DNA of 64,000 nucleotides from Clostridia bacterium (GTDB lineage: Bacteria; Bacillota; Clostridia; Oscillospirales; Acutalibacteraceae). Under the pieces are notes generated by a model. It worked only from the letters and a program-made list of their open reading frames with translations, was not told the DNA's origin and did not search any database. The position numbers and the translations under genes are program-made. The stretch lies in contig JAGAQV010000016.1 in assembly GCA_017622555.1 (NCBI GenBank), positions 1-64,000 of the forward strand. The letters run 5' to 3'. Shown here one piece after another: positions 1 to 64,000 of the stretch. The number at the start of each line of letters is the position of its first letter. The stretch's first letter is position 1.

Positions 1-80
1 ATAGGAACCTCACCCATTAGCAAAATCAAAGATTTTGAATGGGTACCGAGAACCCTGCGGCTATCGCCGAATAAACCCGT
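1..80 (+). ncRNA. ssrS: Probable 3' end of 6S RNA (partial)
   Basis: The segment has a long hairpin (CCCATT..CAAAATC/GATTTTG..ATGGG, about 13-42). A GC-rich stretch follows whose CCTGCGGC core resembles the conserved 3' side of the 6S RNA closing stem. The 5' half would lie outside the window. 6S RNA mimics an open promoter and binds RNA polymerase. A second small hairpin at 75-94 may belong to the transcript end. I compared by memory only, so the identity is tentative; an unrelated structured RNA is possible. Confidence 0.4.
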
Positions 81-118
81 TTGATGTTTCGGGTAAAAAC
101 AACTTTTAAGATATATTT

Positions 119-193
119 GCCTCCTTAGTTAAATGGATATAATAAACCCCTCCTAAGGGTTAGTTATGCGTTCGATTCGCGTAGGGGGTGCCA
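119..193 (+). tRNA. tRNA-Arg (anticodon CCT)
   Basis: A full cloverleaf can be drawn. The acceptor arm is GCCTCCT/AGGGGGT, the anticodon stem AACCC/GGGTT encloses loop CTCCTAA with anticodon CCT, and the T arm ATGCG/CGCGT has loop TTCGATT. The discriminator G is followed by an encoded CCA. It reads AGG arginine codons. It lies just downstream of the 6S-like RNA and just upstream of a strong terminator. Confidence 0.95.
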
Positions 194-195
194 AA

Positions 196-226
196 AAAGC
201 CTGTCTTTTTTTGAAAGACAGGCTTT
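196..226. terminator. Bidirectional terminator between tRNA-Arg and the DUF2975 gene
   Basis: A 13-bp perfect stem (AAAGCCTGTCTTT / AAAGACAGGCTTT) with a T-rich loop is flanked by A and T runs. It can stop the tRNA transcript and the convergent gene at 257-679. Confidence 0.9.
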
Positions 227-256
227 ATATATTGAAAAAATTGTCGAATTATGGTA

Positions 257-679
257 TTATTTGTCGGTAAAAAGCTCGTCCGAAATGGACTTAAAGGCAA
301 AAATTATAAGTGATAAAAACATAAAGGTTGCCGCAACAATGTAAAAGGGTAAATAATACCTTCCCGCAATTAGGGTTATTACCGAAATTATAAGGCAGCT
401 TATTGACATATATTTTAAAAGCTTTGAATTTTGCACCTTATCCAAATTTTTTTGCTGAATATTCTTAAGCAGTTTTCTTAAAGAAAGCAAAACGACTGCT
501 GTAAAGGGCGCACAGGGGTAGCAGGTTACCATCATAGTAGTGGCAAGGCTTTCGTGGCGCTGTGCCAATTGAACGTACCAGGTAACAAGCCAAGGCAACA
601 TTACTGCAAAAATAATAAGTACAACTAAAAATACAGTAGTAAGAATTATTGAAAATTTAATTGTATCAAGCTTTTTCAT
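257..679 (-). CDS. DUF2975 family membrane protein
   Basis: This 140-residue protein is almost entirely hydrophobic, with about four membrane segments (near residues 8-32, 52-68, 90-106 and 112-132). The C-terminal part, with a long hydrophobic stretch ending IIFAFKSI, fits the DUF2975 family. In Firmicutes such proteins are usually encoded beside a small XRE-type helix-turn-helix regulator of the YozG type. No such partner is adjacent here, and the only similar regulator in the window (26574-26775) carries a frameshift. The function is unknown. The start has a TCCTCC-complement Shine-Dalgarno (AGGAGGA on the gene strand) a few bases upstream. The gene is divergent from the ComEC-like gene. 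Confidence 0.75.
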   Translation of the reverse strand: MKKLDTIKFSIILTTVFLVVLIIFAVMLPWLVTWYVQLAQRHESLATTMMVTCYPCAPFTAVVLLSLRKLLKNIQQKNLDKVQNSKLLKYMSISCLIISVITLIAGRYYLPFYIVAATFMFLSLIIFAFKSISDELFTDK

Positions 680-729
680 AACTAATCCTCCTAATGAGGT
701 TATTATACTATAAAAAATTTAATTTGTAA

Positions 730-2268
730 ATGATAAATGAGGCGATTAAGGTTATTGACTTTTTAAAGAAAAGACCAATGCTGTTTTTGGCTGTAATATC
801 AGCCTTGTCGGTCTTGCTGATTTATTATTCATTTTTTACTGCTATAATATTTGCCGCTTTGTGCATTGTTGTAATGTTTGTTTTAAATTATAAAAAGCAA
901 AGCGGTGTTTTAATTTTGTGCGTTACACTTTTGCTTATAACAATGCTTTCTGCCGCACGTACAATGAACAGTATTGACCGTTGTGAAAAGCTTGACGGTA
1001 TGACCGTTTCGGGTGAATTTTTGGCAGTGACGGTTTCGGAAAACAAAACCGACAGGTACCTTTGCGAAGTGGAAGTGCTTGAATGTGAATATTTAAAGCG
1101 TGGCGACAAGCTTCAAGTGTTTTATAATGGGCCTAAAATTGAAATGGGACAGTCCTTTAAGGCAAGGGCAGAGCTTAGCAAAATTACGGGTGAAATAAGC
1201 GTTAAAAGCTATCATTCCGAGGGGATATATTTATTCGGTGATTTGTCGGGTATTGTGTTAACACATAATACCGACTTTGTTTTAAACACGATTAATGGTA
1301 TTCGCACATTTATAAAGAATGAAATTTTTAAATATTTTGATGAGAACGAAGCCGCCACAATGCTTGCGCTTTTAACAGGTGACCGCACCTATTTAAGCGA
1401 CAGCTTTTACGGCAATATAAAATCTGCAGGTGTTATGCACGTAATGGTGGTCTCGGGTATGCACCTTTCAATAATTGTTTCCTTTATGCTGTTTGCAGTA
1501 AATAAATTTATGTATAACCGCTATTTGAAGGCTGTAGTTATTCTCTTAACCGTTTTGGCCGTTGCAGCGGTATGTGGGTTTACTATGTCAATTCAGCGTG
1601 CGGGCATTACCTACATTTTGGTAGCTTTGGCGTTGTTTATCGGTCGGCAAGCTAAAGCTGAAAACAGCTTGGGCGCGGCAGTAAGCCTTGTTATATTGCT
1701 TAACCCGTTGGCAATTTTTAGTGTAGCTTTTCAGTTGTCGGTGTTGTCCACCTTTGGCATTCTTGCTATAGCGCTGCCCGTTACAGAATTTCTAAGCAAA
1801 AAAGAAATAATTAATAATAAATGGGTTTTGTCATTTGTATCGGCTGTCTTAATTACTCTTTCGGCGCTTTTACTTACGTTACCCGTTACAATTTCGGTTT
1901 TTGGATATGTTTCAAATATGTCGCTTGTAACAAATCTCTTAATTTCCTTTGCGGTTACCTTGGCGCTAAGTTTTTGTATTTCGGGCTTTATATTTTTTCC
2001 GCTTCGCAACATTGCATTTTATATTGCAACGCTTATTGTAAAATATATAAACGCTGTTATAAATTACTTTGGCGGCGTTCAGTTTGCGGTAACATATTTA
2101 CCCGAATGGGTGGCTTATTTGTCAGCGGCAATAATATTTTTAATTTTATTGGGTTTAGTCGCTTGTGCGAAGCAAGATAATATGTTAAAATTAAAAGGTG
2201 TTATAAACAAAAAGATTAAGGAAGGCGGTGCAAAGTTAAAATGGCCATTTTTAAAGAAGAAGCGTTAA
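730..2268 (+). CDS. ComEC/Rec2-family membrane protein without nuclease domain
   Basis: This 512-residue polytopic protein has the two N-terminal ComEC regions. A DUF4131-like soluble loop between early membrane segments covers about residues 25-150. It is followed by the Competence domain, about 190-470, including the LLTGDRT and VVSGMHLS motifs typical of the DNA channel. Full ComEC proteins are usually 700-800 residues and end in a metallo-beta-lactamase-like domain. That domain is absent: the protein stops after the membrane segments with a basic tail. It may still be a DNA translocation channel that uses a separate nuclease, or it may have another role. The coding region overlaps holA by 28 bases, a common clostridial arrangement. 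No convincing Shine-Dalgarno precedes the ATG. Confidence 0.85.
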   Translation: MINEAIKVIDFLKKRPMLFLAVISALSVLLIYYSFFTAIIFAALCIVVMFVLNYKKQSGVLILCVTLLLITMLSAARTMNSIDRCEKLDGMTVSGEFLAVTVSENKTDRYLCEVEVLECEYLKRGDKLQVFYNGPKIEMGQSFKARAELSKITGEISVKSYHSEGIYLFGDLSGIVLTHNTDFVLNTINGIRTFIKNEIFKYFDENEAATMLALLTGDRTYLSDSFYGNIKSAGVMHVMVVSGMHLSIIVSFMLFAVNKFMYNRYLKAVVILLTVLAVAAVCGFTMSIQRAGITYILVALALFIGRQAKAENSLGAAVSLVILLNPLAIFSVAFQLSVLSTFGILAIALPVTEFLSKKEIINNKWVLSFVSAVLITLSALLLTLPVTISVFGYVSNMSLVTNLLISFAVTLALSFCISGFIFFPLRNIAFYIATLIVKYINAVINYFGGVQFAVTYLPEWVAYLSAAIIFLILLGLVACAKQDNMLKLKGVINKKIKEGGAKLKWPFLKKKR

Positions 2269-3290
2269 AACGGGCATTAAAGACCGGTGATAAAAACGTT
2301 TTTATTCTTTTCGGTGAGGACGGTTATTTAAAAAAGCTTTATATTGAAAAAATTTCAAAGCCTGTCGCCGCAGCAGATGATGTTTTTAATTACCAGCGCT
2401 TTGAGGCGGATTCGTCATTGCAAGAGGTTTATGACGCTGTACAGCAGTTCCCGATGATGAATGATAAAAAAGTGGTTATTTTAAGGGATTTTGATTATGC
2501 CGCTTGCGATTCGGATGATTATAATAAGCTTATTGTCTTAATTGGTGACGTGCCAGAAACCACTGTGTTTATTTTATGGTTTGACGCACTTTCAATTGAA
2601 TTAAAGAAAAATGCAAAGTTTGATAAAATAGTAAAGACTTGCGACAGCGCAAAGGGTATGGCAGTAAACTTTGAACACCGTGAAGGACCCGAACTTGAAA
2701 AAATGCTTAATGACGGGGCATTAAAGCGTGGCTGCCAAATGGAAAAAGGCGCCGCAAGGCTTTTGATTGAAAACGTTGGTGAGGATATTAACACTCTTCA
2801 TAACGAGCTTGAAAAGCTCTGTGCTTATGCCAAGGGTGAAGCCATAACCAAGGAAATGGTTGAAAAGGTATCGGCTAAAACGGTTGAATCCGACATTTAC
2901 GCTTTGACTGATAAAATTATAAAATGCGAGCTTGAATCGGCCTTTTCTATTCTGGATGACCTTTTCTTTATGAGGGTTGATCCAATTATAATTTTAAGCA
3001 CAATTTCTTCGGTTTATGTTGACATTCACCGTGTGCTCATAGGCAAGGCAAAGGGCACTTCAATTTCAAAAATCGCTGAAGATTTTGCTTATGGTAACCG
3101 CACATTCGTGCTTGAAAGGCTTAATGCTTATCTTAAAAAGTTTGATTTTAATAGGCTTCAGCTAAGCTTTAAGGCGCTTGCCGATGCTGACGTAGCACTG
3201 AAATCCTTTAACGGTGACGACCGTGTAGTGCTTGAAAAACTTATAATAAAGCTTTCGTATATTGCGGTAAAGGGTGAAAGTGTTGATTAA
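2241..3290 (+). CDS. holA: DNA polymerase III subunit delta
   Basis: This 349-residue protein matches the clamp-loader delta subunit in length and order. It has an AAA+-like N-terminal fold starting near the FILFGEDGYLKKLYIEKI-type region, a middle lid domain, and a C-terminal helical collar ending with repeated Leu/Lys helices. Delta opens the beta sliding clamp so that the replicase can be loaded. The gene starts inside the end of the comEC-like gene, and its stop overlaps the rnmV start, so the three are probably translated from one message. ComEC followed by holA is a frequent Firmicutes pair. Confidence 0.93.
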   Translation: MAIFKEEALKRALKTGDKNVFILFGEDGYLKKLYIEKISKPVAAADDVFNYQRFEADSSLQEVYDAVQQFPMMNDKKVVILRDFDYAACDSDDYNKLIVLIGDVPETTVFILWFDALSIELKKNAKFDKIVKTCDSAKGMAVNFEHREGPELEKMLNDGALKRGCQMEKGAARLLIENVGEDINTLHNELEKLCAYAKGEAITKEMVEKVSAKTVESDIYALTDKIIKCELESAFSILDDLFFMRVDPIIILSTISSVYVDIHRVLIGKAKGTSISKIAEDFAYGNRTFVLERLNAYLKKFDFNRLQLSFKALADADVALKSFNGDDRVVLEKLIIKLSYIAVKGESVD

Positions 3291-3870
3291 ACTCGATATG
3301 CCCATAATTGTTGAGGGCAAGTATGATAAAATCACCCTTGAAAACGTGGTGGACACCCTTATAATTTCTACCGACGGCTTTCGCATATTTAAAAACAAAG
3401 AAATGTGTGATTTAATACGCACTCTTGCCAAAACCAAGGGCATTATAATAATGACCGACAGTGACGGCGCAGGGCAGGTTATTCGCAACCATATTAAAAA
3501 TATTGCGTCAAGCGGTAAAATAATTAACGTTTATGTGCCGCAACTAAAGGGCAAGGAAAAACGCAAAAACGCACCTTCAAAGGAAGGCTTTTTGGGGGTT
3601 GAGGGACTTTCAAAGGCCGTGCTTTTGGAGACTCTTTTAAAATATGGTATAACCGATGCCATTAAAACTGAAAATAATAAAAAAATCACTAAGGCTGATT
3701 TTTATACACTTGGGCTTTCGGGCGGGCAAAATAGCTGTAATAACCGCAAAAAGCTGATTTCGGCATTGAATTTACCCACAAATCTTTCAAGCACAGCGCT
3801 TTTGGATGTGGTAAATACACTATATAATTTCGACGATTTTGTAGCAATTGCCGAAAAAATTTTAAATTAA
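3274..3870 (+). CDS. rnmV: Ribonuclease M5
   Basis: The protein carries an N-terminal TOPRIM domain, with IIVEGKYDK near residues 11-19 and the acidic MTDSDGAG motif near 60-67. It continues with the helical DUF4093 region of RNase M5. The enzyme matures 5S rRNA by cutting both strands of the precursor, using ribosomal protein L18 as a partner. I chose GTG at 3274, which overlaps holA by 17 bases and gives an N-terminus like known RNase M5. An ATG at 3298 would also keep the TOPRIM fold. The usual neighbour ksgA is not present downstream. Confidence 0.9.
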   Translation: MKVLIKLDMPIIVEGKYDKITLENVVDTLIISTDGFRIFKNKEMCDLIRTLAKTKGIIIMTDSDGAGQVIRNHIKNIASSGKIINVYVPQLKGKEKRKNAPSKEGFLGVEGLSKAVLLETLLKYGITDAIKTENNKKITKADFYTLGLSGGQNSCNNRKKLISALNLPTNLSSTALLDVVNTLYNFDDFVAIAEKILN

Positions 3871-3881
3871 AAATTTATATT

Positions 3882-3908
3882 TTGTTATTCTAATTTTTGT
3901 GATATAAT
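3882..3908 (+). promoter_or_regulatory. Promoter of the DUF1846 gene
   Basis: TATAAT at 3903-3908 is preceded by TGA, an extended -10. The best -35 is TTGTTA at 3882-3887 with a short 15-base spacer, so recognition may rest on the extended -10. Confidence 0.6.
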
Positions 3909-3941
3909 AGCGGTATATTTTTTATGAGGCGGGGGTAGAAA

Positions 3942-5426
3942 ATGCAAAAAATCGGTTTTGATAATTCAAAGTATATAAAACTTCAATCGCAAGAAATTCG
4001 TGATAGGATAGACAGCTTTGGCGATAAGCTTTATCTTGAATTCGGCGGCAAGCTTTTTGACGACTTTCACGCCGCACGTGTGCTTCCGGGCTTTCAGCCT
4101 GATGCAAAAATTAAAATGCTTTTAGAACTTAAGGATGACGCCGAGGTTGTTATTGTTATTAACGCCGACGCTATTGAAAAAAATAAACGCCGAGGGGATT
4201 TAGGCATTACCTACGATCTTGAAACGCTTCGCCTTATTGACGCTTTCCGTCAAATCGGTTTGTATGTAGGAAGCGTAGTTATTAGCTGTTACGCAGGGCA
4301 GCATTCGGCTACCGCCTTTGAAAAGCGTCTTAATTCCTTGGGCATTAAAACCTACCGACATTATTCTATACCTGATTATCCCGCAAATATTCCCTTTATT
4401 GTAAGCGACGAGGGCTTTGGTAAAAACGATTATGTTGAAACCCAAAGGAAGCTTGTAATTGTTACCGCCCCCGGTCCTGGCAGCGGCAAAATGTCTACCT
4501 GTCTTTCTCAGCTTTACCATGAAAATAAGCGTGGCATTAAAGCAGGTTATGCCAAGTTTGAAACCTTCCCTGTTTGGAATTTACCCTTAAAGCATCCCGT
4601 AAACGTTGCTTATGAAGCCGCTACGGCTGACCTTAACGACGTTAATATGATAGATCCTTTCCATTTGGAAGCGTATAACGAAAAGGCGGTAAATTATAAC
4701 CGTGATATTGAAATTTTCCCTGTTTTAAATGCAATTTTAGAAACTATAATGGGTCAGTCACCGTATAAAAGCCCAACCGATATGGGTGTTAATATGGCAG
4801 GCTTTGCCATTACGGATGACGATGCTGTTTGTGATGCCGCTAAGCAGGAAATTATCCGCCGTTATTATGCTGCAATGACAAACGTTACTCAGGGTATGGG
4901 TGACATGTCTGCAGCGGCTAAAATTGAGCTTTTAATGAAGCAGGTGGGCATTACTATTGCCGACCGTAAGGTAGTTACCGCTGCATTAGAAAAGGCGGAT
5001 ATTACGGGTCTTCCTGCTGTTGCTATGGAACTTCCAAACGGTAAAATTATTACAGGTAAAACCTCAAGCCTTTTGGGTGCATCATCGGCGTTGCTGTTAA
5101 ACTGTCTTAAGGAGCTTGCGGGCATTCCTGACGATATTGATTTGATTTCTTCAACAATTATCGAGCCTGTTCAAAAACTTAAAACTGAAATTATGGGTAA
5201 CCATAACCCACGTCTTCACACTGACGAGGTGCTTGAGGCTTTGTCGATTTGTGCTGTTACAAGTGACGTTGCTAAAAAAGCCTTGCAAGAAGCCCACAAC
5301 TTAAAAGGCTGTGAAGCGCATTCTTCGGTTATACTTTCCCGTGTAGACGAGGACGTTTTCCGTAAGCTTGGGGTAAATATTACTTTTGAGCCCAAGTACC
5401 AAACCAAAAAATTATATCATAATTAA
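3942..5426 (+). CDS. DUF1846 family protein
   Basis: This 494-residue soluble protein matches the DUF1846 family over its whole length. It contains a glycine-rich APGPGSGKMST stretch near residues 178-188 that resembles a nucleotide-binding P-loop, followed by conserved segments around NLPLKHPVN and MIDPFH. Members have a solved structure, but I know of no assigned reaction. The gene stands alone, with its own promoter and a strong terminator, and a GGGGGT Shine-Dalgarno before the ATG. A role in nucleotide or cofactor metabolism is possible but is only a guess from the P-loop-like motif. Confidence 0.85.
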   Translation: MQKIGFDNSKYIKLQSQEIRDRIDSFGDKLYLEFGGKLFDDFHAARVLPGFQPDAKIKMLLELKDDAEVVIVINADAIEKNKRRGDLGITYDLETLRLIDAFRQIGLYVGSVVISCYAGQHSATAFEKRLNSLGIKTYRHYSIPDYPANIPFIVSDEGFGKNDYVETQRKLVIVTAPGPGSGKMSTCLSQLYHENKRGIKAGYAKFETFPVWNLPLKHPVNVAYEAATADLNDVNMIDPFHLEAYNEKAVNYNRDIEIFPVLNAILETIMGQSPYKSPTDMGVNMAGFAITDDDAVCDAAKQEIIRRYYAAMTNVTQGMGDMSAAAKIELLMKQVGITIADRKVVTAALEKADITGLPAVAMELPNGKIITGKTSSLLGASSALLLNCLKELAGIPDDIDLISSTIIEPVQKLKTEIMGNHNPRLHTDEVLEALSICAVTSDVAKKALQEAHNLKGCEAHSSVILSRVDEDVFRKLGVNITFEPKYQTKKLYHN

Positions 5427-5458
5427 ACAAAAGCCCATTCATACGAATGGGCTTTTGT
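5427..5458. terminator. Terminator after the DUF1846 gene
   Basis: A 14-bp perfect stem (ACAAAAGCCCATTC / GAATGGGCTTTTGT) with a four-base loop directly follows the stop codon. Confidence 0.9.
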
Positions 5459-5548
5459 TATGTTCGAAAAACTGTCGATTTTTGTATAATTTACACAAAA
5501 ACACACGAAAACATTTTATAATAATTTCGGATTTTTGACAAAAAATAC

Positions 5549-5577
5549 TTGAAAATATTGCGTTTTGCTTGTATAAT
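5549..5577 (+). promoter_or_regulatory. Promoter of the glgCDA operon
   Basis: TTGAAA (5549-5554), a 17-base spacer and TATAAT (5572-5577) form a near-consensus sigma-A promoter. The predicted start near 5584 leaves about 60 bases of leader before the chosen TTG start. Confidence 0.85.
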
Positions 5578-5642
5578 AAATTTGGTATTTTATGCCTTTA
5601 ATGAAAATTACAGGCAAATTTCAGCAGAATGGAGTGTTTCAA

Positions 5643-6857
5643 TTGAAAAGTAAAAAATGCGTAGCCATGCTTCTGGCCGGCGGTCAGGGCAGCAGGTTAG
5701 GTGTACTTACAGGAAAAATTGCAAAACCCGCAGTGCCGTATGGCGGAAAGTACAGAATTATTGACTTTCCTCTTTCAAATTGCACTAATTCAGGTATTGA
5801 CACGGTTGGTATTTTAACACAGTACAAACCGCTTGAGCTTAATGATTATATCGGTTCGGGCAAGGCGTGGGATTTAGACCGCCTTGACGGTGGTGTACAT
5901 ATTTTGCCTCCTTATCAAAGTCAACAGGGCGGCGACTGGTACAAGGGTACGGCAAACGCTATTTACCAAAATCTTGAATTTATTGCACGCTATAACCCCG
6001 AATATGTTTTGATTTTGTCGGGTGACCATATTTATAAAATGGATTATTCTGATATGCTTAATCAGCATATTGAAAGCGGTGCGGACTGTACAATTGCCGT
6101 TTTGGACGTTTCTTTAGAAGAGGCAAGCCGTTTTGGTATTATGAACACCAACCCAGACGGTACAATTTACGAGTTTGAAGAAAAGCCCAAAGTGCCAAAA
6201 AGCACCTTGGCTTCTATGGGTATTTATATCTTTACCTGGGAAAAGCTTCGTTATTATCTTACCGAAGATGAAAAGAACCCTGATTCTGCTAACGACTTTG
6301 GTAAAAATATTATTCCTGCAATGCTTAATGCCGGTGAGCTTTTAAAGGTTTACCGCTTTAACGATTACTGGAAAGACGTTGGTACGGTTGACTCGCTTTG
6401 GGATGCCAACCTTGACCTTTTGAATCCTAATTTAAACCTTGATTTAGCCGATAAGAATTGGAAGATTTATTCTAAAACTACCGGCACCTCACCTCAGTAT
6501 ATTTCCGACACGGCAAAGGTTGAAAATTCACTTATTACCGACGGTTGTGAAATTTACGGCAGTGTTGACTATTCAATTTTATTTAAGGACGTTACGGTTG
6601 AAGAGGGCGCAACGGTTGAGTATTCACTCGTTATGCCGGGCGCAGTAATTAAAAAGGGCGCAAAGGTGCGCTATGCAATTATTGCTGAAAACGTAGTAGT
6701 CGAAGAGGGAGCAACCGTTGGCGGTGACCCTCAGGTTGTAGGTAACGAAAATTGGGGTATCACCGTTATTGGCGATAACCTTACCGTTGGTAAAAACGCT
6801 GATGTTTCGGCCAACAAAATGATAACCGAAAATGTAAAGGAGGGCGCAAAAATATGA
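5643..6857 (+). CDS. glgC: Glucose-1-phosphate adenylyltransferase
   Basis: The enzyme makes ADP-glucose from ATP and glucose 1-phosphate for glycogen synthesis. It shows the pyrophosphorylase signature AGGQGSRL near residue 12, the [16 protein letters not shown] segment, the GTANAIYQN nucleotide-site motif and the [12 protein letters not shown] motif, then a left-handed beta-helix C-terminus. I chose TTG at 5643 because GGAGTG lies six bases upstream and the N-terminus then matches the family (404 residues). The in-frame ATG at 5592 would add 17 unlikely residues. The stop overlaps the glgD start by four bases (ATGA), so the two are translationally coupled. Confidence 0.94.
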
Positions 6858-7969
6858 GAACTTCATTAGTTGCAGGCATTATCTTCGCCAATGCGGAAGA
6901 TAATATGCTTAAAAAGTTAACCTCTAATCGTTCAATGGCATCCGTTCCGTTTGGTGCAAGGTACCGCATTATTGACTTTGCGCTTTCAAACCTTGTAAAT
7001 GCGGGTGTTACTTCGGTTGGTATTATCACTAAAGAAAATTACCGTTCGTTAATGGACCACGTTGGCAATGGTGTTGCGTGGGACCTCGACCGTAAAAACG
7101 GCGGTTTGTATTTATTGCCGCCTTATTCTTCAAGAGAAGTAAGAAAATATACCGATACCATTGATGCACTTTATGGCGCAATGGATTATATTAAGCGTTG
7201 CGGCAGTGAATATATTGCTTTGTGTGATTCTTATGCGCTTGCTAATATTGATATTAGTGCCGCAGTTAAAAGCCATATCGCAAAAGGCGCTGACATTACC
7301 GTTGTTTATCACAAGGGTCAGCTTCCTGAAGCGGCAGGCAAAAAACTTGTTTTAACTCTTTCTGATGATGACAGAATTACAAAAATGGCAAAATCACAGG
7401 CTGAGGGTGATGCCGCTTATAGTATGGGTGTTAGCATTATTAAGCGTGATTTATTTATGAAAATTGTAAAAGACGCTTATGATGAAGAAATTAAAAACTA
7501 TGAAAAGGACGTTTTGCCCAAGGTATTAACATCGTTGAAAGTTTATGGCTTTGAGCACAAGGGCTTTGTTGCCATACTTGACAACACACATACATATTAT
7601 CAGGCTTCTATGGCACTTCTTGATAAGGAAGTAAGAAAGGAATTGTTCAACAAAAAACGCCCCATTCTTACAAAAACACGTGATGATATGCCTACACGTT
7701 ACGGTATTGATTCTGAGGTTAAAAATTCGCTTATCGCTGACGGCTGTGAAATTCACGGAACTGTTAAAAACAGTATTTTGTTCCGTGGTGTTAAGGTGGC
7801 AAAAGGCGCTGTTGTTGAAAACTGTATTCTTATGCAGGAAACCGTTGTTGAAGCTAAAGCTCAGCTTGACAACGTAATTGCTGATAAAAATTCAGTTATA
7901 AGTGAGAAAATGGTGCTTAAGGGCACGCCCGAGCATCACTGCTTTGTAAGAAAGTCGCAAATTGTTTAA
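6854..7969 (+). CDS. glgD: GlgD, non-catalytic ADP-glucose pyrophosphorylase subunit
   Basis: This 371-residue protein is homologous to GlgC, sharing [14 protein letters not shown] and the C-terminal beta-helix. Where GlgC has the glycine-rich GGxGxRL nucleotide loop, GlgD reads [11 protein letters not shown], so the catalytic signature is lost. In Firmicutes GlgC and GlgD form a heteromer in which GlgD raises or tunes activity. The gene follows glgC with a four-base overlap and is followed after 13 bases by glgA. The arrangement suggests co-translation of a fixed subunit ratio. Confidence 0.93.
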
Positions 7970-7982
7970 AAGGTGAAAGTAT

Positions 7983-9404
7983 ATGAAAGTTTTATTTGCT
8001 ACAAGTGAAGCTTATCCGTTTGCAATGTCGGGTGGTCTAGCTGACGTTGCAGGTGCGCTTCCTAAGGCACTTCGAAAAAGGTTTGTCGGTTGCCGCATTA
8101 TTTTACCGCTTTACAGCACAATAAGTGAAGAAATGCGCCAAAAAATGACCTTTGTCTGCAATATTACCGTTCCAGTTGCTTGGCGCAGGCAATACTGCGG
8201 TGTGTTTGAAGCACACGTTGACGGCGTAATTTATTACTTTATTGATAATCAGTATTACTTCAAGCGCGACAGCCTTTATGGCTTTTATGATGACGCTGAA
8301 CGCTTTGCGTTTTTCTCTCGTGCTGTTTTAGAGGTTTTACCGCATATCAATTTTGTTCCTGACATTATTCATTGTAACGACTGGCAAACTGCTTTAATTC
8401 CTGTTTATCACGATGCTTATTATAAGCAGAATGAATTTTATAAGGATATTAAAACCGTTTTCACCATTCACAACATTCAGTATCAGGGCAAATACGGTTA
8501 CGACCTTTATAATGACGTTGTGGGTCTTCCCATTGAACGCTTCGGCATTCTGCAGTATGAAAACTGTATCAACTTTATGAAGGGCGCAATTCAATGTGCT
8601 GACAAAATTACAACTGTTTCGCCTACCTATTCACGTGAAATTCTAGACCCGTACTATTCACACGGGCTTGACGGTATTTTAAAGGAATTTACATATAAGC
8701 TTTGCGGTATTGTAAACGGTATTGACGTTGATGTTTACAACCCCGAAACCGACCCGCTTATTTATAAAAACTTTACGGTGGAGGATATGTCGGGTAAGGC
8801 AGTTAACAAGGCCGAGCTTCAAAAAGAGCTTGGGCTTCCTGTTAGGGACGACGTACCTGTTATTGGTATTGTAACCCGTCTTGTAAAGCATAAAGGACTT
8901 GATCTTGTAAAGCACGTGTTTGAAGAACTTTTACAGGCCGATTTGCAGTTTGCAATTTTAGGCAGCGGCGAATGGGAATTCGAGACCTTCTTCCACGAAA
9001 TGTCACAAAAATATCCCGAAAAGGTTGGTTTAAAGCTTGGCTTTAAGCCAAAGCTTGCGCATTGTATTTATGCCGGTGCTGATATTTTCCTAATGCCCAG
9101 CCAAAGTGAACCCTGTGGCCTTGCGCAAATGGTTGCGCTTCGTTATGGTACGATTCCGATTGTTCGTGAAACGGGCGGTCTTAACGACACTATTAAGGAC
9201 AGTGACGATGGCAAGGGTAACGGCTTTACCTTTGCTAACTATAATGCGCACGATATGCAAAATACAGTTTGGCGTGCAATTGACGGCTTTAGAAACCGTG
9301 AAGGCTGGAAGGTGCTTCAGGAACGCGCAATGCGTTGTGATAATAGCTGGAAAACTTCAGCAAACGCTTATATAGGTCTTTATAAAGAAATTTGCGCTAA
9401 ATAA
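7983..9404 (+). CDS. glgA: Glycogen synthase (ADP-glucose, GT5)
   Basis: This 473-residue enzyme transfers glucose from ADP-glucose to the growing alpha-1,4-glucan. The N-terminal GT5 domain begins MKVLFATSEAYPF. The C-terminal Rossmann domain carries the SQSEPCGLAQMVALRYG motif with the conserved Glu. In the best-known enzymes the N-terminal substrate loop reads KTGGL with a functional Lys; here it reads MSGGLADV, so the Lys is replaced. The rest of the active site looks intact. It is the last gene of the glgCDA operon and has an AAGGTGAAAG Shine-Dalgarno. No branching enzyme or phosphorylase gene is present in the window. Confidence 0.94.
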   Translation: MKVLFATSEAYPFAMSGGLADVAGALPKALRKRFVGCRIILPLYSTISEEMRQKMTFVCNITVPVAWRRQYCGVFEAHVDGVIYYFIDNQYYFKRDSLYGFYDDAERFAFFSRAVLEVLPHINFVPDIIHCNDWQTALIPVYHDAYYKQNEFYKDIKTVFTIHNIQYQGKYGYDLYNDVVGLPIERFGILQYENCINFMKGAIQCADKITTVSPTYSREILDPYYSHGLDGILKEFTYKLCGIVNGIDVDVYNPETDPLIYKNFTVEDMSGKAVNKAELQKELGLPVRDDVPVIGIVTRLVKHKGLDLVKHVFEELLQADLQFAILGSGEWEFETFFHEMSQKYPEKVGLKLGFKPKLAHCIYAGADIFLMPSQSEPCGLAQMVALRYGTIPIVRETGGLNDTIKDSDDGKGNGFTFANYNAHDMQNTVWRAIDGFRNREGWKVLQERAMRCDNSWKTSANAYIGLYKEICAK

Positions 9405-9407
9405 TAA

Positions 9408-9438
9408 AAAAGGGTTGTTTTTTTAAAACAACCCTTTT
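9408..9438 (+). terminator. Terminator after glgA
   Basis: A 14-bp stem (AAAAGGGTTGTTTT / AAAACAACCCTTTT) with a run of T. Only 21 bases separate it from uppP, with no visible promoter between, so some read-through may feed uppP. Confidence 0.88.
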
Positions 9439-9459
9439 AGAATAGTAAATGGTGATTTT

Positions 9460-10302
9460 ATGTTAGATTATTTATTGGCGGTACTTTACGGTATCGTTGA
9501 AGGTATAACTGAATGGTTGCCCATAAGCAGTACGGGCCACCTTATAATTTTGGAAGAGCTTTTGCCAATGCAAATTCAAAAAGAGGTGTGGAGCCTGTTT
9601 TTAGTTGTAATTCAGCTTGGCGCAATTTTGGCTACCGTTATTTTGTTTTGGAACAAAATTTGGCCCTTTCAAAAGCCCGACAAGGCAAACGGTGTAAGCA
9701 TTTTTAAAAAGGAAAGCTGGATGCTTTGGTTTAAGGTTGCAGTGGCATCAATTCCGGGTGTTATATTTAAGGTTTTAGGCCTTGATGATATTTGCGACAA
9801 ATATTTTTATAACGGCTTTGGCGTGGCAATTGCCTTGGCGGTTTTCGGTGTGGCATTTATAGTAATTGAACGATTTAATAAATTGCGTGTGCCCAAATAT
9901 AACGACCTTGGCGATATTACCTTTACCTTGGCTACATACATTGGTTTGTTTCAGCTTTTGGCGGCGGCTTTCCCAGGCACAAGCCGTTCGGGCGCAACAA
10001 TAATCGGTGCACTTATTTTAGGTGCTTCCCGTGTTGCCGCAAGTGAATTTACCTTTGTTTTGGCAATTCCTGCAATGCTTGGCGCAAGTCTTTTTGAATT
10101 TAGGGACTTTTTGGAAGCCGACATAGTAATGAGTGGTAACGAAATTGCAATTTTAATTATTGGTGTTGCGGTTGCTTTTATCGTATCGGTTTTGGCAATC
10201 AAGTTCCTTATGGGTTACATCAAAAAGCGTGATTTTACGGTATTTGGTTATTATCGCATAGTGTTGGGTATAATTGTGCTTTTGTATTTTATTTTAAGGT
10301 AG
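9460..10302 (+). CDS. uppP: Undecaprenyl-diphosphatase
   Basis: UppP (BacA) removes a phosphate from undecaprenyl pyrophosphate at the membrane, so that the lipid carrier can be reused for peptidoglycan and other wall polymers. The 280-residue protein has the signature EGITEWLPISSTGHL near residues 15-29, with the catalytic Glu and Ser, and PGTSRSGATI near 170-179. There are about seven or eight membrane segments. The gene lies just after the glgA terminator and ten bases before an esterase gene. Overproduction of this family gives bacitracin resistance. Confidence 0.95.
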   Translation: MLDYLLAVLYGIVEGITEWLPISSTGHLIILEELLPMQIQKEVWSLFLVVIQLGAILATVILFWNKIWPFQKPDKANGVSIFKKESWMLWFKVAVASIPGVIFKVLGLDDICDKYFYNGFGVAIALAVFGVAFIVIERFNKLRVPKYNDLGDITFTLATYIGLFQLLAAAFPGTSRSGATIIGALILGASRVAASEFTFVLAIPAMLGASLFEFRDFLEADIVMSGNEIAILIIGVAVAFIVSVLAIKFLMGYIKKRDFTVFGYYRIVLGIIVLLYFILR

Positions 10303-10311
10303 GCAAAAATT

Positions 10312-11148
10312 ATGGAAGTTAAGAAAATACATTTAAAGGACCATTTTTCATTTTTGGGTGAAAACGGCTGTGACCCTACTTTGACTATGTATATTCAGTA
10401 CAATATGTCTGAAATGAAGTGGGAGGATAAAAAACGCCCGACCTTGCTTATTTGTCCCGGTGGGGGATATTGTATGTGTTCACAAAGGGAAGCTGAGCCT
10501 ATTGCACTTGCTTTTATTCCCTTGGGTATGAATGTTGCTATACTTAATTATTCGGTAGCACCAAACAAATTCCCAACACAAATAAGGGAAGTTGCCGCTG
10601 CAATGGAGCTTTTATATGAAAAGCAGGACGAATGGCATATCAACACCGAAAAAATTACCATAATCGGCTTTTCGGCAGGCGGTCACCTCGCGGCGCATTA
10701 TTCAACAAGCTTTGACATTCCCGAAGTGCGTGCAGTTTTCCCTGACTCAAAGTCAGTCAACGGCTCAATTTTGTCTTATCCTGTAATTATTGCCGATAAA
10801 GGCATTTGTCACGAAGGCTCTTTCAGGAGTCTTGTGGGTGAATATCCTTTGTCGGATGAAAACTTTAACCGTTTTTCACTTGATAAATGCGTAAGCGAAA
10901 AAACACCCCCTGCATTTATTTGGCATACTGCGGCGGACGCAGCCGTGCCCATTCAAAGCTCGCTTTACTATGCCGAGGCGCTTTCAAGGTATAAAATTCC
11001 TTATGAATTGCACATTTATCCATTTGGTGGCCACGGTGGCTCAACCTTTGACCATCAAACACAAGACAATCCAAACGAAATTTCCAAATATAACAGCCGC
11101 TGGGTAGAAGAAGCAGGCAAATGGCTAAAGCTTATGAATTTATTGTAA
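10312..11148 (+). CDS. Alpha/beta-hydrolase, acetyl-xylan-esterase-like
   Basis: This 278-residue cytoplasmic hydrolase has an oxyanion motif ICPGGGYCMCS (about residues 47-57), a nucleophile elbow GFSAGGH with Ser121, a likely acid Asp in TAADAAVP, and a His in GGHGGS. The pattern fits the BD-FAE/lipase_3-like carbohydrate esterases that remove acetyl or feruloyl groups from plant sugars. No signal peptide is seen, so it would act on imported oligosaccharides. The gene follows uppP by nine bases. The exact substrate cannot be told from the sequence. Confidence 0.82.
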   Translation: MEVKKIHLKDHFSFLGENGCDPTLTMYIQYNMSEMKWEDKKRPTLLICPGGGYCMCSQREAEPIALAFIPLGMNVAILNYSVAPNKFPTQIREVAAAMELLYEKQDEWHINTEKITIIGFSAGGHLAAHYSTSFDIPEVRAVFPDSKSVNGSILSYPVIIADKGICHEGSFRSLVGEYPLSDENFNRFSLDKCVSEKTPPAFIWHTAADAAVPIQSSLYYAEALSRYKIPYELHIYPFGGHGGSTFDHQTQDNPNEISKYNSRWVEEAGKWLKLMNLL

Positions 11149-11188
11149 AACAATACGGACTAACTTTAAAGTTAGTCCGTATTGTTTT
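11147..11188 (+). terminator. Terminator after the esterase gene
   Basis: A 21-bp perfect palindrome (AAAACAATACGGACTAACTTT and its complement, no loop bases left over) overlaps the stop codon and ends in T-rich sequence. Confidence 0.9.
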
Positions 11189-11230
11189 GTAATTTACTTT
11201 GTCGATTTAATGCGAAAAAGTGAATAATTA

Positions 11231-11259
11231 TTGCAATTTAAAAAAGGTTGTGATATACT
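11231..11259 (+). promoter_or_regulatory. Promoter of putP
   Basis: TTGCAA (11231-11236), 17 bases, TATACT (11254-11259) with TGA just upstream as an extended -10. Confidence 0.8.
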
Positions 11260-11291
11260 ATTATAAATATTTTTAAGATTAGGTGAGAAAG

Positions 11292-12830
11292 ATGACCACA
11301 TCACAAATCGTAATTTTGGTCGCTATTGTCATTTACCTTGTTGGTATGGTGATTATTGGCGCTCTTTTTACAAAGAAAAATAAAAGCTCGGACGATTTTT
11401 ATCTCGGTGGTAGAAAATTAGGTCCGTTTGTTACTGCTATGAGTGCTGAAGCTTCTGATATGTCGGGTTGGCTTTTAATGGGTCTTCCTGCGGTTGCTTT
11501 AATGTGCGGTCTTCCTGAAGCTACTTGGACAGCGGTAGGCCTTGCTATTGGTACATACATTAACTGGCTTATCGTTGCAAAGCGTTTAAGGGTCTACACA
11601 CAACGTGTTAACGCATTCACTTTGCCTGATTTTTTCAGTAAGCGTTTTGGCGATAAAAAACATATAATTTCTACAATTGCAGCAATTATAATTGTTGTCT
11701 TTTTCATTCCTTACACTGCTTCGGGTTTCGCAGCTTGCGGTAAGCTTTTTGCATCGCTTTTCGGTATGGAATACGTAACCGCTATGATCTTAAGCGCAAT
11801 TGTAATTATGGTTTACTGTACTTTGGGCGGCTTCTTGGCGGCTTCCACTACCGACTTTATTCAAAGCATTGTTATGACAATTGCCTTGTTTATTGTTGTT
11901 GGACTTGGTGAAGGAGTGCTTCACGGCTTTGGTAACGTGTTTGCAAACGTTGCATCGCTTGATGGTTACCTTAATGTATTTAAGGGCTTCGATGTTGCTT
12001 CAGGCACTACAATGTCATACGGTGCACTTCCCGTAGCTTCAACTTTAGCGTGGGGTCTTGGCTATTTTGGTATGCCGCACATTCTGCTTCGCTTTATGGC
12101 TATTGAAGATGAAAACAAGCTCAAAATTTCAAGACGTGTTGCTTCTATTTGGGTTGTAATTTCAATGGCAGTTGCTGTTTTAATCGGTGTTGTTGGCTAT
12201 GGCCTTATGAAGGAAGGCATTGTTCCGACTTATGAAAGTGCTTCTGCTGCTGAAACTATTATTGTTGACATTTCGAAATTCTTAAGTAAATTTGGCTTTA
12301 TTCCCGCATTTACCGCAGGTATCATTCTTGCCGGTATTTTGGCTTCCACTATGTCTACTGCAGATTCACAGCTTTTAGCTGCGGCTTCAAGTATTTCACA
12401 AAATCTTGTTCAGGAAACCTTTGGTGTTAAGCTTTCCGAAAAGAAATCGGTTTGGCTTGCAAGAATTTCGGTTATTGTAATTTCAATTATTGCAATTTTC
12501 TTGGCGCTTAATCCTGAAAGCTCGGTATTCGATATTGTTTCATTCGCTTGGGCGGGCTTTGGTGCTGCATTTGGTCCTGTTGTGTTGTCTGCACTTTTCT
12601 GGAAGCGCACAACCCTTTGTGGCGCATTTGCAGGTATGCTTTCGGGCGGTGCAACGGTATTCTTCTGGAAGTTTGTTATTCGTGCAAACTTCAAGGGCAC
12701 CGTGCTTGATTTCTACGAATTGTTACCCGCATTTATAATTGCTTGTATTGCAATCATTGTGGTAAGCTTTTTAACAAAGGCTCCCGAGAAGGAAATTACC
12801 GATGTTTTTGACGAGGTAAAATCAAAGTAA
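11292..12830 (+). CDS. putP: Sodium/proline symporter
   Basis: This is a solute:sodium symporter of about 512 residues with roughly thirteen membrane segments. It has the family segments DDFYLGGRKLGPFVTAMSAEASDMSGWLLMG in parts (near residues 32-62) and ASTMSTADSQLLAA (near 355-368), both characteristic of PutP-type proline transporters. It imports proline with sodium, for nutrition or osmoprotection. I chose ATG at 11292, which has AGGTGAG five bases upstream, over the in-frame GTG at 11283 that overlaps this Shine-Dalgarno. The gene is monocistronic between a good promoter and a terminator. Confidence 0.92.
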   Translation: MTTSQIVILVAIVIYLVGMVIIGALFTKKNKSSDDFYLGGRKLGPFVTAMSAEASDMSGWLLMGLPAVALMCGLPEATWTAVGLAIGTYINWLIVAKRLRVYTQRVNAFTLPDFFSKRFGDKKHIISTIAAIIIVVFFIPYTASGFAACGKLFASLFGMEYVTAMILSAIVIMVYCTLGGFLAASTTDFIQSIVMTIALFIVVGLGEGVLHGFGNVFANVASLDGYLNVFKGFDVASGTTMSYGALPVASTLAWGLGYFGMPHILLRFMAIEDENKLKISRRVASIWVVISMAVAVLIGVVGYGLMKEGIVPTYESASAAETIIVDISKFLSKFGFIPAFTAGIILAGILASTMSTADSQLLAAASSISQNLVQETFGVKLSEKKSVWLARISVIVISIIAIFLALNPESSVFDIVSFAWAGFGAAFGPVVLSALFWKRTTLCGAFAGMLSGGATVFFWKFVIRANFKGTVLDFYELLPAFIIACIAIIVVSFLTKAPEKEITDVFDEVKSK

Positions 12831-12840
12831 AAAAATAAAG

Positions 12841-12861
12841 GACACGGTTTAAAACCGTGTC
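12841..12861. terminator. Shared terminator of putP and the convergent pseudouridine synthase
   Basis: A 10-bp stem GACACGGTTT / AAACCGTGTC, flanked by A-rich and T-rich runs on both sides, lies between two convergent genes. Confidence 0.9.
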
Positions 12862-12865
12862 TTTT

Positions 12866-13831
12866 TTAATATTTTATATCGGGAAAAAGCTTGTCCACAA
12901 ACCAGACATCATTTAGCATAAAGCTTTTACCCTTTAAATATTCAAGCTCGCCCGCATCGGTTTTGAAATCAAAGGTAAGCTTATACGAGCAAAGCGCCTG
13001 CTTATCAAAGCCGAGTTTTTTATCGTCCTTTAATTTTCCGTATTTACCGTCACCTAGAATTGCGTGACCTATGGATGCCATATGCGCACGAATTTGGTGT
13101 GTACGTCCTGTAAGTAGGTCAACCTCTAAAAGTGAAAGGTTATTTTTACTTGCTAAAACGGTGTATCTTGTAACAATGGTAAGGTTACTGTCGGTTTTGC
13201 GGTTAGATAAATAAACCTTGTTTTTATCCTCGTTTTTTTCAAGGTAACCCGTAAGTGTTGCGCTTTTTTCTTTTGGTGTGCCGTGCACCACTGTTAAGTA
13301 TTGCTTGCTTATTTCACGGTATTTAATTTTATCACACAAAATACGAAGCGCTTCGGCGTTTTTGGCGGCAATAACAATACCGGCGGTGTTACGGTCAATG
13401 CGGTTAGCAAGGGCAGGTCGGAAGGAAGCTTCATCATCAGGCTTATATTCGCCCTTGTCATATAAATAATGCTGAATTCGTGCGATTAAAGTGTCGCCGT
13501 ATTCGTTTTTATCAGGGTGCACAAGTAAGCCCTGCTTTTTATTAACTAAAATTATATTCTCATCTTCATAAACAATGTCAAGCTTCGCGGGGGCCGACAA
13601 AAAGTCATACTTCGGCGCTATAGGGGTGAAAAATTCGTCGTTAATATAGGCCGAAACAACGTCCCCTACCTGTAACCTTGTGCTAATTTCACCACGCTTG
13701 CCGTTTACCTTTATACGCTTTGTGCGAATGTATTTAAACATAAGCGCAGGCGGAAGGGTGGGACAGGCTTTAGTTATGAATTTGTCCAGTCGCTGATTTG
13801 CATCGTTTTTGGAAATGGTAAATTCTTTCAT
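12866..13831 (-). CDS. RluA-family RNA pseudouridine synthase
   Basis: This 321-residue enzyme has an N-terminal S4-like RNA-binding region (about 10-70), then the catalytic domain with NRIDRNTAG, where Asp is the nucleophile (RLDKDTSG in relatives), and the HQIRAHMASIGHAILGD motif. Such enzymes convert uridines of 23S rRNA or tRNA to pseudouridine. Sequence motifs alone do not separate RluC, RluD and other members, so no gene symbol is given. The start has an AAGGAGATATA Shine-Dalgarno. The gene is divergent from radC. Confidence 0.9.
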   Translation of the reverse strand: MKEFTISKNDANQRLDKFITKACPTLPPALMFKYIRTKRIKVNGKRGEISTRLQVGDVVSAYINDEFFTPIAPKYDFLSAPAKLDIVYEDENIILVNKKQGLLVHPDKNEYGDTLIARIQHYLYDKGEYKPDDEASFRPALANRIDRNTAGIVIAAKNAEALRILCDKIKYREISKQYLTVVHGTPKEKSATLTGYLEKNEDKNKVYLSNRKTDSNLTIVTRYTVLASKNNLSLLEVDLLTGRTHQIRAHMASIGHAILGDGKYGKLKDDKKLGFDKQALCSYKLTFDFKTDAGELEYLKGKSFMLNDVWFVDKLFPDIKY

Positions 13832-13840
13832 TATATCTCC

Positions 13841-13869
13841 TTGAAAAAGTATACGGTATAATATATAAT
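13841..13869 (+). promoter_or_regulatory. Promoter of radC
   Basis: TTGAAA (13841-13846), 17 bases, TATAAT (13864-13869). The TTGAAA box overlaps the Shine-Dalgarno region of the divergent pseudouridine synthase. Confidence 0.8.
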
Positions 13870-13901
13870 TATAATGTTAGCTTATTGAAAGGGGTGTTAA
13901 A

Positions 13902-14597
13902 ATGGCAACCGAAAAGGATAACGTTCACAAGGACCACCGCAAACGAATGCGGGCTGAGGCGCTTAAAAGCTTTGATTCATTTAATGACGTTCGCCTTTTG
14001 GAATTTTTGCTGTTTTATGTAATACCCCGAAAGGATACGAATGGTATTGCACACGCATTGTTAAACAAATTCGGTTCAATTGCGGGTGTTCTAGACGCCG
14101 AGGTGCACGAGCTTACAACAGTTTCAGGCATAACCGAAAACGGCGCCTTGCTTTTAAAAGCTATAATGCCGATTGCCGCACGCTATGGCGACAATAAGTA
14201 TAAAGAAGGCTATAAGTTTAAAAACGTGGACGAAATCGGCGATTTTCTTATGGGTAAATACCTGCACCTTAAAAACGAGACCTTTGGTGTGCTTTGCCTT
14301 GATGGCGTTGGCAAATTCAAGGCCTTTGAGCTTTTGAGCGAAGGTACCGCCGCTATGGTGGGTGTTACCTTTCGTGAAATTGCGTCGGTTGTGTTTAAGT
14401 ATAATGCACCTTGCGTAATGATTGTGCATAACCATTTTGAAACGGCAGTCCCAAGTGATGAAGACGTTGAAATGACAATTTCGCTTAAAGCCTCGCTTGC
14501 TAATTTGGGTACAAATCTTTTAGACCATATTATTGTTTCGGGTGATGATTACGTTTCAATGCGCCAAAGCGCAGAGTTTGCGTCAATTTTTAAATAA
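13902..14597 (+). CDS. radC: RadC family JAB-domain protein
   Basis: This 231-residue protein has an N-terminal helix-hairpin-helix-like region (about 10-100) and a C-terminal JAB/MPN metalloprotease-like domain. The metal motif reads HNHFETAVPSDED: the H-x-H, Ser and Asp ligands are kept, but the usual HNHPSGDPTPS loop is changed. RadC was once linked to DNA repair; its true role is unsettled, and some relatives travel with mobile elements. Here it sits alone with its own promoter among housekeeping genes. The Shine-Dalgarno is AAAGGGGTG. Confidence 0.88.
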   Translation: MATEKDNVHKDHRKRMRAEALKSFDSFNDVRLLEFLLFYVIPRKDTNGIAHALLNKFGSIAGVLDAEVHELTTVSGITENGALLLKAIMPIAARYGDNKYKEGYKFKNVDEIGDFLMGKYLHLKNETFGVLCLDGVGKFKAFELLSEGTAAMVGVTFREIASVVFKYNAPCVMIVHNHFETAVPSDEDVEMTISLKASLANLGTNLLDHIIVSGDDYVSMRQSAEFASIFK

Positions 14598-14631
14598 ATT
14601 ATAACAATACTGCTTATTTGTGTCAATAAAT

Positions 14632-14660
14632 TTGACAAAACAGTTTAAATGCTGTAATAT
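14632..14660 (+). promoter_or_regulatory. Promoter of the two CNNM-type genes
   Basis: TTGACA (14632-14637), 17 bases, TAATAT (14655-14660). Confidence 0.8.
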
Positions 14661-14701
14661 ATATGATACAAAAATATTTTTAAAAATAGGAGTTGGTTTT
14701 T

Positions 14702-15712
14702 GTGGACGACAGTCCGGCGGGGAATATTATACTTTTCCTTGTACTGATTTTGCTTAGTGCCTATTTTTCGGGCACGGAAATTGCTTTGGCATCGGTTAAC
14801 AAAATACATATGATAAGTAAGGCTTCCAAAGGGGAGCATGCGGCAAAGCGTGTGCTTAAAATTTTAGATAATTTTGACGAAGCGCTGTCGGTGCTGCTTA
14901 TCGGTAATAATATTGTTAACATTGCCTGCGGTACCTTGGCTACCGCAATCACCTTACAGTTCGGTGCCGCTTGGGTAACGGTTGCAACCGCAATTGCAAC
15001 GGTGGTTATTTTCGTTTTGGGTGAAATGATACCCAAAAGCTTTGCGCTTTCCTGCAACGAAAAATTTGCCGAATTCGCATCTGCATTTTTAATGCCGTTA
15101 ATGTTTGTGTTAAAGCCTATTTCTTTAGTGTTTTCGGGTCTTACCACACTTGTGTCGCTTCCTTTTAAAAAGCGTACCGAAGTGGTTGAAACCATTACTG
15201 AAGAAGAGCTTGTTGACATTGTTGAAAACATTTCAGTTGAAGACGGCTTTGATGAGGATAAGGGTGAGCTTGTTAAATCGGCCCTGCATTTCGATAATTT
15301 AACTGCAAAGGAAATTATGGTAAAGTGGGACGATGTTTTAAAAATTTCCACTGCACTTAAAACCCCTGAGATTTTAAAAATTGTTAAGGATTCGAAGCAT
15401 TCGCGAATTCCCGTTATTGACCGTACAGGTAAGGTAAAGGGCATTTTGCAAATTCGTAAATTCCTTAAAACCTATATGCAACGCAAAAACAACGTTATAT
15501 TGGCAAGTATTATTGACTATCCGTTTTACGTTAATGCCGATACTGCCATTGATGACGTTTTGCGTGAAATGAGTGAACACCGCCGTAATTTAAGTCTTGT
15601 TAAGGATGAAAACGGCGAGGTTATAGGTATTCTCACTATTGAGGATATTTTAGAAGAATTAGTCGGCGAAATCTATGACGAGGACGACATAGGGGGTGCC
15701 GACAATGAATAA
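14702..15712 (+). CDS. CNNM/CorB-type membrane protein with CBS pair (first copy)
   Basis: This 336-residue protein has a DUF21 membrane domain with three or four helices (about residues 5-140), including the SGTEIALASVN and LLIGNNIVNIA motifs, and then two CBS domains (about 190-320). Relatives in the CNNM/CorB group move or sense magnesium; older annotations call them hemolysins. The C-terminal CorC_HlyC domain found in the second copy is missing. I chose GTG at 14702, nine bases after AGGAG, rather than the in-frame TTG at 14693. Its end overlaps the next paralogue. Confidence 0.88.
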   Translation: MDDSPAGNIILFLVLILLSAYFSGTEIALASVNKIHMISKASKGEHAAKRVLKILDNFDEALSVLLIGNNIVNIACGTLATAITLQFGAAWVTVATAIATVVIFVLGEMIPKSFALSCNEKFAEFASAFLMPLMFVLKPISLVFSGLTTLVSLPFKKRTEVVETITEEELVDIVENISVEDGFDEDKGELVKSALHFDNLTAKEIMVKWDDVLKISTALKTPEILKIVKDSKHSRIPVIDRTGKVKGILQIRKFLKTYMQRKNNVILASIIDYPFYVNADTAIDDVLREMSEHRRNLSLVKDENGEVIGILTIEDILEELVGEIYDEDDIGGADNE

Positions 15713-17003
15713 ATTGTATTTACTTATTCCAATTACCTTGCTTTTGGCAGTTGGCGCATTCTTTTCTGCAACCGAAATTGCATTTTCGTCAGCTAATGCT
15801 ATTCGCCTTAAAAACCGCAAGAAAAATAATGGTTCGCTTGGTCACCTGACCGCAATGAAAATTTTAGAAAGCTATGACGATTATTTAAGCACGGTTTTAA
15901 TTGGTAACAACATTGCCAATATGGCAATTTCTTCACTGGCAACTATTATTGTTGTTGATATGTGGAGCGAAAAATATACCTGGGTATCTACCTTGGCAGT
16001 TACACTTTTGGTGTTAACCTTTGGAGAAATCATACCTAAGGTTTTGGCTAAGCAAATGCCTGAAGATTTTTGTGTTATTGCCGCTTTACCGATATATATA
16101 TTATCGTGGATATTAAAGCCGCTTAATATTGTTGTTACAGGCTTTGTAAATTTGGTTTCAAAGCTGTGGCAGTCGGGCGTGAGCGATAGTGAAGCCGTTT
16201 CGGAAGACGATTTTGAAAACATTATTGAAATTGTTGAAGACGAAGGCGTTCTTGATGAAGAACAGTGCGATCTTTTACAAAATGCGCTTGACTTTGACGA
16301 GGTGTTGGCTTACGAAATTATAACTCACCGTGTCGACTTGGAAGCGCTTGACATTCGTGACCCGTATGAAATTAACGTTAAAAAGTGTTGTGAAACAACC
16401 TTTTCGCGCCTTCCCGTGTTTGAGGATAATGCTGACAACATAATTGGTATTTTGCACCTTAATCACTTTTACAAAAAGTTTGTTGAGGGCAAAAAGGTTA
16501 ATATTCGTGAGCTTTTAATTCCTGCGGTAACAGTTCATAAAACCATGCCGCTTCCCGACGTGCTTGATAAAATGCGGGAAACTAAGCGCCATATGGTTGT
16601 TGTGTTGGACGAATATGGCGGCACTATGGGTATTGTAACCATGGAAGATGTTATGGAACAGCTTGTTGGTGAAATTTGGGACGAAAACGACGAAATCGAA
16701 CGTGAGTTCGTTGAAGTGGGCGAAAACAGATATGAAGCCGATGGCGATATGCGTGTTTATGACTTCTTTGATGAATTTGATATTGACATTGAAGAGGATG
16801 AGGATTTCGAGCTTGACAGCGCTACCATAGGCGGTTGGGCACAAACAATGCTTGACGGTGAAGCCGAAGAGGGCAGTCAGTTTAGCTTTGAAAATTTAGT
16901 TATTACTGTTTTACAGGTAGACGGTATAAGAATTGAACGCCTTGGTGTTGAGATTATCCCACAAGAAGATCGGGATGACGATACCGAGGAAGAAGACGAT
17001 TAA
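15705..17003 (+). CDS. CNNM/CorB-type membrane protein with CBS pair and CorC domain (second copy)
   Basis: This 432-residue paralogue of the preceding gene has a DUF21 membrane region (SATEIAFSSAN, VLIGNNIANMA), two CBS domains (about 195-330) and a CorC_HlyC transporter-associated domain (about 345-425) that the first copy lacks. The ATG at 15705 overlaps the first gene by eight bases and has AGGGGGTG upstream, so the two are translationally coupled. The pair may form a heteromeric magnesium exporter or sensor; this is an inference from their coupling. The C-terminus is strongly acidic. Confidence 0.88.
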   Translation: MNKLYLLIPITLLLAVGAFFSATEIAFSSANAIRLKNRKKNNGSLGHLTAMKILESYDDYLSTVLIGNNIANMAISSLATIIVVDMWSEKYTWVSTLAVTLLVLTFGEIIPKVLAKQMPEDFCVIAALPIYILSWILKPLNIVVTGFVNLVSKLWQSGVSDSEAVSEDDFENIIEIVEDEGVLDEEQCDLLQNALDFDEVLAYEIITHRVDLEALDIRDPYEINVKKCCETTFSRLPVFEDNADNIIGILHLNHFYKKFVEGKKVNIRELLIPAVTVHKTMPLPDVLDKMRETKRHMVVVLDEYGGTMGIVTMEDVMEQLVGEIWDENDEIEREFVEVGENRYEADGDMRVYDFFDEFDIDIEEDEDFELDSATIGGWAQTMLDGEAEEGSQFSFENLVITVLQVDGIRIERLGVEIIPQEDRDDDTEEEDD

Positions 17004-17004
17004 A

Positions 17005-17031
17005 AAAACGCACCCGAAAGGGTGCGTTTTT
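17005..17031. terminator. Shared terminator of the CNNM pair and malQ
   Basis: AAAACGCACCC / GGGTGCGTTTT with loop GAAA, between convergent genes. Confidence 0.9.
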
Positions 17032-17058
17032 AATGTTTGATAATAAACCCCAATTCGT

Positions 17059-18537
17059 TTATTCGGGGCTTCTGCCGTAAAGGGTGGTTAAATCGGCAAT
17101 AATTTTTGAAAGCCAGTCGTTAATGCAATAGAAATCAATTCGCCAATTCCAGTTACCGCCCACAACCGACGGGGTGTTAATTCGGCCGTTACTGTCAAGC
17201 GCTAAAATATCGGGCATCATTAAAATGCAGGTATCACTGCGGGATGCCAAGGCTGCACGCATCATAGTCCAGTTAAAGCCGTCATTTCGATTTGCATTAA
17301 AGAACTTTTCGGCACGCTTAACTTCCGCATCGCTTGCACTCTTTGTCCAACCAATAATGGTGTCATTATCGTGTGTGCCGGTGTAAACCACGCTGTTTTT
17401 GGGGTGGTTATAGGGAAGATAATCGTTATCGCTGTCGCCGTCAAAAGCAAATTGTAAAACCTTCATACCCGGATAGCCTGTGCCCTTAAGCAATTTTTTG
17501 ACTTGTGGCGTCAAATAACCCAAATCCTCTGCAATAATAGGTAAATCTTCGCCAATATCCTTTTTGAACTGACGGAAAAGCGCCATATCGGGACCCTTTA
17601 CCCACTTGCCGTTTTTAGCGGTGTTGTCGGTTGCGGGAATTGAAAAATACGATTCGAAGCCACGGAAATGGTCAATACGCACCACGTCATAAAGCTTTAA
17701 TGCGTGCTTCAGGCGGCTTACCCACCATTTGTAGCCGTCAGCCTTCATTTTTTTCCAATCATAAAGGGGGTTACCCCAAAGCTGACCATCCTCAGCAAAA
17801 GCATCGGGCGGACATCCCGCAACAGATGTCGGCATAAAGCCATCATCAAGCTGAAACTGTTCGGTATTTGCCCAAACGTCACAAGAATCAAGCGCAACGT
17901 AAATTGGCATATCGCCAATAATTTTAACACCGTTTTGGTTAGCATATTCCTTTAGCTTAAACCATTGCTGGCTAAATTTAAACTGTAAAAACTTATAAAA
18001 GTTAATATCTTCCTTAAGGTCTTTTTCAATTTCAACCAAGGCGGCGGGGTCACGGCGACGAAGACTTTGCGGCCAATTGTGCCAGTCAGTCTGACTGTTT
18101 GCCGACTTAATTGCCATAAAGCAGGCAAAATCGTTAAGCCAATATCCGTTTTCCTCTAAAAAGCGGTCATATTCGCTGTCGCCATTAAAACGATTAAAGG
18201 CAAGTCGTAAAAGCTGAAGCCTGTTACTGCCAATTTTTTCATAATCAACCTTATGTGGATCATTGCCGAAATCGGCGGCTGAAAATTCTTTTTTAGTTAA
18301 AAGCTTTTCATCAATTAAAACCTCAAGGTCAATAAAATAAGGGTTGCCCGCAAAGGCCGAAAACGAGCTGTAGGGTGAATCGCCGTGGCCTGTGGGGGTT
18401 AAGGGTAAAATTTGCCAATAGCTTTGCTTTGCAGCCTTTAAAAAATCAACAAAGCGATAGGCTTCTTTACCGAAGGTGCCAATACCACCCTCTGACGCGA
18501 GGGAAAATATCGGCATTAAAATTCCTGAGCTTCTCAA
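17059..18537 (-). CDS. malQ: 4-alpha-glucanotransferase (GH77)
   Basis: The enzyme transfers glucan segments between maltooligosaccharides and so links glycogen turnover to glucose release. All GH77 signatures are present: VRIDHFRGF with the nucleophile Asp, IIAEDLGYLTP with the acid/base Glu, and GTHDNDTIIGW with the third carboxylate. I placed the start at TTG 18537, giving 492 residues with N-terminus LRSSGILMPI as in other MalQ proteins. The open frame extends farther upstream only because it reads antisense to nothing else and runs into rnfB. AGAGAGG precedes the TTG. It lies downstream of the rnf operon, behind a hairpin. Confidence 0.93.
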   Translation of the reverse strand: MRSSGILMPIFSLASEGGIGTFGKEAYRFVDFLKAAKQSYWQILPLTPTGHGDSPYSSFSAFAGNPYFIDLEVLIDEKLLTKKEFSAADFGNDPHKVDYEKIGSNRLQLLRLAFNRFNGDSEYDRFLEENGYWLNDFACFMAIKSANSQTDWHNWPQSLRRRDPAALVEIEKDLKEDINFYKFLQFKFSQQWFKLKEYANQNGVKIIGDMPIYVALDSCDVWANTEQFQLDDGFMPTSVAGCPPDAFAEDGQLWGNPLYDWKKMKADGYKWWVSRLKHALKLYDVVRIDHFRGFESYFSIPATDNTAKNGKWVKGPDMALFRQFKKDIGEDLPIIAEDLGYLTPQVKKLLKGTGYPGMKVLQFAFDGDSDNDYLPYNHPKNSVVYTGTHDNDTIIGWTKSASDAEVKRAEKFFNANRNDGFNWTMMRAALASRSDTCILMMPDILALDSNGRINTPSVVGGNWNWRIDFYCINDWLSKIIADLTTLYGRSPE

Positions 18538-18576
18538 AGTGTGTGCCTCTCTTCTTACTTTTATAGTAATAAGATT

Positions 18577-18598
18577 ATCCCCCAAAAAATTGGGGGAT
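18577..18598 (-). terminator. Hairpin between rnfB and malQ
   Basis: A 9-bp perfect stem ATCCCCCAA / TTGGGGGAT with an AAAA/TTTT loop sits six bases after the rnfB stop. The T tract after it is weak, so it may be a leaky terminator or an mRNA stabiliser that sets malQ expression. Confidence 0.55.
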
Positions 18599-18604
18599 AT
18601 ACTT

Positions 18605-19381
18605 TTAAATAATAACTTTTCTTTTGCAAACCTCTTTGCATTTTCCACAGCCGTTACAGAGTGAGTAATCAACCTGTGCAAGATTGTTGACAATTTTAAT
18701 GGCGCCTTTTTCGCAAGCGCGTTCACACATAGTGCATGCAATACAGCTGCTCTTACAGCCCTGAACAACAGGCGCACCCTTTTCTTTGTTATTGCAAAGC
18801 ACAGCGGTTTTATAATCCTTAGGTACAAGCTTTATAACGCCCTTTGGACAGGTGTTAACACATTTACCGCAACCAACGCAAAGATCCTTACAAACGGTAG
18901 GGTGATTATCATTTACAACAATTGCGTTAAAGGGGCAGGCTACAACACAGTCTAAAAGACCCAAACAGCCGTATTTACATTCAAGCGGTCCACCCTGCAA
19001 AAGTGCGGCAGCATTACAGCTTTGAAGGCCGTCATACGCAAAGGCACGCTTTGTTTTATCACAGCTGTTGTTACAGGCTACAAGCGCAACCATTGGATTG
19101 GATGAAACCTCAACATTTAAAATCTCGGAAATTTTTTGTGCGGCAGCTTCACCTCCTGGGGCACAAAGGTTAGGCTCGGCCTCACCCTTGGCTAAAGCGG
19201 CGGCATAGCCGTCACAGCCCGAAAAGCCACAAGCACCGCAGTTTGCGCCGGGGAGCGCTTCACGAAGCTGAGCTTCGGTTTCGTCAACGGGCACTGCCAT
19301 ATATTTTGATGCAAAGGAAAGGCCAAGACCTGCAATAAGGCCGATAACCGCAATAATTATAACGGGAATTAAAATTTCCAT
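18605..19381 (-). CDS. rnfB: Rnf complex subunit B (ferredoxin-like)
   Basis: This 258-residue subunit takes electrons from ferredoxin. It has an N-terminal membrane anchor (about 4-25), then the 4Fe-4S motif NCGACGFSGCDGYA with a later Cys near residue 74. It continues with a ferredoxin region holding several C-x2-C-x2-C clusters: CVGCGKCVNTCP, CIACTMCERAC and CNGCGKCKEVC. The Rnf complex couples ferredoxin oxidation to NAD+ reduction and pumps sodium ions or protons. It is the last gene of the rnfCDGEAB operon and lies four bases after rnfA. Confidence 0.96.
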   Translation of the reverse strand: MEILIPVIIIAVIGLIAGLGLSFASKYMAVPVDETEAQLREALPGANCGACGFSGCDGYAAALAKGEAEPNLCAPGGEAAAQKISEILNVEVSSNPMVALVACNNSCDKTKRAFAYDGLQSCNAAALLQGGPLECKYGCLGLLDCVVACPFNAIVVNDNHPTVCKDLCVGCGKCVNTCPKGVIKLVPKDYKTAVLCNNKEKGAPVVQGCKSSCIACTMCERACEKGAIKIVNNLAQVDYSLCNGCGKCKEVCKRKVII

Positions 19382-19385
19382 ATTA

Positions 19386-19967
19386 TCAGCCTCCTATTCC
19401 TGCAAACCCGAGGAATGAAAGGGCAACAATTGCTGCCGAAACAAGCGTAATTGGTAAGCCCTTCATAAATTCGGGAATGTCGGCGGTTTCAAGCCGTTCA
19501 CGCACGCCCGAGAACAAAAGCATTGCAAGCATAAAGCCGAGTCCTGCTCCAAGCGCATTGAAAAGCGACTGAACAAAGTTTAAACCGTCGGTAATGTTAA
19601 GCATTGTAATGCCAAGCACCGCACAGTTTGTGGTAATAAGAGGAAGATAAATACCAAGCGATTTATAAACAGGTGGTAAGAACTTCTTCAAAACAATTTC
19701 CAAAAGCTGAACGATAGCGGCAATTACTAAAATAAATACAATGGTTTCAAGGTAAACGTATTTCGGTGCTAAAATATAGGTGTAAATAGGGTGTGTCACC
19801 GCAGTTGAAAGCACCATTACCAATATAACGGCAACGCTCATAGAAACGGCGGTGTTAGTCTTCTTTGAAACACCTAAGAATGGGCAAATACCCAAAAATT
19901 TTGAAAGCACCATATTATTGGTTAAAATGGATGCTAATAAAATTGAAGCAATGGTAACCTTATTCAT
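19386..19967 (-). CDS. rnfA: Rnf complex subunit A
   Basis: This 193-residue integral membrane subunit has six hydrophobic segments and the family segments NNMVLSKFLGICPFLGVS and NCAVLGITMLN, each with a Cys thought to hold an intramembrane iron-sulfur cluster together with RnfE. It forms the membrane core through which electrons cross. Its start overlaps the end of rnfE by eight bases, so the two homologous subunits are probably made in equal amounts. Confidence 0.95.
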   Translation of the reverse strand: MNKVTIASILLASILTNNMVLSKFLGICPFLGVSKKTNTAVSMSVAVILVMVLSTAVTHPIYTYILAPKYVYLETIVFILVIAAIVQLLEIVLKKFLPPVYKSLGIYLPLITTNCAVLGITMLNITDGLNFVQSLFNALGAGLGFMLAMLLFSGVRERLETADIPEFMKGLPITLVSAAIVALSFLGFAGIGG

Positions 19968-20640
19968 TTACACATTCCTGCCTTTCACAAAAGTTTCTTG
20001 AAGGACAGTTATGGCAACCCAAGTGTTCAACAGGCTTTTTACCTGCTTTTTTGGCAAGCGCATTTGAAACGGCAACCAAAATACCGAACACAAAGAAGCC
20101 ACCTGGTGGAAGCAGGAAAATAACCATTGGGTCAATAAATTCGGCAGTGATTGGGAATGAAAAAATACTTCCTGCACCCAAAAGCTCACGAATTGCGCCC
20201 ATAAGTGTTAAAACTGCGGTAAAGCCAATGCCCATTCCAAAACCATCTAGTGCGGAAAGCACGGGTGCATTTTTGGAAGCAAACATTTCAGCGCGACCCA
20301 AAATAATGCAGTTAACAACGATAAGAGGTAAATAAATACCAAGTGACTGGTCAATAGCGGGTAAAAACGCTTTTACAAGCATTTGTACAACCGAAACAAA
20401 GCCTGCAATAATTGTGATATATGCAGGAATTCTTACCTTGTCGGGAATAATGTTACGAAGTAGAGAAATAACAATGTTCGAGCATATAAGCACAAGTGTG
20501 GCCGAAACACCCATACCAATGCCGTTAATGGCGGCGGTAGTAACTGCAAGGGTGGGGCAGGTGCCAAGCACCAAGCGAAGCACGGGGTTTTCTTTTACAA
20601 GACCGTTTGTAAAGGTACTGATATACTTATTGCTTTTCAT
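19960..20640 (-). CDS. rnfE: Rnf complex subunit E
   Basis: This 226-residue membrane subunit is homologous to RnfA, with the conserved Cys segments VLGTCPTLAV and VNCIILGRAEMFA. The protein ends in a cytosolic tail with four cysteines spaced as in CHNCPSRNFCERQEC, beyond the last membrane helix. Such a tail could bind a metal or an iron-sulfur cluster; I cannot say whether it is functional. The gene overlaps rnfG by 14 bases and rnfA by eight. Confidence 0.95.
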   Translation of the reverse strand: MKSNKYISTFTNGLVKENPVLRLVLGTCPTLAVTTAAINGIGMGVSATLVLICSNIVISLLRNIIPDKVRIPAYITIIAGFVSVVQMLVKAFLPAIDQSLGIYLPLIVVNCIILGRAEMFASKNAPVLSALDGFGMGIGFTAVLTLMGAIRELLGAGSIFSFPITAEFIDPMVIFLLPPGGFFVFGILVAVSNALAKKAGKKPVEHLGCHNCPSRNFCERQECVNE

Positions 20641-21298
20641 CAGTTTTTACCTCCGTTTCGTTAGTATCGCCTTCGGGTAGTGGTGCGGGTGTTATGGAAA
20701 GCTCGTTAAATTGAGCCAAAGCATCGTTTACGGCGTTCATAACCGCTTTTGAAGTAATGGTTGCGCTGGTAACGGTGTCAATATCATTAATAGAAATTTT
20801 GCTCGACATACCTTTGAACTGTAAATAAAACTCAGGCTTGCCTGCGTTTTGTCCAAGGCCGGGTGTTTCGTTTGAAACGTCTAAAACCTTAAGGTTTAGA
20901 ATTTTACCGTCGGGTCCAATAGCGGTTATAACTGTTACAGAATTTGCACCACCATAGCCTTTGGATGCGGTTTTAAAGATATAGGCAATATCTGTGCCAT
21001 CCTTTTGGGCAATATTAAAGGTAATGCCGTTTGTGGTTTGTTCGGTAAATTTATCGGCTTTTACAAGCTCTTCCATAGCGGTTTTAGCATTTTTGGCTTC
21101 AAGCTTTGCAATTTGCTTTGCGGTAACTGTGTTGGTTACTGCCAATGCCAAAGGAATAATTATACAAATGCAAAGTAAAACAACGGTTGGCTTTACAATA
21201 GAATCTTTTTCGGCTTTTAAAAATGAAACAATCACTTTCCAAACCTTTTTTAATAATGCGGAAATATTGCTCCAAAGCTTCTTAAAAAACTCTTTCAT
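20627..21298 (-). CDS. rnfG: Rnf complex subunit G (flavoprotein)
   Basis: This 223-residue subunit has one membrane anchor near residues 38-60 and an extracytoplasmic FMN-binding domain. The flavinylation motif reads DTVTSATITS near 167-176; the Thr in SATIT would carry FMN through a phosphoester bond. The C-terminus ends in an acidic tail (about 203-223). RnfG passes electrons between RnfD and the rest of the complex. The gene lies one base after rnfD and overlaps rnfE. Covalent flavin would need an ApbE transferase, which is not in the window. Confidence 0.94.
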   Translation of the reverse strand: MKEFFKKLWSNISALLKKVWKVIVSFLKAEKDSIVKPTVVLLCICIIIPLALAVTNTVTAKQIAKLEAKNAKTAMEELVKADKFTEQTTNGITFNIAQKDGTDIAYIFKTASKGYGGANSVTVITAIGPDGKILNLKVLDVSNETPGLGQNAGKPEFYLQFKGMSSKISINDIDTVTSATITSKAVMNAVNDALAQFNELSITPAPLPEGDTNETEVKTDEKQ

Positions 21299-21299
21299 A

Positions 21300-22238
21300 T
21301 TATTTGCCCTCCTTTACTTTTACATAACCGAAGGGCTTGCGGGTGGTAAGGCGGTTAATATAAGGTGTTAAAATGTTCATAAGCAAAATTGAATATGAAA
21401 CACCTTCGGGTAATGCGCCGAAATTTCTTATAATAAACGTAATAAGACCACAGCAAATACCGAAAATAGCTTTGCCTAAGTTTGTTGTGGGGGAGGTGGT
21501 ATAATCGGTTGCCATATAGATGGCGCCAAGCATTAAGCCACCGCTTAAAACACAAAGTCCAACGTTTTGGCCTGCGATAAGGGAAGCCAATGCAACGGTA
21601 CCTATAAAGCAAACAGGAATAATTGGGTTTATAACTCGTCTTAACACAAGGTAAAGACCGCCGATAATAAGTAAAAAGGCCGAGGTTTCGCCAATACAGC
21701 CGCCCTGAATGCCAAAAAAAGCGTCCTTAACGGTAACTGCGCTTGCGGCATCGCCGTAAAGAGCAGCCAAGGGTGTTGCGCTGGAAACGGCATCAACAGT
21801 AAATGGCTCAATATAACTTGTCATAGCGACAGGGAAGGAAACCATAAGTACAATACGTGCGGTCATTGCGGGGTTTGCGAAGTTGTGACCAATACCGCCA
21901 AAAAGCTGTTTGACAATTACAATTGCAACAAAGCTACCAACAACAGCCATCCAAAGCGGAATGGTACTAGGTAAATTCATACCCAAAAGCAAACCTGTAA
22001 CAATTGCTGACAGGTCAAAGGCCGACTGCTGTTTTTTGAGAATTATGTTCCACAAAAATTCAAATATAAAGCAGGAAGCAATGCATACCGCTAAAACCAA
22101 TGCGGCGCGCCAGCCGAAAACCACACAGCCAAAAATTGCGGCAGGTACTAATGCAATTACAACGTCAAGCATAATGCCTTGTGTTGTGTCCGAGTGGCGA
22201 AGATGTGGGGATGAGGAAACGTTTAAAATTTTGCTCAT
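21300..22238 (-). CDS. rnfD: Rnf complex subunit D
   Basis: This 312-residue polytopic membrane subunit has about nine helices. The sequence starts with the family pattern SSPHLRHSDTT, holds GGIGHNFANPAMTAR in the middle, and carries the flavin attachment motif VSSATPLAAL near residue 153. RnfD works with RnfG as the covalently flavinylated electron carrier, and its movement is thought to drive ion pumping. It starts one base after the end of rnfC. Confidence 0.95.
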   Translation of the reverse strand: MSKILNVSSSPHLRHSDTTQGIMLDVVIALVPAAIFGCVVFGWRAALVLAVCIASCFIFEFLWNIILKKQQSAFDLSAIVTGLLLGMNLPSTIPLWMAVVGSFVAIVIVKQLFGGIGHNFANPAMTARIVLMVSFPVAMTSYIEPFTVDAVSSATPLAALYGDAASAVTVKDAFFGIQGGCIGETSAFLLIIGGLYLVLRRVINPIIPVCFIGTVALASLIAGQNVGLCVLSGGLMLGAIYMATDYTTSPTTNLGKAIFGICCGLITFIIRNFGALPEGVSYSILLMNILTPYINRLTTRKPFGYVKVKEGK

Positions 22239-22239
22239 T

Positions 22240-23541
22240 TTATTTTTTCCTCCTTAAAATAGATTTTGCAAGTCGCATTGTTTGGGTAAGCGGGCGTTTT
22301 GCGGGGCATACGTATGAGCAACAGCCGCATTCCATACAATAATTAACGTTAAGCGAATTTAAATTGTCGTAAAGGCTAAAGCTTATTGCCGAATCCACCT
22401 TTGCGGGATAAAGCTTCATTGGGCAGGTATTTGCACAGCGACCGCAACGGATACAAGCGGTGGTGGTTTCGGGTAAAGCGTTTTTCATAACAGTAATGGC
22501 GTTGTTGCGCTTTTCAATAGGTGCTTCAGCCGAAACAACGTCAACACCCATCATAGGACCGCCCATTATAATTTCGGAATAATCATCATCCACACCAACA
22601 AAGCTTAAAACCTCTTTAATTGGTGTGCCAATAGGAACAATAACATTTTTGGGGTCGCTTACGGCTGTGCCATCAACGGTAATGCGTTTTTGCACAAGCG
22701 GCATACCTGTTTTAATAAAACGGTAAAGTGTGGCAATACTTGTAATGTTCATAACAATGCAACCAACGTCACTAGGCAGCTTACCGGCAGGTACCTTTCG
22801 GCCCGTTGCCGAATAAATAATAACCTTTTCGGCGCCTTGCGGATATTTTGACTGAAGCCGCATAAGCTTAACGCTGTCGTCGGTATCACGCACATCGGTT
22901 GCGATTTCGTAAAGCTTTTTTATGGCAGCTTCTTTGTTAGATTCCACACAAATTATAGCGTTAGGAATGTTTAAAACGTCTTTAATAAGATAAATGCCGT
23001 TTATAACGTCGTCATAATTTTCCATACATTCACGGTAGTCACTTGTGATATATGGCTCGCATTCAGCAGCATTTATAATAAGTGTGTCAATAACGGTGCC
23101 TTCCTTAATTGAAAGCTTAACCTTTGTGGGAAAGCCAGCGCCACCAAGACCAACAAGACCGCATTTGCTTGCGGCTTCAGCCAAATCCTGCGGGGTGTTT
23201 ACCTCGAAGGGTGCAAGGCTTTCGTCGGGTGTCATATTTCCGTCAGACTCAATGACAACACTATCCTTATTAACCTTTTTAACAGTACCCGAAACGCTTG
23301 AATGAACGGGTGCGCTTACAAAACCGTCAGCTTCGGCAACAAGTGTGCCTACAAAAACCTGCTGACCTTCTTCAACAACGGGCTTTGCGGGTGCGCCTAT
23401 ATGCTGTGAAAAGGGAAGTATAACTTCAGCAACGGACGGCATAACAACCGTTTCAAATTCGGCAGTACCTTTTAAATGGGGTAAAAAGGTTCCCATTAAC
23501 GCCTTGCCCTTTGCCTTAAGAATTTTTTCTTTTTTTTGCAT
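22240..23541 (-). CDS. rnfC: Rnf complex subunit C (NADH side)
   Basis: This 433-residue peripheral subunit has an N-terminal barrel-sandwich domain (about 20-105), a central NAD/FMN-binding part with GLVGLGGAGFPTKVK, and two C-terminal 4Fe-4S clusters, CIRCGRCANTCP and CMECGCCSYVCP. It reduces NAD+ at the cytoplasmic face. It is the first gene of the operon, with an AGGGGGAA Shine-Dalgarno and a promoter about 35-60 bases upstream. Confidence 0.95.
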   Translation of the reverse strand: MQKKEKILKAKGKALMGTFLPHLKGTAEFETVVMPSVAEVILPFSQHIGAPAKPVVEEGQQVFVGTLVAEADGFVSAPVHSSVSGTVKKVNKDSVVIESDGNMTPDESLAPFEVNTPQDLAEAASKCGLVGLGGAGFPTKVKLSIKEGTVIDTLIINAAECEPYITSDYRECMENYDDVINGIYLIKDVLNIPNAIICVESNKEAAIKKLYEIATDVRDTDDSVKLMRLQSKYPQGAEKVIIYSATGRKVPAGKLPSDVGCIVMNITSIATLYRFIKTGMPLVQKRITVDGTAVSDPKNVIVPIGTPIKEVLSFVGVDDDYSEIIMGGPMMGVDVVSAEAPIEKRNNAITVMKNALPETTTACIRCGRCANTCPMKLYPAKVDSAISFSLYDNLNSLNVNYCMECGCCSYVCPAKRPLTQTMRLAKSILRRKK

Positions 23542-23574
23542 TTGGGTTCCCCCTAAATATAATCATACAAAATT

Positions 23575-23603
23575 ATTTTACTATATTTATAGTGTTTTTT
23601 CAA
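23575..23603 (-). promoter_or_regulatory. Promoter of the rnf operon
   Basis: On the minus strand TTGAAA (23603-23598), 17 bases, TAAAAT (23580-23575). It lies back to back with the rpsO promoter. Confidence 0.7.
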
Positions 23604-23651
23604 GTATCACGACTACAATATGATGTGTTATTTTTTTAACACAAAAAATGC

Positions 23652-23680
23652 TTTACTTTTTTGTCGGTTTGTGATATAAT
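23652..23680 (+). promoter_or_regulatory. Promoter of rpsO
   Basis: TTTACT (23652-23657), 17 bases, TATAAT (23675-23680) with TGA immediately upstream as an extended -10. Confidence 0.75.
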
Positions 23681-23686
23681 TTTCTG

Positions 23687-23785
23687 GCGACCGTGTACTA
23701 TGCAGTTGGCGTCTGCCCTAAGGGGAGCACTCAATGGCCTTTTGCTTGGTTTACGGAATGAAATTTAAAAAGGAGTGAAAATGAG
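23687..23785 (+). promoter_or_regulatory. Structured leader of rpsO
   Basis: About 100 bases of GC-richer sequence lie between the promoter and the rpsO start, including GTTGGCGTCTGCCC and AAGGGGAGCACTC segments that can fold. S15 represses its own mRNA in many bacteria through leader structures of differing shape. This leader is a candidate for such control; I have not folded it rigorously. Confidence 0.5.
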
Positions 23786-24049
23786 ATGACAAAGGAATTA
23801 AAGAATCAGATTTTAGCTGATTACGCTATCCATGAAGGCGACACCGGTTCACCCGAAGTTCAGATTGCTCTTCTTACCACAAGAATCAACGAACTTAACG
23901 CTCACCTTAAGGAACATCCCAAGGATAAGCATTCTTACCGCGGTCTTCTTAAGATGGTAGGTCATAGAAGAAACCTTCTTGCATACCTTCAGAAGAAGGA
24001 CATCGAAAGATATCGTGCTATCGTTAAGAAGCTCGGTCTTCGTAAGTAA
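23786..24049 (+). CDS. rpsO: 30S ribosomal protein S15
   Basis: This 87-residue protein shows the whole S15 pattern: [16 protein letters not shown] near residues 15-31, [19 protein letters not shown] near 45-63 and the C-terminal [13 protein letters not shown]. It binds 16S rRNA early in small-subunit assembly. The chosen ATG follows AAGGAGTG by about nine bases. An earlier ATG four codons before it is out of frame and closes at once. rpsO precedes pnp, as in many bacteria. Confidence 0.97.
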
Positions 24050-24063
24050 TTTTAGCATCCCAG

Positions 24064-24089
24064 AGGCAGACCGTTTTTTCGGTCTGCCT
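24064..24089 (+). terminator. Terminator after rpsO
   Basis: AGGCAGACCG / CGGTCTGCCT with a T6 loop. It lies between rpsO and pnp. The T tract after it is short, so read-through into pnp is possible. Confidence 0.8.
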
Positions 24090-24112
24090 TGTTGCAGTTT
24101 TTAAAGCAAAAA

Positions 24113-24190
24113 GAGATTTTCGTGATTTAGCGGTAAGTCGAGTATATAGACAAGTATTATGTATTGGACTTATTGCTAACCGAAAATCTC
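24113..24190 (+). promoter_or_regulatory. Long leader hairpin upstream of pnp
   Basis: Two helices stack. GAGATTTTCG (24113-24122) pairs with CGAAAATCTC (24181-24190). TTAGCGGTAAGTC (24127-24139) pairs with GACTTATTGCTAA (24067 bases into the line, 24167-24179) with two G-U pairs. A 27-base loop closes the stem. In E. coli a long pnp leader stem is cut by RNase III and then attacked by PNPase, which represses its own mRNA. This stem has the same place and size, so a similar loop is plausible here. Confidence 0.7.
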
Positions 24191-24218
24191 AAAAAATAAA
24201 TTAAAAGGAGATTTTAAA

Positions 24219-26411
24219 ATGTTTGAAAACTTTAAGGTTTATGAAACCGAACTTGCAGGTCGCCCCCTGAAGATTGAAACGGGTATGATGGCAGGCCTTG
24301 CAAACGCCGCAGTTATGTCTTGCTATGGCGACACACGTGTACTTTGTACCGTAACCGCTTCTGCAAAGCCCCGTGAAGGTGTGGATTTCTTCCCCCTTTC
24401 AGTTGACTATGAAGAAAAAATGTATTCAGTAGGTCGTTTCCCCGGCTCGTTCACACGCCGTGAGGGTAAAGCAACCGATAAGGCAATTTTGGCTTCTCGT
24501 TGTATCGACCGTCCTATTCGTCCCTTGTTCCCCAAGGATATGCGTAACGATTGCTCGGTTGTAGCTACTGTTATGTCGGTTGACCCTGACTGCTCACCTG
24601 AAGTTGCAGCAGCTATTGGTGTTTCTACCGCTATCGCAATTTCGGACATCCCCTGGGCTGGTCCTATTTCAAGCGTAAACGTTGGTCTTATTGATGGCGA
24701 AATCGTTATCAACCCCAACCTTGAACAGCGCGCAAAGACCGACCTTACCTTAACCGTTTCTTCTACCGCTGATTTGGTTGCTATGATCGAAGCCGGCGGT
24801 AATGAAATTCCCGATGACCTTATGTTTGACTGCATCATGGCAGGTCACGAGGTTAATAAGGAGGTTGTTAAGTTCATTAACGGCATTGTTGCTGAAATCG
24901 GCAAGCCTAAGTTTGAATTTGAATCTAACGATCCCGACCCCGTACTCTTTGCTGAAATGGAAGAATTCTGTATTGAGGACGTTAAGAAAGCGCTTGATAC
25001 TGACGACAAGCTCGTTCGTGATGCTGCTTTACTTCCCATCAGCAATGCTTTACACGAAAAATATGACGCTCAGTTTGAAGGTCAGGAAGCTAAAATTGAC
25101 GAAATTCTTTATCTTATCCAAAAGCACGTTGTAAGAAGCTGGCTTAAGGATGAAAAGAAGCGTGTTGACGGTCGCGGTATTGACGATATCCGCCCCTTAG
25201 ACGCTAAGGTTGACTTACTTCCCCGTGTACACGGCTCAGGTATGTTTACCCGTGGTCAAACACAGGTTCTTTCAATTGCTACATTAGCTCCCGTTTCTGA
25301 AGCTCAAAAGCTTGACGGTTTAGATGAGGAAGTTTCAAAGAGATATATCCATCACTATAACTTCCCCTCATACTCAGTTGGTGAAACCAAGCCCTCTCGT
25401 GGCCCTGGCCGTCGTGAAATCGGTCACGGCGCATTGGCTGAAAAGGCTCTTGTGCCGGTTATCCCCAGTGTTGACGAATTCCCCTATGCAATTCGTGTTG
25501 TATCGGAAGTTCTTTCTTCAAACGGTTCTACCTCACAGGGTTCAATTTGCGGTTCTACCTTGGCTCTTATGGCTGCAGGTGTTCCGATTAAGGCTCCCGT
25601 TGCAGGTATTTCTTGCGGTCTTATCACCGGTGACGAAGGTGTTTACGGCGACTTTATGACAATGGTTGACATTCAAGGTCTTGAAGACTTCCACGGCGAT
25701 ATGGACTTTAAGGTAGCTGGTACTCACAAGGGTATTACTGCTATTCAAATGGACTTAAAGGTACACGGTCTTACACCCGCTATCATTAAGGAAGCATTTG
25801 CTAAGACTCATAAAGCAAGACTTCACATTCTTGACGAGGTTATGCTTAAGTGTATTCCCGAATATCGCACAGAATTATCACCCTATGCACCCAAAATGCT
25901 CACTCTTTCTATTAACCCCGAAAAGATTGGTGACGTTATCGGTAAGCAGGGTAAGGTTATTCAGTCCATTCAGGAACAGTGTGATTGTACAATTAACATT
26001 GAAGAAGATGGTCGTGTGTTTGTTTCGGGTCTTGACCTTGAAAAAGCAAAGCAGGCTGTATCAATTATTGAGCTTATCGCAAACGATCCCGAAATTGGCG
26101 CAATTTACAGCGGCCGCGTAACCCGTCTTATGACATTCGGCGCATTTGTTGAAATTGCACCCGGTAAGGAAGGTCTTGTTCACATTTCTAAGCTTGATGT
26201 TAAGCGTACCGAAAAGGTTGAGGACGTTGTTAACGTTGGCGATCAGGTAATCGTTAAGGTTACTGAAATTGACGATCAGGGCAGAATTAACCTTTCTCGT
26301 CGTGATGCGTTGGTTGAAATCAACGGCGCAGTTATTGAAGACGATGGCGAAGAAGAGGCTGAACGCCGCCCCCGTCGTGACAACAACCGTCGCAAAGGCT
26401 TTAAAAAGTAA
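24219..26411 (+). CDS. pnp: Polyribonucleotide nucleotidyltransferase
   Basis: This 730-residue PNPase degrades RNA from the 3' end with phosphate. Two RNase PH-like domains are seen (about 10-220 and 300-530), with FTRREGKATDKAILASR in the first and SNGSTSQGSICGSTLAL in the second. A KH domain with IGKQGKVIQSI (near 570) and an S1 domain with GAFVEIAPGKEGLVHIS (near 640) follow. It ends in a basic Arg-rich tail. AAGGAGATTTT precedes the ATG, directly after the long leader stem. Confidence 0.97.
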   Translation: MFENFKVYETELAGRPLKIETGMMAGLANAAVMSCYGDTRVLCTVTASAKPREGVDFFPLSVDYEEKMYSVGRFPGSFTRREGKATDKAILASRCIDRPIRPLFPKDMRNDCSVVATVMSVDPDCSPEVAAAIGVSTAIAISDIPWAGPISSVNVGLIDGEIVINPNLEQRAKTDLTLTVSSTADLVAMIEAGGNEIPDDLMFDCIMAGHEVNKEVVKFINGIVAEIGKPKFEFESNDPDPVLFAEMEEFCIEDVKKALDTDDKLVRDAALLPISNALHEKYDAQFEGQEAKIDEILYLIQKHVVRSWLKDEKKRVDGRGIDDIRPLDAKVDLLPRVHGSGMFTRGQTQVLSIATLAPVSEAQKLDGLDEEVSKRYIHHYNFPSYSVGETKPSRGPGRREIGHGALAEKALVPVIPSVDEFPYAIRVVSEVLSSNGSTSQGSICGSTLALMAAGVPIKAPVAGISCGLITGDEGVYGDFMTMVDIQGLEDFHGDMDFKVAGTHKGITAIQMDLKVHGLTPAIIKEAFAKTHKARLHILDEVMLKCIPEYRTELSPYAPKMLTLSINPEKIGDVIGKQGKVIQSIQEQCDCTINIEEDGRVFVSGLDLEKAKQAVSIIELIANDPEIGAIYSGRVTRLMTFGAFVEIAPGKEGLVHISKLDVKRTEKVEDVVNVGDQVIVKVTEIDDQGRINLSRRDALVEINGAVIEDDGEEEAERRPRRDNNRRKGFKK

Positions 26412-26416
26412 AAACT

Positions 26417-26442
26417 AAAACCGACCCAATTGGGTCGGTTTT
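26417..26442 (+). terminator. Terminator after pnp
   Basis: A 13-bp perfect palindrome centred on CCAATTGG (AAAACCGACCCAA / TTGGGTCGGTTTT), followed by T. Confidence 0.9.
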
Positions 26443-26573
26443 TTAGTTATGAGTGGCTATGTCTGTTATAATGCGCTTTGCGCAGTTATGATTACCTTCG
26501 GCAAGTTATTAATGTTTGTGCCGTGATATATGTTATTTGTTTTTAAAAATATTAAATGTCAAGGTGGAAGTAT

Positions 26574-26775
26574 ATGATAATTTTTAACAAATTATGGAAA
26601 ACAATGGTGCGAAAAAGGTGTTTCAACATATGTATTGCGTGAAAAGTGCGGTATTGACAGTAAAACCGTGCGCCGGTTGAAAGCTAATGAAAATATAGAA
26701 ACTAAAACATTGGACAAATTGTGCAGTGCTCTTGGCTGTAAGCTGGAGCATATTGCAGAATTTGTTGAAGAATAA
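26574..26775 (+). pseudogene. Frameshifted small XRE-family regulator (YozG-like)
   Basis: A Shine-Dalgarno AAGGTGG precedes an ATG at 26574 that reads MIIFNKLWKTM and then, in the same frame, meets a stop at 26641. Skipping one G at 26607 restores a helix-turn-helix protein: CEKGVSTYVLREK, IDSKTVRRLKANENI and TKTLDKLCSALGC, ending at 26775. The composite of about 67 residues fits the small XRE regulators usually paired with DUF2975 proteins. No other in-frame start explains the second part. It is therefore a recently broken gene, or a base error at the GG. The 130 bases upstream show only a possible extended -10 (TGTTATAAT near 26464-26472). Confidence 0.75.
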
Positions 26776-26812
26776 TTGTGAGCAAAGTGAGATATAATTC
26801 ATAAGTTAAAAT

Positions 26813-26845
26813 AAAGAGACACTTCGTAAGGCGAAGTGTCTCTTT
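26813..26845. terminator. Shared terminator downstream of the XRE pseudogene and the PqqD-like gene
   Basis: A 14-bp perfect stem AAAGAGACACTTCG / CGAAGTGTCTCTTT with a five-base loop, between convergent genes. Confidence 0.9.
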
Positions 26846-26856
26846 GGTTTTCTATA

Positions 26857-27201
26857 TTATTTTTTAAATTCTACAAAGCCATAGCCTTCTAAAACCTTGA
26901 AGTACTTTGCAAGGCGCTCATAAAGTGGCTCGGCCTTTTCGCCAAAATGCTCTTTTACAAACACGCCAATATCAGTAATATTCCTTTCACCGTCAATAAG
27001 CGGCCAAACAAAGCTGCCCATTTCGTCAAGATGAATATAACTGATTTTTGGCTTTTTTAAAAGCTTTTGCGCCACACGGTTAAAAACACCTTTGTTTTCA
27101 ATTTCAAGGGTTATTACACCGTTTTCTTCGGAAAAGCGCTCAATTTTTCTTATCGGTACAAATTCAAGGTAATTTTTACTGTTTTTCTTACTCATTTTCA
27201 T
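26857..27201 (-). CDS. PqqD-family small protein
   Basis: This 114-residue protein has the PqqD fold pattern. N-terminal beta strands are followed by YIHLDEMGSFVWPLIDGERNI (split around residue 56-76), where Asp-x-x-Gly and a Trp/Leu pair are typical, and then helices with AKYFKVLEGYGFVEF. PqqD-like domains bind leader peptides in peptide-modification pathways. Here the gene overlaps the end of an OPT peptide transporter by up to 14 bases, and no radical-SAM or other modifying enzyme is nearby. A second ATG at 27195 could be the true start. The partner is therefore probably the transporter or the peptide it carries; this is an inference. Confidence 0.75.
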   Translation of the reverse strand: MKMSKKNSKNYLEFVPIRKIERFSEENGVITLEIENKGVFNRVAQKLLKKPKISYIHLDEMGSFVWPLIDGERNITDIGVFVKEHFGEKAEPLYERLAKYFKVLEGYGFVEFKK

Positions 27202-29095
27202 TTACACGCTTTTTCCAAACGGTGAATTTTAAGAGGGTAAGAATAATTACTGCAAATAATGCAATACCGCCAAGGTTTGAAACTGTTGCAGGAACGTATT
27301 TTGAAAGGTCAATAACCTTATCAACGCCGAACACTGCCAAGAGAGCAAGTGCAATACCAACAAGACCTTCACCTGCAATCATACCTGATGAGAAGAGGAT
27401 ACCGTCGTTAACAACAGCGTCCTTATTCTTCTTGCAAAGCTTGTCAAGAGCCAAGCGTACGATACCGCCAACCATAATACAAGCGTTAAGCTGAACAGGA
27501 AGGTAAATACCAATTGCAAAGGGTAAAACAGGAATACCGATAAGCTCAACAACAACCGCAATTGCAGCGCCTGTGAACACAAGTGCCCAAGGAAGATTAG
27601 CGTCCATAACACCTTCAACGATAAGCTTCATAAGTGTTGCCTGAGGAGCAGCAAGCTGTTCAGAGCCAAAGCCCCAAGCCTTATCAAGAAGATAAAGTGT
27701 ACCGCCAATAGCTAAAGCAGAAGCCACAACGCCGATAACCTCGGCATACTGCTGCTTTTTGGGTGTTGCACCTAAAAGATAGCCTGTTTTAAGGTCTTGT
27801 GAGGTGTCGCCCGAAATTGCGGCAACAATACAAATAATTGAACCGATGGCAATAGCACTTGCCATGCCTGCAGCACCTGTGCTGCCTGTTAATTTAAGAA
27901 TTAAGGTTGCAATTAAAAGTGTGGCGATTGCCATACCTGAAACAGGGTTGTTTGAGCTACCAACAATACCAACCATACGAGAAGAAACGGTTGCAAAGAA
28001 GAAACCGAATACAACAATAATAATTGCGCCGATGGGGTTAACGGGAATTGCAGGAACAAGCCAGATAAGAAGTGTTAAAACTGCAATTGCAATTAAAACA
28101 ACCTTCATGCTCATATCTCTTGCAGTGCGTTCGGTAGAATTTGCGCCTGCACCCTTAATACTCTTTAATGCACCTGTAAAGGTAGTAACAATAAGCGGTA
28201 AGGATTTAATAAGGCTTATAATACCGCCTGCCGCCAAAGCGCCTGCGCCGATATAACGGATGTAGCTGCTCCAGATAGCGCTTGCGCCGCCTTCAGCAAA
28301 CATTTCACCGATAGTTTGGTCAACACCGGGGTAAAGAATGCTGTTTTCACCGAAAAGCACGATTAAGGGGATAAGCACCATCCAGCTTAAGATACCGCCT
28401 GCGAACATATAAGAAGAAATACGTGCGCCGCAAATATAACCAACCGACATAACAGCGGGATAAATTTGTGTACCGATAGTACCCTTAAAGCCCTTAATTG
28501 TGTAGGAAACTTCGCCTGCAACAACCTTTAAGCCGTCGATAATAAACTTAAAGAGAGCCGCAAAGCCCATACCTGCAAAAACGGTTGTGGCGTTAGCACC
28601 GCCCTTTTCACCTGCCAAAAGTACTTCCGCACAAGCTGTGCCTTCGGGATAGGGAAGGGTTGCATGCTCTTTAACAATTAAGGCGTTACGAAGCGGCACC
28701 ATAAAGAAAACGCCCAAAAGACCGCCAATTAAAGCGATAAGTGTGATTTCCAAAATTCCGGGCTTGTCCATTTTGCCTTCAGCGGCCCATAAAAACAAAG
28801 CGGGCAATGTGAAAATTGCGCCAGCTGCCAAGGACTCACCTGCCGAGCCTGCGGTTTGAACGATGTTACTTTCCAAAATTGAGTTTCTGCGCATAAGAAT
28901 GCGAATAACACCCATAGCGATAACAGCTGCAGGAATTGAAGCTGATACCGTCATACCTACGCGAAGACCAAGGTATGCGTTTGCTGCGCCGAACACTACC
29001 GCCAAGAGAACGCCCATAATAATGGATGTAACGGTAAGCTCTGCAGTTACCTTTTCGGCGGGAATATAAGGCTTAAATTCATTTTTATTGTCCAT
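27188..29095 (-). CDS. OPT family oligopeptide transporter
   Basis: This 635-residue polytopic protein has about sixteen membrane segments. It has the OPT family features AYLGLRVGMTVSASIPAA near residues 40-57, LPYPEGTACAEVL near 143-155 and SSNNPVSGMAIAT near 380-392. Members import di- to oligopeptides or metal chelates with protons. The gene has its own promoter and a small palindrome (GTCGGTTTAACCGAC) just before the Shine-Dalgarno AATGGAGAG. It is translationally coupled to the PqqD-like gene that follows. The substrate is unknown. Confidence 0.92.
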   Translation of the reverse strand: MDNKNEFKPYIPAEKVTAELTVTSIIMGVLLAVVFGAANAYLGLRVGMTVSASIPAAVIAMGVIRILMRRNSILESNIVQTAGSAGESLAAGAIFTLPALFLWAAEGKMDKPGILEITLIALIGGLLGVFFMVPLRNALIVKEHATLPYPEGTACAEVLLAGEKGGANATTVFAGMGFAALFKFIIDGLKVVAGEVSYTIKGFKGTIGTQIYPAVMSVGYICGARISSYMFAGGILSWMVLIPLIVLFGENSILYPGVDQTIGEMFAEGGASAIWSSYIRYIGAGALAAGGIISLIKSLPLIVTTFTGALKSIKGAGANSTERTARDMSMKVVLIAIAVLTLLIWLVPAIPVNPIGAIIIVVFGFFFATVSSRMVGIVGSSNNPVSGMAIATLLIATLILKLTGSTGAAGMASAIAIGSIICIVAAISGDTSQDLKTGYLLGATPKKQQYAEVIGVVASALAIGGTLYLLDKAWGFGSEQLAAPQATLMKLIVEGVMDANLPWALVFTGAAIAVVVELIGIPVLPFAIGIYLPVQLNACIMVGGIVRLALDKLCKKNKDAVVNDGILFSSGMIAGEGLVGIALALLAVFGVDKVIDLSKYVPATVSNLGGIALFAVIILTLLKFTVWKKRVNENE

Positions 29096-29147
29096 ATTCT
29101 CTCCATTCCGTCGGTTTAACCGACAATTTATTTTTAGTGGCTTTTAC

Positions 29148-29176
29148 ATAATACCACAAATTGCACTTTAGTACAA
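29148..29176 (-). promoter_or_regulatory. Promoter of the OPT transporter gene
   Basis: On the minus strand TTGTAC (29176-29171), 17 bases, TATTAT (29153-29148) with TGG as an extended -10. Confidence 0.7.
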
Positions 29177-29181
29177 TAAAT

Positions 29182-30624
29182 TTATTTGCATTTTTTAAGA
29201 ATTTCCAAAAGCAGCTTATAGGTGCGTTCAATTGATGAAATGCTTGCACGTTCCTTAACGGTGTGAACATCATAAAGAGTCGGGCCCATTGCAATGCAGT
29301 CAATATCATTTATTTTAGAAGCAAATACAGCACATTCAAGGCCTGCATGAATAGCCTCGGCTTTGGGGCTCTCATCAAAAAACTGTTTGTAAACCGAGGT
29401 GTAAATATCACGTAAGGGTGAATTTGCCCTATATTCCCACGGGGGATAATAGCCGCTTGTTTCGTAATTAGCGTTAACACCATTTGCAAAGCATTCAAGC
29501 TTATCGGCCAAACCGTCTAAAGCGGATTTTTTGTTGCTTCTTAACGCAAACTGCATTGAAACACCGTTATCGTTTGTTTTTAAAATGCCCAAATTAAGTG
29601 AGGTTTCAACCAAATTTTCAATATCGGCGCTCATATTTAAAACACCGTTTGGCACACAGCAAAGGGTAAGAATAACATTCTTGGCGGAAGCCTTGTCCAT
29701 TACCATAAATTCGCCGTTTTTGCCTTTGGTAAATTCGGCCTTAAAGCTTGGCTCAGCAGAAGCAATTTCATTCTTTATTTCGGCAATGTAAAGATTTGCT
29801 GCCGAAATAAATTCATCGGCGTTTTCGCAGCAAAGCTTAATCTCACAGCGGTTTACAATGGCGTTTGTTTTATCGCCGCCGTTTATAGAAATTAAACCAA
29901 AATCGAACCTTTTTGAAAGCTTGTAAAGAAAACGACCTGCTAAAATATCAGCATTGTAGCGGTTCTTGTTAATATCTACGCCTGAATGACCGCCCAAAAG
30001 GCCTGACAAAATAACCGTTATGGCATAACCGTTCATTTCTATATGGTTAAACGGTAAATTCATTTTAAAGTCAACACCGCCCGCACAGGAAACGGTAACG
30101 ACACCGTCTTCTTCACTGTCAAGGTTTATCATCCTTTTGGCAGTAAGGCAAGACACATCAAGTGCTCCTGCGCCCAGCATCCCAATTTCCTCATCGGTTG
30201 TAAAGACTGCTTGAATTTCGGGGTGGGCAATTTCGTCATTTTCCAAAATAGCAAGCACCATTGCAAGTGCAACACCATTATCGGCACCTAAGGTGGTGCC
30301 CTCAGCCTTAATAAAATCACCGTCGGTGTAAACCTTTAAGGAATCTTTTAAAAAGTCAAAATCACTGTCGGGGGTTTTTTGGCATACCATATCCATATGT
30401 CCCTGCAAAATAATCGGTGCGGCGTTTTCATAACCCTTTGATGCAGGCTTATAAATAATCATATTTTTTGCGCCGTCAATAATATATTTCAACGAGTGTT
30501 TTTTTGCAAAATCTACACAGTAATTTGAAATTTTTTCCATATCGGAAGATCCGTGCGGAATTTCACAAATTTCCAAAAAATAATCAAACACACGCTTACT
30601 GTCGTAATTTGTCAGCATTTGCAT
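29182..30624 (-). CDS. pepD: Aminoacyl-histidine dipeptidase (M20C)
   Basis: This 480-residue metallopeptidase has the M20 zinc-site segments ILQGHMDMVCQ (near residues 75-85), TTLGADNGVA (near 110-119), TTDEEIGMLGA (near 143-153) and a conserved His in the C-terminal ALECAVFASK region. It cleaves dipeptides such as Xaa-His in the cytoplasm. It lies upstream of, and in the same direction as, the OPT transporter, which would supply peptides. An AGGAGAA Shine-Dalgarno supports the first ATG. Confidence 0.92.
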   Translation of the reverse strand: MQMLTNYDSKRVFDYFLEICEIPHGSSDMEKISNYCVDFAKKHSLKYIIDGAKNMIIYKPASKGYENAAPIILQGHMDMVCQKTPDSDFDFLKDSLKVYTDGDFIKAEGTTLGADNGVALAMVLAILENDEIAHPEIQAVFTTDEEIGMLGAGALDVSCLTAKRMINLDSEEDGVVTVSCAGGVDFKMNLPFNHIEMNGYAITVILSGLLGGHSGVDINKNRYNADILAGRFLYKLSKRFDFGLISINGGDKTNAIVNRCEIKLCCENADEFISAANLYIAEIKNEIASAEPSFKAEFTKGKNGEFMVMDKASAKNVILTLCCVPNGVLNMSADIENLVETSLNLGILKTNDNGVSMQFALRSNKKSALDGLADKLECFANGVNANYETSGYYPPWEYRANSPLRDIYTSVYKQFFDESPKAEAIHAGLECAVFASKINDIDCIAMGPTLYDVHTVKERASISSIERTYKLLLEILKKCK

Positions 30625-30657
30625 ATTAAACCAATTCTCCTAAAATAAATTTAATTT

Positions 30658-30686
30658 ATTATATCACATTGCATTTTTTATATCAA
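30658..30686 (-). promoter_or_regulatory. Promoter of pepD
   Basis: On the minus strand TTGATA (30686-30681), 17 bases, TATAAT (30663-30658). It is divergent from the lipoprotein promoter. Confidence 0.8.
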
Positions 30687-30712
30687 TATAAATACTTTAA
30701 AAGTTTTCTTGC

Positions 30713-30741
30713 TTGACATAGAGCGGTCGGCAATTTATAAT
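30713..30741 (+). promoter_or_regulatory. Promoter of the repeat lipoprotein gene
   Basis: TTGACA (30713-30718), 17 bases, TATAAT (30736-30741): a full consensus sigma-A promoter, suggesting strong expression. Confidence 0.9.
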
Positions 30742-30773
30742 TATGTTATAACAATATTTTTAGGAGATTATTT

Positions 30774-31646
30774 ATGAAAAAGTTTTTAGCGCTATTACTT
30801 TCAGCAATACTACTTTTATCATTTACTGCTTGTAAAGGCGAAAAGGATGATGACTCCACATCAAAGCCTGTATCCAAGCCAAGCACCTCACAGGATGATA
30901 ATTCGCAAGGCGATAATTCACAGGGCGATAATTCACAGGGTGATAACTCACAAGGTAATAACTCACAAGGTAATAACTCACAGGGTAACAACTCACAGGG
31001 TAACAATTCACAGGGAAACAATTCACAGGGAAACAATTCACAAGGAAACAATTCACAAGGTGGTGGGCAGACCCCATCGGTAGAAACCACGGACCTTACG
31101 GTTTATGCACCGTATAGCGCCAATATTAATGAAGATAACGTTCAATACTTTCCACCATCAATAGGCGATGACAGTACTATTTCTCCTGGTGTAAGCGTAC
31201 AAGTCCTACAGTTTGAAGCGCCGGTGGTTTTTGAAGCAAAAAAGGCGATTACCGCCTTTAAGAACGAAGCATCTTCTCTTACCGCTGCAAAGCTTCAGGA
31301 ATATATTTCTAAGTACGCAAATGCATATAATAAGTATTACCCCGAAAGTAGCTATAAATTAGCTGTAAGTGTTTCAGGAAATACCGTTAAATACACTTAC
31401 ACCATAACCGGAGAGCCTGCCAAAAAAACCAACTCTTATATAAACCTTGTGTTAAACGAAAACAATACCCATTTTAATAAATACGCTGATTTTTATAATG
31501 ATTTTTATAATGATCAAATTAAAAGCTATAAGGCGGCCATGTCCGGCATTAGCAAAATTGAAGTTTGCATTGTAAGAGCTGATAATGACCCCAATTTAGG
31601 CAAGGATAATTATTCTAAGAACATATTGTCTAAAACATATTCATAA
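30774..31646 (+). CDS. Secreted lipoprotein with NNSQG repeat linker
   Basis: The 290-residue product has a lipoprotein signal (LLLSFTAC, Cys21), a short charged spacer, then eleven 5-residue repeats (four DNSQG, seven NNSQG, about residues 42-96). A globular C-terminal domain of about 190 residues follows, which I do not recognise. The repeats form a flexible hydrophilic stalk that would lift the domain off the membrane. The domain has no cysteines after the lipobox except one near the end, and is rich in Tyr, Asn and Lys. Function unknown. A consensus promoter implies high expression. Confidence 0.88.
   Translation: MKKFLALLLSAILLLSFTACKGEKDDDSTSKPVSKPSTSQDDNSQGDNSQGDNSQGDNSQGNNSQGNNSQGNNSQGNNSQGNNSQGNNSQGNNSQGGGQTPSVETTDLTVYAPYSANINEDNVQYFPPSIGDDSTISPGVSVQVLQFEAPVVFEAKKAITAFKNEASSLTAAKLQEYISKYANAYNKYYPESSYKLAVSVSGNTVKYTYTITGEPAKKTNSYINLVLNENNTHFNKYADFYNDFYNDQIKSYKAAMSGISKIEVCIVRADNDPNLGKDNYSKNILSKTYS
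30897..31061 (+). repeat. 15-bp coding minisatellite, 11 units
   Basis: Eleven in-frame 15-base units of the form (G/A)AYAAYTCRCARGGN encode DNSQG or NNSQG. Neighbouring units are nearly identical, so slippage can change the stalk length without a frameshift. Confidence 0.95.
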
Positions 31647-31660
31647 AACTTAAGCATTTT

Positions 31661-31697
31661 AAACGGAGACGCTTTAAAACGAAGCTGTCTCCGTTTT
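31661..31697 (+). terminator. Terminator after the repeat lipoprotein gene
   Basis: AAACGGAGAC / GTCTCCGTTT with an inner CTT/AAG pairing, followed by a T-rich tract. Confidence 0.85.
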
Positions 31698-31824
31698 ATT
31701 TTTTATTATAGGTATAAAAGTGCTTAAATATAGTCAATATTTATGCCGAAAAACCAGTCGAAACACAAGATATTGTGATGGTAAAAATATCTTTAAAAAA
31801 GTTAAAAAAATATTGAAAAAACAC

Positions 31825-31853
31825 TTGATTTTTAACTTGACTTATGGTATCAT
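31825..31853 (+). promoter_or_regulatory. Promoter of the S10-spc-alpha superoperon
   Basis: TTGATT (31825-31830), 17 bases, TATCAT (31848-31853) with TGG as an extended -10. The predicted start lies near 31860, giving a leader of about 270 bases before rpsJ. The 100 bases before this promoter are AT-rich and hold no gene I can support. Confidence 0.75.
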
Positions 31854-31859
31854 ACTCAA

Positions 31860-32131
31860 GTACGCTGTGATAATATGGCGTGAAACATGCGATGATGCAG
31901 GAGGTGGCCCGACTTGATCGGGGAAATTTCTGCGGAGTATGTCCGATTTTAAACCGGGCGAAAGAACTAGGATGCATTTGGGAAACTTGCGACCCCTTAT
32001 GCAACGGCGAAGCGATTCGCTGTCCGGAATTGACTGTGACCCCAGCAATGCCGGTTTTATATTGTGCAGTGAAGAAAAACACGGCACGGTGTAAGTTTTG
32101 CCCGCCAACTATTTAAGGAGGCGAATTTCAC
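31860..32131 (+). promoter_or_regulatory. Long leader of the ribosomal superoperon
   Basis: About 270 bases of GC-richer, structured sequence precede rpsJ. Visible elements are the hairpin CCCGA-CTTGA-TCGGG (31908-31922) right after a GGAGGTGG sequence, GCGAA/TTCGC around 32010, and several complementary G/C blocks. In other bacteria the S10 operon leader is bound by L4 for feedback control, and this stretch is the natural place for it. The leader also stays open for 78 codons in one frame (see findings). Which reading is real cannot be settled here. Confidence 0.6.
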
Positions 32132-32443
32132 ATGGCAGTGAAAGAAAAAATTCGAATTCGAATCAAGGGTTACGACCACGCACTTGTAGACCAGTCTGCA
32201 GAAAAAATTGTAGAAACCGCTAAACGTACAGGCGCACGCGTTTCAGGTCCGGTACCGCTACCGACTGAAAAGGAAGTTGTAACAATTCTTCGTGCTGTTC
32301 ACAAATATAAGGACAGCCGCGAACAGTTCGAAATGAGAACACACAAAAGGCTTATTGACGTAATCAGACCTTCCAACAAAACTGTTGAAGCGTTGACTAC
32401 TCTTGAGCTTCCCGCTGGTGTAGAAATCGAAATTAAGCTTTAA
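32132..32443 (+). CDS. rpsJ: 30S ribosomal protein S10
   Basis: This 103-residue protein has the S10 core [16 protein letters not shown] and the C-terminal [25 protein letters not shown] region in its usual place. It sits in the 30S head and, as NusE, also links transcription antitermination to translation. It is the first gene of the superoperon. AAGGAGG lies 12 bases before the ATG and overlaps the stop of the leader frame. Confidence 0.97.
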
Positions 32444-32522
32444 TATATATTAAGGTATTCGATGTAAAACACCGCGCAGGTCAAGTTGGGAAACCAACCA
32501 ATAACCAAAGGAGGAAATTAAA

Positions 32523-33152
32523 ATGCAAAAAGGTATCGTTGGCAAGAAGCTCGGTATGACCCAGCTTTTTGATGCAAACGGCAACGTTGTTCCCGTTACT
32601 GTGATTGAAGCAGGCCCCTGCGTAATCGCACAGAAGAAAACAATTGAGAACGACGGTTATGAAGCAGTTCAAATCGGTTATGGCGATTTGAAAGCAAACA
32701 AAGTAAACAAGCCCATGAAGGGTCACTTCGCAAAAGGCGATGTTGCTCCGAAGAAGGTTCTTCGCGAGTTCCGTTTTGAAGATGTAAGCGCAATGAATGT
32801 TGGCGACATCATCAAGGCTGACATTTTTGCTGAAGGCGACAGTGTAGACGTAAGAGGTACCTCTAAGGGTAAGGGTTATGCAGGCGTTGTAAAGCGCTGG
32901 AACTTTGGTCGTCTTAAGGAATCTCACGGTACAGGCCCTGTTCACCGTCACGGCGGTTCTTTGGGTGTTATCGACCCTGCTCGTGTATTCAAGGGCAAGA
33001 AGATGGCAGGTCATCTCGGTAATGAACGTGTAACCGTTCAGAACTTGAGTGTAGTTAAGGTTGACGCAGAAAAGAATATCATCGCTGTTAAGGGTGCCGT
33101 TCCCGGTCCTAAGGGCGGAATCGTAGTTCTTTTCGACAGCGTTAAAGCTTAA
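32523..33152 (+). CDS. rplC: 50S ribosomal protein L3
   Basis: A 209-residue large-subunit protein with the L3 start KGIVGKKLGMTQLF and the loop segment RHGGSLG that reaches toward the peptidyl-transferase centre. The 79-base gap before it holds a small TTGG-GAAA-CCAA hairpin and then AAGGAGGAAATT. Confidence 0.97.
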   Translation: MQKGIVGKKLGMTQLFDANGNVVPVTVIEAGPCVIAQKKTIENDGYEAVQIGYGDLKANKVNKPMKGHFAKGDVAPKKVLREFRFEDVSAMNVGDIIKADIFAEGDSVDVRGTSKGKGYAGVVKRWNFGRLKESHGTGPVHRHGGSLGVIDPARVFKGKKMAGHLGNERVTVQNLSVVKVDAEKNIIAVKGAVPGPKGGIVVLFDSVKA

Positions 33153-33170
33153 GGGAAGGAGTGTTGAAAT

Positions 33171-33794
33171 ATGCCTAACGTAGCAGTACTTAATATGGCT
33201 GGCGCAAATGTTGGTGAAATCACCTTAAGCGACGCTATATTCGGAATTGAACCCAACGCAGTTGTTATGCATGCTGCAGTTGTAAATTATCTCGCAAATC
33301 AAAGACAGGGCACACAGTCCACTCTCACCCGTACTGAAGTTTCCGGCGGCGGTAAAAAGCCTTGGAGACAGAAGGGAACCGGTCACGCAAGACAAGGTTC
33401 TACAAGAGCTCCCCAGTGGAGACACGGTGGTATTGTACATGCCCCCAAGCCGAGAGATTATTCTTACTCTCTCAACAAGAAAGTTCGTAGATTAGCTCTT
33501 AAGTCAGCTTTATCTGACAAAGTTCTTGGTAATGCACTCATTGTTCTTGACGAGTTCAAGCTCGATGGCTACAAGACCAAGGTTGCTGCTGATTGCTTAA
33601 AGGCTATCGGCGCTGGCAAGAAGACTCTTGTTGTTCTCGAAAACAACGATGCATTCGCAGTAAAGAGCCTTGCTAACATTAAGGGTGTTAAATCTGCTCA
33701 GATCAACACAATCAACACTTATGACATCATCAATGCTGATACATTGGTAATCGTTAAGGGTGCTGTAGCAAAACTTGAGGAGGTATACGCATAA
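33171..33794 (+). CDS. rplD: 50S ribosomal protein L4
   Basis: A 207-residue protein with the extended L4 loop [16 protein letters not shown] (near residues 62-77) that lines the exit tunnel. In well-studied bacteria L4 also represses its own operon through the leader. The last base of its stop is the first base of the rplW start (TAATG), giving tight coupling. Confidence 0.97.
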
Positions 33795-34087
33795 TGAAAC
33801 TCGCACAAGACATCATTATTGCTCCGGTTATTACCGAAAAGAGCATGTCGGGTATTGCTGACAAGAAATATACCTTCAAGGTAGCAAAAGATGCAAACAA
33901 AATCGAAATTGCAGAAGCTGTTGAAACCCTTTTCAAAGTAAAAGTTGCAAAGGTTAATACAATTAGTGTTCGTGGTAAGGAAAAGCGTATGGGTCGTTTC
34001 AGTGGCTATACAGCTTCCTGGAAGAAGGCAATCGTAACACTTAAGGCAGATTCTAAGCCCATCGAATTCTTTGACGGTCTTATGTAA
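33794..34087 (+). CDS. rplW: 50S ribosomal protein L23
   Basis: A 97-residue protein with the L23 pattern [10 protein letters not shown] and [15 protein letters not shown]. It forms the docking site at the tunnel exit for trigger factor and the signal recognition particle. It is coupled to rplD by a one-base overlap and is followed by an 89-base hairpin-rich gap. Confidence 0.97.
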
Positions 34088-34092
34088 TTAGG

Positions 34093-34158
34093 TTTTGCTT
34101 GGAAATCGTTGATTTCCGGTGATGTATGAAGTCGCAAAGCGGCTTCGCTAAGCCAAAA
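34093..34158 (+). repeat. Small nested hairpin element between rplW and rplB
   Basis: Two hairpins, GGAAATC-GTT-GATTTCC (34101-34117) and GAAGTCGC-AAA-GCGGCTTC (34128-34146), are joined by GTGATGT (34119-34125). They are enclosed by a bulged outer stem (TTTTGCTTGG / CTAAGCCAAAA). The layout resembles the larger array at 57465-57661. Confidence 0.65.
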
Positions 34159-34176
34159 TAGGAGAGTGAAATTAAA

Positions 34177-35004
34177 ATGGCTATTAAACATTACAAGCCG
34201 ACTACTAACGGTCGCCGTAATATGACAACCATGGATTACTCCGAATTGTCAAAGGTAGCACCTGAAAGAAGTTTGCTTGAGCCTTTAAAGAAAAATGCCG
34301 GTAGAAACAGCTACGGCAGAATCACCGTTCGTCATCGTGGCGGCGGAAACAGAAGAAAGTACAGAGTAATTGATTTCAAGAGAAACCGTTTCGATATTCC
34401 CGCAACAGTTAAAACTCTTGAATATGACCCCAACCGTTCAGCGTTCATTGCACTTGTTGAGTATGAAGATGGCGTTAAGTCATACATCATTGCTCCGCAA
34501 GACCTCAAGGTTGGCGACGTTATCGTAAGCGGCCCCAATGCCGACATTAAACCAGGTAACGCACTTCCTCTTAACAACATTCCTGTTGGTACTTTCATCC
34601 ACAACATTGAACTTTATCCCGGCAAGGGCGCTCAGCTCGCTCGTTCAGCCGGTAACATGGCACAGCTTATGGCTAAGGAAAACGGCATGGCACTTCTTCG
34701 TTTACCTTCTGGTGAACTTAGAAACGTTCCTGCTAACTGCATGGCTACCGTTGGTGTTGTATCAAATCCTGAACACGCAAACGTTAACTATGGTAAAGCC
34801 GGTCGTAAGCGTCACATGGGATGGCGTCCTACCGTTCGCGGTTCTGTAATGAACCCCTGCGATCACCCCCACGGTGGTGGTGAAGGTAAGTCACCTATCG
34901 GTCGTCCCGGTCCTGTAACTCCTTGGGGCAAGCCTGCTCTTGGTTACAAGACTCGTAAGAAGAATAAGCAGAGCAATAAATATATTGTTAAGCGTCGTAA
35001 GTAA
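34177..35004 (+). CDS. rplB: 50S ribosomal protein L2
   Basis: A 275-residue protein with the L2 segments [21 protein letters not shown] in parts near residue 44 and [22 protein letters not shown] in parts near 228, close to the peptidyl-transferase centre. GGAGAGTG precedes the ATG, directly after the hairpin element. Confidence 0.97.
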
Positions 35005-35026
35005 GTCCACGAAAGGAGATTGAATA

Positions 35027-35302
35027 ATGGGAAGAAGCATTAAAAAAGGCCCTTATGTGCAACCCGTGTTGCTCAAAAGAGTATTAGAAATGAATGAAGC
35101 CGGCGAAAAGCGTGTTCTTAAGACTTGGAGCCGTTCCTCAACCATATTCCCCGATTTCGTCGGACACACCTTTGCAGTACATGACGGTCGTAAACACGTT
35201 CCGGTTTATGTAACTGAGGATATGGTTGGTCACAAGCTCGGTGAATTTGCGCCGACAAGAACATTCAAAGGCCACGCAGGTTCTAAAACCAGCGGTAAGT
35301 AA
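35027..35302 (+). CDS. rpsS: 30S ribosomal protein S19
   Basis: A 91-residue protein starting [11 protein letters not shown] with the conserved [16 protein letters not shown] segment. It lies in the 30S head and contacts the large subunit and tRNA. AAAGGAGATTG is the Shine-Dalgarno. Confidence 0.97.
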
Positions 35303-35325
35303 GCGGCTGAAAGGAGAGTTTAACT

Positions 35326-35664
35326 ATGGAAGCAAGAGCAGTGTTAAAATATGCTCGTATTTCACCCCGTAAGGTGAAGGTTGTTATGGATTTAATCCGT
35401 AACCAAGATGCTGACAAAGCTATGGCTATTCTTAAATTTACTCCTAAGTCCGCTTGCGAGTATATGGAAAAGCTTTTAGCATCAGCTATTGCAAATGCAG
35501 AAAACAATCACAATATGGACGTTAGCCGTCTTTACGTTGCTGAATGCTTTGTTTGCCCCGGACCTACTCTTAAGAGAATTCGTCCTAAGGATCACGGCAG
35601 AGCACACCGCATCTTAAAGCGCACAAGCCATATGACTGTCGTTCTTAAAGAACGTGAAATCTAA
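35326..35664 (+). CDS. rplV: 50S ribosomal protein L22
   Basis: A 112-residue protein with the L22 start [16 protein letters not shown] and the beta-hairpin region ending [16 protein letters not shown] that reaches into the exit tunnel, where macrolide-resistance changes occur in other bacteria. Confidence 0.97.
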
Positions 35665-35679
35665 GAAGGAGGTTAAGTT

Positions 35680-36342
35680 ATGGGTCAGAAAGTTAATCCT
35701 CACGGTTTACGTGTAGGCGTTATCAAAAACTGGGACTCACGTTGGTTTGCCAAAGACAACGTTTTCGGTGATACTTTGGTTGAGGACTACAACCTCCGTA
35801 AATACCTCAAGAAAACTCTTTTCACTGCAGGTATTTCTAAAATCGAAATCGAACGTGACGATAAGCGTGTGAGATTGCACATCCACTGCGCAAAGCCGGG
35901 TATGGTTATCGGTCGTAACGGAGCTGAAATCGAAAAGCTCCGCGAAACTTGCCAGAAGAAGCTCGGCAAACCGGTTGTTGTTAACATTGTTGAAATCAAG
36001 AATCCGGATGCTGACGCTCAGCTCGTTGCTGAGAACATTGCAGCACAACTCGAAAAGCGTATTTCTTTCCGCCGCGCTATGAAGCTTGCCATTGGCAGAG
36101 CTATGCGTCTTGGCGTAAAGGGTATCAAAACTCAGGTTTCAGGCCGTCTTGGCGGTGCTGAAATCGCAAGAAGTGAAATGTATCGTGAAGGAACCATCCC
36201 GCTACAAACTCTTCGTGCTGATATTGACTATGGTTTTGCTGAAGCAGATACCACCTACGGTCGTATTGGTGTTAAGGTTTGGATCTACAAGGGTGAGGTT
36301 CTTGCCGATAACCGTCGCAAGAAGGAAGGAGGCACCCGCTAA
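35680..36342 (+). CDS. rpsC: 30S ribosomal protein S3
   Basis: A 220-residue protein starting [13 protein letters not shown], with a KH RNA-binding motif [15 protein letters not shown] (near 73-87) and the conserved C-terminal [16 protein letters not shown]. It helps form the mRNA entry site. Its stop overlaps the rplP start by one base. Confidence 0.97.
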
Positions 36343-36767
36343 TGTTAATGCCTAAGCGTGTAAAATACCGTAGAGTACATCGTGGTCGTTTGACCGGTAA
36401 AGCTCTTAGAGGTAATACTGTAACTCATGGCGAGTTCGGTCTTCAGGCGTTAGAACCTGCGTGGATTACCTCTAACCAAATCGAAGCTGCCCGTATTGCT
36501 ATGACACGTTACATCAAGCGTGGCGGTAAGGTTTGGATCAAAATTTTCCCCGATAAGCCTATCACTGAAAAACCTGCTGAAACTCGAATGGGTTCTGGTA
36601 AGGGTTCACCGGAATATTGGGTAGCGGTTGTTAAGCCGGGCCGCGTAATGTTTGAAATCGGCGGTGTTAGCGAGGAATTAGCTCGTGAAGCTATGCGTCT
36701 CGCTGCTAACAAGCTTCCTATCAAGTGTAAGTTTGTAACCAAAGAGGAAATGGGTGGTGAGCAGTAA
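36342..36767 (+). CDS. rplP: 50S ribosomal protein L16
   Basis: A 141-residue protein starting [15 protein letters not shown], the usual Firmicutes form, so the first of two nearby ATGs is preferred. It binds 23S rRNA near the A site. One-base overlaps (TAATG) couple it to rpsC and to rpmC. Confidence 0.97.
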
Positions 36768-36973
36768 TGAATGCAAAGGAAATAAGAGAAAACACTTTAC
36801 CTGAACTCAATAAAAAATTGGCAGAATTAAAGGACGAATTATTCCATCTTCGTTTCCAACTTGCCATTAATCAGCTCGAAAACCCCATGCGTATAACAGC
36901 TGTCAAGAAGGATATCGCTCGCGTTAAGACAATTATTCGCGAAAAAGAAATCCAAGACAGCCAGAACGCTTAA
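36767..36973 (+). CDS. rpmC: 50S ribosomal protein L29
   Basis: A 68-residue, mostly helical protein with the L29 pattern [20 protein letters not shown]. It sits near the tunnel exit beside L23. Its ATG overlaps the rplP stop. Confidence 0.96.
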
Positions 36974-36992
36974 TCAAGGGAGGTAAAGCGAG

Positions 36993-37250
36993 ATGAGCGA
37001 AAGAAACCTTCGTAAGACAAGAGTAGGTATTGTTGCAAGTGACAAAATGGATAAAACCGTTGTAGTTGCTATTCAGGACAACGTTAAGCACCCACTCTAC
37101 AAGAAGATTATCAAAAACACTATCAGACTTAAGGCCCACGATGAAAACAACTCCTGTGGCGTAGGCGACAGAGTTCTTATTATGGAAACCAGACCCCTTT
37201 CTAAAGACAAAAGATGGCGTGTGGTTGAAATCATCGAAAAAGCTAAGTAG
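36993..37250 (+). CDS. rpsQ: 30S ribosomal protein S17
   Basis: An 85-residue OB-fold protein with [22 protein letters not shown] in parts at the start and the conserved HPLYKKI segment. It binds 16S rRNA early in assembly. GGGAGGTAAAG precedes the ATG. Confidence 0.97.
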
Positions 37251-37270
37251 TCTACAAGGAGGAAAATACA

Positions 37271-37639
37271 GTGATACAACAACAAAGTTTCCTCAAGGTA
37301 GCTGACAATACCGGTGCAAAGGAAATTATGTGCATCCGTGTTCTTGGCGGCTCCGGCAGAAGATATGCTAACATCGGCGACGTTATTGTTGCTTCTGTTA
37401 AAAAGGCTGCTCCCGGCGGCACTGTTAAGAAGGGCGACGTTGTAAAGGCCGTTGTAGTTCGTTCTGCAAAGGGCGTACGCCGTAATGATGGCACATATAT
37501 CAGATTTGACGAAAACGCTGCAGTTATCATCCGTGAGGATAAAAACCCCCGCGGCACCCGTATTTTTGGACCTGTAGCCCGTGAGCTTCGTGAGAAGGAT
37601 TACACAAAGATTCTTTCTCTTGCTCCGGAAGTACTTTAA
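37271..37639 (+). CDS. rplN: 50S ribosomal protein L14
   Basis: A 122-residue protein with N-terminus [18 protein letters not shown]. It starts with GTG at 37271, nine bases after AAGGAGGAAA. It interacts with the small subunit and is a docking site for ribosome silencing factor. Confidence 0.97.
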
Positions 37640-37655
37640 TGGGAGGTAAGGAATA

Positions 37656-37979
37656 ATGAGTAAGCTTCACATTAAAACCGGAGATACTGTAGTTCTCCTT
37701 ACAGGTGACAAGAAAGACCGTCAAAAGACCGGTAAGGTTCTTGAGGTTAGCCCTAAAGAAGGCAAAGTAATTGTTGAAGGCATCAACGTTGTTAAGAAGC
37801 ACGCTAAGCCCCGCAAGGCCGGTGATCCTTCGGGTATCATCGAAACCGAAAGCGCAATTTATGCTTGCAAGGTTCAGGTTGTTTGCCCTAAATGTAATAA
37901 GCCCACCCGCGTAGGCACTAAGGTTTACGAGGATGGTAAAAAAGACCGTATGTGCAAAAAATGCGGCGAGACTTTTTAA
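37656..37979 (+). CDS. rplX: 50S ribosomal protein L24
   Basis: A 107-residue KOW-type protein (TGDTVVLLTGDKKDRQKTG near residues 7-25). It ends in two C-x2-C pairs (CPKCNKPTRVG and CKKCGETF) that can hold zinc, as in many clostridial L24 proteins. It starts assembly of the large subunit. Confidence 0.96.
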   Translation: MSKLHIKTGDTVVLLTGDKKDRQKTGKVLEVSPKEGKVIVEGINVVKKHAKPRKAGDPSGIIETESAIYACKVQVVCPKCNKPTRVGTKVYEDGKKDRMCKKCGETF

Positions 37980-37997
37980 GAGTAGGAGGAATTCACA

Positions 37998-38537
37998 ATG
38001 TCAAATTTAGCTAATGAATATAAAGCAACGGTTGCTCCCGCGCTTATGAAAAAATTCGGCTATAAGAGCGTTATGCAGATTCCGAAGCTCGATAAAGTCG
38101 TAATTAACGTAGCATCAGGCGAAGCTAAGGATAACGCAAAGGTAATTGACGCTATCATCAATGACCTTGGTAAAATTACCGGTCAAAAGGCTGTTGCTTG
38201 CCGTGCTCGCAAATCCGTAGCGAACTTCAAGCTTCGTGAAGGTATGCCCATCGGCGCAAAGGTTACACTTCGTGGTGAACGCATGTATGAATTCGTTGAA
38301 AGACTTTTCAATGCGGCTCTCCCCCGTGTACGTGACTTCAGAGGTATCAACCCCGACGCTTTCGACGGCCGTGGCAACTATGCAATGGGCGTTAAAGAAC
38401 AGTTGATTTTCCCTGAAATCGATTATGATAAGATTGACAAAGTACGTGGTATGGATATTATCTTCGTTACCACAGCTAACACAGATGAAGAGGCTCGTGA
38501 GTTATTAACTCTTATGGGCGCTCCGTTTGCGAAGTAA
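37998..38537 (+). CDS. rplE: 50S ribosomal protein L5
   Basis: A 179-residue protein with L5 segments [30 protein letters not shown] and the conserved [15 protein letters not shown] end. It binds 5S rRNA in the central protuberance. GTAGGAGGAATTC is the Shine-Dalgarno. Confidence 0.97.
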
Positions 38538-38549
38538 GGAGAAGGAAAT

Positions 38550-38735
38550 ATGGCTAAAACTGCTATGAAACTTAAACAGGCTCGTCCTGCAAAGTTTTCT
38601 ACAAGAGAGTATAACAGATGTAAAATCTGTGGTCGCCCCCACGCTTATCTTCGCAAGTACGGCATCTGCCGTATATGCTTCAGAGAACTCGCTTACAAGG
38701 GCGAGATCCCCGGAGTGAAGAAAGCAAGCTGGTAA
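38550..38735 (+). CDS. rpsZ: 30S ribosomal protein S14, zinc type
   Basis: A 61-residue S14 of the short zinc-binding form, with [21 protein letters not shown] giving the C-x2-C...C-x2-C site (split near residues 24-43). It sits in the 30S head. A zinc-independent copy is not present in this window. Confidence 0.97.
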
Positions 38736-38762
38736 GGCAAAAAGCTAAAGGAGGTTGACGGC

Positions 38763-39161
38763 ATGCAAATTACCGATACAATCGCTGATATGCTTACAAG
38801 AATTCGTAATGCTTCTTCAGCAAAACATGATTCGGTAGATATCCCCGCATCCAACGTAAAAAAGGCTATTGCCCAAATTTTACTTGACGAGGGATATATC
38901 ACAAGCTTCACCGTTGAAGACGACGGTAAGCAGGGCGTAATTCACATTGTTTTGAAGTACGGCCAAAACAAATCGCAAATCATTACCGGCATTCGTAGAG
39001 TTTCGAAGCCCGGTTTGCGTATCTACACAAACGTAGAGGATATGCCTAAGGTAAAGAAGGGCCTTGGCATCGCAATCCTTTCCACCTCTAAAGGTATTAT
39101 GACAGACAAAGAAGCTCGCAAGGCCAACGTTGGCGGCGAAGTTCTCGCTTTTGTTTGGTAA
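38763..39161 (+). CDS. rpsH: 30S ribosomal protein S8
   Basis: A 132-residue protein with [14 protein letters not shown] at the start and the conserved C-terminal [16 protein letters not shown]. It binds 16S rRNA helix 21 and in E. coli represses the spc part of the operon. AAAGGAGGTTG precedes the ATG. Confidence 0.97.
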
Positions 39162-39175
39162 GGAGGTAGAACGGA

Positions 39176-39724
39176 ATGTCAAGAATAGGAAAGAAGCCTA
39201 TTGCAATTCCTGCAGGTGTTGAAGTTAAGGTTAACGGCAACGAAGTTACAGTAAAGGGCCCCAAGGGCACTCTTACTCAGTCTTTCAACGCTGATATGGC
39301 TATCGCTGTAGAAGGCGCTGAAATCGTTGTTACCCGTCCTACAGACAACAAAGAGCATCGTGCATTACACGGTCTTACTCGTACCCTTATTGCTAACATG
39401 GTAGAAGGCGTTTCTGTTGGTTACAAGAAGGAACTCGAAGTAAACGGTGTAGGTTTCCGTGCTCAGAAGCAGGGCAATAACTTAGTTATGAACTTGGGCT
39501 TTTCACACCAAGTGATTATGCCTGAAATTGATGGTATCACCATCGAAGTGCCAAATAATAACTCGATTATTATTAGTGGTGCTGATAAGCAAAAGGTAGG
39601 CCAATTTGCTGCGGAAGTTCGCGAAAAACGTCCTCCCGAACCCTACAAGGGCAAAGGTATCAAGTACGTTGGCGAATATATCCGTCGTAAAGAGGGTAAA
39701 GCTGCCAAGGGTAGTAAGAAATAA
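39176..39724 (+). CDS. rplF: 50S ribosomal protein L6
   Basis: A 182-residue protein starting [15 protein letters not shown], with the C-terminal signature [25 protein letters not shown] in parts. It lies near the sarcin-ricin loop, where elongation factors bind. Confidence 0.97.
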
Positions 39725-39742
39725 TAAAGGAGTGTATTTAAG

Positions 39743-40102
39743 ATGGTTTCAAAACCTAACAGTAACAAAGCAAGACTTAAGCGTCATGCTCGCGTTCGTG
39801 CCAAGATTACCGGTACTGCTGCAAGACCCCGTCTTGATGTATTCCGCTCCAACAGCAATATCTACGCCCAGCTTATCGACGACGTAAACGGTGTAACTCT
39901 CGCAGCTGCTGCATCAAACGAAAAAGATTTCGATTTAAACGGCGGCAACAAAGAGGGAGCTTACAAGGTTGGACAGTTAATTGCTGCTCGTGCCGCTGAA
40001 AAGGGCATTACCGAGGTTGTTTTTGACCGCGGTGGTTATATTTTCCACGGCCGTGTTAAAGAGCTCGCCGAAGGTGCCCGTGAGGGCGGCCTTAAGTTCT
40101 AA
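39743..40102 (+). CDS. rplR: 50S ribosomal protein L18
   Basis: A 119-residue protein with an Arg-rich N-terminus and the L18 segments [17 protein letters not shown] and [23 protein letters not shown] in parts. It binds 5S rRNA and is the cofactor that RNase M5 (rnmV here) needs. Confidence 0.97.
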
Positions 40103-40117
40103 TAAGGAGGAATACTT

Positions 40118-40621
40118 TTGGCTACAAATATTGACGCATCAACATTAGATTTAAAAGAACGCGTAGTTGCTATCAACCGTGTATCTAAGACAGTTAAGGG
40201 CGGACGTATTATGAAATTTTCCGCTTTGGTTGTAGTAGGTGACGGTAACGGTATCGTTGGCTTCGGTCTTGGTAAAGCAGGCGAAGTTCCGGACGCTATC
40301 CGTAAGGGCATTGAAGACGCTAAGAAAAATCTTATCAAAGTTTCATTAAAGGGTACAACAATTCCCCACGAAGCAATAGGCGAATTCGGCGCAGGCCGTG
40401 TTCTTTTAAAGCCTGCTGCTCCCGGTACCGGTGTTATTGCCGGCGGCGCAGTTCGTGCGGTTGTTGAAATGGTAGGTATTACCGATATCCGTACAAAAGC
40501 TTTACGTTCAAATAATCCTTGCAACGTAGTTCGTGCAACCGTAGCAGGTCTTGCAAGTCTTCGTAGCGCTGACGAAGTAGCTGCAGCTCGCGGCAAGTCA
40601 GTTAAGGAAATCGTAGGTTAA
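40118..40621 (+). CDS. rpsE: 30S ribosomal protein S5
   Basis: A 167-residue protein with [18 protein letters not shown] and [19 protein letters not shown]. It starts with TTG at 40118, eight bases after AAGGAGGAA; no ATG fits. S5 helps unwind mRNA and maintain accuracy. Confidence 0.96.
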
Positions 40622-40635
40622 GGAGGAGCAGCATT

Positions 40636-40836
40636 ATGGCAACAAAAAAGGCTGCTAGCCTTAAAGTAAAGCTCGTTAAGAGCACTATCGGTTCTAAGAA
40701 GGACCAAATTGCTACTGTTGAATCTCTCGGTCTTCGTAAGCTCGGCGATGAAGTAATTCAGCCCGACAACGCTCAGACCAGAGGCAAAATCAACAAGGTA
40801 CGTCACCTTGTTGAAGCAACAGAAGTTAAGGCGTAA
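40636..40836 (+). CDS. rpmD: 50S ribosomal protein L30
   Basis: A 66-residue protein with the L30 pattern [16 protein letters not shown] and the later [10 protein letters not shown] segment. It follows rpsE by 14 bases, with TAAGGAGGAGC as Shine-Dalgarno. Confidence 0.96.
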
Positions 40837-40904
40837 TTTCGCCGAAAAAAGTCATTGATTTGACAAGGCGGAATTTTCCGCAATTAAGCAAGGAGGTGCG
40901 AACA

Positions 40905-41345
40905 ATGAAAATGCATGAATTAGCTCCGGCTTTAGGTTCTACTAAAGAATCTAAGCGCATCGGTAGAGGTCACGGCTCGGGCCAAGGCAAAACTGCCGGT
41001 AAAGGCCATAAAGGTCAACATGCTCGTGCAGGACGCGGTATCCGTATCGGTTTTGAAGGCGGTCAGATGCCTTTGCAAAGACGTGTTCCTAAGCGTGGCT
41101 TCAATAATATTTTCGCTGAAGAATGGGTATCAATTAACCTTTCATCACTTGAAGTGTTCGAGGATGGTTCGGTTGTTGACGCTGCTGCTTTAGCATCAAA
41201 AGGAATAATCAAAAAGGCTAACCTTCCTGTAAAGGTTTTAGGTAACGGTAAGCTTACTAAGAAGCTTGACGTTAAGCTTAATGCTTATTCCGCTTCCGCT
41301 GCTGAAAAAATTGCTGCTGCAGGCGGAAAGGCTGAGGTGATCTAA
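40905..41345 (+). CDS. rplO: 50S ribosomal protein L15
   Basis: A 146-residue protein with the Gly/Lys/Arg-rich stretch [20 protein letters not shown] near residue 17. The ATG at 40905 follows AAGGAGGTGCG, so the upstream in-frame extension is not used. The stop overlaps the secY start by one base (TAATG). Confidence 0.97.
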
Positions 41346-42628
41346 TGTTAAAGACATTAAGAAACGCTTGGGCCATTAAAGAAATCCGTAATAAGATTCT
41401 CTTTACAATTTTCATTCTTTTAGTTTTCCGTGTAGGTTCGGTTATTCCTGTTCCCTTCATTGATGTTGACGCTTTGAAGGCAGGCGGCGCTACAAATGAA
41501 TTCTTTAGCTACCTTTCAATTTTGACAGGTGGCGGACTTCAATACGGTGCGATATTTGCGTTGTCGGTTACTCCGTACATCAACTCTTCAATTATCGTAC
41601 AGCTTTTAACCGTAGTTTTCACAAGACTTCAGGAATGGTCTAAAGAAGGCGAAGAAGGCCAGAAGAAGTTAGCACAGCTTATCCGTTTTGTAACGGTTGG
41701 CCTTGCTATCATTCAAGGTATCGCTTACTTTATTTACCTTAACACCAGTGGTTATTTAACCGTTGGCAAAGGCTTTGCAACTGTATTTGCAGGTATTGTA
41801 CTTGTTTGTACATTTACCGCAGGCTCTACCCTTGTTATGTGGCTTGGCGAACAAATTGACGCCAAGGGCATCGGTAACGGTATTTCAATGATCCTTTTCG
41901 CAGGTATCATTTCCCGTGCACCTGACGCTGCTGCATATCTTTGGGGTATGATCGAGCTTAAGAGATATGTAGCTGTTGCTGCTGTTATCATAATCTTCCT
42001 CGCAGTAATTTTATTTGTTGTTTGGATGACTAACGCAGAACGTCGTATCGCAGTTCAGTACGCAAAGCGTGTTGTAGGTAATAAAATGTATGGCGGCCAA
42101 AACACCCATATTCCGATTAAGGTTAATATGTCAGGTGTTATGCCTATCATTTTTGCTTCATCAATTTTAATGCTTCCCACAATGATTCTTTCGTTTATGG
42201 GAACTCCTGAGGGCACAACCGCTATTTCAATTTACAAATTCCTGTCCCTCTTCAGTGTTCAGGGTATTTTCTATGCAGTTGTTTACTTTGCTTTGATTAT
42301 CGGTTTTGCATATTTCTATGCAACAATTCAGTTTAATCCTCAGGAAATGGCAAACAACTTGCGTAAGAATGGCGGCGCAATTCCGGGTATTCGTCCCGGT
42401 CAGCCCACCACTGATTTTATTTCGAAGATTCTTTCAAGAATCACTCTTCTCGGTGCTTTATTCTTAAGTGTAGTCGCTATTTTACCGATTATCGTTGGTA
42501 ACGTTGGCGGTATTAACATCTCTCTTGGTGGTACTTCGGTACTCATTATGGTTGGTGTTGCACTTGATACTGTAAGAAGCCTTGAATCTCAAATGATGAT
42601 GCGTCATTATAAGGGATTCCTTGATTAA
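41345..42628 (+). CDS. secY: Preprotein translocase subunit SecY
   Basis: A 427-residue channel subunit with ten membrane helices. It shows VTPYINSSIIVQLLTV near residues 78-93 and the RRIAVQYAKRVVGNKMYGGQ region of a cytoplasmic loop near 234-253. It forms the protein export pore that the secreted lipoproteins of this window need. It is coupled to rplO by a one-base overlap. Confidence 0.97.
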   Translation: MLKTLRNAWAIKEIRNKILFTIFILLVFRVGSVIPVPFIDVDALKAGGATNEFFSYLSILTGGGLQYGAIFALSVTPYINSSIIVQLLTVVFTRLQEWSKEGEEGQKKLAQLIRFVTVGLAIIQGIAYFIYLNTSGYLTVGKGFATVFAGIVLVCTFTAGSTLVMWLGEQIDAKGIGNGISMILFAGIISRAPDAAAYLWGMIELKRYVAVAAVIIIFLAVILFVVWMTNAERRIAVQYAKRVVGNKMYGGQNTHIPIKVNMSGVMPIIFASSILMLPTMILSFMGTPEGTTAISIYKFLSLFSVQGIFYAVVYFALIIGFAYFYATIQFNPQEMANNLRKNGGAIPGIRPGQPTTDFISKILSRITLLGALFLSVVAILPIIVGNVGGINISLGGTSVLIMVGVALDTVRSLESQMMMRHYKGFLD

Positions 42629-42640
42629 GGAGAATTTTCA

Positions 42641-43273
42641 ATGAAATTGATTCTTTTAGGTGCTCCTGGTGCCGGTAAAGGCACTCAGGCGGAAGTAATT
42701 TCCGAAAAGTACAACATTCCCACAATCTCGACCGGCAACATTATTCGTGCTGCACTTAAAAACGGTACCGAGATGGGACTTAAAGCTAAATCATTCATCG
42801 ACGCAGGAAATCTAGTTCCCGATGACGTCGTTATCGGCATCATTAAGGAACGCTTAGCCGAGAATGACTGCCAAAACGGCTACATTCTCGACGGTTTCCC
42901 CCGCACAATTCCTCAGGCTGAGGCTTTGGACGAATTAGGCTTCAATATTGATAAGGCTCTTTCAATTGAAGTAGCTGATGAAGAAATTGTTAAGCGTATG
43001 TCCGGCCGCCGCGTGTGCGAAAAATGCGGTGCAAGCTATCACACCGAATACAAGAAGCCCGCAAAGGAAGGCGTTTGTAACTTTTGTGAAGGTAAGCTCG
43101 TTATCCGTAAGGATGATGAACCCGAAACTGTGTTGAACAGACTTAACGTTTATCATGAGCAAACCGAACCGCTTAAGGATTATTACAAGGCATGCGGGAA
43201 GCTTGTAATTGTTGAAGGACAGGATGAGGTTAAGGATACTACCCGTCTTGTGCTTGCAGCGTTGGAGAATTAA
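42641..43273 (+). CDS. adk: Adenylate kinase
   Basis: A 210-residue nucleotide kinase with P-loop GAPGAGKGTQAE (near residues 7-18), DGFPRTIPQA (near 85-94), and a lid domain with two C-x2-C pairs (CEKCGASYH and CNFCEG) that bind zinc, as in Gram-positive forms. It balances ATP, ADP and AMP. It lies in the usual place after secY. Confidence 0.97.
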   Translation: MKLILLGAPGAGKGTQAEVISEKYNIPTISTGNIIRAALKNGTEMGLKAKSFIDAGNLVPDDVVIGIIKERLAENDCQNGYILDGFPRTIPQAEALDELGFNIDKALSIEVADEEIVKRMSGRRVCEKCGASYHTEYKKPAKEGVCNFCEGKLVIRKDDEPETVLNRLNVYHEQTEPLKDYYKACGKLVIVEGQDEVKDTTRLVLAALEN

Positions 43274-43275
43274 TT

Positions 43276-44025
43276 ATGGTAGTGCTCAAAACAAGTCGAG
43301 AACTCGGCGTTATGAAAGAGGCCTGCAGAATTTCGGCAGGAGCATTACAAACAGTAGGCAAAGCGGTTGAACCGGGTGTAACTACAGCAGAGCTTGATGC
43401 TTTGGCTGAAAAATACATTCGCAGTCAGGGTGGCGAACCTAATTTTAAAAATTATCACGGCTACCCCGCTACCGCTTGTATATCAATAAACAACGAGGTT
43501 ATTCACGGCATTCCGTCTACAAAGCGTGTGCTAAAGGCCGGCGACATTGTAAGCGTTGACCTTGGCGCAAAGTTTAACGGATATAACGGCGATAATGCTG
43601 CTACTTTTGCTTGCGGGGATGTTTCCTCAGAGGCAAAGCGGCTGATGCAGGTCACCAAGGATGCTTTATATGAAGGCATTAAGGCGGCTACTGCGGGCAG
43701 CAGAATCGGTGATATCAGTTACGCTGTGCAGAGGACTGTTGAGGCAGCAGGCTTTTCGGTGGTAAGGCAATATGTCGGCCACGGAATAGGTACCCAGCTG
43801 CACGAAGCTCCGGAAGTCCCGAATTTCGGCACAGCCGGAAGGGGAATCCGCCTTTTGCCCGGAATGACTTTGGCCATCGAACCAATGGTTAACGCCGGAG
43901 GTTACGATGTAAAGGTCTTACCGGACGGTTGGACGGTTTTGACAAAGGATGGTTCTTTATCGGCTCACTTTGAGCATACGGTAGTAATCACACCTGACGG
44001 CCCCAAAATTATGACAGTAATTTGA
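43276..44025 (+). CDS. map: Methionine aminopeptidase
   Basis: A 249-residue type I enzyme that removes initiator Met. The metal ligands are seen in SVDLGAKFNGYNGDNA (Asp and Asp), GHGIGTQLHEAPEVPN (His), MTLAIEPMVNAG (Glu) and AHFEHTVVIT (Glu). The ATG begins two bases after the adk stop without a clear Shine-Dalgarno, which suggests coupling. Confidence 0.97.
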   Translation: MVVLKTSRELGVMKEACRISAGALQTVGKAVEPGVTTAELDALAEKYIRSQGGEPNFKNYHGYPATACISINNEVIHGIPSTKRVLKAGDIVSVDLGAKFNGYNGDNAATFACGDVSSEAKRLMQVTKDALYEGIKAATAGSRIGDISYAVQRTVEAAGFSVVRQYVGHGIGTQLHEAPEVPNFGTAGRGIRLLPGMTLAIEPMVNAGGYDVKVLPDGWTVLTKDGSLSAHFEHTVVITPDGPKIMTVI

Positions 44026-44032
44026 GGAACTT

Positions 44033-44287
44033 ATGGTAGGAAAAATCGTATATTCAATTGCAGGTCGTGACAAGGGCAAATATCTGGCGGTTATAAACTG
44101 CGATAAAAATTATGTTTGGGTTGCTGACGGGAAGGAGCGAAAGCTCGAAACCCCGAAAAGAAAAAACATAAAGCACATTTCACTAACTGCTGAATCCTTA
44201 AACTCTGACCAATTAAAATCAAACAAATCATTAAAAAAGGCAATTGCGGTGTATAAAGACACCGTAAAATTTAAGGAGGAACCGTAA
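44033..44287 (+). CDS. KOW-domain RNA-binding protein
   Basis: An 84-residue basic protein with an N-terminal KOW motif ([19 protein letters not shown] near residues 3-21). It resembles the L14e/L6e-like proteins that many Clostridia encode between map and infA. It probably binds rRNA or the ribosome, but its role is not known to me. The last base overlaps the infA start. Confidence 0.85.
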
Positions 44288-44505
44288 TGTCTAAAGAAGA
44301 CATGATAGAGCTTGAAGGCACCGTTGTTGAGGCTATGCCTAATGCAATGTTTAAAGTAGAAATCCAAGGTGGACACCAAATTCTTGCCCACATTTCCGGT
44401 AAGCTTCGTATGAACTTCATCCGAATTCTTCCTGGTGATAAGGTAACGGTTGAAATGTCCCCCTATGACCTGTCCAAAGGACGCATAACTTGGCGTTCCA
44501 AGTAA
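44287..44505 (+). CDS. infA: Translation initiation factor IF-1
   Basis: A 72-residue OB-fold protein, [17 protein letters not shown] through LSKGRITWR, the standard IF-1 pattern. It binds the A site during initiation. AAGGAGGAACCGTA overlaps the end of the KOW gene. Confidence 0.97.
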
Positions 44506-44525
44506 TTTAAGGAGGTATAATCCAA

Positions 44526-44639
44526 ATGAAAGTCAGACCTTCTGTTAAAAAGATTTGCGAAAAATGCAAAATTATTAAGCGCAAAGGCAAGATTATGGTA
44601 ATTTGCGAAAACCCCAAGCATAAACAGCGTCAGGGTTAA
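44526..44639 (+). CDS. rpmJ: 50S ribosomal protein L36
   Basis: A 37-residue protein, [15 protein letters not shown] through NPKHKQRQG. It carries the zinc ligands Cys11, Cys14, Cys27 and His32 of the zinc-binding L36 form. TAAGGAGGTATAA precedes the ATG. It lies between infA and rpsM, as in most Firmicutes. Confidence 0.97.
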
Positions 44640-44675
44640 TTTTGCGTGAGAGATTAAATGGAGGTGCTTTGATAA

Positions 44676-45044
44676 ATGGCACGTATTGCTGGTGTTGACC
44701 TTCCGAATAATAAACGTGTAGAAATCGGTCTCACTTATATTTTCGGCATTGGTCTTACTACATCGAAAAAAATCCTTGCTGATACCGGCATCAACCCCGA
44801 TACCAGAGTTAAGGACTTAACTGAAGACGATATCTCAAAGCTTCGTGAATACATCGACCACAACCTTCAGGTAGAAGGTGACCGTCGTCGTACCATCGCT
44901 TTCGATATCAAGAGACTTATCGAAATTGGTAGCTACCGTGGTTTGCGTCATCGCAAGAACTTACCTGTAAGAGGTCAACGTTCTAAGACTAACGCTCGTA
45001 CACGTAAGGGTCCTAAGAAGACCATCGCTAACAAGAAGAAATAA
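44676..45044 (+). CDS. rpsM: 30S ribosomal protein S13
   Basis: A 122-residue protein, [19 protein letters not shown] at the start, the helix-turn-helix-like [14 protein letters not shown] segment, and a basic tail [15 protein letters not shown]. It bridges to the large subunit at the 30S head. Confidence 0.97.
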
Positions 45045-45060
45045 GTAGGAGGAAGATAAT

Positions 45061-45459
45061 ATGGCTACTGCTAAAAAAGCGACTGCTACCCGCCGTCGCC
45101 GCGAAAAGAAAAATATCGAACGCGGTGCTGCTCATATCCAGTCTACCTTCAACAATACTATTGTAACCATCACCGATACACAGGGTAATGCTCTTTCATG
45201 GGCTTCTGCCGGTGAATTAGGTTTCCGCGGTTCAAGAAAGTCTACTCCTTTCGCAGCACAGTCTGCTGCTGAAACTGCAGCTAAGGCTGCTATGGAGCAC
45301 GGCCTTAAGACCGTTGAAGTATATGTTAAAGGCCCCGGTGCTGGCCGTGAAGCTGCTATCCGCGCATTGCAGACAGCAGGTCTCGAAGTAAGTATGATTA
45401 AAGACGTTACTCCGATTCCGCACAATGGTTGCCGTCCTCCCAAGAGAAGACGCGTATAA
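45061..45459 (+). CDS. rpsK: 30S ribosomal protein S11
   Basis: A 132-residue protein with [18 protein letters not shown] and the C-terminal [13 protein letters not shown]. It lies on the platform near the Shine-Dalgarno helix. GTAGGAGGAAG precedes the ATG. Confidence 0.97.
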
Positions 45460-45516
45460 TCAATTAAAAAATGCTGTGCAAATAAAATTTGCATAAAAAT
45501 TATGGAGGTGTAATAG

Positions 45517-46143
45517 ATGGCAAGATATACCGGTGCAGTATGCAGACTTTGCCGCCGTGAAGGACAGAAATTGTTCTTAAAGGGCGAACGCTGCTATTCT
45601 GATAAGTGTTCCGTAGGTGTTAGAGCTTATGCTCCCGGCCAGCACGGACAAGGTAGAAAGAAGTCATCTGAATACGGTTTGCAGCTTCGTGCAAAACAAA
45701 CTGCAAGACGTTTCTACGGCGTACAAGAAGGTCAATTCCGTCACTATTTTGAAATTGCTGAAAGAAAGCAAGGCATTACCGGTGACAACCTTTTGAAAAT
45801 TCTTGAAAGCCGCCTTGACAATGTTGTTTACAGAGTAGGCTTTGCTTCTTCTCGTGCAGAAGCAAGACAGCTTGTTGGTCATGGTCATTACGAAGTAAAC
45901 GGTCACCGTGTTGACATTGCTTCTTACTTGGTTAAAGCAGGCGACGTTATCACAATTTGTGAAAAGAGCCGTGGCTTAGAAAAAATCAAGGCAGTTGTTG
46001 AAGCAAACAGCGCAAGACCTGTTCCTACTTGGATCGACGTTAACCGTGACGATTTAAGTGCTAAGATCGTAAGTCTCCCTAACAGAGATCAGATCGAAGC
46101 TCCTGTAGAAGAACAGCTCATCGTTGAATTCTATTCAAGATAA
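45517..46143 (+). CDS. rpsD: 30S ribosomal protein S4
   Basis: A 208-residue protein with the zinc-type N-terminus [18 protein letters not shown] then C (C-x2-C ... C-x5-C near residues 9-31) and the S4 RNA-binding domain [21 protein letters not shown]4 starts 30S assembly and in some bacteria represses the alpha operon. Confidence 0.97.
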
Positions 46144-46224
46144 TAATTGTTATCTATTGGTGTTGTGTTACCGTACAGCACAGCGCTTTATCAAAATTTA
46201 CGTACGGAGAAACGGAGCTTTTAA

Positions 46225-47175
46225 ATGATAGAGATTGAAAAGCCCAGAATTGATACTGTCCAAATTACTGCTGACGGAAAATACGGCAAGTTTGTAATGG
46301 AACCCCTTGAACGTGGTTACGCTACAACACTTGGTAACAGCATGAGAAGAGTTCTTCTCTCAATTTTACCCGGTGCTGCTGTAACAGGCATTAAAATTGA
46401 CGGTGTTGTTCATGAATTTTCTACCATCCCCGGCGTTAAAGAGGATGTTACTGAAATTATTCTTAACATTAAAGGCATTATCGCAAAGCTTCACAGTGAC
46501 GATGTAAAGAAGGTTTACATTGAAGCTGAAGGCCCCTGTGTTGTAACTGCTGACTCTATTAAGGCTGATTCAGAGGTTGAAATTTTGAATCCCGAACTTT
46601 ATATTGCAACTCTTGACGAGGGTGCAAAGCTCAATATGGAGCTCACCATTGACAAGGGCCGTGGTTATGTTCCGGCTGATCAAAACAAACCCGCACAAAC
46701 TGTTGTTGGTTTCATTCCTGTTGACTCTATTTATACACCCGTTTTAAAGGCTAACTTCTCGGTTGATAACACCCGCGTTGGTAACGTTACCGATAAGGGC
46801 AAGTTAACGCTTGAGGTTTGGACCGACGGTTCTATCAGAGCTAACGAAGCCGTTTCAATGTCTGCCAAGGTTCTTATGGAACATCTTGAAATCTTCCTTG
46901 ACCTTACTGAAGGCGCAAGCGAAGCTGACAGCATTATGGCTGAAAAGAACAACAATGAAAAGGAAAAAGTTCTCGATTTAACAATCGACGAATTGGATCT
47001 ATCTGTACGTAGCTTCAACTGCTTAAAGCGTGCAGGTATCAATACTGTTGAAGACCTCATCAACAAGTCGGAAGAAGATATGATGAAGGTTAGAAACTTA
47101 GGTCGTAAATCACTTGAAGAGGTTATTGCAAAGCTTAATTCCTTTGGCTTTACTCTCAAGAAGGACGACGAATAA
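46225..47175 (+). CDS. rpoA: RNA polymerase subunit alpha
   Basis: A 316-residue subunit with the N-terminal dimerisation domain ([20 protein letters not shown] near residue 28) and a C-terminal DNA-binding domain ([20 protein letters not shown] near 256). An acidic linker rich in Asn, Glu and Lys separates them. The 81-base gap before it contains CCGTAC and GTACGG arms that can pair. A repeat element follows it directly. Confidence 0.97.
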
Positions 47176-47179
47176 TATT

Positions 47180-47453
47180 TAGCCAAAGCATTTAAACTTA
47201 AAACAGCCTTAAAGGGCAGTTTTTAGGATGCTTTCGGCTCATTGTCCCCATAGGCAGTCGCCTTATGGGCTTCGCTTCACCAAAATCCTCACAAAAAATC
47301 GCGCCTTTAAGGTCGGTGAATTTTGTAGACAAAGGATTTTTTGATGGACGAGGCGAAAACACAGCAAATCCGTCGGATTTGCGAGTATTTTAACAAAGTC
47401 ACAACTAAAAATACTTGTTTCAAAATCTGATTCAAGTTTAAATGTTTTGGCTA
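47180..47453. repeat. 274-bp element with 20-bp terminal inverted repeats between rpoA and rplQ
   Basis: TAGCCAAAGCATTTAAACTT (47180-47199) and AAGTTTAAATGTTTTGGCTA (47434-47453) are inverted repeats with one mismatch. Inside are the hairpins CCCATAAGGC/GCCTATGGG-like (about 47248-47271) and CAAATCCG/CGGATTTG (about 47369-47386). There is no ORF of interest. The left end lies five bases after the rpoA stop and the right end abuts the rplQ Shine-Dalgarno. It looks like a miniature inverted-repeat element or a large folded RNA in the operon. Confidence 0.8.
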
Positions 47454-47467
47454 AGGAGTGAATAGAT

Positions 47468-47809
47468 ATGCCAGGTACCCGTAAACTCGGAAGAACCAGT
47501 GATCATAGAACTGCTATGCTTCGTGCTATGGTAACCTTCTTGCTCGAAAACGGTAAAATCGAAACAACCGTTACTCGTGCTAAGGAAGTTCGTTCTATGA
47601 CAGAGAAGTATATTACACTCGCTAAAGAAAATAACCTTCACAATAAGCGTCAGGCTTTGGCTTTCATTACTAAGGAAGATGTTGTTAAAAAGTTATTTGA
47701 CGAAATCGCTCCCAAGTATGCAGACGTTAACGGTGGTTATTGCAGAATCATCAAAACAGGTCCCCGTCGTGGCGACGCTGCTGAGATGGCAATTATCGAG
47801 TTAATCTAA
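47468..47809 (+). CDS. rplQ: 50S ribosomal protein L17
   Basis: A 113-residue protein, [19 protein letters not shown] at the start and [15 protein letters not shown] at the end. It lies near the tunnel exit and is the last gene of the superoperon. Its AAGGAGTG begins exactly at the right end of the inverted-repeat element, so the insertion kept translation signals intact. Confidence 0.97.
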
Positions 47810-47906
47810 TTTCTCTGATTTTTAGTACTCACATTGTCATTTGCAAGGAAAAATTCTTGCATAGGCGCCGATAATGTGTGCACTAAAACACGAAAAAAAG
47901 AATAAA

Positions 47907-47933
47907 GACCTTCGGGGTAGCTCCCCGAAGGTC
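47907..47933 (+). terminator. Terminator of the ribosomal superoperon
   Basis: GACCTTCGGGG / CCCCGAAGGTC, an 11-bp GC-rich stem, lies about 100 bases after rplQ. The intervening sequence holds only a weak inverted repeat. Confidence 0.88.
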
Positions 47934-47972
47934 TAAAATTCAGAAAAACTTTTTAAAAAAGTTAAAAAAGGG

Positions 47973-48001
47973 TTGCATTAAACGCACCTTTTGTGTATAA
48001 T
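47973..48001 (+). promoter_or_regulatory. Promoter of tRNA-fMet
   Basis: TTGCAT (47973-47978), 17 bases, TATAAT (47996-48001), about 25 bases before the tRNA. Confidence 0.8.
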
Positions 48002-48026
48002 AATATTAGTAAGAAAACTTAAATAT

Positions 48027-48102
<76 letters not shown>

Positions 48103-48110
48103 CAAAATCT

Positions 48111-48131
48111 CAGATACCCGAAGGGTGTCTG
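48111..48131 (+). terminator. Terminator of tRNA-fMet
   Basis: CAGATACCC / GGGTGTCTG (one G-T pair) with loop GAA, followed by ATATTTTTC. Confidence 0.85.
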
Positions 48132-48176
48132 ATATTTTTCTTGTTATGATGAAAGACTCAAATTAAGTGATATCAA

Positions 48177-48361
48177 GGGTTATGAGCCCGACCGGGCGAA
48201 TAACTCGAAGGGTGAGGTGGTAGTGAATGACAGTCTGGCAGACTGTCAGAGCCACCGAGCTGACCGCAGTATTTTCTCCGCAGAGAAAATACAAGACCGT
48301 TGGTTCAAGTCCTTCCTCCGCAACCAAAAACGAAAACAGTCACCTAAAAGGTGGCTGTTTT
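48177..48361 (+). repeat. tRNA-fMet-derived repeat, copy 1
   Basis: A 39-base motif (48177-48215) begins with the reverse complement of the tRNA anticodon arm. A hairpin-rich filler follows, with GACAGTCTG/CAGACTGTC inside GGTGG/CCACC and with GTATTTTCTC/GAGAAAATAC. At 48298-48326 there is an exact 29-base copy of the tRNA-fMet 3' half, from CGTTGG to CCA. A terminator hairpin AAAACAGTCACCT/AGGTGGCTGTTTT ends it (48333-48361). No intact 5' half of the tRNA is seen. Confidence 0.85.
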
Positions 48362-48402
48362 CATTTTTTATTATGAAAGAAAGATTTAAAGTTTTTGGCT
48401 TC

Positions 48403-48730
48403 GGGTTATGAGCCCGACCGGGCGAATAACTCGAAGGGTGACGTCGCGACCGCCGCCAGTGGCGGAAGAAGGGAACGTAAGGAAGCGCCGCGGTCGACAA
48501 GTGCGCCACGCTCCAAGTGGGCGCACTGTCGGGCACCGCAAGAGGAGGGAATTTGGCAAATAGAGGTATCATATTAACAAATATATCTTTAACAATGTTA
48601 CCGTTGGTTCAAGATCTCGGCTGCCGCCTCGGTCGGTGCTTCTGTGCTGCGCACAGAGGTGTCCGCAGGACACCCACACCCTTCCTCCGCAACCAAAAAC
48701 GAAAACAGTTGCCTTTTAGTCGGCTGTTTT
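48403..48730 (+). repeat. tRNA-fMet-derived repeat, copy 2
   Basis: The same 39-base motif (48403-48441) recurs without change. A GC-rich, hairpin-rich filler follows, including AGTGCGCC/GGGCGCACT. The tRNA 3' half is split here: CGTTGGTTCAAG at 48602-48613, then 66 foreign bases with CTGTG/CACAG and GGTGTCC/GGACACC hairpins, then CCTTCCTCCGCAACCA at 48680-48695. The A-rich tail and terminator (48702-48730) match copy 1. No protein gene is supported between 48103 and 48798. Confidence 0.85.
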
Positions 48731-48739
48731 GTCTTTCCA

Positions 48740-48768
48740 TTGAAAAAGCCTTTAAATTATGATATAAT
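48740..48768 (+). promoter_or_regulatory. Promoter of the barnase-like gene
   Basis: TTGAAA (48740-48745), 17 bases, TATAAT (48763-48768). Confidence 0.85.
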
Positions 48769-48798
48769 AAATAAAAATTTTTCAATAAGGTGAACGGA

Positions 48799-49980
48799 AT
48801 GTTTTTAAAACGCTTGGCGGTTATTGTTATTACCTTGGTTATGCTGATTCAGTTGACCGCCTGTAAGCAGAAATTAAATGATTCTCCTGTCAATAAACCT
48901 GTGGAGTCTACAACCTCGCAAACGACAAGCGAGGAAGAAATACATAATGAAAGTAATTCTCAAACCAGTAATGTCAGTAATGATAAAAAAGACGAAACGT
49001 CTTCTGAAAATAATCAGAAGGTCGAAAATTCAAATCAAGACGATAATGATAATTTAAGTACAGAGAATTCAAAACCGAATAGCGATAAAAACACTGACGT
49101 TGAAGTCCCGAAGCAAGACGACAATAAAAGCGAACCCGAAATTAGCTGCGTTCATGGTGAGGGTGACCCATACCGAAGCGTAAGTAAAGCGGAATTTTAT
49201 GCCAATTATGAAACAGCGTGCTGTAATTTGGATGCGTCATATCGTTCTAAGCACGGGCTATTGTCGGGAAGCTTTCAGGTTCCGGGGCAGTATGTAGAGG
49301 AAAGCAAAAACCGCCCTATGAGTAGTGGAAAATACGTGAGAAATACTGCAACCTACTATCTTGATAACGGTAACACATACATAGTTGTAGATGCTCGTGG
49401 TAAAGAGGTATTGCGAATTCACAAAGCGGGTGGGTATATTACCCTTGAGGAAGTTGCGGCATATATGTATGCCTTTGGCGGTAGCGGTCAAATACCGGCT
49501 AATTATACTTCGAAAAAAAGTGGTAAACCTAGCAATAGTATTTGGGGCGAATACCTGCGTGTTAATCATTCTTATTTCAGCGGTGATACTGATAAATACC
49601 CCTATGAGCCTGTGCTGCCCGATATTTCGGGTTGTGGCGGTAAGCTGCAATATTATGAAATGGATATAGGCACTACCGGCACTGTGACACCCGGCTATGC
49701 GGCAAAGCCGTATATACAGGGTAATACAATTAACCGTGGCGCCGCAAGAATTGTGTATGCAAGGCAAGACCTTAACGGCAACGGCAGTTATGAGAAAAAC
49801 GAGGTTTATCTTTTTTATACCCATAACCACTATAACGATTTCAGAGAGTATTTGAATTACTTTGGTGGTTGGGGTGAAATGTTTGGTAACGTGACGGGCG
49901 GCGGTGCTTATAGCAGTAAAACGAATTATAACCCAACACCGTACGTTAAGACTGCATATAAGAATTTTGTGTTGCAGTAA
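48799..49980 (+). CDS. Secreted lipoprotein with barnase-like ribonuclease domain
   Basis: The 393-residue product has a lipoprotein signal (LIQLTAC, Cys22) and a long low-complexity Ser/Asn/Asp/Glu/Lys linker (about 23-118). The C-terminal domain resembles barnase-type guanyl-specific ribonucleases. EEVAAYMYAFG followed by IPANYTSKK matches the barnase N-terminal helix and loop. YYEMDI gives the general base Glu287, ARIVYA gives Arg317, and THNHYNDF gives the general acid His344. It would cleave RNA outside the cell. No barstar-like inhibitor gene is adjacent, as expected if the enzyme is folded only after export. I chose ATG 48799, eight bases after AAGGTG, over GTG 48790. The assignment rests on motif reading alone. 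Confidence 0.75.
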   Translation: MFLKRLAVIVITLVMLIQLTACKQKLNDSPVNKPVESTTSQTTSEEEIHNESNSQTSNVSNDKKDETSSENNQKVENSNQDDNDNLSTENSKPNSDKNTDVEVPKQDDNKSEPEISCVHGEGDPYRSVSKAEFYANYETACCNLDASYRSKHGLLSGSFQVPGQYVEESKNRPMSSGKYVRNTATYYLDNGNTYIVVDARGKEVLRIHKAGGYITLEEVAAYMYAFGGSGQIPANYTSKKSGKPSNSIWGEYLRVNHSYFSGDTDKYPYEPVLPDISGCGGKLQYYEMDIGTTGTVTPGYAAKPYIQGNTINRGAARIVYARQDLNGNGSYEKNEVYLFYTHNHYNDFREYLNYFGGWGEMFGNVTGGGAYSSKTNYNPTPYVKTAYKNFVLQ

Positions 49981-49990
49981 GAGGGTAAGT

Positions 49991-50119
49991 ATGGTTATTC
50001 TTATTATTGGTGTATCGCACATGAAAAGCCAGCCCTTGCCCAAAAGCTATTCAAATCGAAGCTATTTGCTAAAAAAACAGTTACTTTATATGAACAAGTC
50101 CAGTAAAAACGGACAATAG
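49991..50119 (+). other. Short AT-rich stretch with weak ORF remnants
   Basis: Between the barnase-like gene and its terminator is about 130 bases with a 42-codon frame starting ATG 49991 after GAGGG. An overlapping frame has a more protein-like composition (HEKPALAQKLFKSKLFAKK) but no start. Neither is recognised; this is probably a gene remnant. The 100 bases after the terminator hold only the next promoter. Confidence 0.3.
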
Positions 50120-50120
50120 A

Positions 50121-50173
50121 AAAAAGAACCCCCTATGGTAGAATATAAAAATCTACCATAGGGGGTTCTTTTT
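50121..50173 (+). terminator. Terminator after the barnase-like gene
   Basis: A 22-bp perfect stem (AAAAAGAACCCCCTATGGTA.. paired with its complement, 50121-50142 / 50152-50173) and a nine-base A-rich loop. Confidence 0.92.
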
Positions 50174-50213
50174 GGTGACTGCTTTTATATTATTAGGGTT
50201 TATTGTAAATATA

Positions 50214-50242
50214 TAGACAAATTTATGTTTTTATGGTATAAT
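50214..50242 (+). promoter_or_regulatory. Promoter of the dlt-like envelope operon
   Basis: TAGACA (50214-50219), 17 bases, TATAAT (50237-50242) with TGG as an extended -10. Confidence 0.8.
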
Positions 50243-50280
50243 GTAACAAATTATGTGCAAATTTTTGGAGGCGTAAAAAT

Positions 50281-51555
50281 ATGCAAGAATCAGCCGAACA
50301 GCGCAAGGGGCTTCAAACCAAATATATTGTGCTTATTACTATTATTGCATCGCTTTTAATAATAGGCTGTGTTGTTATTGCTTTGATATCTAACAGCTAT
50401 AGCAAAGTAATAAAAAGAGAGCTAACCGTTGAAGCTGGTGCACAAAGTGTTTCGTTAGATGATTTTATAATTCAAAACAAGAAAAATTCAGATATAAGCA
50501 TGCTTACAAAATTATCTGACATTGACCTTAATGTACCTGGAACGTATACCGTTAAAATTAAGTGCGATCGCTTAAAAATTAAGTGCAAGCTTATAGTTGA
50601 TGATACCGTGGCGCCCACCGCTACACCTGTGGAAAACACTGTATTAAAGGGTGAAGAATTAGCGGCAGAAAAATTTGTTCAGAACATAATCGACGTTACA
50701 AAGGTTACAGCTATGTTTAAGAACAAGCCTGATTTTGAAAAGGTTGGTAAGCAGGACGTTACAATTATTCTTAAGGACACATCTTTAAACCAGACTGAAA
50801 TTGTTGCTGCACTTACCGTTGTTGAAGATACAATTGCGCCTGAAATTATAGGCGTTAAGAATATTAGTGTGTATGTGGGCGGTACCATAAACTACCGTAA
50901 AAACATATCCCTTAAGGATGATTATGACCAAAACCCAACCTTAACGGTTGACAGCAGTGAGGTTGATATTAGTAAAGAGGGAAGCTATACAGTAAAATAC
51001 ACAGCCACTGACTCGGCAGGTAATGTGGCAACTAAAACTGCAACGGTTATCGTAAGCCGACAGGTTAACACCAATGAGGATAAACGACTTGCTGCAGTTG
51101 AGCTTGCTGACAACCTTATTAAAAAAATTATAAAAGACGGTATGACCCCAAAGGAAAAGGTGACCGCTATATATAACTGGGCAAGAAGAAATATGCGATA
51201 CACAGGAAAGTCTGATAAATCGGACTATAGCGTAGAAGCATATAACGCTTTGAAAACATATTCGGGTGACTGCTTTAGTTATTTTTCGGCCACAAAGCTT
51301 ATGTTTGAACGCCTTGGCATAGCTAATATTGACGTTGCAAAGGTTAAAAACTACAGTAACGACAGCAACCATTTCTGGAGCCTTGTAAGTATTGACGGTG
51401 GTCAAACCTACTATCATTTTGATGCCACACCAAGAAAGGGTCCGGGGGATGACTTCTGCCTTGTGACAGACGCCTTCCTTGACGCTTATTCTAATTCACA
51501 CGGAAAGTCACACAACAGGGATATGTCACTTTACCCTGCAACACCTACTGAATGA
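50281..51555 (+). CDS. Membrane-anchored Ig-domain protein with transglutaminase-like domain
   Basis: The 424-residue protein has a short cytoplasmic start, one membrane anchor (about 16-38) and several beta-rich Ig-like repeats (DUF5011 type; VEDTIAPEIIGV.. near 180-190 and KYTATDSAGNVATKTATVIVS in parts near 240). The C-terminal transglutaminase-like domain has a visible triad: Cys331 in SGDCFSYF, His364 in SNHFWSL and Asp381 in HFDATP. It would face the wall. Relatives act as proteases, amidases or cross-linking enzymes. Its stop overlaps the racemase start by four bases (ATGA), so it belongs to the same operon. Confidence 0.88.
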   Translation: MQESAEQRKGLQTKYIVLITIIASLLIIGCVVIALISNSYSKVIKRELTVEAGAQSVSLDDFIIQNKKNSDISMLTKLSDIDLNVPGTYTVKIKCDRLKIKCKLIVDDTVAPTATPVENTVLKGEELAAEKFVQNIIDVTKVTAMFKNKPDFEKVGKQDVTIILKDTSLNQTEIVAALTVVEDTIAPEIIGVKNISVYVGGTINYRKNISLKDDYDQNPTLTVDSSEVDISKEGSYTVKYTATDSAGNVATKTATVIVSRQVNTNEDKRLAAVELADNLIKKIIKDGMTPKEKVTAIYNWARRNMRYTGKSDKSDYSVEAYNALKTYSGDCFSYFSATKLMFERLGIANIDVAKVKNYSNDSNHFWSLVSIDGGQTYYHFDATPRKGPGDDFCLVTDAFLDAYSNSHGKSHNRDMSLYPATPTE

Positions 51556-52295
51556 TAAAAATGGATATGATGAATAAAACTATTTTGGGCGTTATCGGCG
51601 GACTTGGCCCAATAGCAACCTCTCATTTTATGGAGCTTGTTATTAAAATGACTAAAGCCGAAACCGACCAAGAACATTTGGATATGATTATTTATAATTG
51701 CCCCTCCGTTCCGGACAGGACAAGCTACATACTGGATAATTCTAAGCCCAGTCCCTTGCCCGAAATTATACGCATAGGAAAGGCGTTGGCTGAGCAGGGC
51801 ACAAGTTATGTTTCTATACCCTGTATTACTGCACACTGTTTTTACGACCAATTAACACGTGAAATTCCTTTGCCGATTATAAACATAGTAACCGAAACGG
51901 TGGCGCACCTTAAGCAAAACAACATTCACCGTGTGGGTATTATGGCAACTGACGGTACCATAAGCGCGAAGCTTTTACAAAACGAGCTTAATGCCAACCA
52001 AATGACAGCTGTTCTTCCAAGCGCTGAACGCCAAAAAGACGTTATGTCTTTAATTTACGATTGCGTAAAGGCTGACAAACCTGTTGATATGGAAAAATTT
52101 AATGCAATAAAGCATGAGCTTAAAGAACAGGGCGCGGAAACGATTGTTTTGGGCTGTACCGAGCTATCTTTAATAAAGCGTGACTATGATATCGGGGCAG
52201 ACTTCATAGACGCAATGGAGGTTTTGGCTCAGCAATCCGTTTTAAAATGCGGCCGCAGTATAAAGGACGAATACCGTTGTTTAATTACTAAATAA
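51552..52295 (+). CDS. Aspartate/glutamate racemase family protein
   Basis: The 247-residue enzyme has VIGGLGPIAT near residue 14 and two catalytic cysteines: Cys91 in PCITAH (PCNTAH in most relatives) and Cys202 in LGCTELSL. The family interconverts L- and D-Asp or Glu without a cofactor; Ile in place of the usual Asn beside the first Cys may change the substrate. Several Met codons occur at the start, and MNKTILGVIGG at 51570 could be the true N-terminus. Its place directly before adenylation and carrier genes suggests it supplies the D-amino acid for them. Confidence 0.85.
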   Translation: MIKMDMMNKTILGVIGGLGPIATSHFMELVIKMTKAETDQEHLDMIIYNCPSVPDRTSYILDNSKPSPLPEIIRIGKALAEQGTSYVSIPCITAHCFYDQLTREIPLPIINIVTETVAHLKQNNIHRVGIMATDGTISAKLLQNELNANQMTAVLPSAERQKDVMSLIYDCVKADKPVDMEKFNAIKHELKEQGAETIVLGCTELSLIKRDYDIGADFIDAMEVLAQQSVLKCGRSIKDEYRCLITK

Positions 52296-52326
52296 AGATA
52301 CGTCTATTGAGGAGGCATAAAGCAAT

Positions 52327-53841
52327 ATGCAAACAAACGTATTGGAATATCTTGAAAAAACCGTTGTACGTCTTCCCGAAAAAGTGGCTTTTGCCAATGA
52401 GGTAGAGGGGCTTACATTTAAGCAGGTTTATGACCAAGCCCGTGCGGTAGGAAGCTTTTTGCACAGCAAGAATTTTTATAACAAGCCTGTTGTTGTGTTT
52501 ATGAAAAAGCACCCTAATACAATAACCGCCTTTTTTGGCGTTATATATTCGGGCAACTATTATGTTCCGCTTGACGAGGAAATGCCACGTCACCGTATTG
52601 AGCTGATTTTTGAAACACTTAAGCCTCAAGCTATTATTTGTGACGAGGATACACGCGAAATAGTTAACACCTTTAATTTTGACGGCGAGGCTTATCTTTA
52701 CAGTGATATCTCAAAGTCAAAAATTGATGATGTGGCTTTAAATCAAATTCGTGACAGGCAAATTGACACCGACCCCATCTATATTGTTTTTACTTCGGGT
52801 TCAACGGGTATTCCTAAGGGCGTTATGGCCTGCCACCGTTCCGTAATAGATTATATTGAGCATCTTTGCGACGTGCTTAAATTTGATGAGGATACCGTTT
52901 TTGGCAATCAAACTCCGCTTTATTTTGATGCCTGCCTTAAGGAAGTTTACCCAACCTTAAAGTACGGCGCAACCACCTATATAATTCCGAAACAGCTTTT
53001 TATGTTCCCTATAAAGCTTGTTGAATTTTTAAATCAGTTTAAAATTAACACGGTTTGTTGGGTTGTTTCGGCGCTTACAATGATTTCGGCCTTCCGCACC
53101 TTTGAAACCGTAATACCGCAGTATCTTCGCACTATTGCATTCGCAAGCGAGGTATTTCCAATTAAACAGTTTAATTTGTGGAAAGCGGCTTTACCTAATG
53201 CCCGTTTTATAAATTTGTATGGTCCTACTGAGGTAACGGGTATATGCTGTTATTACGAGGTTGACCGTGAATTCGGTCTTGACGAAACCATGCCCGTTGG
53301 CCGCCCCTTTAAAAACACAGATATTATTTTGCTTGATGAAAACAATAAGGTTCCCGCACAGGGTGAACAGGGAGAAATTTGTGTTCGTGGAACTTGTCTT
53401 ACCTTGGGTTATTACAAGAACAAGGAAAAAACAGACGAAGCCTTTGTTCAAAACCCGCTTAATGACTTGTATCCTGAGCTTATTTACCGCACGGGCGATA
53501 TTGGTAAGTACAATGAACGTGGCGAGCTTGTATTTATGTCCCGAAAGGATTACCAAATCAAGCATATGGGACATAGAATTGAGCTTGGCGAAATTGAAGT
53601 TATTGTAAATATGCACCCCGCTGTTTCAACCGCTTGTTGTATATTTGATAACGATAAGAAGAAAATAATTTTATACTATGTTGGCGATATTGATACCAAA
53701 GAAATAACTACCTATATCAAGGAAAAGCTTCCTCGTTATATGGTGCCGAATTTGGTTAAGCAGCTTGAAACAATGCCGCTTACTCCAAACGGAAAAATTA
53801 ACCGCGCATTACTTAAAGAACAATATTTGCAAAGCAAGTAA
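52327..53841 (+). CDS. Amino-acid adenylating enzyme, DltA-like
   Basis: This 504-residue stand-alone adenylation protein has the size of DltA. Core motifs are visible: VFTSGSTGIPKGVM (A3), YFDACLKEVYPTL (A4, with the Asp that holds the substrate amino group), NLYGPTEVTG (A5), YRTGDIGKY (A7), RIELGEIE (A8) and PNGKINR (A10). It would activate an amino acid with ATP and load it on the carrier protein encoded next. DltA uses D-alanine; the adjacent racemase raises the chance of another D-amino acid here. GAGGAGG precedes the ATG. Confidence 0.85.
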   Translation: MQTNVLEYLEKTVVRLPEKVAFANEVEGLTFKQVYDQARAVGSFLHSKNFYNKPVVVFMKKHPNTITAFFGVIYSGNYYVPLDEEMPRHRIELIFETLKPQAIICDEDTREIVNTFNFDGEAYLYSDISKSKIDDVALNQIRDRQIDTDPIYIVFTSGSTGIPKGVMACHRSVIDYIEHLCDVLKFDEDTVFGNQTPLYFDACLKEVYPTLKYGATTYIIPKQLFMFPIKLVEFLNQFKINTVCWVVSALTMISAFRTFETVIPQYLRTIAFASEVFPIKQFNLWKAALPNARFINLYGPTEVTGICCYYEVDREFGLDETMPVGRPFKNTDIILLDENNKVPAQGEQGEICVRGTCLTLGYYKNKEKTDEAFVQNPLNDLYPELIYRTGDIGKYNERGELVFMSRKDYQIKHMGHRIELGEIEVIVNMHPAVSTACCIFDNDKKKIILYYVGDIDTKEITTYIKEKLPRYMVPNLVKQLETMPLTPNGKINRALLKEQYLQSK

Positions 53842-53854
53842 GGGAGAAATAAAA

Positions 53855-54082
53855 ATGGAAGAATTATTAGAAATTTTATGCGAATTACACCCCGATGTAG
53901 ATTTTGAAAGCTGCACAACACTTATTGATGATAAGGTGCTTGATTCCTTTGATATCGTTACACTTGTTGCAGAAATAGACGACAAATTCAGTGTTGCTAT
54001 TCCCGCAGGTGAGCTTGTTCCCGAAAACTTTAACTCGGCACAGGCAATTTACGCTCTTATTGAAAAATTAGAAAACGAATAA
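53855..54082 (+). CDS. Acyl/aminoacyl carrier protein, DltC-like
   Basis: This 75-residue acidic carrier protein has a phosphopantetheine attachment site at Ser31 in KVLDSFDIVTL, matching the LDS(F/M) context of DltC. It would receive the activated amino acid from the adenylating enzyme and present it to the membrane acyltransferase. The ATG at 53855 lies 11 bases after AGGGAGA and 13 bases after the preceding stop; longer readings into the previous gene are rejected. Confidence 0.88.
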   Translation: MEELLEILCELHPDVDFESCTTLIDDKVLDSFDIVTLVAEIDDKFSVAIPAGELVPENFNSAQAIYALIEKLENE

Positions 54083-54103
54083 AAATCTTTTTAAGAGGTT
54101 ATT

Positions 54104-55672
54104 ATGCAATTTACATCTATAAGCTTTTTGGCGTTTGCAGGCTTATTGCTTTTAATTTATTATATAGTGCCAAAAAAGCTGCAGTGGGTAATACTTCTTA
54201 TAGCAAGCTATATATTTTACTTATCGGCGGGGCTTGAGTATTTATTCTTTATTGTTTTCACAACAATAACGACTTACATAGCATCAAGAATAATTGATTC
54301 ACGTCTTGCAAAGCAAAAGCTTTATTTAGCTGAGCATAAGGAAGAACTTTCCCGCGAGGAAAAAAAGGAATATAAGGATAAAATAAAGAAGAAAAATCAA
54401 ATAGCCTTGGTTGTTTATTTGGTTCTCAACTTCGGTGTTTTAGCTGTTTGCAAGGGACTTCTTATTGTGCCCTTTAATCAAATGGCAACAAATACCGTTC
54501 TCGGTTTTCTTTCTTTAGGCCTTCCGCTTGGCATTTCGTTTTATATGTTCCAATCGGTCGGATACGTTGTTGATATACACCGTGGTGTTGTAAGGGCAGA
54601 AAAGAATTTCTTTAAAGTCACCTTGTTTGTAAGCTTTTTTCCACAGCTGGTGCAGGGCCCTATCAGCAAATTTTCTCAGCTTGCGCCACAGCTTTTTTCA
54701 GAACACAGCTTTGACGGTAAAAAGCTTTCTTACGGACTTCAAAGAATTCTTTGGGGCTTCTTTAAAAAGCTTGTCATAGCTGATCGTATTGCTGCGGCTG
54801 TAGGTGCGCTCAAGGCTCCCGAATATGAGGGAATGGGCTTTTTGCTTTTGGCAACGTTTTATGCCGTGCAAATTTATGCCGACTTCACGGGTGGAATTGA
54901 TGTTGCAATAGGTCTTGGGGAAGCTTTCGGTATTCAAATGACCGAAAATTTTGTACGACCGTTCTTTTCCAAAAACATTGCGGAATATTGGCGCAGGTGG
55001 CATATATCTCTTGGTGAATGGATGAAGGATTATATTTTCTATCCGCTTTCGGTATCACAGCCAATGCGTAAGCTTTCAAAGTTCACCTATAAAAATATGG
55101 GTAATTTAGGTAAAAGAATACCTGTTTATATTGCATCAATTATTACTTGGTTTGCAACAGGTATATGGCATGGCTTTTCACCCAACTTTATCGTTTGGGG
55201 TATGCTTAACTGCTTTTTTATAGTATTATCGGAAGAGCTTATGCCGTTATATGCTAAATTCCACGCCCGCTTTGGTTTAAAGGATAAAAAAATATACGGC
55301 CTTTTTGAAATGGCTCGTATGTTTACCCTTATGAATTTAATTAGAATAAGTGATTTGTTCCCAAACGTATCACTTTATTTTTCAAAGCTTTTATCCCTTG
55401 TGACAAACCCCGATATTTCGGTGCTGTGGGATGGAAGACTGTTAAACTTGGGCTTGACCGGTCTTGATTACGGTATTATCGGTTTTGGCATATTAGTAAT
55501 GCTAACGGTTAGCATTATTGGTGAGAAAAAAGGCTCGGTCAGGGATTTGTTATCTCAAAAGCCCGCCGTTTTAAGATATGCGCTGATAATTGCGCTTTTA
55601 ATTATCACGCTTTTAGTGGGCAGCTACGGTATAGGCTATAACGCAAGTAATTTTATTTATAATCAATTTTAG
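54104..55672 (+). CDS. MBOAT-family acyltransferase, DltB-like
   Basis: The 522-residue protein has about eleven membrane segments. It carries the MBOAT features PISKFSQLAPQLF, EYWRRWHISLGEWMKDYIFYP with His300, and ATGIWHGFSPNFIVWG with the catalytic His356. DltB and AlgI-type members move an acyl or aminoacyl group across or at the membrane to an outside polymer. Between the carrier gene and the SGNH gene it fits the DltB role. A charged insert near residues 85-115 (rich in Lys and Glu) is probably cytosolic. Confidence 0.9.
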   Translation: MQFTSISFLAFAGLLLLIYYIVPKKLQWVILLIASYIFYLSAGLEYLFFIVFTTITTYIASRIIDSRLAKQKLYLAEHKEELSREEKKEYKDKIKKKNQIALVVYLVLNFGVLAVCKGLLIVPFNQMATNTVLGFLSLGLPLGISFYMFQSVGYVVDIHRGVVRAEKNFFKVTLFVSFFPQLVQGPISKFSQLAPQLFSEHSFDGKKLSYGLQRILWGFFKKLVIADRIAAAVGALKAPEYEGMGFLLLATFYAVQIYADFTGGIDVAIGLGEAFGIQMTENFVRPFFSKNIAEYWRRWHISLGEWMKDYIFYPLSVSQPMRKLSKFTYKNMGNLGKRIPVYIASIITWFATGIWHGFSPNFIVWGMLNCFFIVLSEELMPLYAKFHARFGLKDKKIYGLFEMARMFTLMNLIRISDLFPNVSLYFSKLLSLVTNPDISVLWDGRLLNLGLTGLDYGIIGFGILVMLTVSIIGEKKGSVRDLLSQKPAVLRYALIIALLIITLLVGSYGIGYNASNFIYNQF

Positions 55673-55681
55673 GAGTTAGTC

Positions 55682-56755
55682 GTGAAAAAGAAAAACGTAA
55701 TGGGTATTTGTACCGCTGTTTGCATTTGCCTGTTAATTTTGTGGCTTCTTCAGGCTTTATTAATGCCCAAATATATGAGCGAAAGTCAAGAAGGAGCGCT
55801 TATTGCTGAATATTATGACGAAGCCGGCGGGAATGACGTTATTTTCATAGGCGACTGTGAGGTTTACGAAAACTTTTCTCCCATAACTCTTTATGAGGAA
55901 TATGGAATCACGTCGTATATTCGTGGCAGTGCGCAGCAGCTTATCTGGCAGTCTTATTATCTTATGGAGGAAACATTTAAATACGAAACCCCAAAGGTAA
56001 TGGTTTTTAACGTGCTTTCTATGAAGTATGACACACCCGAAAGCACAGGCAATTTAAAACACCGTGAAGCATACAACCGTATGAACTTAGACGGTATGCG
56101 ATGGTCAATGTCAAAATGGAATTCAATATCCGCTTCCCTTACGGAAGAAGAAAAGGAATGGGGCGGAAACTGGAGCTATATCTTCCCGATTTTAAGATAT
56201 CACGACCGATGGTCGCAGCTAAGCTCGGAAGACTTTAAATACATTTTTAAGCGTGATGAGGTTTCAGATAACGGCTATTTAATGCAGGTTAACGTAAAGC
56301 CCGTTACCTCGGAACACGTTGAAAAGCCGATAGCTGATTATCAGTTTTCCGAAAACTGTTGGGAATATCTTGACGCAATGAAGGAGCTTTGTGAAAAGCA
56401 CTCAACTAAGCTTGTTCTTATTAAGGCGCCATCGCTTTCACCGGTTTGGTGGGATCAATGGGATGCTCAAATCGAAGAATATGCAAAGAAAAACGGGCTT
56501 CTTTACATTAACTTCCTTGACTATCAACAGGAAATCGGTATTGATTGGAACACCGACACCTATGATACGGGTCTTCATCTTAATGTTTATGGGGCTGAAA
56601 AGCTTTCCTCCTATTTTGGCAAAATTCTCAAAGACGAATACGACTTAGAAGACCATAGAAACAACGAGGATATGAGTAGTCAATGGACGAAAAAGGTAAA
56701 CAGCTATAACGAAAGAAAGAAATTACTCGAAGATATAAGAGACAATAAAAACTAA
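55682..56755 (+). CDS. Membrane-anchored SGNH-like protein, DltD-like position
   Basis: The 357-residue protein has one N-terminal anchor (about 7-28) and an outside domain of SGNH shape. The first motif reads IFIGDCEVYENF, so Cys59 replaces the usual nucleophilic Ser. The third motif, DTGLHLN, keeps Asp295 and His299. It sits right after the MBOAT gene, like DltD, and may accept the amino acid in transit or hand it to the polymer. A Cys nucleophile would make a thioester intermediate, or the protein may be non-catalytic. It starts with GTG at 55682, seven bases after AGGAG. Confidence 0.82.
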   Translation: MKKKNVMGICTAVCICLLILWLLQALLMPKYMSESQEGALIAEYYDEAGGNDVIFIGDCEVYENFSPITLYEEYGITSYIRGSAQQLIWQSYYLMEETFKYETPKVMVFNVLSMKYDTPESTGNLKHREAYNRMNLDGMRWSMSKWNSISASLTEEEKEWGGNWSYIFPILRYHDRWSQLSSEDFKYIFKRDEVSDNGYLMQVNVKPVTSEHVEKPIADYQFSENCWEYLDAMKELCEKHSTKLVLIKAPSLSPVWWDQWDAQIEEYAKKNGLLYINFLDYQQEIGIDWNTDTYDTGLHLNVYGAEKLSSYFGKILKDEYDLEDHRNNEDMSSQWTKKVNSYNERKKLLEDIRDNKN

Positions 56756-56767
56756 GAGGGTACAATT

Positions 56768-57277
56768 ATGAAAAAAAGCATTGTTTTAGCGGTTATTATT
56801 TGTATTATGGCAATTGTTTTTGCAGGCTGTGGCGGACAAAGCACCAACACAGGTTCTTCCGATGGCAAAAACAACGAGCCTACGCTCAGCTTTACGGTTA
56901 ATGGAACAAAGGTAGAGCTTGGTGTTGACGCAACCGACATTTTAAAGTCTTTGGGTGAGCCCAAAAGCGTAACCGAGGAGGCTTCCTGTGCATTTGAAGG
57001 TTTGGATAAAACCTATTTTTACGGAAACTTCTATCTTACAACATATCCAAACGGTGATAAGGAAAACATTTACAGCTGTTGGTTTGTTGATGATTCGCTT
57101 TCGACCGATGAAAACATTTATATAGGTGCAACCAAGGCTGAGGTTGAGTCGGCTTACGGTGCAGAAAGCTTTAACGGCAATAATGCTTACGTTATTAAAA
57201 AAGGCGCAAGTATGCTCACCATTATTATTGAAGATGATTGCGTGTCGGCAATTACCTATGATGCTATTATTGATTAA
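56768..57277 (+). CDS. Lipoprotein of unknown function
   Basis: The 169-residue product has a signal ending in the lipobox IVFAGC (Cys21), a short Gly/Ser/Asn linker, and a small domain with LSFTVNGTKVELGVDATDIL and GATKAEVESAYG segments. The latter recalls short repeat folds found in several outside lipoproteins, but I do not recognise the family. It is the last gene of the dlt-like operon, 12 bases after the SGNH gene. It may help at the wall side of that pathway. Confidence 0.8.
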   Translation: MKKSIVLAVIICIMAIVFAGCGGQSTNTGSSDGKNNEPTLSFTVNGTKVELGVDATDILKSLGEPKSVTEEASCAFEGLDKTYFYGNFYLTTYPNGDKENIYSCWFVDDSLSTDENIYIGATKAEVESAYGAESFNGNNAYVIKKGASMLTIIIEDDCVSAITYDAIID

Positions 57278-57686
57278 AAAATAAAACCAGTCACATTTAA
57301 GTGTGATGTCCTTAACGTAGAATTTGAAATTTCATTTAATCCTTGTTAAGAACCAGCATCGCATTTGTATGTACAAATACACTTGGGCGGTAGCCCAAAC
57401 CCACAGAAGCAGAAAAAGAGAAGATTCGTTTTAATTACGAGTCTTCTCTTTCTTTTGTCTGTAAGTGATATGCTGACTAAAGTCAGCGTGATATTTTCGC
57501 TTTGCGAAAGTGATATTAAGTCCTTTGGACTTAGTGATATTCTATTCGCCCCTAAACTTGCGAAGCAAATATCACTCGGTGTAAGCCGAATAACACTGCG
57601 TAGCAATAGAACTCGCCGTAGGCGAATAGAGTTGCGTGATACTCCGCTTGGAGTATCACGCATATTGGTGACTGGTTTTTATTTTA
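57276..57686. repeat. Nested palindromic element with CCAGTCAC terminal inverted repeats
   Basis: The outer arms are AAAATAAAACCAGTCAC (57278-57294) and GTGACTGGTTTTTATTTT (57668-57685). The left part has AGAGAAGA..TCTTCTCT with T tracts, a terminator-like hairpin (about 57416-57450). The right part is a chain of small hairpins separated by GTGATAT at 57465, 57488, 57510 and 57534, then its complement ATATCAC at 57569. The hairpins are GCTGACT/AGTCAGC, TTTCGC/GCGAAA, TAAGTCC/GGACTTA, TTGC/GCAA, TCGCC/GGCGA and GCGTGATACTCC/GGAGTATCACGC. No gene is supported. It ends eight bases before udk. Confidence 0.85.
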
Positions 57687-57693
57687 AGTGAAA

Positions 57694-58317
57694 TTATAAT
57701 TTTTCGTATCTTTTTAATATTCGTTCAATTTGGTTTTTAACCAAAATAAAGGCCTGCTCATTTTTGCCGCCGTTTAAAATAATGTCGGCAAAAATTTTCG
57801 TAGGCTTAACGTATGTGTTGTGCATGGGCTTCACAGTGGTTAAATATTGATCAATAACACTGTCAAGGTCACGCCCACGTTCTTGCATATCTCGTTTGGC
57901 ACGGCGTAAAATACGCTCGTCAGCATCGGTTTCAACATAAATTTTAAGGTCCATACAATCGCGCAAGGCAGGGTCGTGGAAAATTAAAATACCGTCAATT
58001 AAGATAATTGGGCGGGGCTGGATTTCGGTAACTTTGTGACTGCGGGTGTGCTGTGAAAAATCATACACGGGGCAAAGCGCCGTCTTGCCGTTTTTAAGCT
58101 CTTCCAAATGGCGCACCATAAGGTCAAATTCCAATGCTTCGGGTGCATCATAGTTAAGATGCGCTCTTTTTTCAAGTGGCAATTCATCGTGCGGCAGGTA
58201 GTAATTGTCACAGCTTATAAGTGAAATATGGTCGGGAAAGGCTTCCTTCAAACGCTGTGCAAAGGTTGATTTACCTGAACCGCTGCCACCTGCAATACCG
58301 ATAATGTATGGTTTCAT
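57694..58317 (-). CDS. udk: Uridine kinase
   Basis: The 207-residue enzyme phosphorylates uridine and cytidine in pyrimidine salvage. It has a P-loop GIAGGSGSGKSTFAQ (near residues 7-21), ISCDNYYLPHDEL (near 34-46) and NYDAPEALEFDLM. TAGGAGCGC precedes the ATG. Its promoter lies in the remnant of a lost gene, and its 3' end abuts the nested palindromic element, whose hairpins may act as its terminator. Confidence 0.94.
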   Translation of the reverse strand: MKPYIIGIAGGSGSGKSTFAQRLKEAFPDHISLISCDNYYLPHDELPLEKRAHLNYDAPEALEFDLMVRHLEELKNGKTALCPVYDFSQHTRSHKVTEIQPRPIILIDGILIFHDPALRDCMDLKIYVETDADERILRRAKRDMQERGRDLDSVIDQYLTTVKPMHNTYVKPTKIFADIILNGGKNEQAFILVKNQIERILKRYEKL

Positions 58318-58360
58318 ATTATGCGCTCCTAATAAATTTTTAACTTTCCTATACGCAATT

Positions 58361-58390
58361 ATTATATATTAGAAGGCGCAGGGGTGTCAA
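58361..58390 (-). promoter_or_regulatory. Promoter of udk
   Basis: On the minus strand TTGACA (58390-58385), 18 bases, TATAAT (58366-58361). It lies inside the 3' end of the MATE gene remnant. Confidence 0.75.
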
Positions 58391-58575
58391 GCGGCTGAGC
58401 GTTTTTTTCTTGCCTTTCAAGCTCTTTATATTCGGGGGTTTTCCATTTGCCTGTAAAATACACTATGGTTGCAAAAATTACTTCGGTAATATAAGCGCCG
58501 CTTAACGCAATATATATACCGTAGATTTTCAAATCTTGATGTAAAACAGCAAACTTAACGGTTAATGCCTTTAAT
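58362..58575 (-). pseudogene. 3' remnant of a MATE-family efflux gene
   Basis: The minus strand reads about 70 codons ending at 58362, including FAVLHQDLKIYGIYI, SGAYITEVIFATIVYF and TGKWKTPEYKELE. This matches the last membrane helices and tail of MATE-type exporters. Upstream a stop closes the frame near 58576, where unrelated sequence begins. Only the C-terminus is left, so the gene is dead. Confidence 0.7.
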
Positions 58576-58656
58576 TATGGCGGTCGATATATTCGTATTC
58601 ACGGCACCAAGGGTGAGTTAATGGCTCATATGTTCGGTACGGAATTTAACTTTTAA
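58560..58656 (+). pseudogene. 3' remnant of a Gfo/Idh/MocA-type oxidoreductase gene
   Basis: The plus strand reads TVNAFNYGGRYIRIHGTKGE and then LMAHMFGTEFNF before TAA at 58654-58656. The GGRYIRIHGTKGEL pattern is typical of the C-terminal part of these sugar dehydrogenases. There is no upstream domain. It abuts the MATE remnant, so a deletion probably fused two gene ends. Confidence 0.6.
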
Positions 58657-58688
58657 ACACCTGTTTGGGTAATACCAAATAGGTGTTT
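58655..58688 (+). terminator. Terminator after the oxidoreductase remnant
   Basis: AAACACCT..TTTGG / CCAAA..AGGTGTTT stem overlapping the remnant stop codon, followed by TTG-rich sequence. Confidence 0.75.
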
Positions 58689-58777
58689 TGTATTGCTTTT
58701 TTATGAGCTCTATGGTAAAATTTTGAATGTAGGGTTTTAATAACCAATTTTTAAGTATATTTTTTGGGGGGCTAAAA

Positions 58778-59752
58778 ATGGAAAAATCGGGCGGAAAATT
58801 GTTTTTAAACATAGTTAAAATACTGCTAAGCATATTTTTAAGCGGATTGTTTGTAATAATGGCATTTGTATTTCCTGTTTATTATGCGGCCGCAGGTATT
58901 GTTAAACCTAATAACATTGCAAAGGTTGTTCAAAATATTGACTATGTTGAAATTTTGAAGGAATCTGAAGAATTTAATGCCGCAATGGATGAATTGGGCT
59001 TGGAAACCGATACGGTTGATGAAATCATAAAAAGTGATGCGGTTGGCAATTTTCTTGAAGGCTTTGCTGATATTGTGACCGATACCGTGACAGATGACAG
59101 TGCAGAGGACTTTAGCATAAAGCATATAAAGGAATTGGCTGACGACCACATTGACGAAATTACCGTGGTTTTAGAAAAACAGCTTGATAAACCGATAAAA
59201 ACAGAGGATGTACAAAACATTTTAAACGGAATGTTAGATGATAATGCTGATAAGATTGAATCTGCCGTAGCGAATTTTACTTCTGATAATCCTGCCGCAA
59301 ATGTTTATAAAACGGTACAAAAATCCTTAACACTTCCCGCAATTATAATTGTTACTTTAATCGAAATTATAATTTTGGGATTAATATATCTTTTGGGCAC
59401 TAAAAAGTATGGCGGATTAATTTGGATTTCGGTTGATTCGGGTATAGTTTTACTGCTTCTTGCGGTGGTGACTGTTATTGTAAATAGCGGTCTTGTAAAC
59501 ACCTTAATTGACGGTATGCCAAGCTTTGTTTCAAACATTGCCGTTTCAGCGTTGGGTGTAATTACAAGTAAGCTTTTAATTGCAATGGCGGTTTTATTAA
59601 TTATTGTTGGTGCTTCAATTACAGCGTTTATTTTTTTAAGGAAAAGAGCAAAGCGCAAATTGGCCGCCGTAGTTGTAGATGAAGCCTCTACAGTTGAGGA
59701 AGCTCCCGCAGCAGACGAAGCCGAAATTACTGATGAAGCTATAACCGAATAA
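58778..59752 (+). CDS. Multi-pass membrane protein of unknown function
   Basis: The 324-residue protein has one N-terminal membrane helix (about 12-38) and an outside-facing acidic helical region (about 40-185) rich in Asp, Glu, Ile and Lys. Three more helices follow (about 190-212, 218-240 and 265-288), then a short basic stretch KRAKRK and a low-complexity Ala/Glu/Asp tail. The layout suggests a membrane sensor or a scaffold. I do not recognise the family. GGGGGG lies before the ATG, and a terminator follows, so it is monocistronic. Confidence 0.75.
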   Translation: MEKSGGKLFLNIVKILLSIFLSGLFVIMAFVFPVYYAAAGIVKPNNIAKVVQNIDYVEILKESEEFNAAMDELGLETDTVDEIIKSDAVGNFLEGFADIVTDTVTDDSAEDFSIKHIKELADDHIDEITVVLEKQLDKPIKTEDVQNILNGMLDDNADKIESAVANFTSDNPAANVYKTVQKSLTLPAIIIVTLIEIIILGLIYLLGTKKYGGLIWISVDSGIVLLLLAVVTVIVNSGLVNTLIDGMPSFVSNIAVSALGVITSKLLIAMAVLLIIVGASITAFIFLRKRAKRKLAAVVVDEASTVEEAPAADEAEITDEAITE

Positions 59753-59770
59753 GACTTATACTAAAAATAG

Positions 59771-59796
59771 ACCGACCGCTTTAAAATGTGGTCGGT
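59771..59796 (+). terminator. Terminator after the membrane protein gene
   Basis: ACCGACC / GGTCGGT with an A/T-rich loop, followed by TTTTG. Confidence 0.8.
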
Positions 59797-59802
59797 TTTG
59801 TG

Positions 59803-59831
59803 TTGCAAAAATTGGGACGTTGTGCTATACT
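59803..59831 (+). promoter_or_regulatory. Promoter of the MFS transporter gene
   Basis: TTGCAA (59803-59808), 17 bases, TATACT (59826-59831) with TGC as an extended -10. Confidence 0.8.
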
Positions 59832-59864
59832 TTGTGGGCAACAAATGTTTTTAGGGGTGTTATT

Positions 59865-61094
59865 ATGTCACCAAAAATTAAAATGCTTAAATACGCCTGT
59901 TATACTGCGAACTTAACAATGTCGGTAGTGGGTAATCTATCACCAGTTTTGTTTTTGACCTTTAGGTCGCTTTACGGTATATCTTATTCGCTTTTAGGGC
60001 TGTTAATTTTAGTAAACTTTGTAACACAACTAACAATTGACCTTATTTTTTCGTTTTTTTCACATAAATTCAATATTCCGAAAACCGTTAAGGCTATACC
60101 CATAATTGCGGCTGGCGGTTTTTTGGTTTATGCTGTGTGGCCGTTTGTTTTTCCTAACAGCGTTTATGTGGGGCTGGTAATTGGCACAATAATTTTTTCC
60201 TTTGCAAGTGGCTTAAATGAAGTGCTTATAAGTCCTGTAATTGCAACAATTCCTTCAGATGACCCCGACCGTGAAATGAGCAAGCTTCATTCGGTTTATG
60301 CTTGGGGCGTTGTGGCTGTTGTGGCAATCAGCACCCTGTTTTTACTTATTTTCGGTAACGAAAATTGGCAATGGCTTGTGGTTGTTTTTATGCTTGTGCC
60401 AATTGCTTCGTCTGTTATGTTTTTTAAAAGCGAAATTCCGCCAATGGAAACACCCGAACGTGTTTCAGGTGTAGTTAAAATGCTTAAAAACGGTGGCGTT
60501 TGGCTTTGTGTGTTAGCTATCTTTTTAGGCGGTGCCGCCGAATGTACCATGGCGCAATGGTGCTCGGGCTATATTGAAAAGGCACTTGGTATTTCGAAAG
60601 TGTGGGGTGACCTTTTAGGTGTGGCAATGTTTGCGCTAATGTTAGGACTTGGTCGCACACTTTACGCAAATCGTGGTAAAAATATTGAAAGGGTTTTAGT
60701 TTTGGGTGCAGTCGGCGCTACTGCTTGTTATTTAGTTGCGGCACTTTCAAGTATTTCGTGGGTTGGCCTTGTGGCTTGCGCATTTACGGGTCTTTGCGTT
60801 TCAATGCTGTGGCCGGGTAATTTGGTTGTGGCGTCCAACCGCTTTACACAGGGTGGTGTATTTATTTACGCTTTAATGGCGGCGGGCGGTGACCTTGGGG
60901 CATCGGTTGCACCTCAATTGGTTGGTGTTATAACCGACTTTATTATTGCTTTTCCAAAAGCGGAAGGCTGGGCGCAAGCCTTAAGCCTTACGCCCGAACA
61001 GCTTGGTATGAAGGCCGGTATGCTTTTCGGCGCAATTTTCCCGCTTTTAGCAATTTTTGTTTACTTAAGGTTTTTGAAAAGTAAAAATAGGTGA
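59865..61094 (+). CDS. Major facilitator superfamily transporter
   Basis: The 409-residue protein has about twelve membrane segments in two halves. The C-terminal half has GLCVSMLWPGNLVVASNRF in parts and GGDLGASVAPQLVGVITD, a pattern seen in sugar-type MFS proteins of the FucP/NarK-like groups. ATG 59865 follows AGGGGTG by six bases; the longer frame from 59820 lies within the promoter and is rejected. The substrate is unknown. A short ORF follows after seven bases. Confidence 0.85.
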   Translation: MSPKIKMLKYACYTANLTMSVVGNLSPVLFLTFRSLYGISYSLLGLLILVNFVTQLTIDLIFSFFSHKFNIPKTVKAIPIIAAGGFLVYAVWPFVFPNSVYVGLVIGTIIFSFASGLNEVLISPVIATIPSDDPDREMSKLHSVYAWGVVAVVAISTLFLLIFGNENWQWLVVVFMLVPIASSVMFFKSEIPPMETPERVSGVVKMLKNGGVWLCVLAIFLGGAAECTMAQWCSGYIEKALGISKVWGDLLGVAMFALMLGLGRTLYANRGKNIERVLVLGAVGATACYLVAALSSISWVGLVACAFTGLCVSMLWPGNLVVASNRFTQGGVFIYALMAAGGDLGASVAPQLVGVITDFIIAFPKAEGWAQALSLTPEQLGMKAGMLFGAIFPLLAIFVYLRFLKSKNR

Positions 61095-61101
61095 TTTTAA
61101 A

Positions 61102-61224
61102 ATGAATAAACCACTTGACCTATATAATAGTGACCGTATTAAGATAGCGGCGCGCCGTGGTATTGCAGGGGCGAATATTCCGTGTAATATCATCCCTGAT
61201 TTTGAAATTGCGCTTAAGGGATAG
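61102..61224 (+). CDS. Short ORF of 40 codons after the MFS gene
   Basis: An ATG at 61102, with AGGTGATT ten bases upstream, opens a 40-codon frame, MNKPLDLYNSDRIKIAARRG then IAGANIPCNIIPDFEIALKG. The composition is like a real protein, and the Shine-Dalgarno and spacing are good. It may be a small protein co-expressed with the transporter, or the truncated start of a lost gene. I do not recognise it. A terminator follows 22 bases later. Confidence 0.5.
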   Translation: MNKPLDLYNSDRIKIAARRGIAGANIPCNIIPDFEIALKG

Positions 61225-61245
61225 AGGCCACAATAAATAATATAA

Positions 61246-61274
61246 AAAACCGTCTTGCAACGCAAGACGGTTTT
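61246..61274. terminator. Shared terminator at 61.25 kb
   Basis: A 13-bp perfect stem AAAACCGTCTTGC / GCAAGACGGTTTT with loop AAC, between convergent units. Confidence 0.92.
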
Positions 61275-61286
61275 GTTGTATATCTT

Positions 61287-62084
61287 TTATTTATCGCATA
61301 AATGCTTTGAAACAAGTATATTGCAAATTATAAGCGCTGCCGCAAATGCACCTTCCGATAAAAATCCAAACATATTGCCGCTGGTTATGTAGGAAACTGC
61401 AGAAAGAATTGAAAGCACGGCAAAAATTATTATCCAAGGCTGTGCTTTATTTACACCTACAAGGTTTTCTTCACCTGCTTCAGCACTTTTGTATATAGAT
61501 TGAATAAGTGCGTGAAGCTTTTTGCGTCCTGCTACGTTTAATATAAGCATTATTATGCCCAGCGCAATTAAAATTGCACCAAGGAACATTGCCATTGCTG
61601 AAATTAAGGCAAGTACTGCGCCTGATACCATAATCATCGGTCCGAGCTCGTCGGTAATAAATTCTTCAATATTTAACCCGCTTAAAAGGGGAAGTCCCAG
61701 CATCATTAATGAATATACAATACCGCAGAGAATAACCAAAACACCAAGAATGTTTTCAATTACGTAAATTGCATAAACCGAACCGCTTATAACCTTAATG
61801 TGCTTGTGTTCAACAACATTTTTTCTGCCGCCAACATAGGTTAGCCAAGCAAAAATTGTTATAAGCAGGGTAAGGGCATTAAAGCCGCCCGAAAGCATGG
61901 TGCAGCCAACACCTGCAGTTAAAAGAATGCACACAACAAAGAACAAATCGTCCTTAATAAAGCTTAATATACGGGGTGTGGGACATACAATCACAGGTTC
62001 ATCGTCACGGGTAGATGGCTTACCGCATTTTGGGCAATAGGCAAAAGCCTTTGTTCTTTCGTAATCACAATGCGGACATTTCAT
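61287..62084 (-). CDS. Zinc-ribbon membrane protein
   Basis: The 265-residue protein starts with a zinc ribbon (CPHCDYERTKAFAYCPKC, residues 3-20). About seven membrane helices follow between residues 40 and 260, with a soluble basic loop near 185-215. Such proteins are common in Firmicutes and have no known activity. It follows ugpQ by 20 bases on the same strand and may share its promoter. Confidence 0.75.
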   Translation of the reverse strand: MKCPHCDYERTKAFAYCPKCGKPSTRDDEPVIVCPTPRILSFIKDDLFFVVCILLTAGVGCTMLSGGFNALTLLITIFAWLTYVGGRKNVVEHKHIKVISGSVYAIYVIENILGVLVILCGIVYSLMMLGLPLLSGLNIEEFITDELGPMIMVSGAVLALISAMAMFLGAILIALGIIMLILNVAGRKKLHALIQSIYKSAEAGEENLVGVNKAQPWIIIFAVLSILSAVSYITSGNMFGFLSEGAFAAALIICNILVSKHLCDK

Positions 62085-62104
62085 ATCTTAAATTCCTCCT
62101 TTAT

Positions 62105-62917
62105 TTAAGGCAAATAATATTCAAAAATTGAAAGCCAGCCTTCCTTTTCAGCTTCCTTTTGACTTTCCTTCGTTCTAAGCGTCCAGCCAACCATTTGCAT
62201 TTTCCAAAGCTTTTTGCAAAGAACGGTTGATATGTTTTTGCGGTGACTGAAATTATATGCCACAAAATCGGGTTTTGTTAAAAAGTTTAAAAGGCTGTTT
62301 GTAAGCAAAAGCTTTATAAAGAAATTTAATTTATCGTTAGTTTTAAAAAAGTTTTGACAAAGCTGACCACGAACAATTTCAGGTCGGTTTTTCTTAAGCC
62401 ATAAAATACAGCGTGGGTCAAAGCTTTCAATACAGTAAGCGCCATTATAATCCTTTAGCATATCAGCAGCCGCCTTTGCCAAAGCGGTTTGGTTTTTAAG
62501 AGGCTTTAATTCTACAATAATTGGGGCGGTGCCATTGTATAAATCAAGCACCTCTTTAAAGGTGGGAATAGTGTCCTCCCCGTTTTCAAGCGAATAGTTT
62601 TTAAGCTCGTCAATGGTTAAATCCTCAATATTGCCTTCAGCCCCTGTGGTACGCTTTAATGCGCAGTCGTGAATAACTGCTAAATTGCCGTCTTTTAAAA
62701 GGTGAACGTCAAGCTCAATGCCGTAGCCCTTTTCTTTTGCAAGTCGAAAGGCAGTCATTGAGTTTTCAGCAACGCCGTTACCGTGAAGACCACGGTGGGC
62801 ATAGTTAAAGCCCTGTAGCTCACTAAGCTTTTTATAACCAACCCTGCCACGAATGGCAAGTAAATATAGAATAATAAGTAAAACAACAGCAATAGCGGCG
62901 TAAATCAATGAAATCAC
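62105..62917 (-). CDS. ugpQ: Glycerophosphodiester phosphodiesterase
   Basis: The 270-residue enzyme splits glycerophosphodiesters to glycerol 3-phosphate and an alcohol. It has an N-terminal membrane helix (about 3-22) and the GDPD signature: YAHRGLHGNGVAENSMTAF (His and Arg, then Glu), GIELDVHLLKDG (metal-binding Glu and Asp) and VIHDC (His). The anchor places it at the membrane. It could recycle lipid or glycerol-phosphate wall polymer parts. It is the first gene of a pair with the zinc-ribbon protein. Confidence 0.9.
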   Translation of the reverse strand: MISLIYAAIAVVLLIILYLLAIRGRVGYKKLSELQGFNYAHRGLHGNGVAENSMTAFRLAKEKGYGIELDVHLLKDGNLAVIHDCALKRTTGAEGNIEDLTIDELKNYSLENGEDTIPTFKEVLDLYNGTAPIIVELKPLKNQTALAKAAADMLKDYNGAYCIESFDPRCILWLKKNRPEIVRGQLCQNFFKTNDKLNFFIKLLLTNSLLNFLTKPDFVAYNFSHRKNISTVLCKKLWKMQMVGWTLRTKESQKEAEKEGWLSIFEYYLP

Positions 62918-62939
62918 CCTTTAATCAATTTGTGTAAAT

Positions 62940-62968
62940 ATTATACCATTAATTTTTGACGAATGCAA
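62940..62968 (-). promoter_or_regulatory. Promoter of ugpQ
   Basis: On the minus strand TTGCAT (62968-62963), 17 bases, TATAAT (62945-62940) with TGG as an extended -10. Confidence 0.8.
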
Positions 62969-62997
62969 TTATATTAACCCTTAGGGCTTATATTTTC

Positions 62998-63026
62998 TTG
63001 ACTTTTAGTTTTTGGCATTTTAAAAT
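62998..63026 (+). promoter_or_regulatory. Promoter of the GH32 gene
   Basis: TTGACT (62998-63003), 17 bases, TAAAAT (63021-63026). Confidence 0.75.
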
Positions 63027-63049
63027 TAAGGTGCGAATGGGGTGTTAGT

Positions 63050-64000
63050 ATGGATTATAATACAAAGCTTAAATACCATTTTAAAACCAAAAAGGGTTGG
63101 ATAAACGACCCCAACGGGCTAGTTTATTTTAAGGGCTGGTACCATTTGTTTTATCAGCATTGCCCTAATTATGAACATCCTAATTTCGAGCCGATGCATT
63201 GGGGACACGCCCGCACAAAAGACTTTTTAAACTGGGAAGAGCTTCCCATTGCGCTTTATCCAGATGCGCCTTATGATAACGAGGGCTGTTGGTCGGGTAC
63301 GGCTATTGAAAAGGACGGGGTTTTATACCTTTTTTATGCTTCGATTCACACGAAATCGGGCCATACACAGCACACCGAAAGTGTAAGCATAGCCTATTCT
63401 GAAGATGGCATTAACTTTAAAAAGTATGAAGGCAATCCAGTAATAAAAGGCTTCAATGAGTTCGGTGCACACGATTTTCGTGATCCCGCAATTACCCGCA
63501 TTGATGGGGTTTATTATCTTGTAATGGCGACAGGTAATATGGAAAAAACTAAAGCAAGGCTACTTTTATATAAAAGCGAAAACCTTTTTGACTGGCATTT
63601 TTCAGGCATAATGAGCGAATGGGACAACTGCATTTACGCTGAATGCCCGTCGTTTATGCCATGCGGTGATAAATTGTTGCTTGCCTGTTCGGTTTGCAAG
63701 GCTGACTGGTCGCATTATTTTGAAATAAAGTACGGTCATTTTGAAAAAGATGTTTTTGTGAGCGACATCGTGGGCGAGGTTGACAAGGGCCCCGACCAAT
63801 ATGCCGGACAAATCTTTCGTGACCACAAGGGCCGCACAATTTTAATGTCGTGGATACCGGGTTGGCCTTATAAAAATTATAAGGAAAAGGATGTCGGCTG
63901 TATGTCGGTTCCACGGGAAATATTTTTGCGTGATGGTAAGGTTTGCGGTTGGCCCGTTGAGGAAGTTAGGTACTTGCTGAAAGATAATGACCCTGCATTA
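63050..64000 (+). CDS. Glycoside hydrolase family 32 (fructosidase), partial
   Basis: The frame is open from ATG 63050 to the window end, 317 codons, so the gene is cut at its 3' end. All three GH32 catalytic motifs are present: WINDPNG with nucleophile Asp20, FRDP with Asp145, and YAECPS with acid/base Glu198. The five-blade propeller is nearly complete. No signal peptide is seen, so it probably splits sucrose, sucrose phosphate or imported fructo-oligosaccharides in the cytoplasm. GGGGTG lies five bases before the ATG. The exact substrate cannot be told. Confidence 0.92.
   Translation, partial: MDYNTKLKYHFKTKKGWINDPNGLVYFKGWYHLFYQHCPNYEHPNFEPMHWGHARTKDFLNWEELPIALYPDAPYDNEGCWSGTAIEKDGVLYLFYASIHTKSGHTQHTESVSIAYSEDGINFKKYEGNPVIKGFNEFGAHDFRDPAITRIDGVYYLVMATGNMEKTKARLLLYKSENLFDWHFSGIMSEWDNCIYAECPSFMPCGDKLLLACSVCKADWSHYFEIKYGHFEKDVFVSDIVGEVDKGPDQYAGQIFRDHKGRTILMSWIPGWPYKNYKEKDVGCMSVPREIFLRDGKVCGWPVEEVRYLLKDNDPAL

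Follow-up and report, generated by a model that had tools for sequence, protein, structure and literature searches.

The window, the whole stretch of 64,000 nucleotides that was analyzed, contains seven plus-strand open reading frames (ORFs) that fill positions 50281 to 57277. The first two (50281 to 51555 and 51552 to 52295) share a 4-base overlap, and the intergenic gaps that follow are, in order, 31, 13, 21, 9, and 12 bases, none exceeding 31. The single promoter proposed in the preliminary description has a candidate in a strong plus-strand site at 50214 to 50242 (TAGACA-17-TATAAT, the second hexamer preceded by TG; 11 of 12 matches), but it was called by consensus scan only, and sites like it number 30 in the region versus 21.1 (SD, 4.3) in shuffles. 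A terminator-like hairpin lies 3' of the operon (57415 to 57451, plus strand; pattern scan only).

ORFs, family models, and alignments assign the first gene (50281 to 51555) to an Ig-like and transglutaminase-like protein that carries a hydrophobic N-terminal segment (TG) and the second (51552 to 52295) to an aspartate-type amino acid racemase (RAC), whose ORF has later in-frame starts available. Next come an adenylation enzyme (A; 52327 to 53841), which was also subjected to pocket alignment, a carrier protein (ACP; 53855 to 54082), whose ORF is nested in a longer listed ORF, and a DltB-related MBOAT acyltransferase (54104 to 55672). A protein with an N-terminal helix and a predicted SGNH fold (55682 to 56755) was placed by alignment and fold prediction, and a small putative lipoprotein (LIPO; 56768 to 57277) by alignment and a lipobox-like Cys. 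The seven families agree with those first named, with ACP (PF00550, 20.0 bits; cutoff, 20.8) and the SGNH protein (PF13472, 20.5 bits; cutoff, 32.9) below their Pfam cutoffs. TG combines the Ig-like domain with a transglutaminase core (PF01841, 2.6e-11), in which Cys331, His364, and Asp381 are invariant in 24/24 aligned rows; Cys21 and Cys74 of LIPO are invariant in 37/37.

Among 80 named related loci, whose adenylation enzymes are 60 to 76% identical, 51 contain all seven gene labels together. Because of this recurrence, the gene set is not due to chance, and the run of seven co-directional genes with tiny gaps or overlaps stands as originally described. The racemase is found in 69 of the 80 loci, a count that includes three Paenibacillus loci (L111, L113, and L129) labeled as operon in which the racemase nearest the adenylation gene is on the opposite strand and another lies 2.5 to 3.6 kb off; it is immediately upstream of the adenylation gene in 61. 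Of 391 genomes sampled from the window's class, 37 (its own included) encode the adenylation enzyme, with a racemase within 2.5 kb in 25 of the 37; thus, the racemase neighbor is conserved in relatives. It is also retained in rearranged operons, and distances between RAC and A sequences are correlated (r = 0.52; 52 rows including the window, uncorrected for species relatedness). The exceptions are 11 loci with no racemase in the stretch examined, two of which (L122 and L125) end at a contig edge; most of them keep the pocket unchanged. Searches of the 11 genomes found no racemase in 4 at E ≤ 1e-10, and 4 of the 37 class genomes have none anywhere at E ≤ 1e-45. At L116, a LysA/BtrK-like decarboxylase occupies the racemase's expected place.

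Enzyme A has an AMP-binding domain and a C-terminal domain; it resembles nonribosomal peptide synthetase (NRPS) adenylation domains, and its best solved-structure match is LgrA. In Bacillus cereus DltA, as described in the available portion of the source, the methyl group of D-Ala sits in a cavity formed by Leu198, Met201, and Cys269. The aligned residues of A are Ala202, Lys205 (codon 52939 to 52941; position 239 in GrsA numbering), and Ala273. Across 81 rows, the Leu position is always Ala, the Met position is Lys in 80 and Arg in 1, and the Cys position is Gly (73), Ala (4), or Val (4); the full pocket code reads DAKCAALGIK in the window and most commonly DAKCAGLGMK among relatives. Alignment thus indicates a pocket that differs from that of D-Ala-specific DltA, and the Lys would suit an acidic side chain. 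A also misses both DltA models (TIGR01734, 269.9 bits versus 559.85; PRK04813, 291.9 bits versus 476). With model cutoffs missed and the D-Ala pocket not matched, a canonical Dlt system was rejected.

RAC matches PF01177 (9.8e-43) and scores 208.3 bits on TIGR00035, a model named amino acid racemase (cutoff, 93.1); its best solved match is the aspartate racemase 1jfl. Arg54, Lys171, and the catalytic pair Cys89 and Cys200 (P0002 numbering) are present in 70/70 rows. Judged by family score and the two catalytic Cys, RAC appears to be an aspartate-type racemase. The residue next to the first catalytic Cys is Asn in 1jfl and in 8/70 rows, and Ile, Val, or Met in 60/70; this change would count against the aspartate reading and is unexplained. 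On the racemase tree, most of the nearest kin of RAC outside the operon adjoin ATP-grasp ligases resembling the D-Asp ligase AslA, although 2 of 12 ligase-adjacent rows fall in a distant branch with the Pyrococcus enzyme. This ligase group is understated, since L176 and L182 were labeled "other" despite a ligase-like ORF in both stretches (on the other strand in L182). When the neighboring ATP-grasp ligases were compared with D-Asp-ligase models, no model matched. The tree scores four changes for the operon label, at least three of them forced, but this overstates recruitment into the operon proper because the three Paenibacillus rows carry that label; L098/L108 is a clean second case of recruitment.

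The phosphopantetheine Ser of ACP lies in an LDSFD motif and is present in 77/78 rows; ACP misses both DltC models (31.6 bits versus 68; 22.5 bits versus 52.35). The MBOAT protein (PF03062, 1.5e-17) has DltB as its only solved-structure match at E ≤ 0.01 but falls short of the DltB model TIGR04091 (141.1 bits; cutoff, 375). Its His356 is found in 74/76 rows, the other two having gaps, and FxYxxF ends the protein in 72/72 rows of ≥505 amino acids (FIYNQF in the window, 55652 to 55669). A C-terminal FxYxxF tail is an acyl-shuttle motif according to the part of PMC12148441 available. Modeling supports an SGNH fold for the next protein, with Cys59 (codon 55856 to 55858), Asp295, and His299 at the Ser-Asp-His positions, which would make Cys59 the nucleophile. 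Cys holds this block I position in 66/67 rows, whereas other operon types have Ser in 17/17 rows (16 loci); L102 has the same pocket and a racemase, yet its SGNH protein has Ser. The SGNH protein does not match DltD (PF04914) at E ≤ 0.01, and its profile yields one unconvincing match among solved sequences. DltD is not among the fold matches listed, which has no bearing either way.

We think it somewhat better than an even bet that the operon is dedicated to acylating the envelope with D-aspartate, much as Dlt does with D-alanine. Gene order and its conservation, the pocket residues, the shuttle motif, the Ser-to-Cys replacement, and the kinship of the racemase form the sequence basis of this reading; the chemistry at each step, the amino acid used, its acceptor, and how it is linked are all inferences. 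RAC would convert L-Asp to D-Asp, which A would activate with ATP, Lys205 binding the side-chain carboxylate, and load onto ACP as a thioester. The MBOAT protein would accept D-Asp from ACP and transfer it, on the outer side of the membrane, to the Tyr in its C-terminal FIYNQF; from this tail it would pass to Cys59, the SGNH nucleophile, making the last enzyme intermediate a thioester. The SGNH protein would then move D-Asp onto an envelope polymer, for which a teichoic-acid-like polymer is the leading candidate; TG and LIPO may act externally on either the modified polymer or the complex. Bearing on lipoteichoic acid, the genome has three long sulfatase-family proteins and one weak match; one sulfatase-family protein was compared with the LtaS model and scored 48.6 bits (cutoff, 970). 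The ester linkage proposed earlier is an assumption, since the SGNH nucleophile is Cys. There is perhaps one chance in six that the Cys thioester instead delivers D-Asp by amide to an envelope amine (of a polymer amino sugar, lipid, or protein), with the TG-like partner extending, trimming, or cross-linking the amides.

Both outcomes named as refuting the earlier proposal, that the racemase may supply a D-amino acid such as D-Asp or D-Glu to the carrier, failed to appear: the pocket is not that of DltA, and the racemase neighbor is conserved. With the ester assumed and some loci of the same pocket lacking a nearby racemase, that interpretation is only partly supported. The same machinery could use D-Glu, or both D-Asp and D-Glu, which we consider improbable. 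RAC belongs to the Asp/Glu racemase superfamily, and the pocket, which does not match the NRPS Asp code DLTKVGHIGK, shares D-A-K with the Glu code DAKDLGVVDK and so by itself would fit Glu too. On the other hand, the genome already has a separate MurI, which also led us to reject RAC as the housekeeping MurI, and RAC reaches only 39.4 bits on TIGR00067 (cutoff, 146.65); together with the ligase-adjacent kin of RAC, this favors D-Asp over D-Glu. We likewise doubt that the substrate is L-Asp, cysteate, or another L- or anionic amino acid, with the racemase serving another purpose or yielding a mixture. The mostly unchanged pocket of racemase-less loci suits this idea, and the pocket is no argument for the D form because the D-selecting Cys of DltA is lost; retention of the racemase in rearranged operons argues against it. 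RAC does pass the NCBIfam cysteate racemase model NF052483 (205.9 bits; cutoff, 190), but so do the ligase-adjacent racemases of L149 (206.8 bits) and L151 (212.4 bits), so the label does not discriminate and was not taken at face value.

Divergent D-alanylation, in which D-Ala from another source is loaded on the carrier and the racemase is simply inherited along with the other genes, would account for the shared A-carrier-MBOAT-SGNH architecture. No DltA scores above the cutoff in the window's own genome or in any of 245 genomes of its order (15 have matches with E ≤ 1e-100, the highest at 502.7 bits versus 559.85), so the system could stand in for Dlt; the residues at the three cavity positions nevertheless make this very unlikely. 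Still harder to credit is that the carrier bears a building block destined for a small molecule or peptide, with no polymer being modified: the NRPS resemblance of A fits, but the MBOAT shuttle tail, SGNH N-terminal helix, surface-type TG, and lipoprotein-like protein point outside the membrane.

With D-Ala, envelope aminoacylation modulates the charge of the surface and the susceptibility to cationic peptides. If the D-aspartate reading is true, the modification would add a zwitterion rather than positive charge, in the 37 of 391 sampled class genomes, and D-Asp would have an envelope use besides peptidoglycan cross-bridges. The operon would also provide an MBOAT that is fed by a carrier and has the shuttle tail fused to it, as well as an SGNH transferase that uses Cys as its nucleophile; under the amide variant, the MBOAT-SGNH family would gain a branch that is driven by a carrier and forms amides outside the cell. 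In a literature search, no title or abstract described this operon, which is weak evidence of absence, since most subscription papers and bioRxiv fell outside it. We also drew on the available portions of PMC11035591, PMC8972799, PMC9487903, and PMC4155827.

The Dlt system (DltA, DltB, DltC, DltD, and DltX), which D-alanylates teichoic acids, likewise encodes its adenylation enzyme, carrier, MBOAT, and SGNH protein together in a single operon. "Dlt-like" is apt as a way of working, but the window proteins fall under every Dlt cutoff tested. The window pocket would suit an acidic residue, the shuttle motif sits on the MBOAT itself rather than on a separate DltX microprotein, Cys replaces the catalytic Ser of the SGNH protein, and the operon adds its own racemase, TG, and LIPO. 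With MBOAT-SGNH envelope acyltransferases it shares the MBOAT His, the FxYxxF tail, and an SGNH-fold partner, but not the block I Ser. Relative to pairs such as PatA/PatB (peptidoglycan O-acetylation), it adds an adenylation enzyme and carrier ahead of the MBOAT; according to the part of PMC12148441 available, no comparable carrier exists in other MBOAT/SGNH pathways. The AslA/Aslfm and RacD cross-bridge system has a related racemase as its D-Asp source but uses an ATP-grasp ligase to attach D-Asp to cytoplasmic peptidoglycan precursors, whereas the window has an adenylation/carrier route. Sister operons (L040, L043, L044, L048, L049, and L051 to L054) share the A-ACP-MBOAT-SGNH core and have Lys (7/9) or Arg (2/9) at position 239. 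Unlike the window, they have a LysA/BtrK-like decarboxylase, no racemase, TG, or LIPO label, and Ser as the SGNH nucleophile where aligned.

The seven-gene operon of the preliminary description is borne out: TG-RAC-A-ACP-MBOAT-SGNH-LIPO, where TG is a transglutaminase-like protein, RAC an Asp/Glu-family racemase, A an adenylation enzyme, ACP a carrier, SGNH an SGNH-fold protein, and LIPO a small putative lipoprotein. Among 120 genomes of the window's family searched with the A protein (E ≤ 1e-60), 23 matched, the window's own included, and the 22 others held 23 A loci. Two of these carry the full set (64% and 62% identical), nine have a LysA/BtrK-like decarboxylase beside A or ACP, and nine consist of the A-ACP-MBOAT-SGNH core alone or part of it; of the rest, one ends at a contig edge, another carries a GNAT-like gene, and the last lies in an odd context. 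In a sample of 391 genomes of the class, independent of identity, 37 had A (E ≤ 1e-180, window's own counted). The racemase lies within 300 bases of A in 23 of the 37, within 2.5 kb in 2 more, and elsewhere in the genome in 8; 4 had no racemase at E ≤ 1e-45. Two of the eight genomes, G624 and G705, have a split operon that leaves the racemase beside ACP-MBOAT-SGNH; at loci L096, L107, and L112, it is A that keeps the racemase. In the two genomes, the halves read TG-A-LIPO and TG-RAC-ACP-MBOAT-SGNH-LIPO (L155 and L157 in G624; L156 and L158 in G705), so TG and LIPO genes accompany both.

From a scan of named genomes, we also took the best 80 of 557 confirmed relatives, selected by identity; records of Agathobacter ruminis, Cuneatibacter, Pseudobutyrivibrio, and Paenibacillus are among them. 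Within this set, a racemase was present in the available stretch at 69 loci (62 of the 68 whose upstream sequence spans 2.7 kb or more) and immediately upstream of A, codirectional with it, at 61; 51 loci had all seven gene labels, and 41 had an unbroken RAC-A-ACP-MBOAT-SGNH-LIPO run. Eleven loci lacked a racemase in that stretch, two of which (L122 and L125) stop at a contig end. A related racemase lies elsewhere in seven of their genomes; the other four have none at E ≤ 1e-10. In G460 and G638, the neighborhood of this racemase also includes a ligase-like ORF (bit scores, 69 and 62) and another that, judged by eye, looks like a Mur ligase. At L116, the racemase slot is taken by a 1,114-aa ORF (L116:5529-8873) that joins a LysA/BtrK-like decarboxylase and a TG surface protein in a single reading frame; neither this genome nor that of L115, whose A protein is identical, yielded a racemase at E ≤ 1e-10. 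The racemase-less loci argue against a strict D-Asp need in every member.

The top match of RAC among solved structures is aspartate racemase 1jfl (E = 3.1e-46), and both catalytic Cys residues, Lys171, and the Arg within the PDRT motif occur in 70/70 rows; in the Pyrococcus aspartate racemase, this Arg and Lys reportedly bind the substrate carboxylates. Within the PCITAH motif (51822-51827), the first catalytic Cys is followed by Ile, Val, or Met in 60 of the 70 racemases from operon loci; 1jfl has Asn there. The window's genome has its own MurI (TIGR00067, 214.3 bits; cutoff, 146.65), and D-Glu supply therefore needs no further racemase. The earlier proposal that the local racemase may supply another D-amino acid is strengthened, and D-Asp is the most probable substrate of the operon. 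In a tree of 99 racemases, 72 of them labeled operon, one clade (100/96) unites 67 of the 72 with those of L149 and L150, and an adjoining group of 14 comprises 8 ligase-adjacent, 3 other, and 3 Paenibacillus rows. The operon racemases of L098 and L108 come from another branch, which suggests recruitment into the operon more than once. Two ligase-adjacent racemases (L185 and L186) fall in a distant branch with 1jfl. Since these two group apart from the operon racemases, the alternative that the substrate is L-Asp or cysteate gains slightly at the expense of D-Asp; an L-form or other anionic amino acid as a whole nevertheless seems to us improbable.

The racemases of L149 and L150 have an ATP-grasp ligase on one side and, on the other, an ORF that by eye resembles an asparagine synthase; the three ORFs lie in a row (L149:7425-11261; L150:6930-10766) in the window's own family. 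PMC4155827 assigns D-Asp and D-Asn cross-bridges to AslA, RacD, and AsnH, which this row resembles, and the stretch is a possible D-Asp/D-Asn cross-bridge cassette. The L149 ligase is related to that of L151 (377 bits), itself 38 to 41% identical to proteins of three lactobacillus records; the Latilactobacillus curvatus relative, annotated carboxylate--amine ligase, adjoins an amino acid racemase, and the Lactobacillus crispatus relative, a hypothetical protein, adjoins an asparagine synthase. Because the ligases matched no D-Asp-ligase model in NCBIfam or Pfam, we call them putatively "AslA-like" from gene context.

The A pocket bears on the substrate too. Asp201, Ala202, Lys205, and Ala273 of the window A protein align with Asp197, Leu198, Met201, and Cys269 of Bacillus cereus DltA (3fcc residues). 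According to PMC8972799, which numbers the DltA Leu, Met, and Cys 197, 200, and 268, the D-Ala methyl group is directed to the cavity of these residues and the Cys selects the D form. Across 81 rows (the window and the 80 loci described above), the pocket Asp and Ala are each invariant and Lys occurs in 80, with Arg in 1; eight further A proteins have Lys in seven and Arg in one (L161). Position 278 (GrsA numbering) is Cys in 81/81 rows; at position 301, 73 rows have Gly, 4 have Ala, and 4 have Val. The nonribosomal peptide synthetase code for Glu shares D-A-K with this pocket and that for Asp does not, so the pocket points to an acidic side chain better than to which acid; it offers no argument for a D form.

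In a tree of 53 A proteins, the racemase type forms one clade (26 rows; SH-aLRT, 100), neighbored by the decarboxylase type and L034 (SH-aLRT, 94). The decarboxylase, a PLP enzyme, adjoins the adenylation or carrier gene at L040, L043, L044, L048, L049, and L051 to L054; position 239 there is Lys or Arg, positions 235/236/239 reading D-V-K at seven of the nine and I-A-R at two. Perhaps these operons attach the product of an amino acid decarboxylation, similar to GABA or beta-alanine. The plain operons, or parts of them (L035 to L039, L041, L042, L045, and L047), have Leu, Ser, or Thr at 239 and, in 9/9, Ser at 235 instead of the alpha-amino-binding Asp; they may therefore use an acid other than an alpha-amino acid.

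Each of the 72 MBOAT rows that reach 505 aa or more has FxYxxF at its C terminus. The racemase-type operon combines a carrier protein with this putative shuttle tail fused to MBOAT; the decarboxylase and plain types likewise have both, with the first Phe of the tail variable. Cys occupies the nucleophile position of the SGNH protein in 66/67 rows, the exception (L102) having a divergent SGNH protein, and in eight further loci; in the other types, this position is Ser in 17/17 aligned rows (16 loci), five loci having no SGNH row. The acyl-enzyme on this predicted nucleophile would be a thioester, and because thioesters favor acyl transfer to amines, D-Asp might, on a bolder and less probable reading, be attached by an amide. 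The TG protein keeps a transglutaminase-like Cys, His, Asp triad in 24/24 rows.

Upstream of the gene at 48790 lie three imperfect 69-nt repeats (48087-48155, 48311-48379, and 48680-48748) and a 42-nt pair (98%; 48177-48218 and 48403-48444). Just past the operon end, there is a 38-nt imperfect inverted repeat (74%; 57270-57692), and the 347 bases between its arms contain several hairpin-like sites.

The operon shares its way of working with MBOAT-SGNH acylation systems and with Dlt, yet it has no member of the Dlt families tested.
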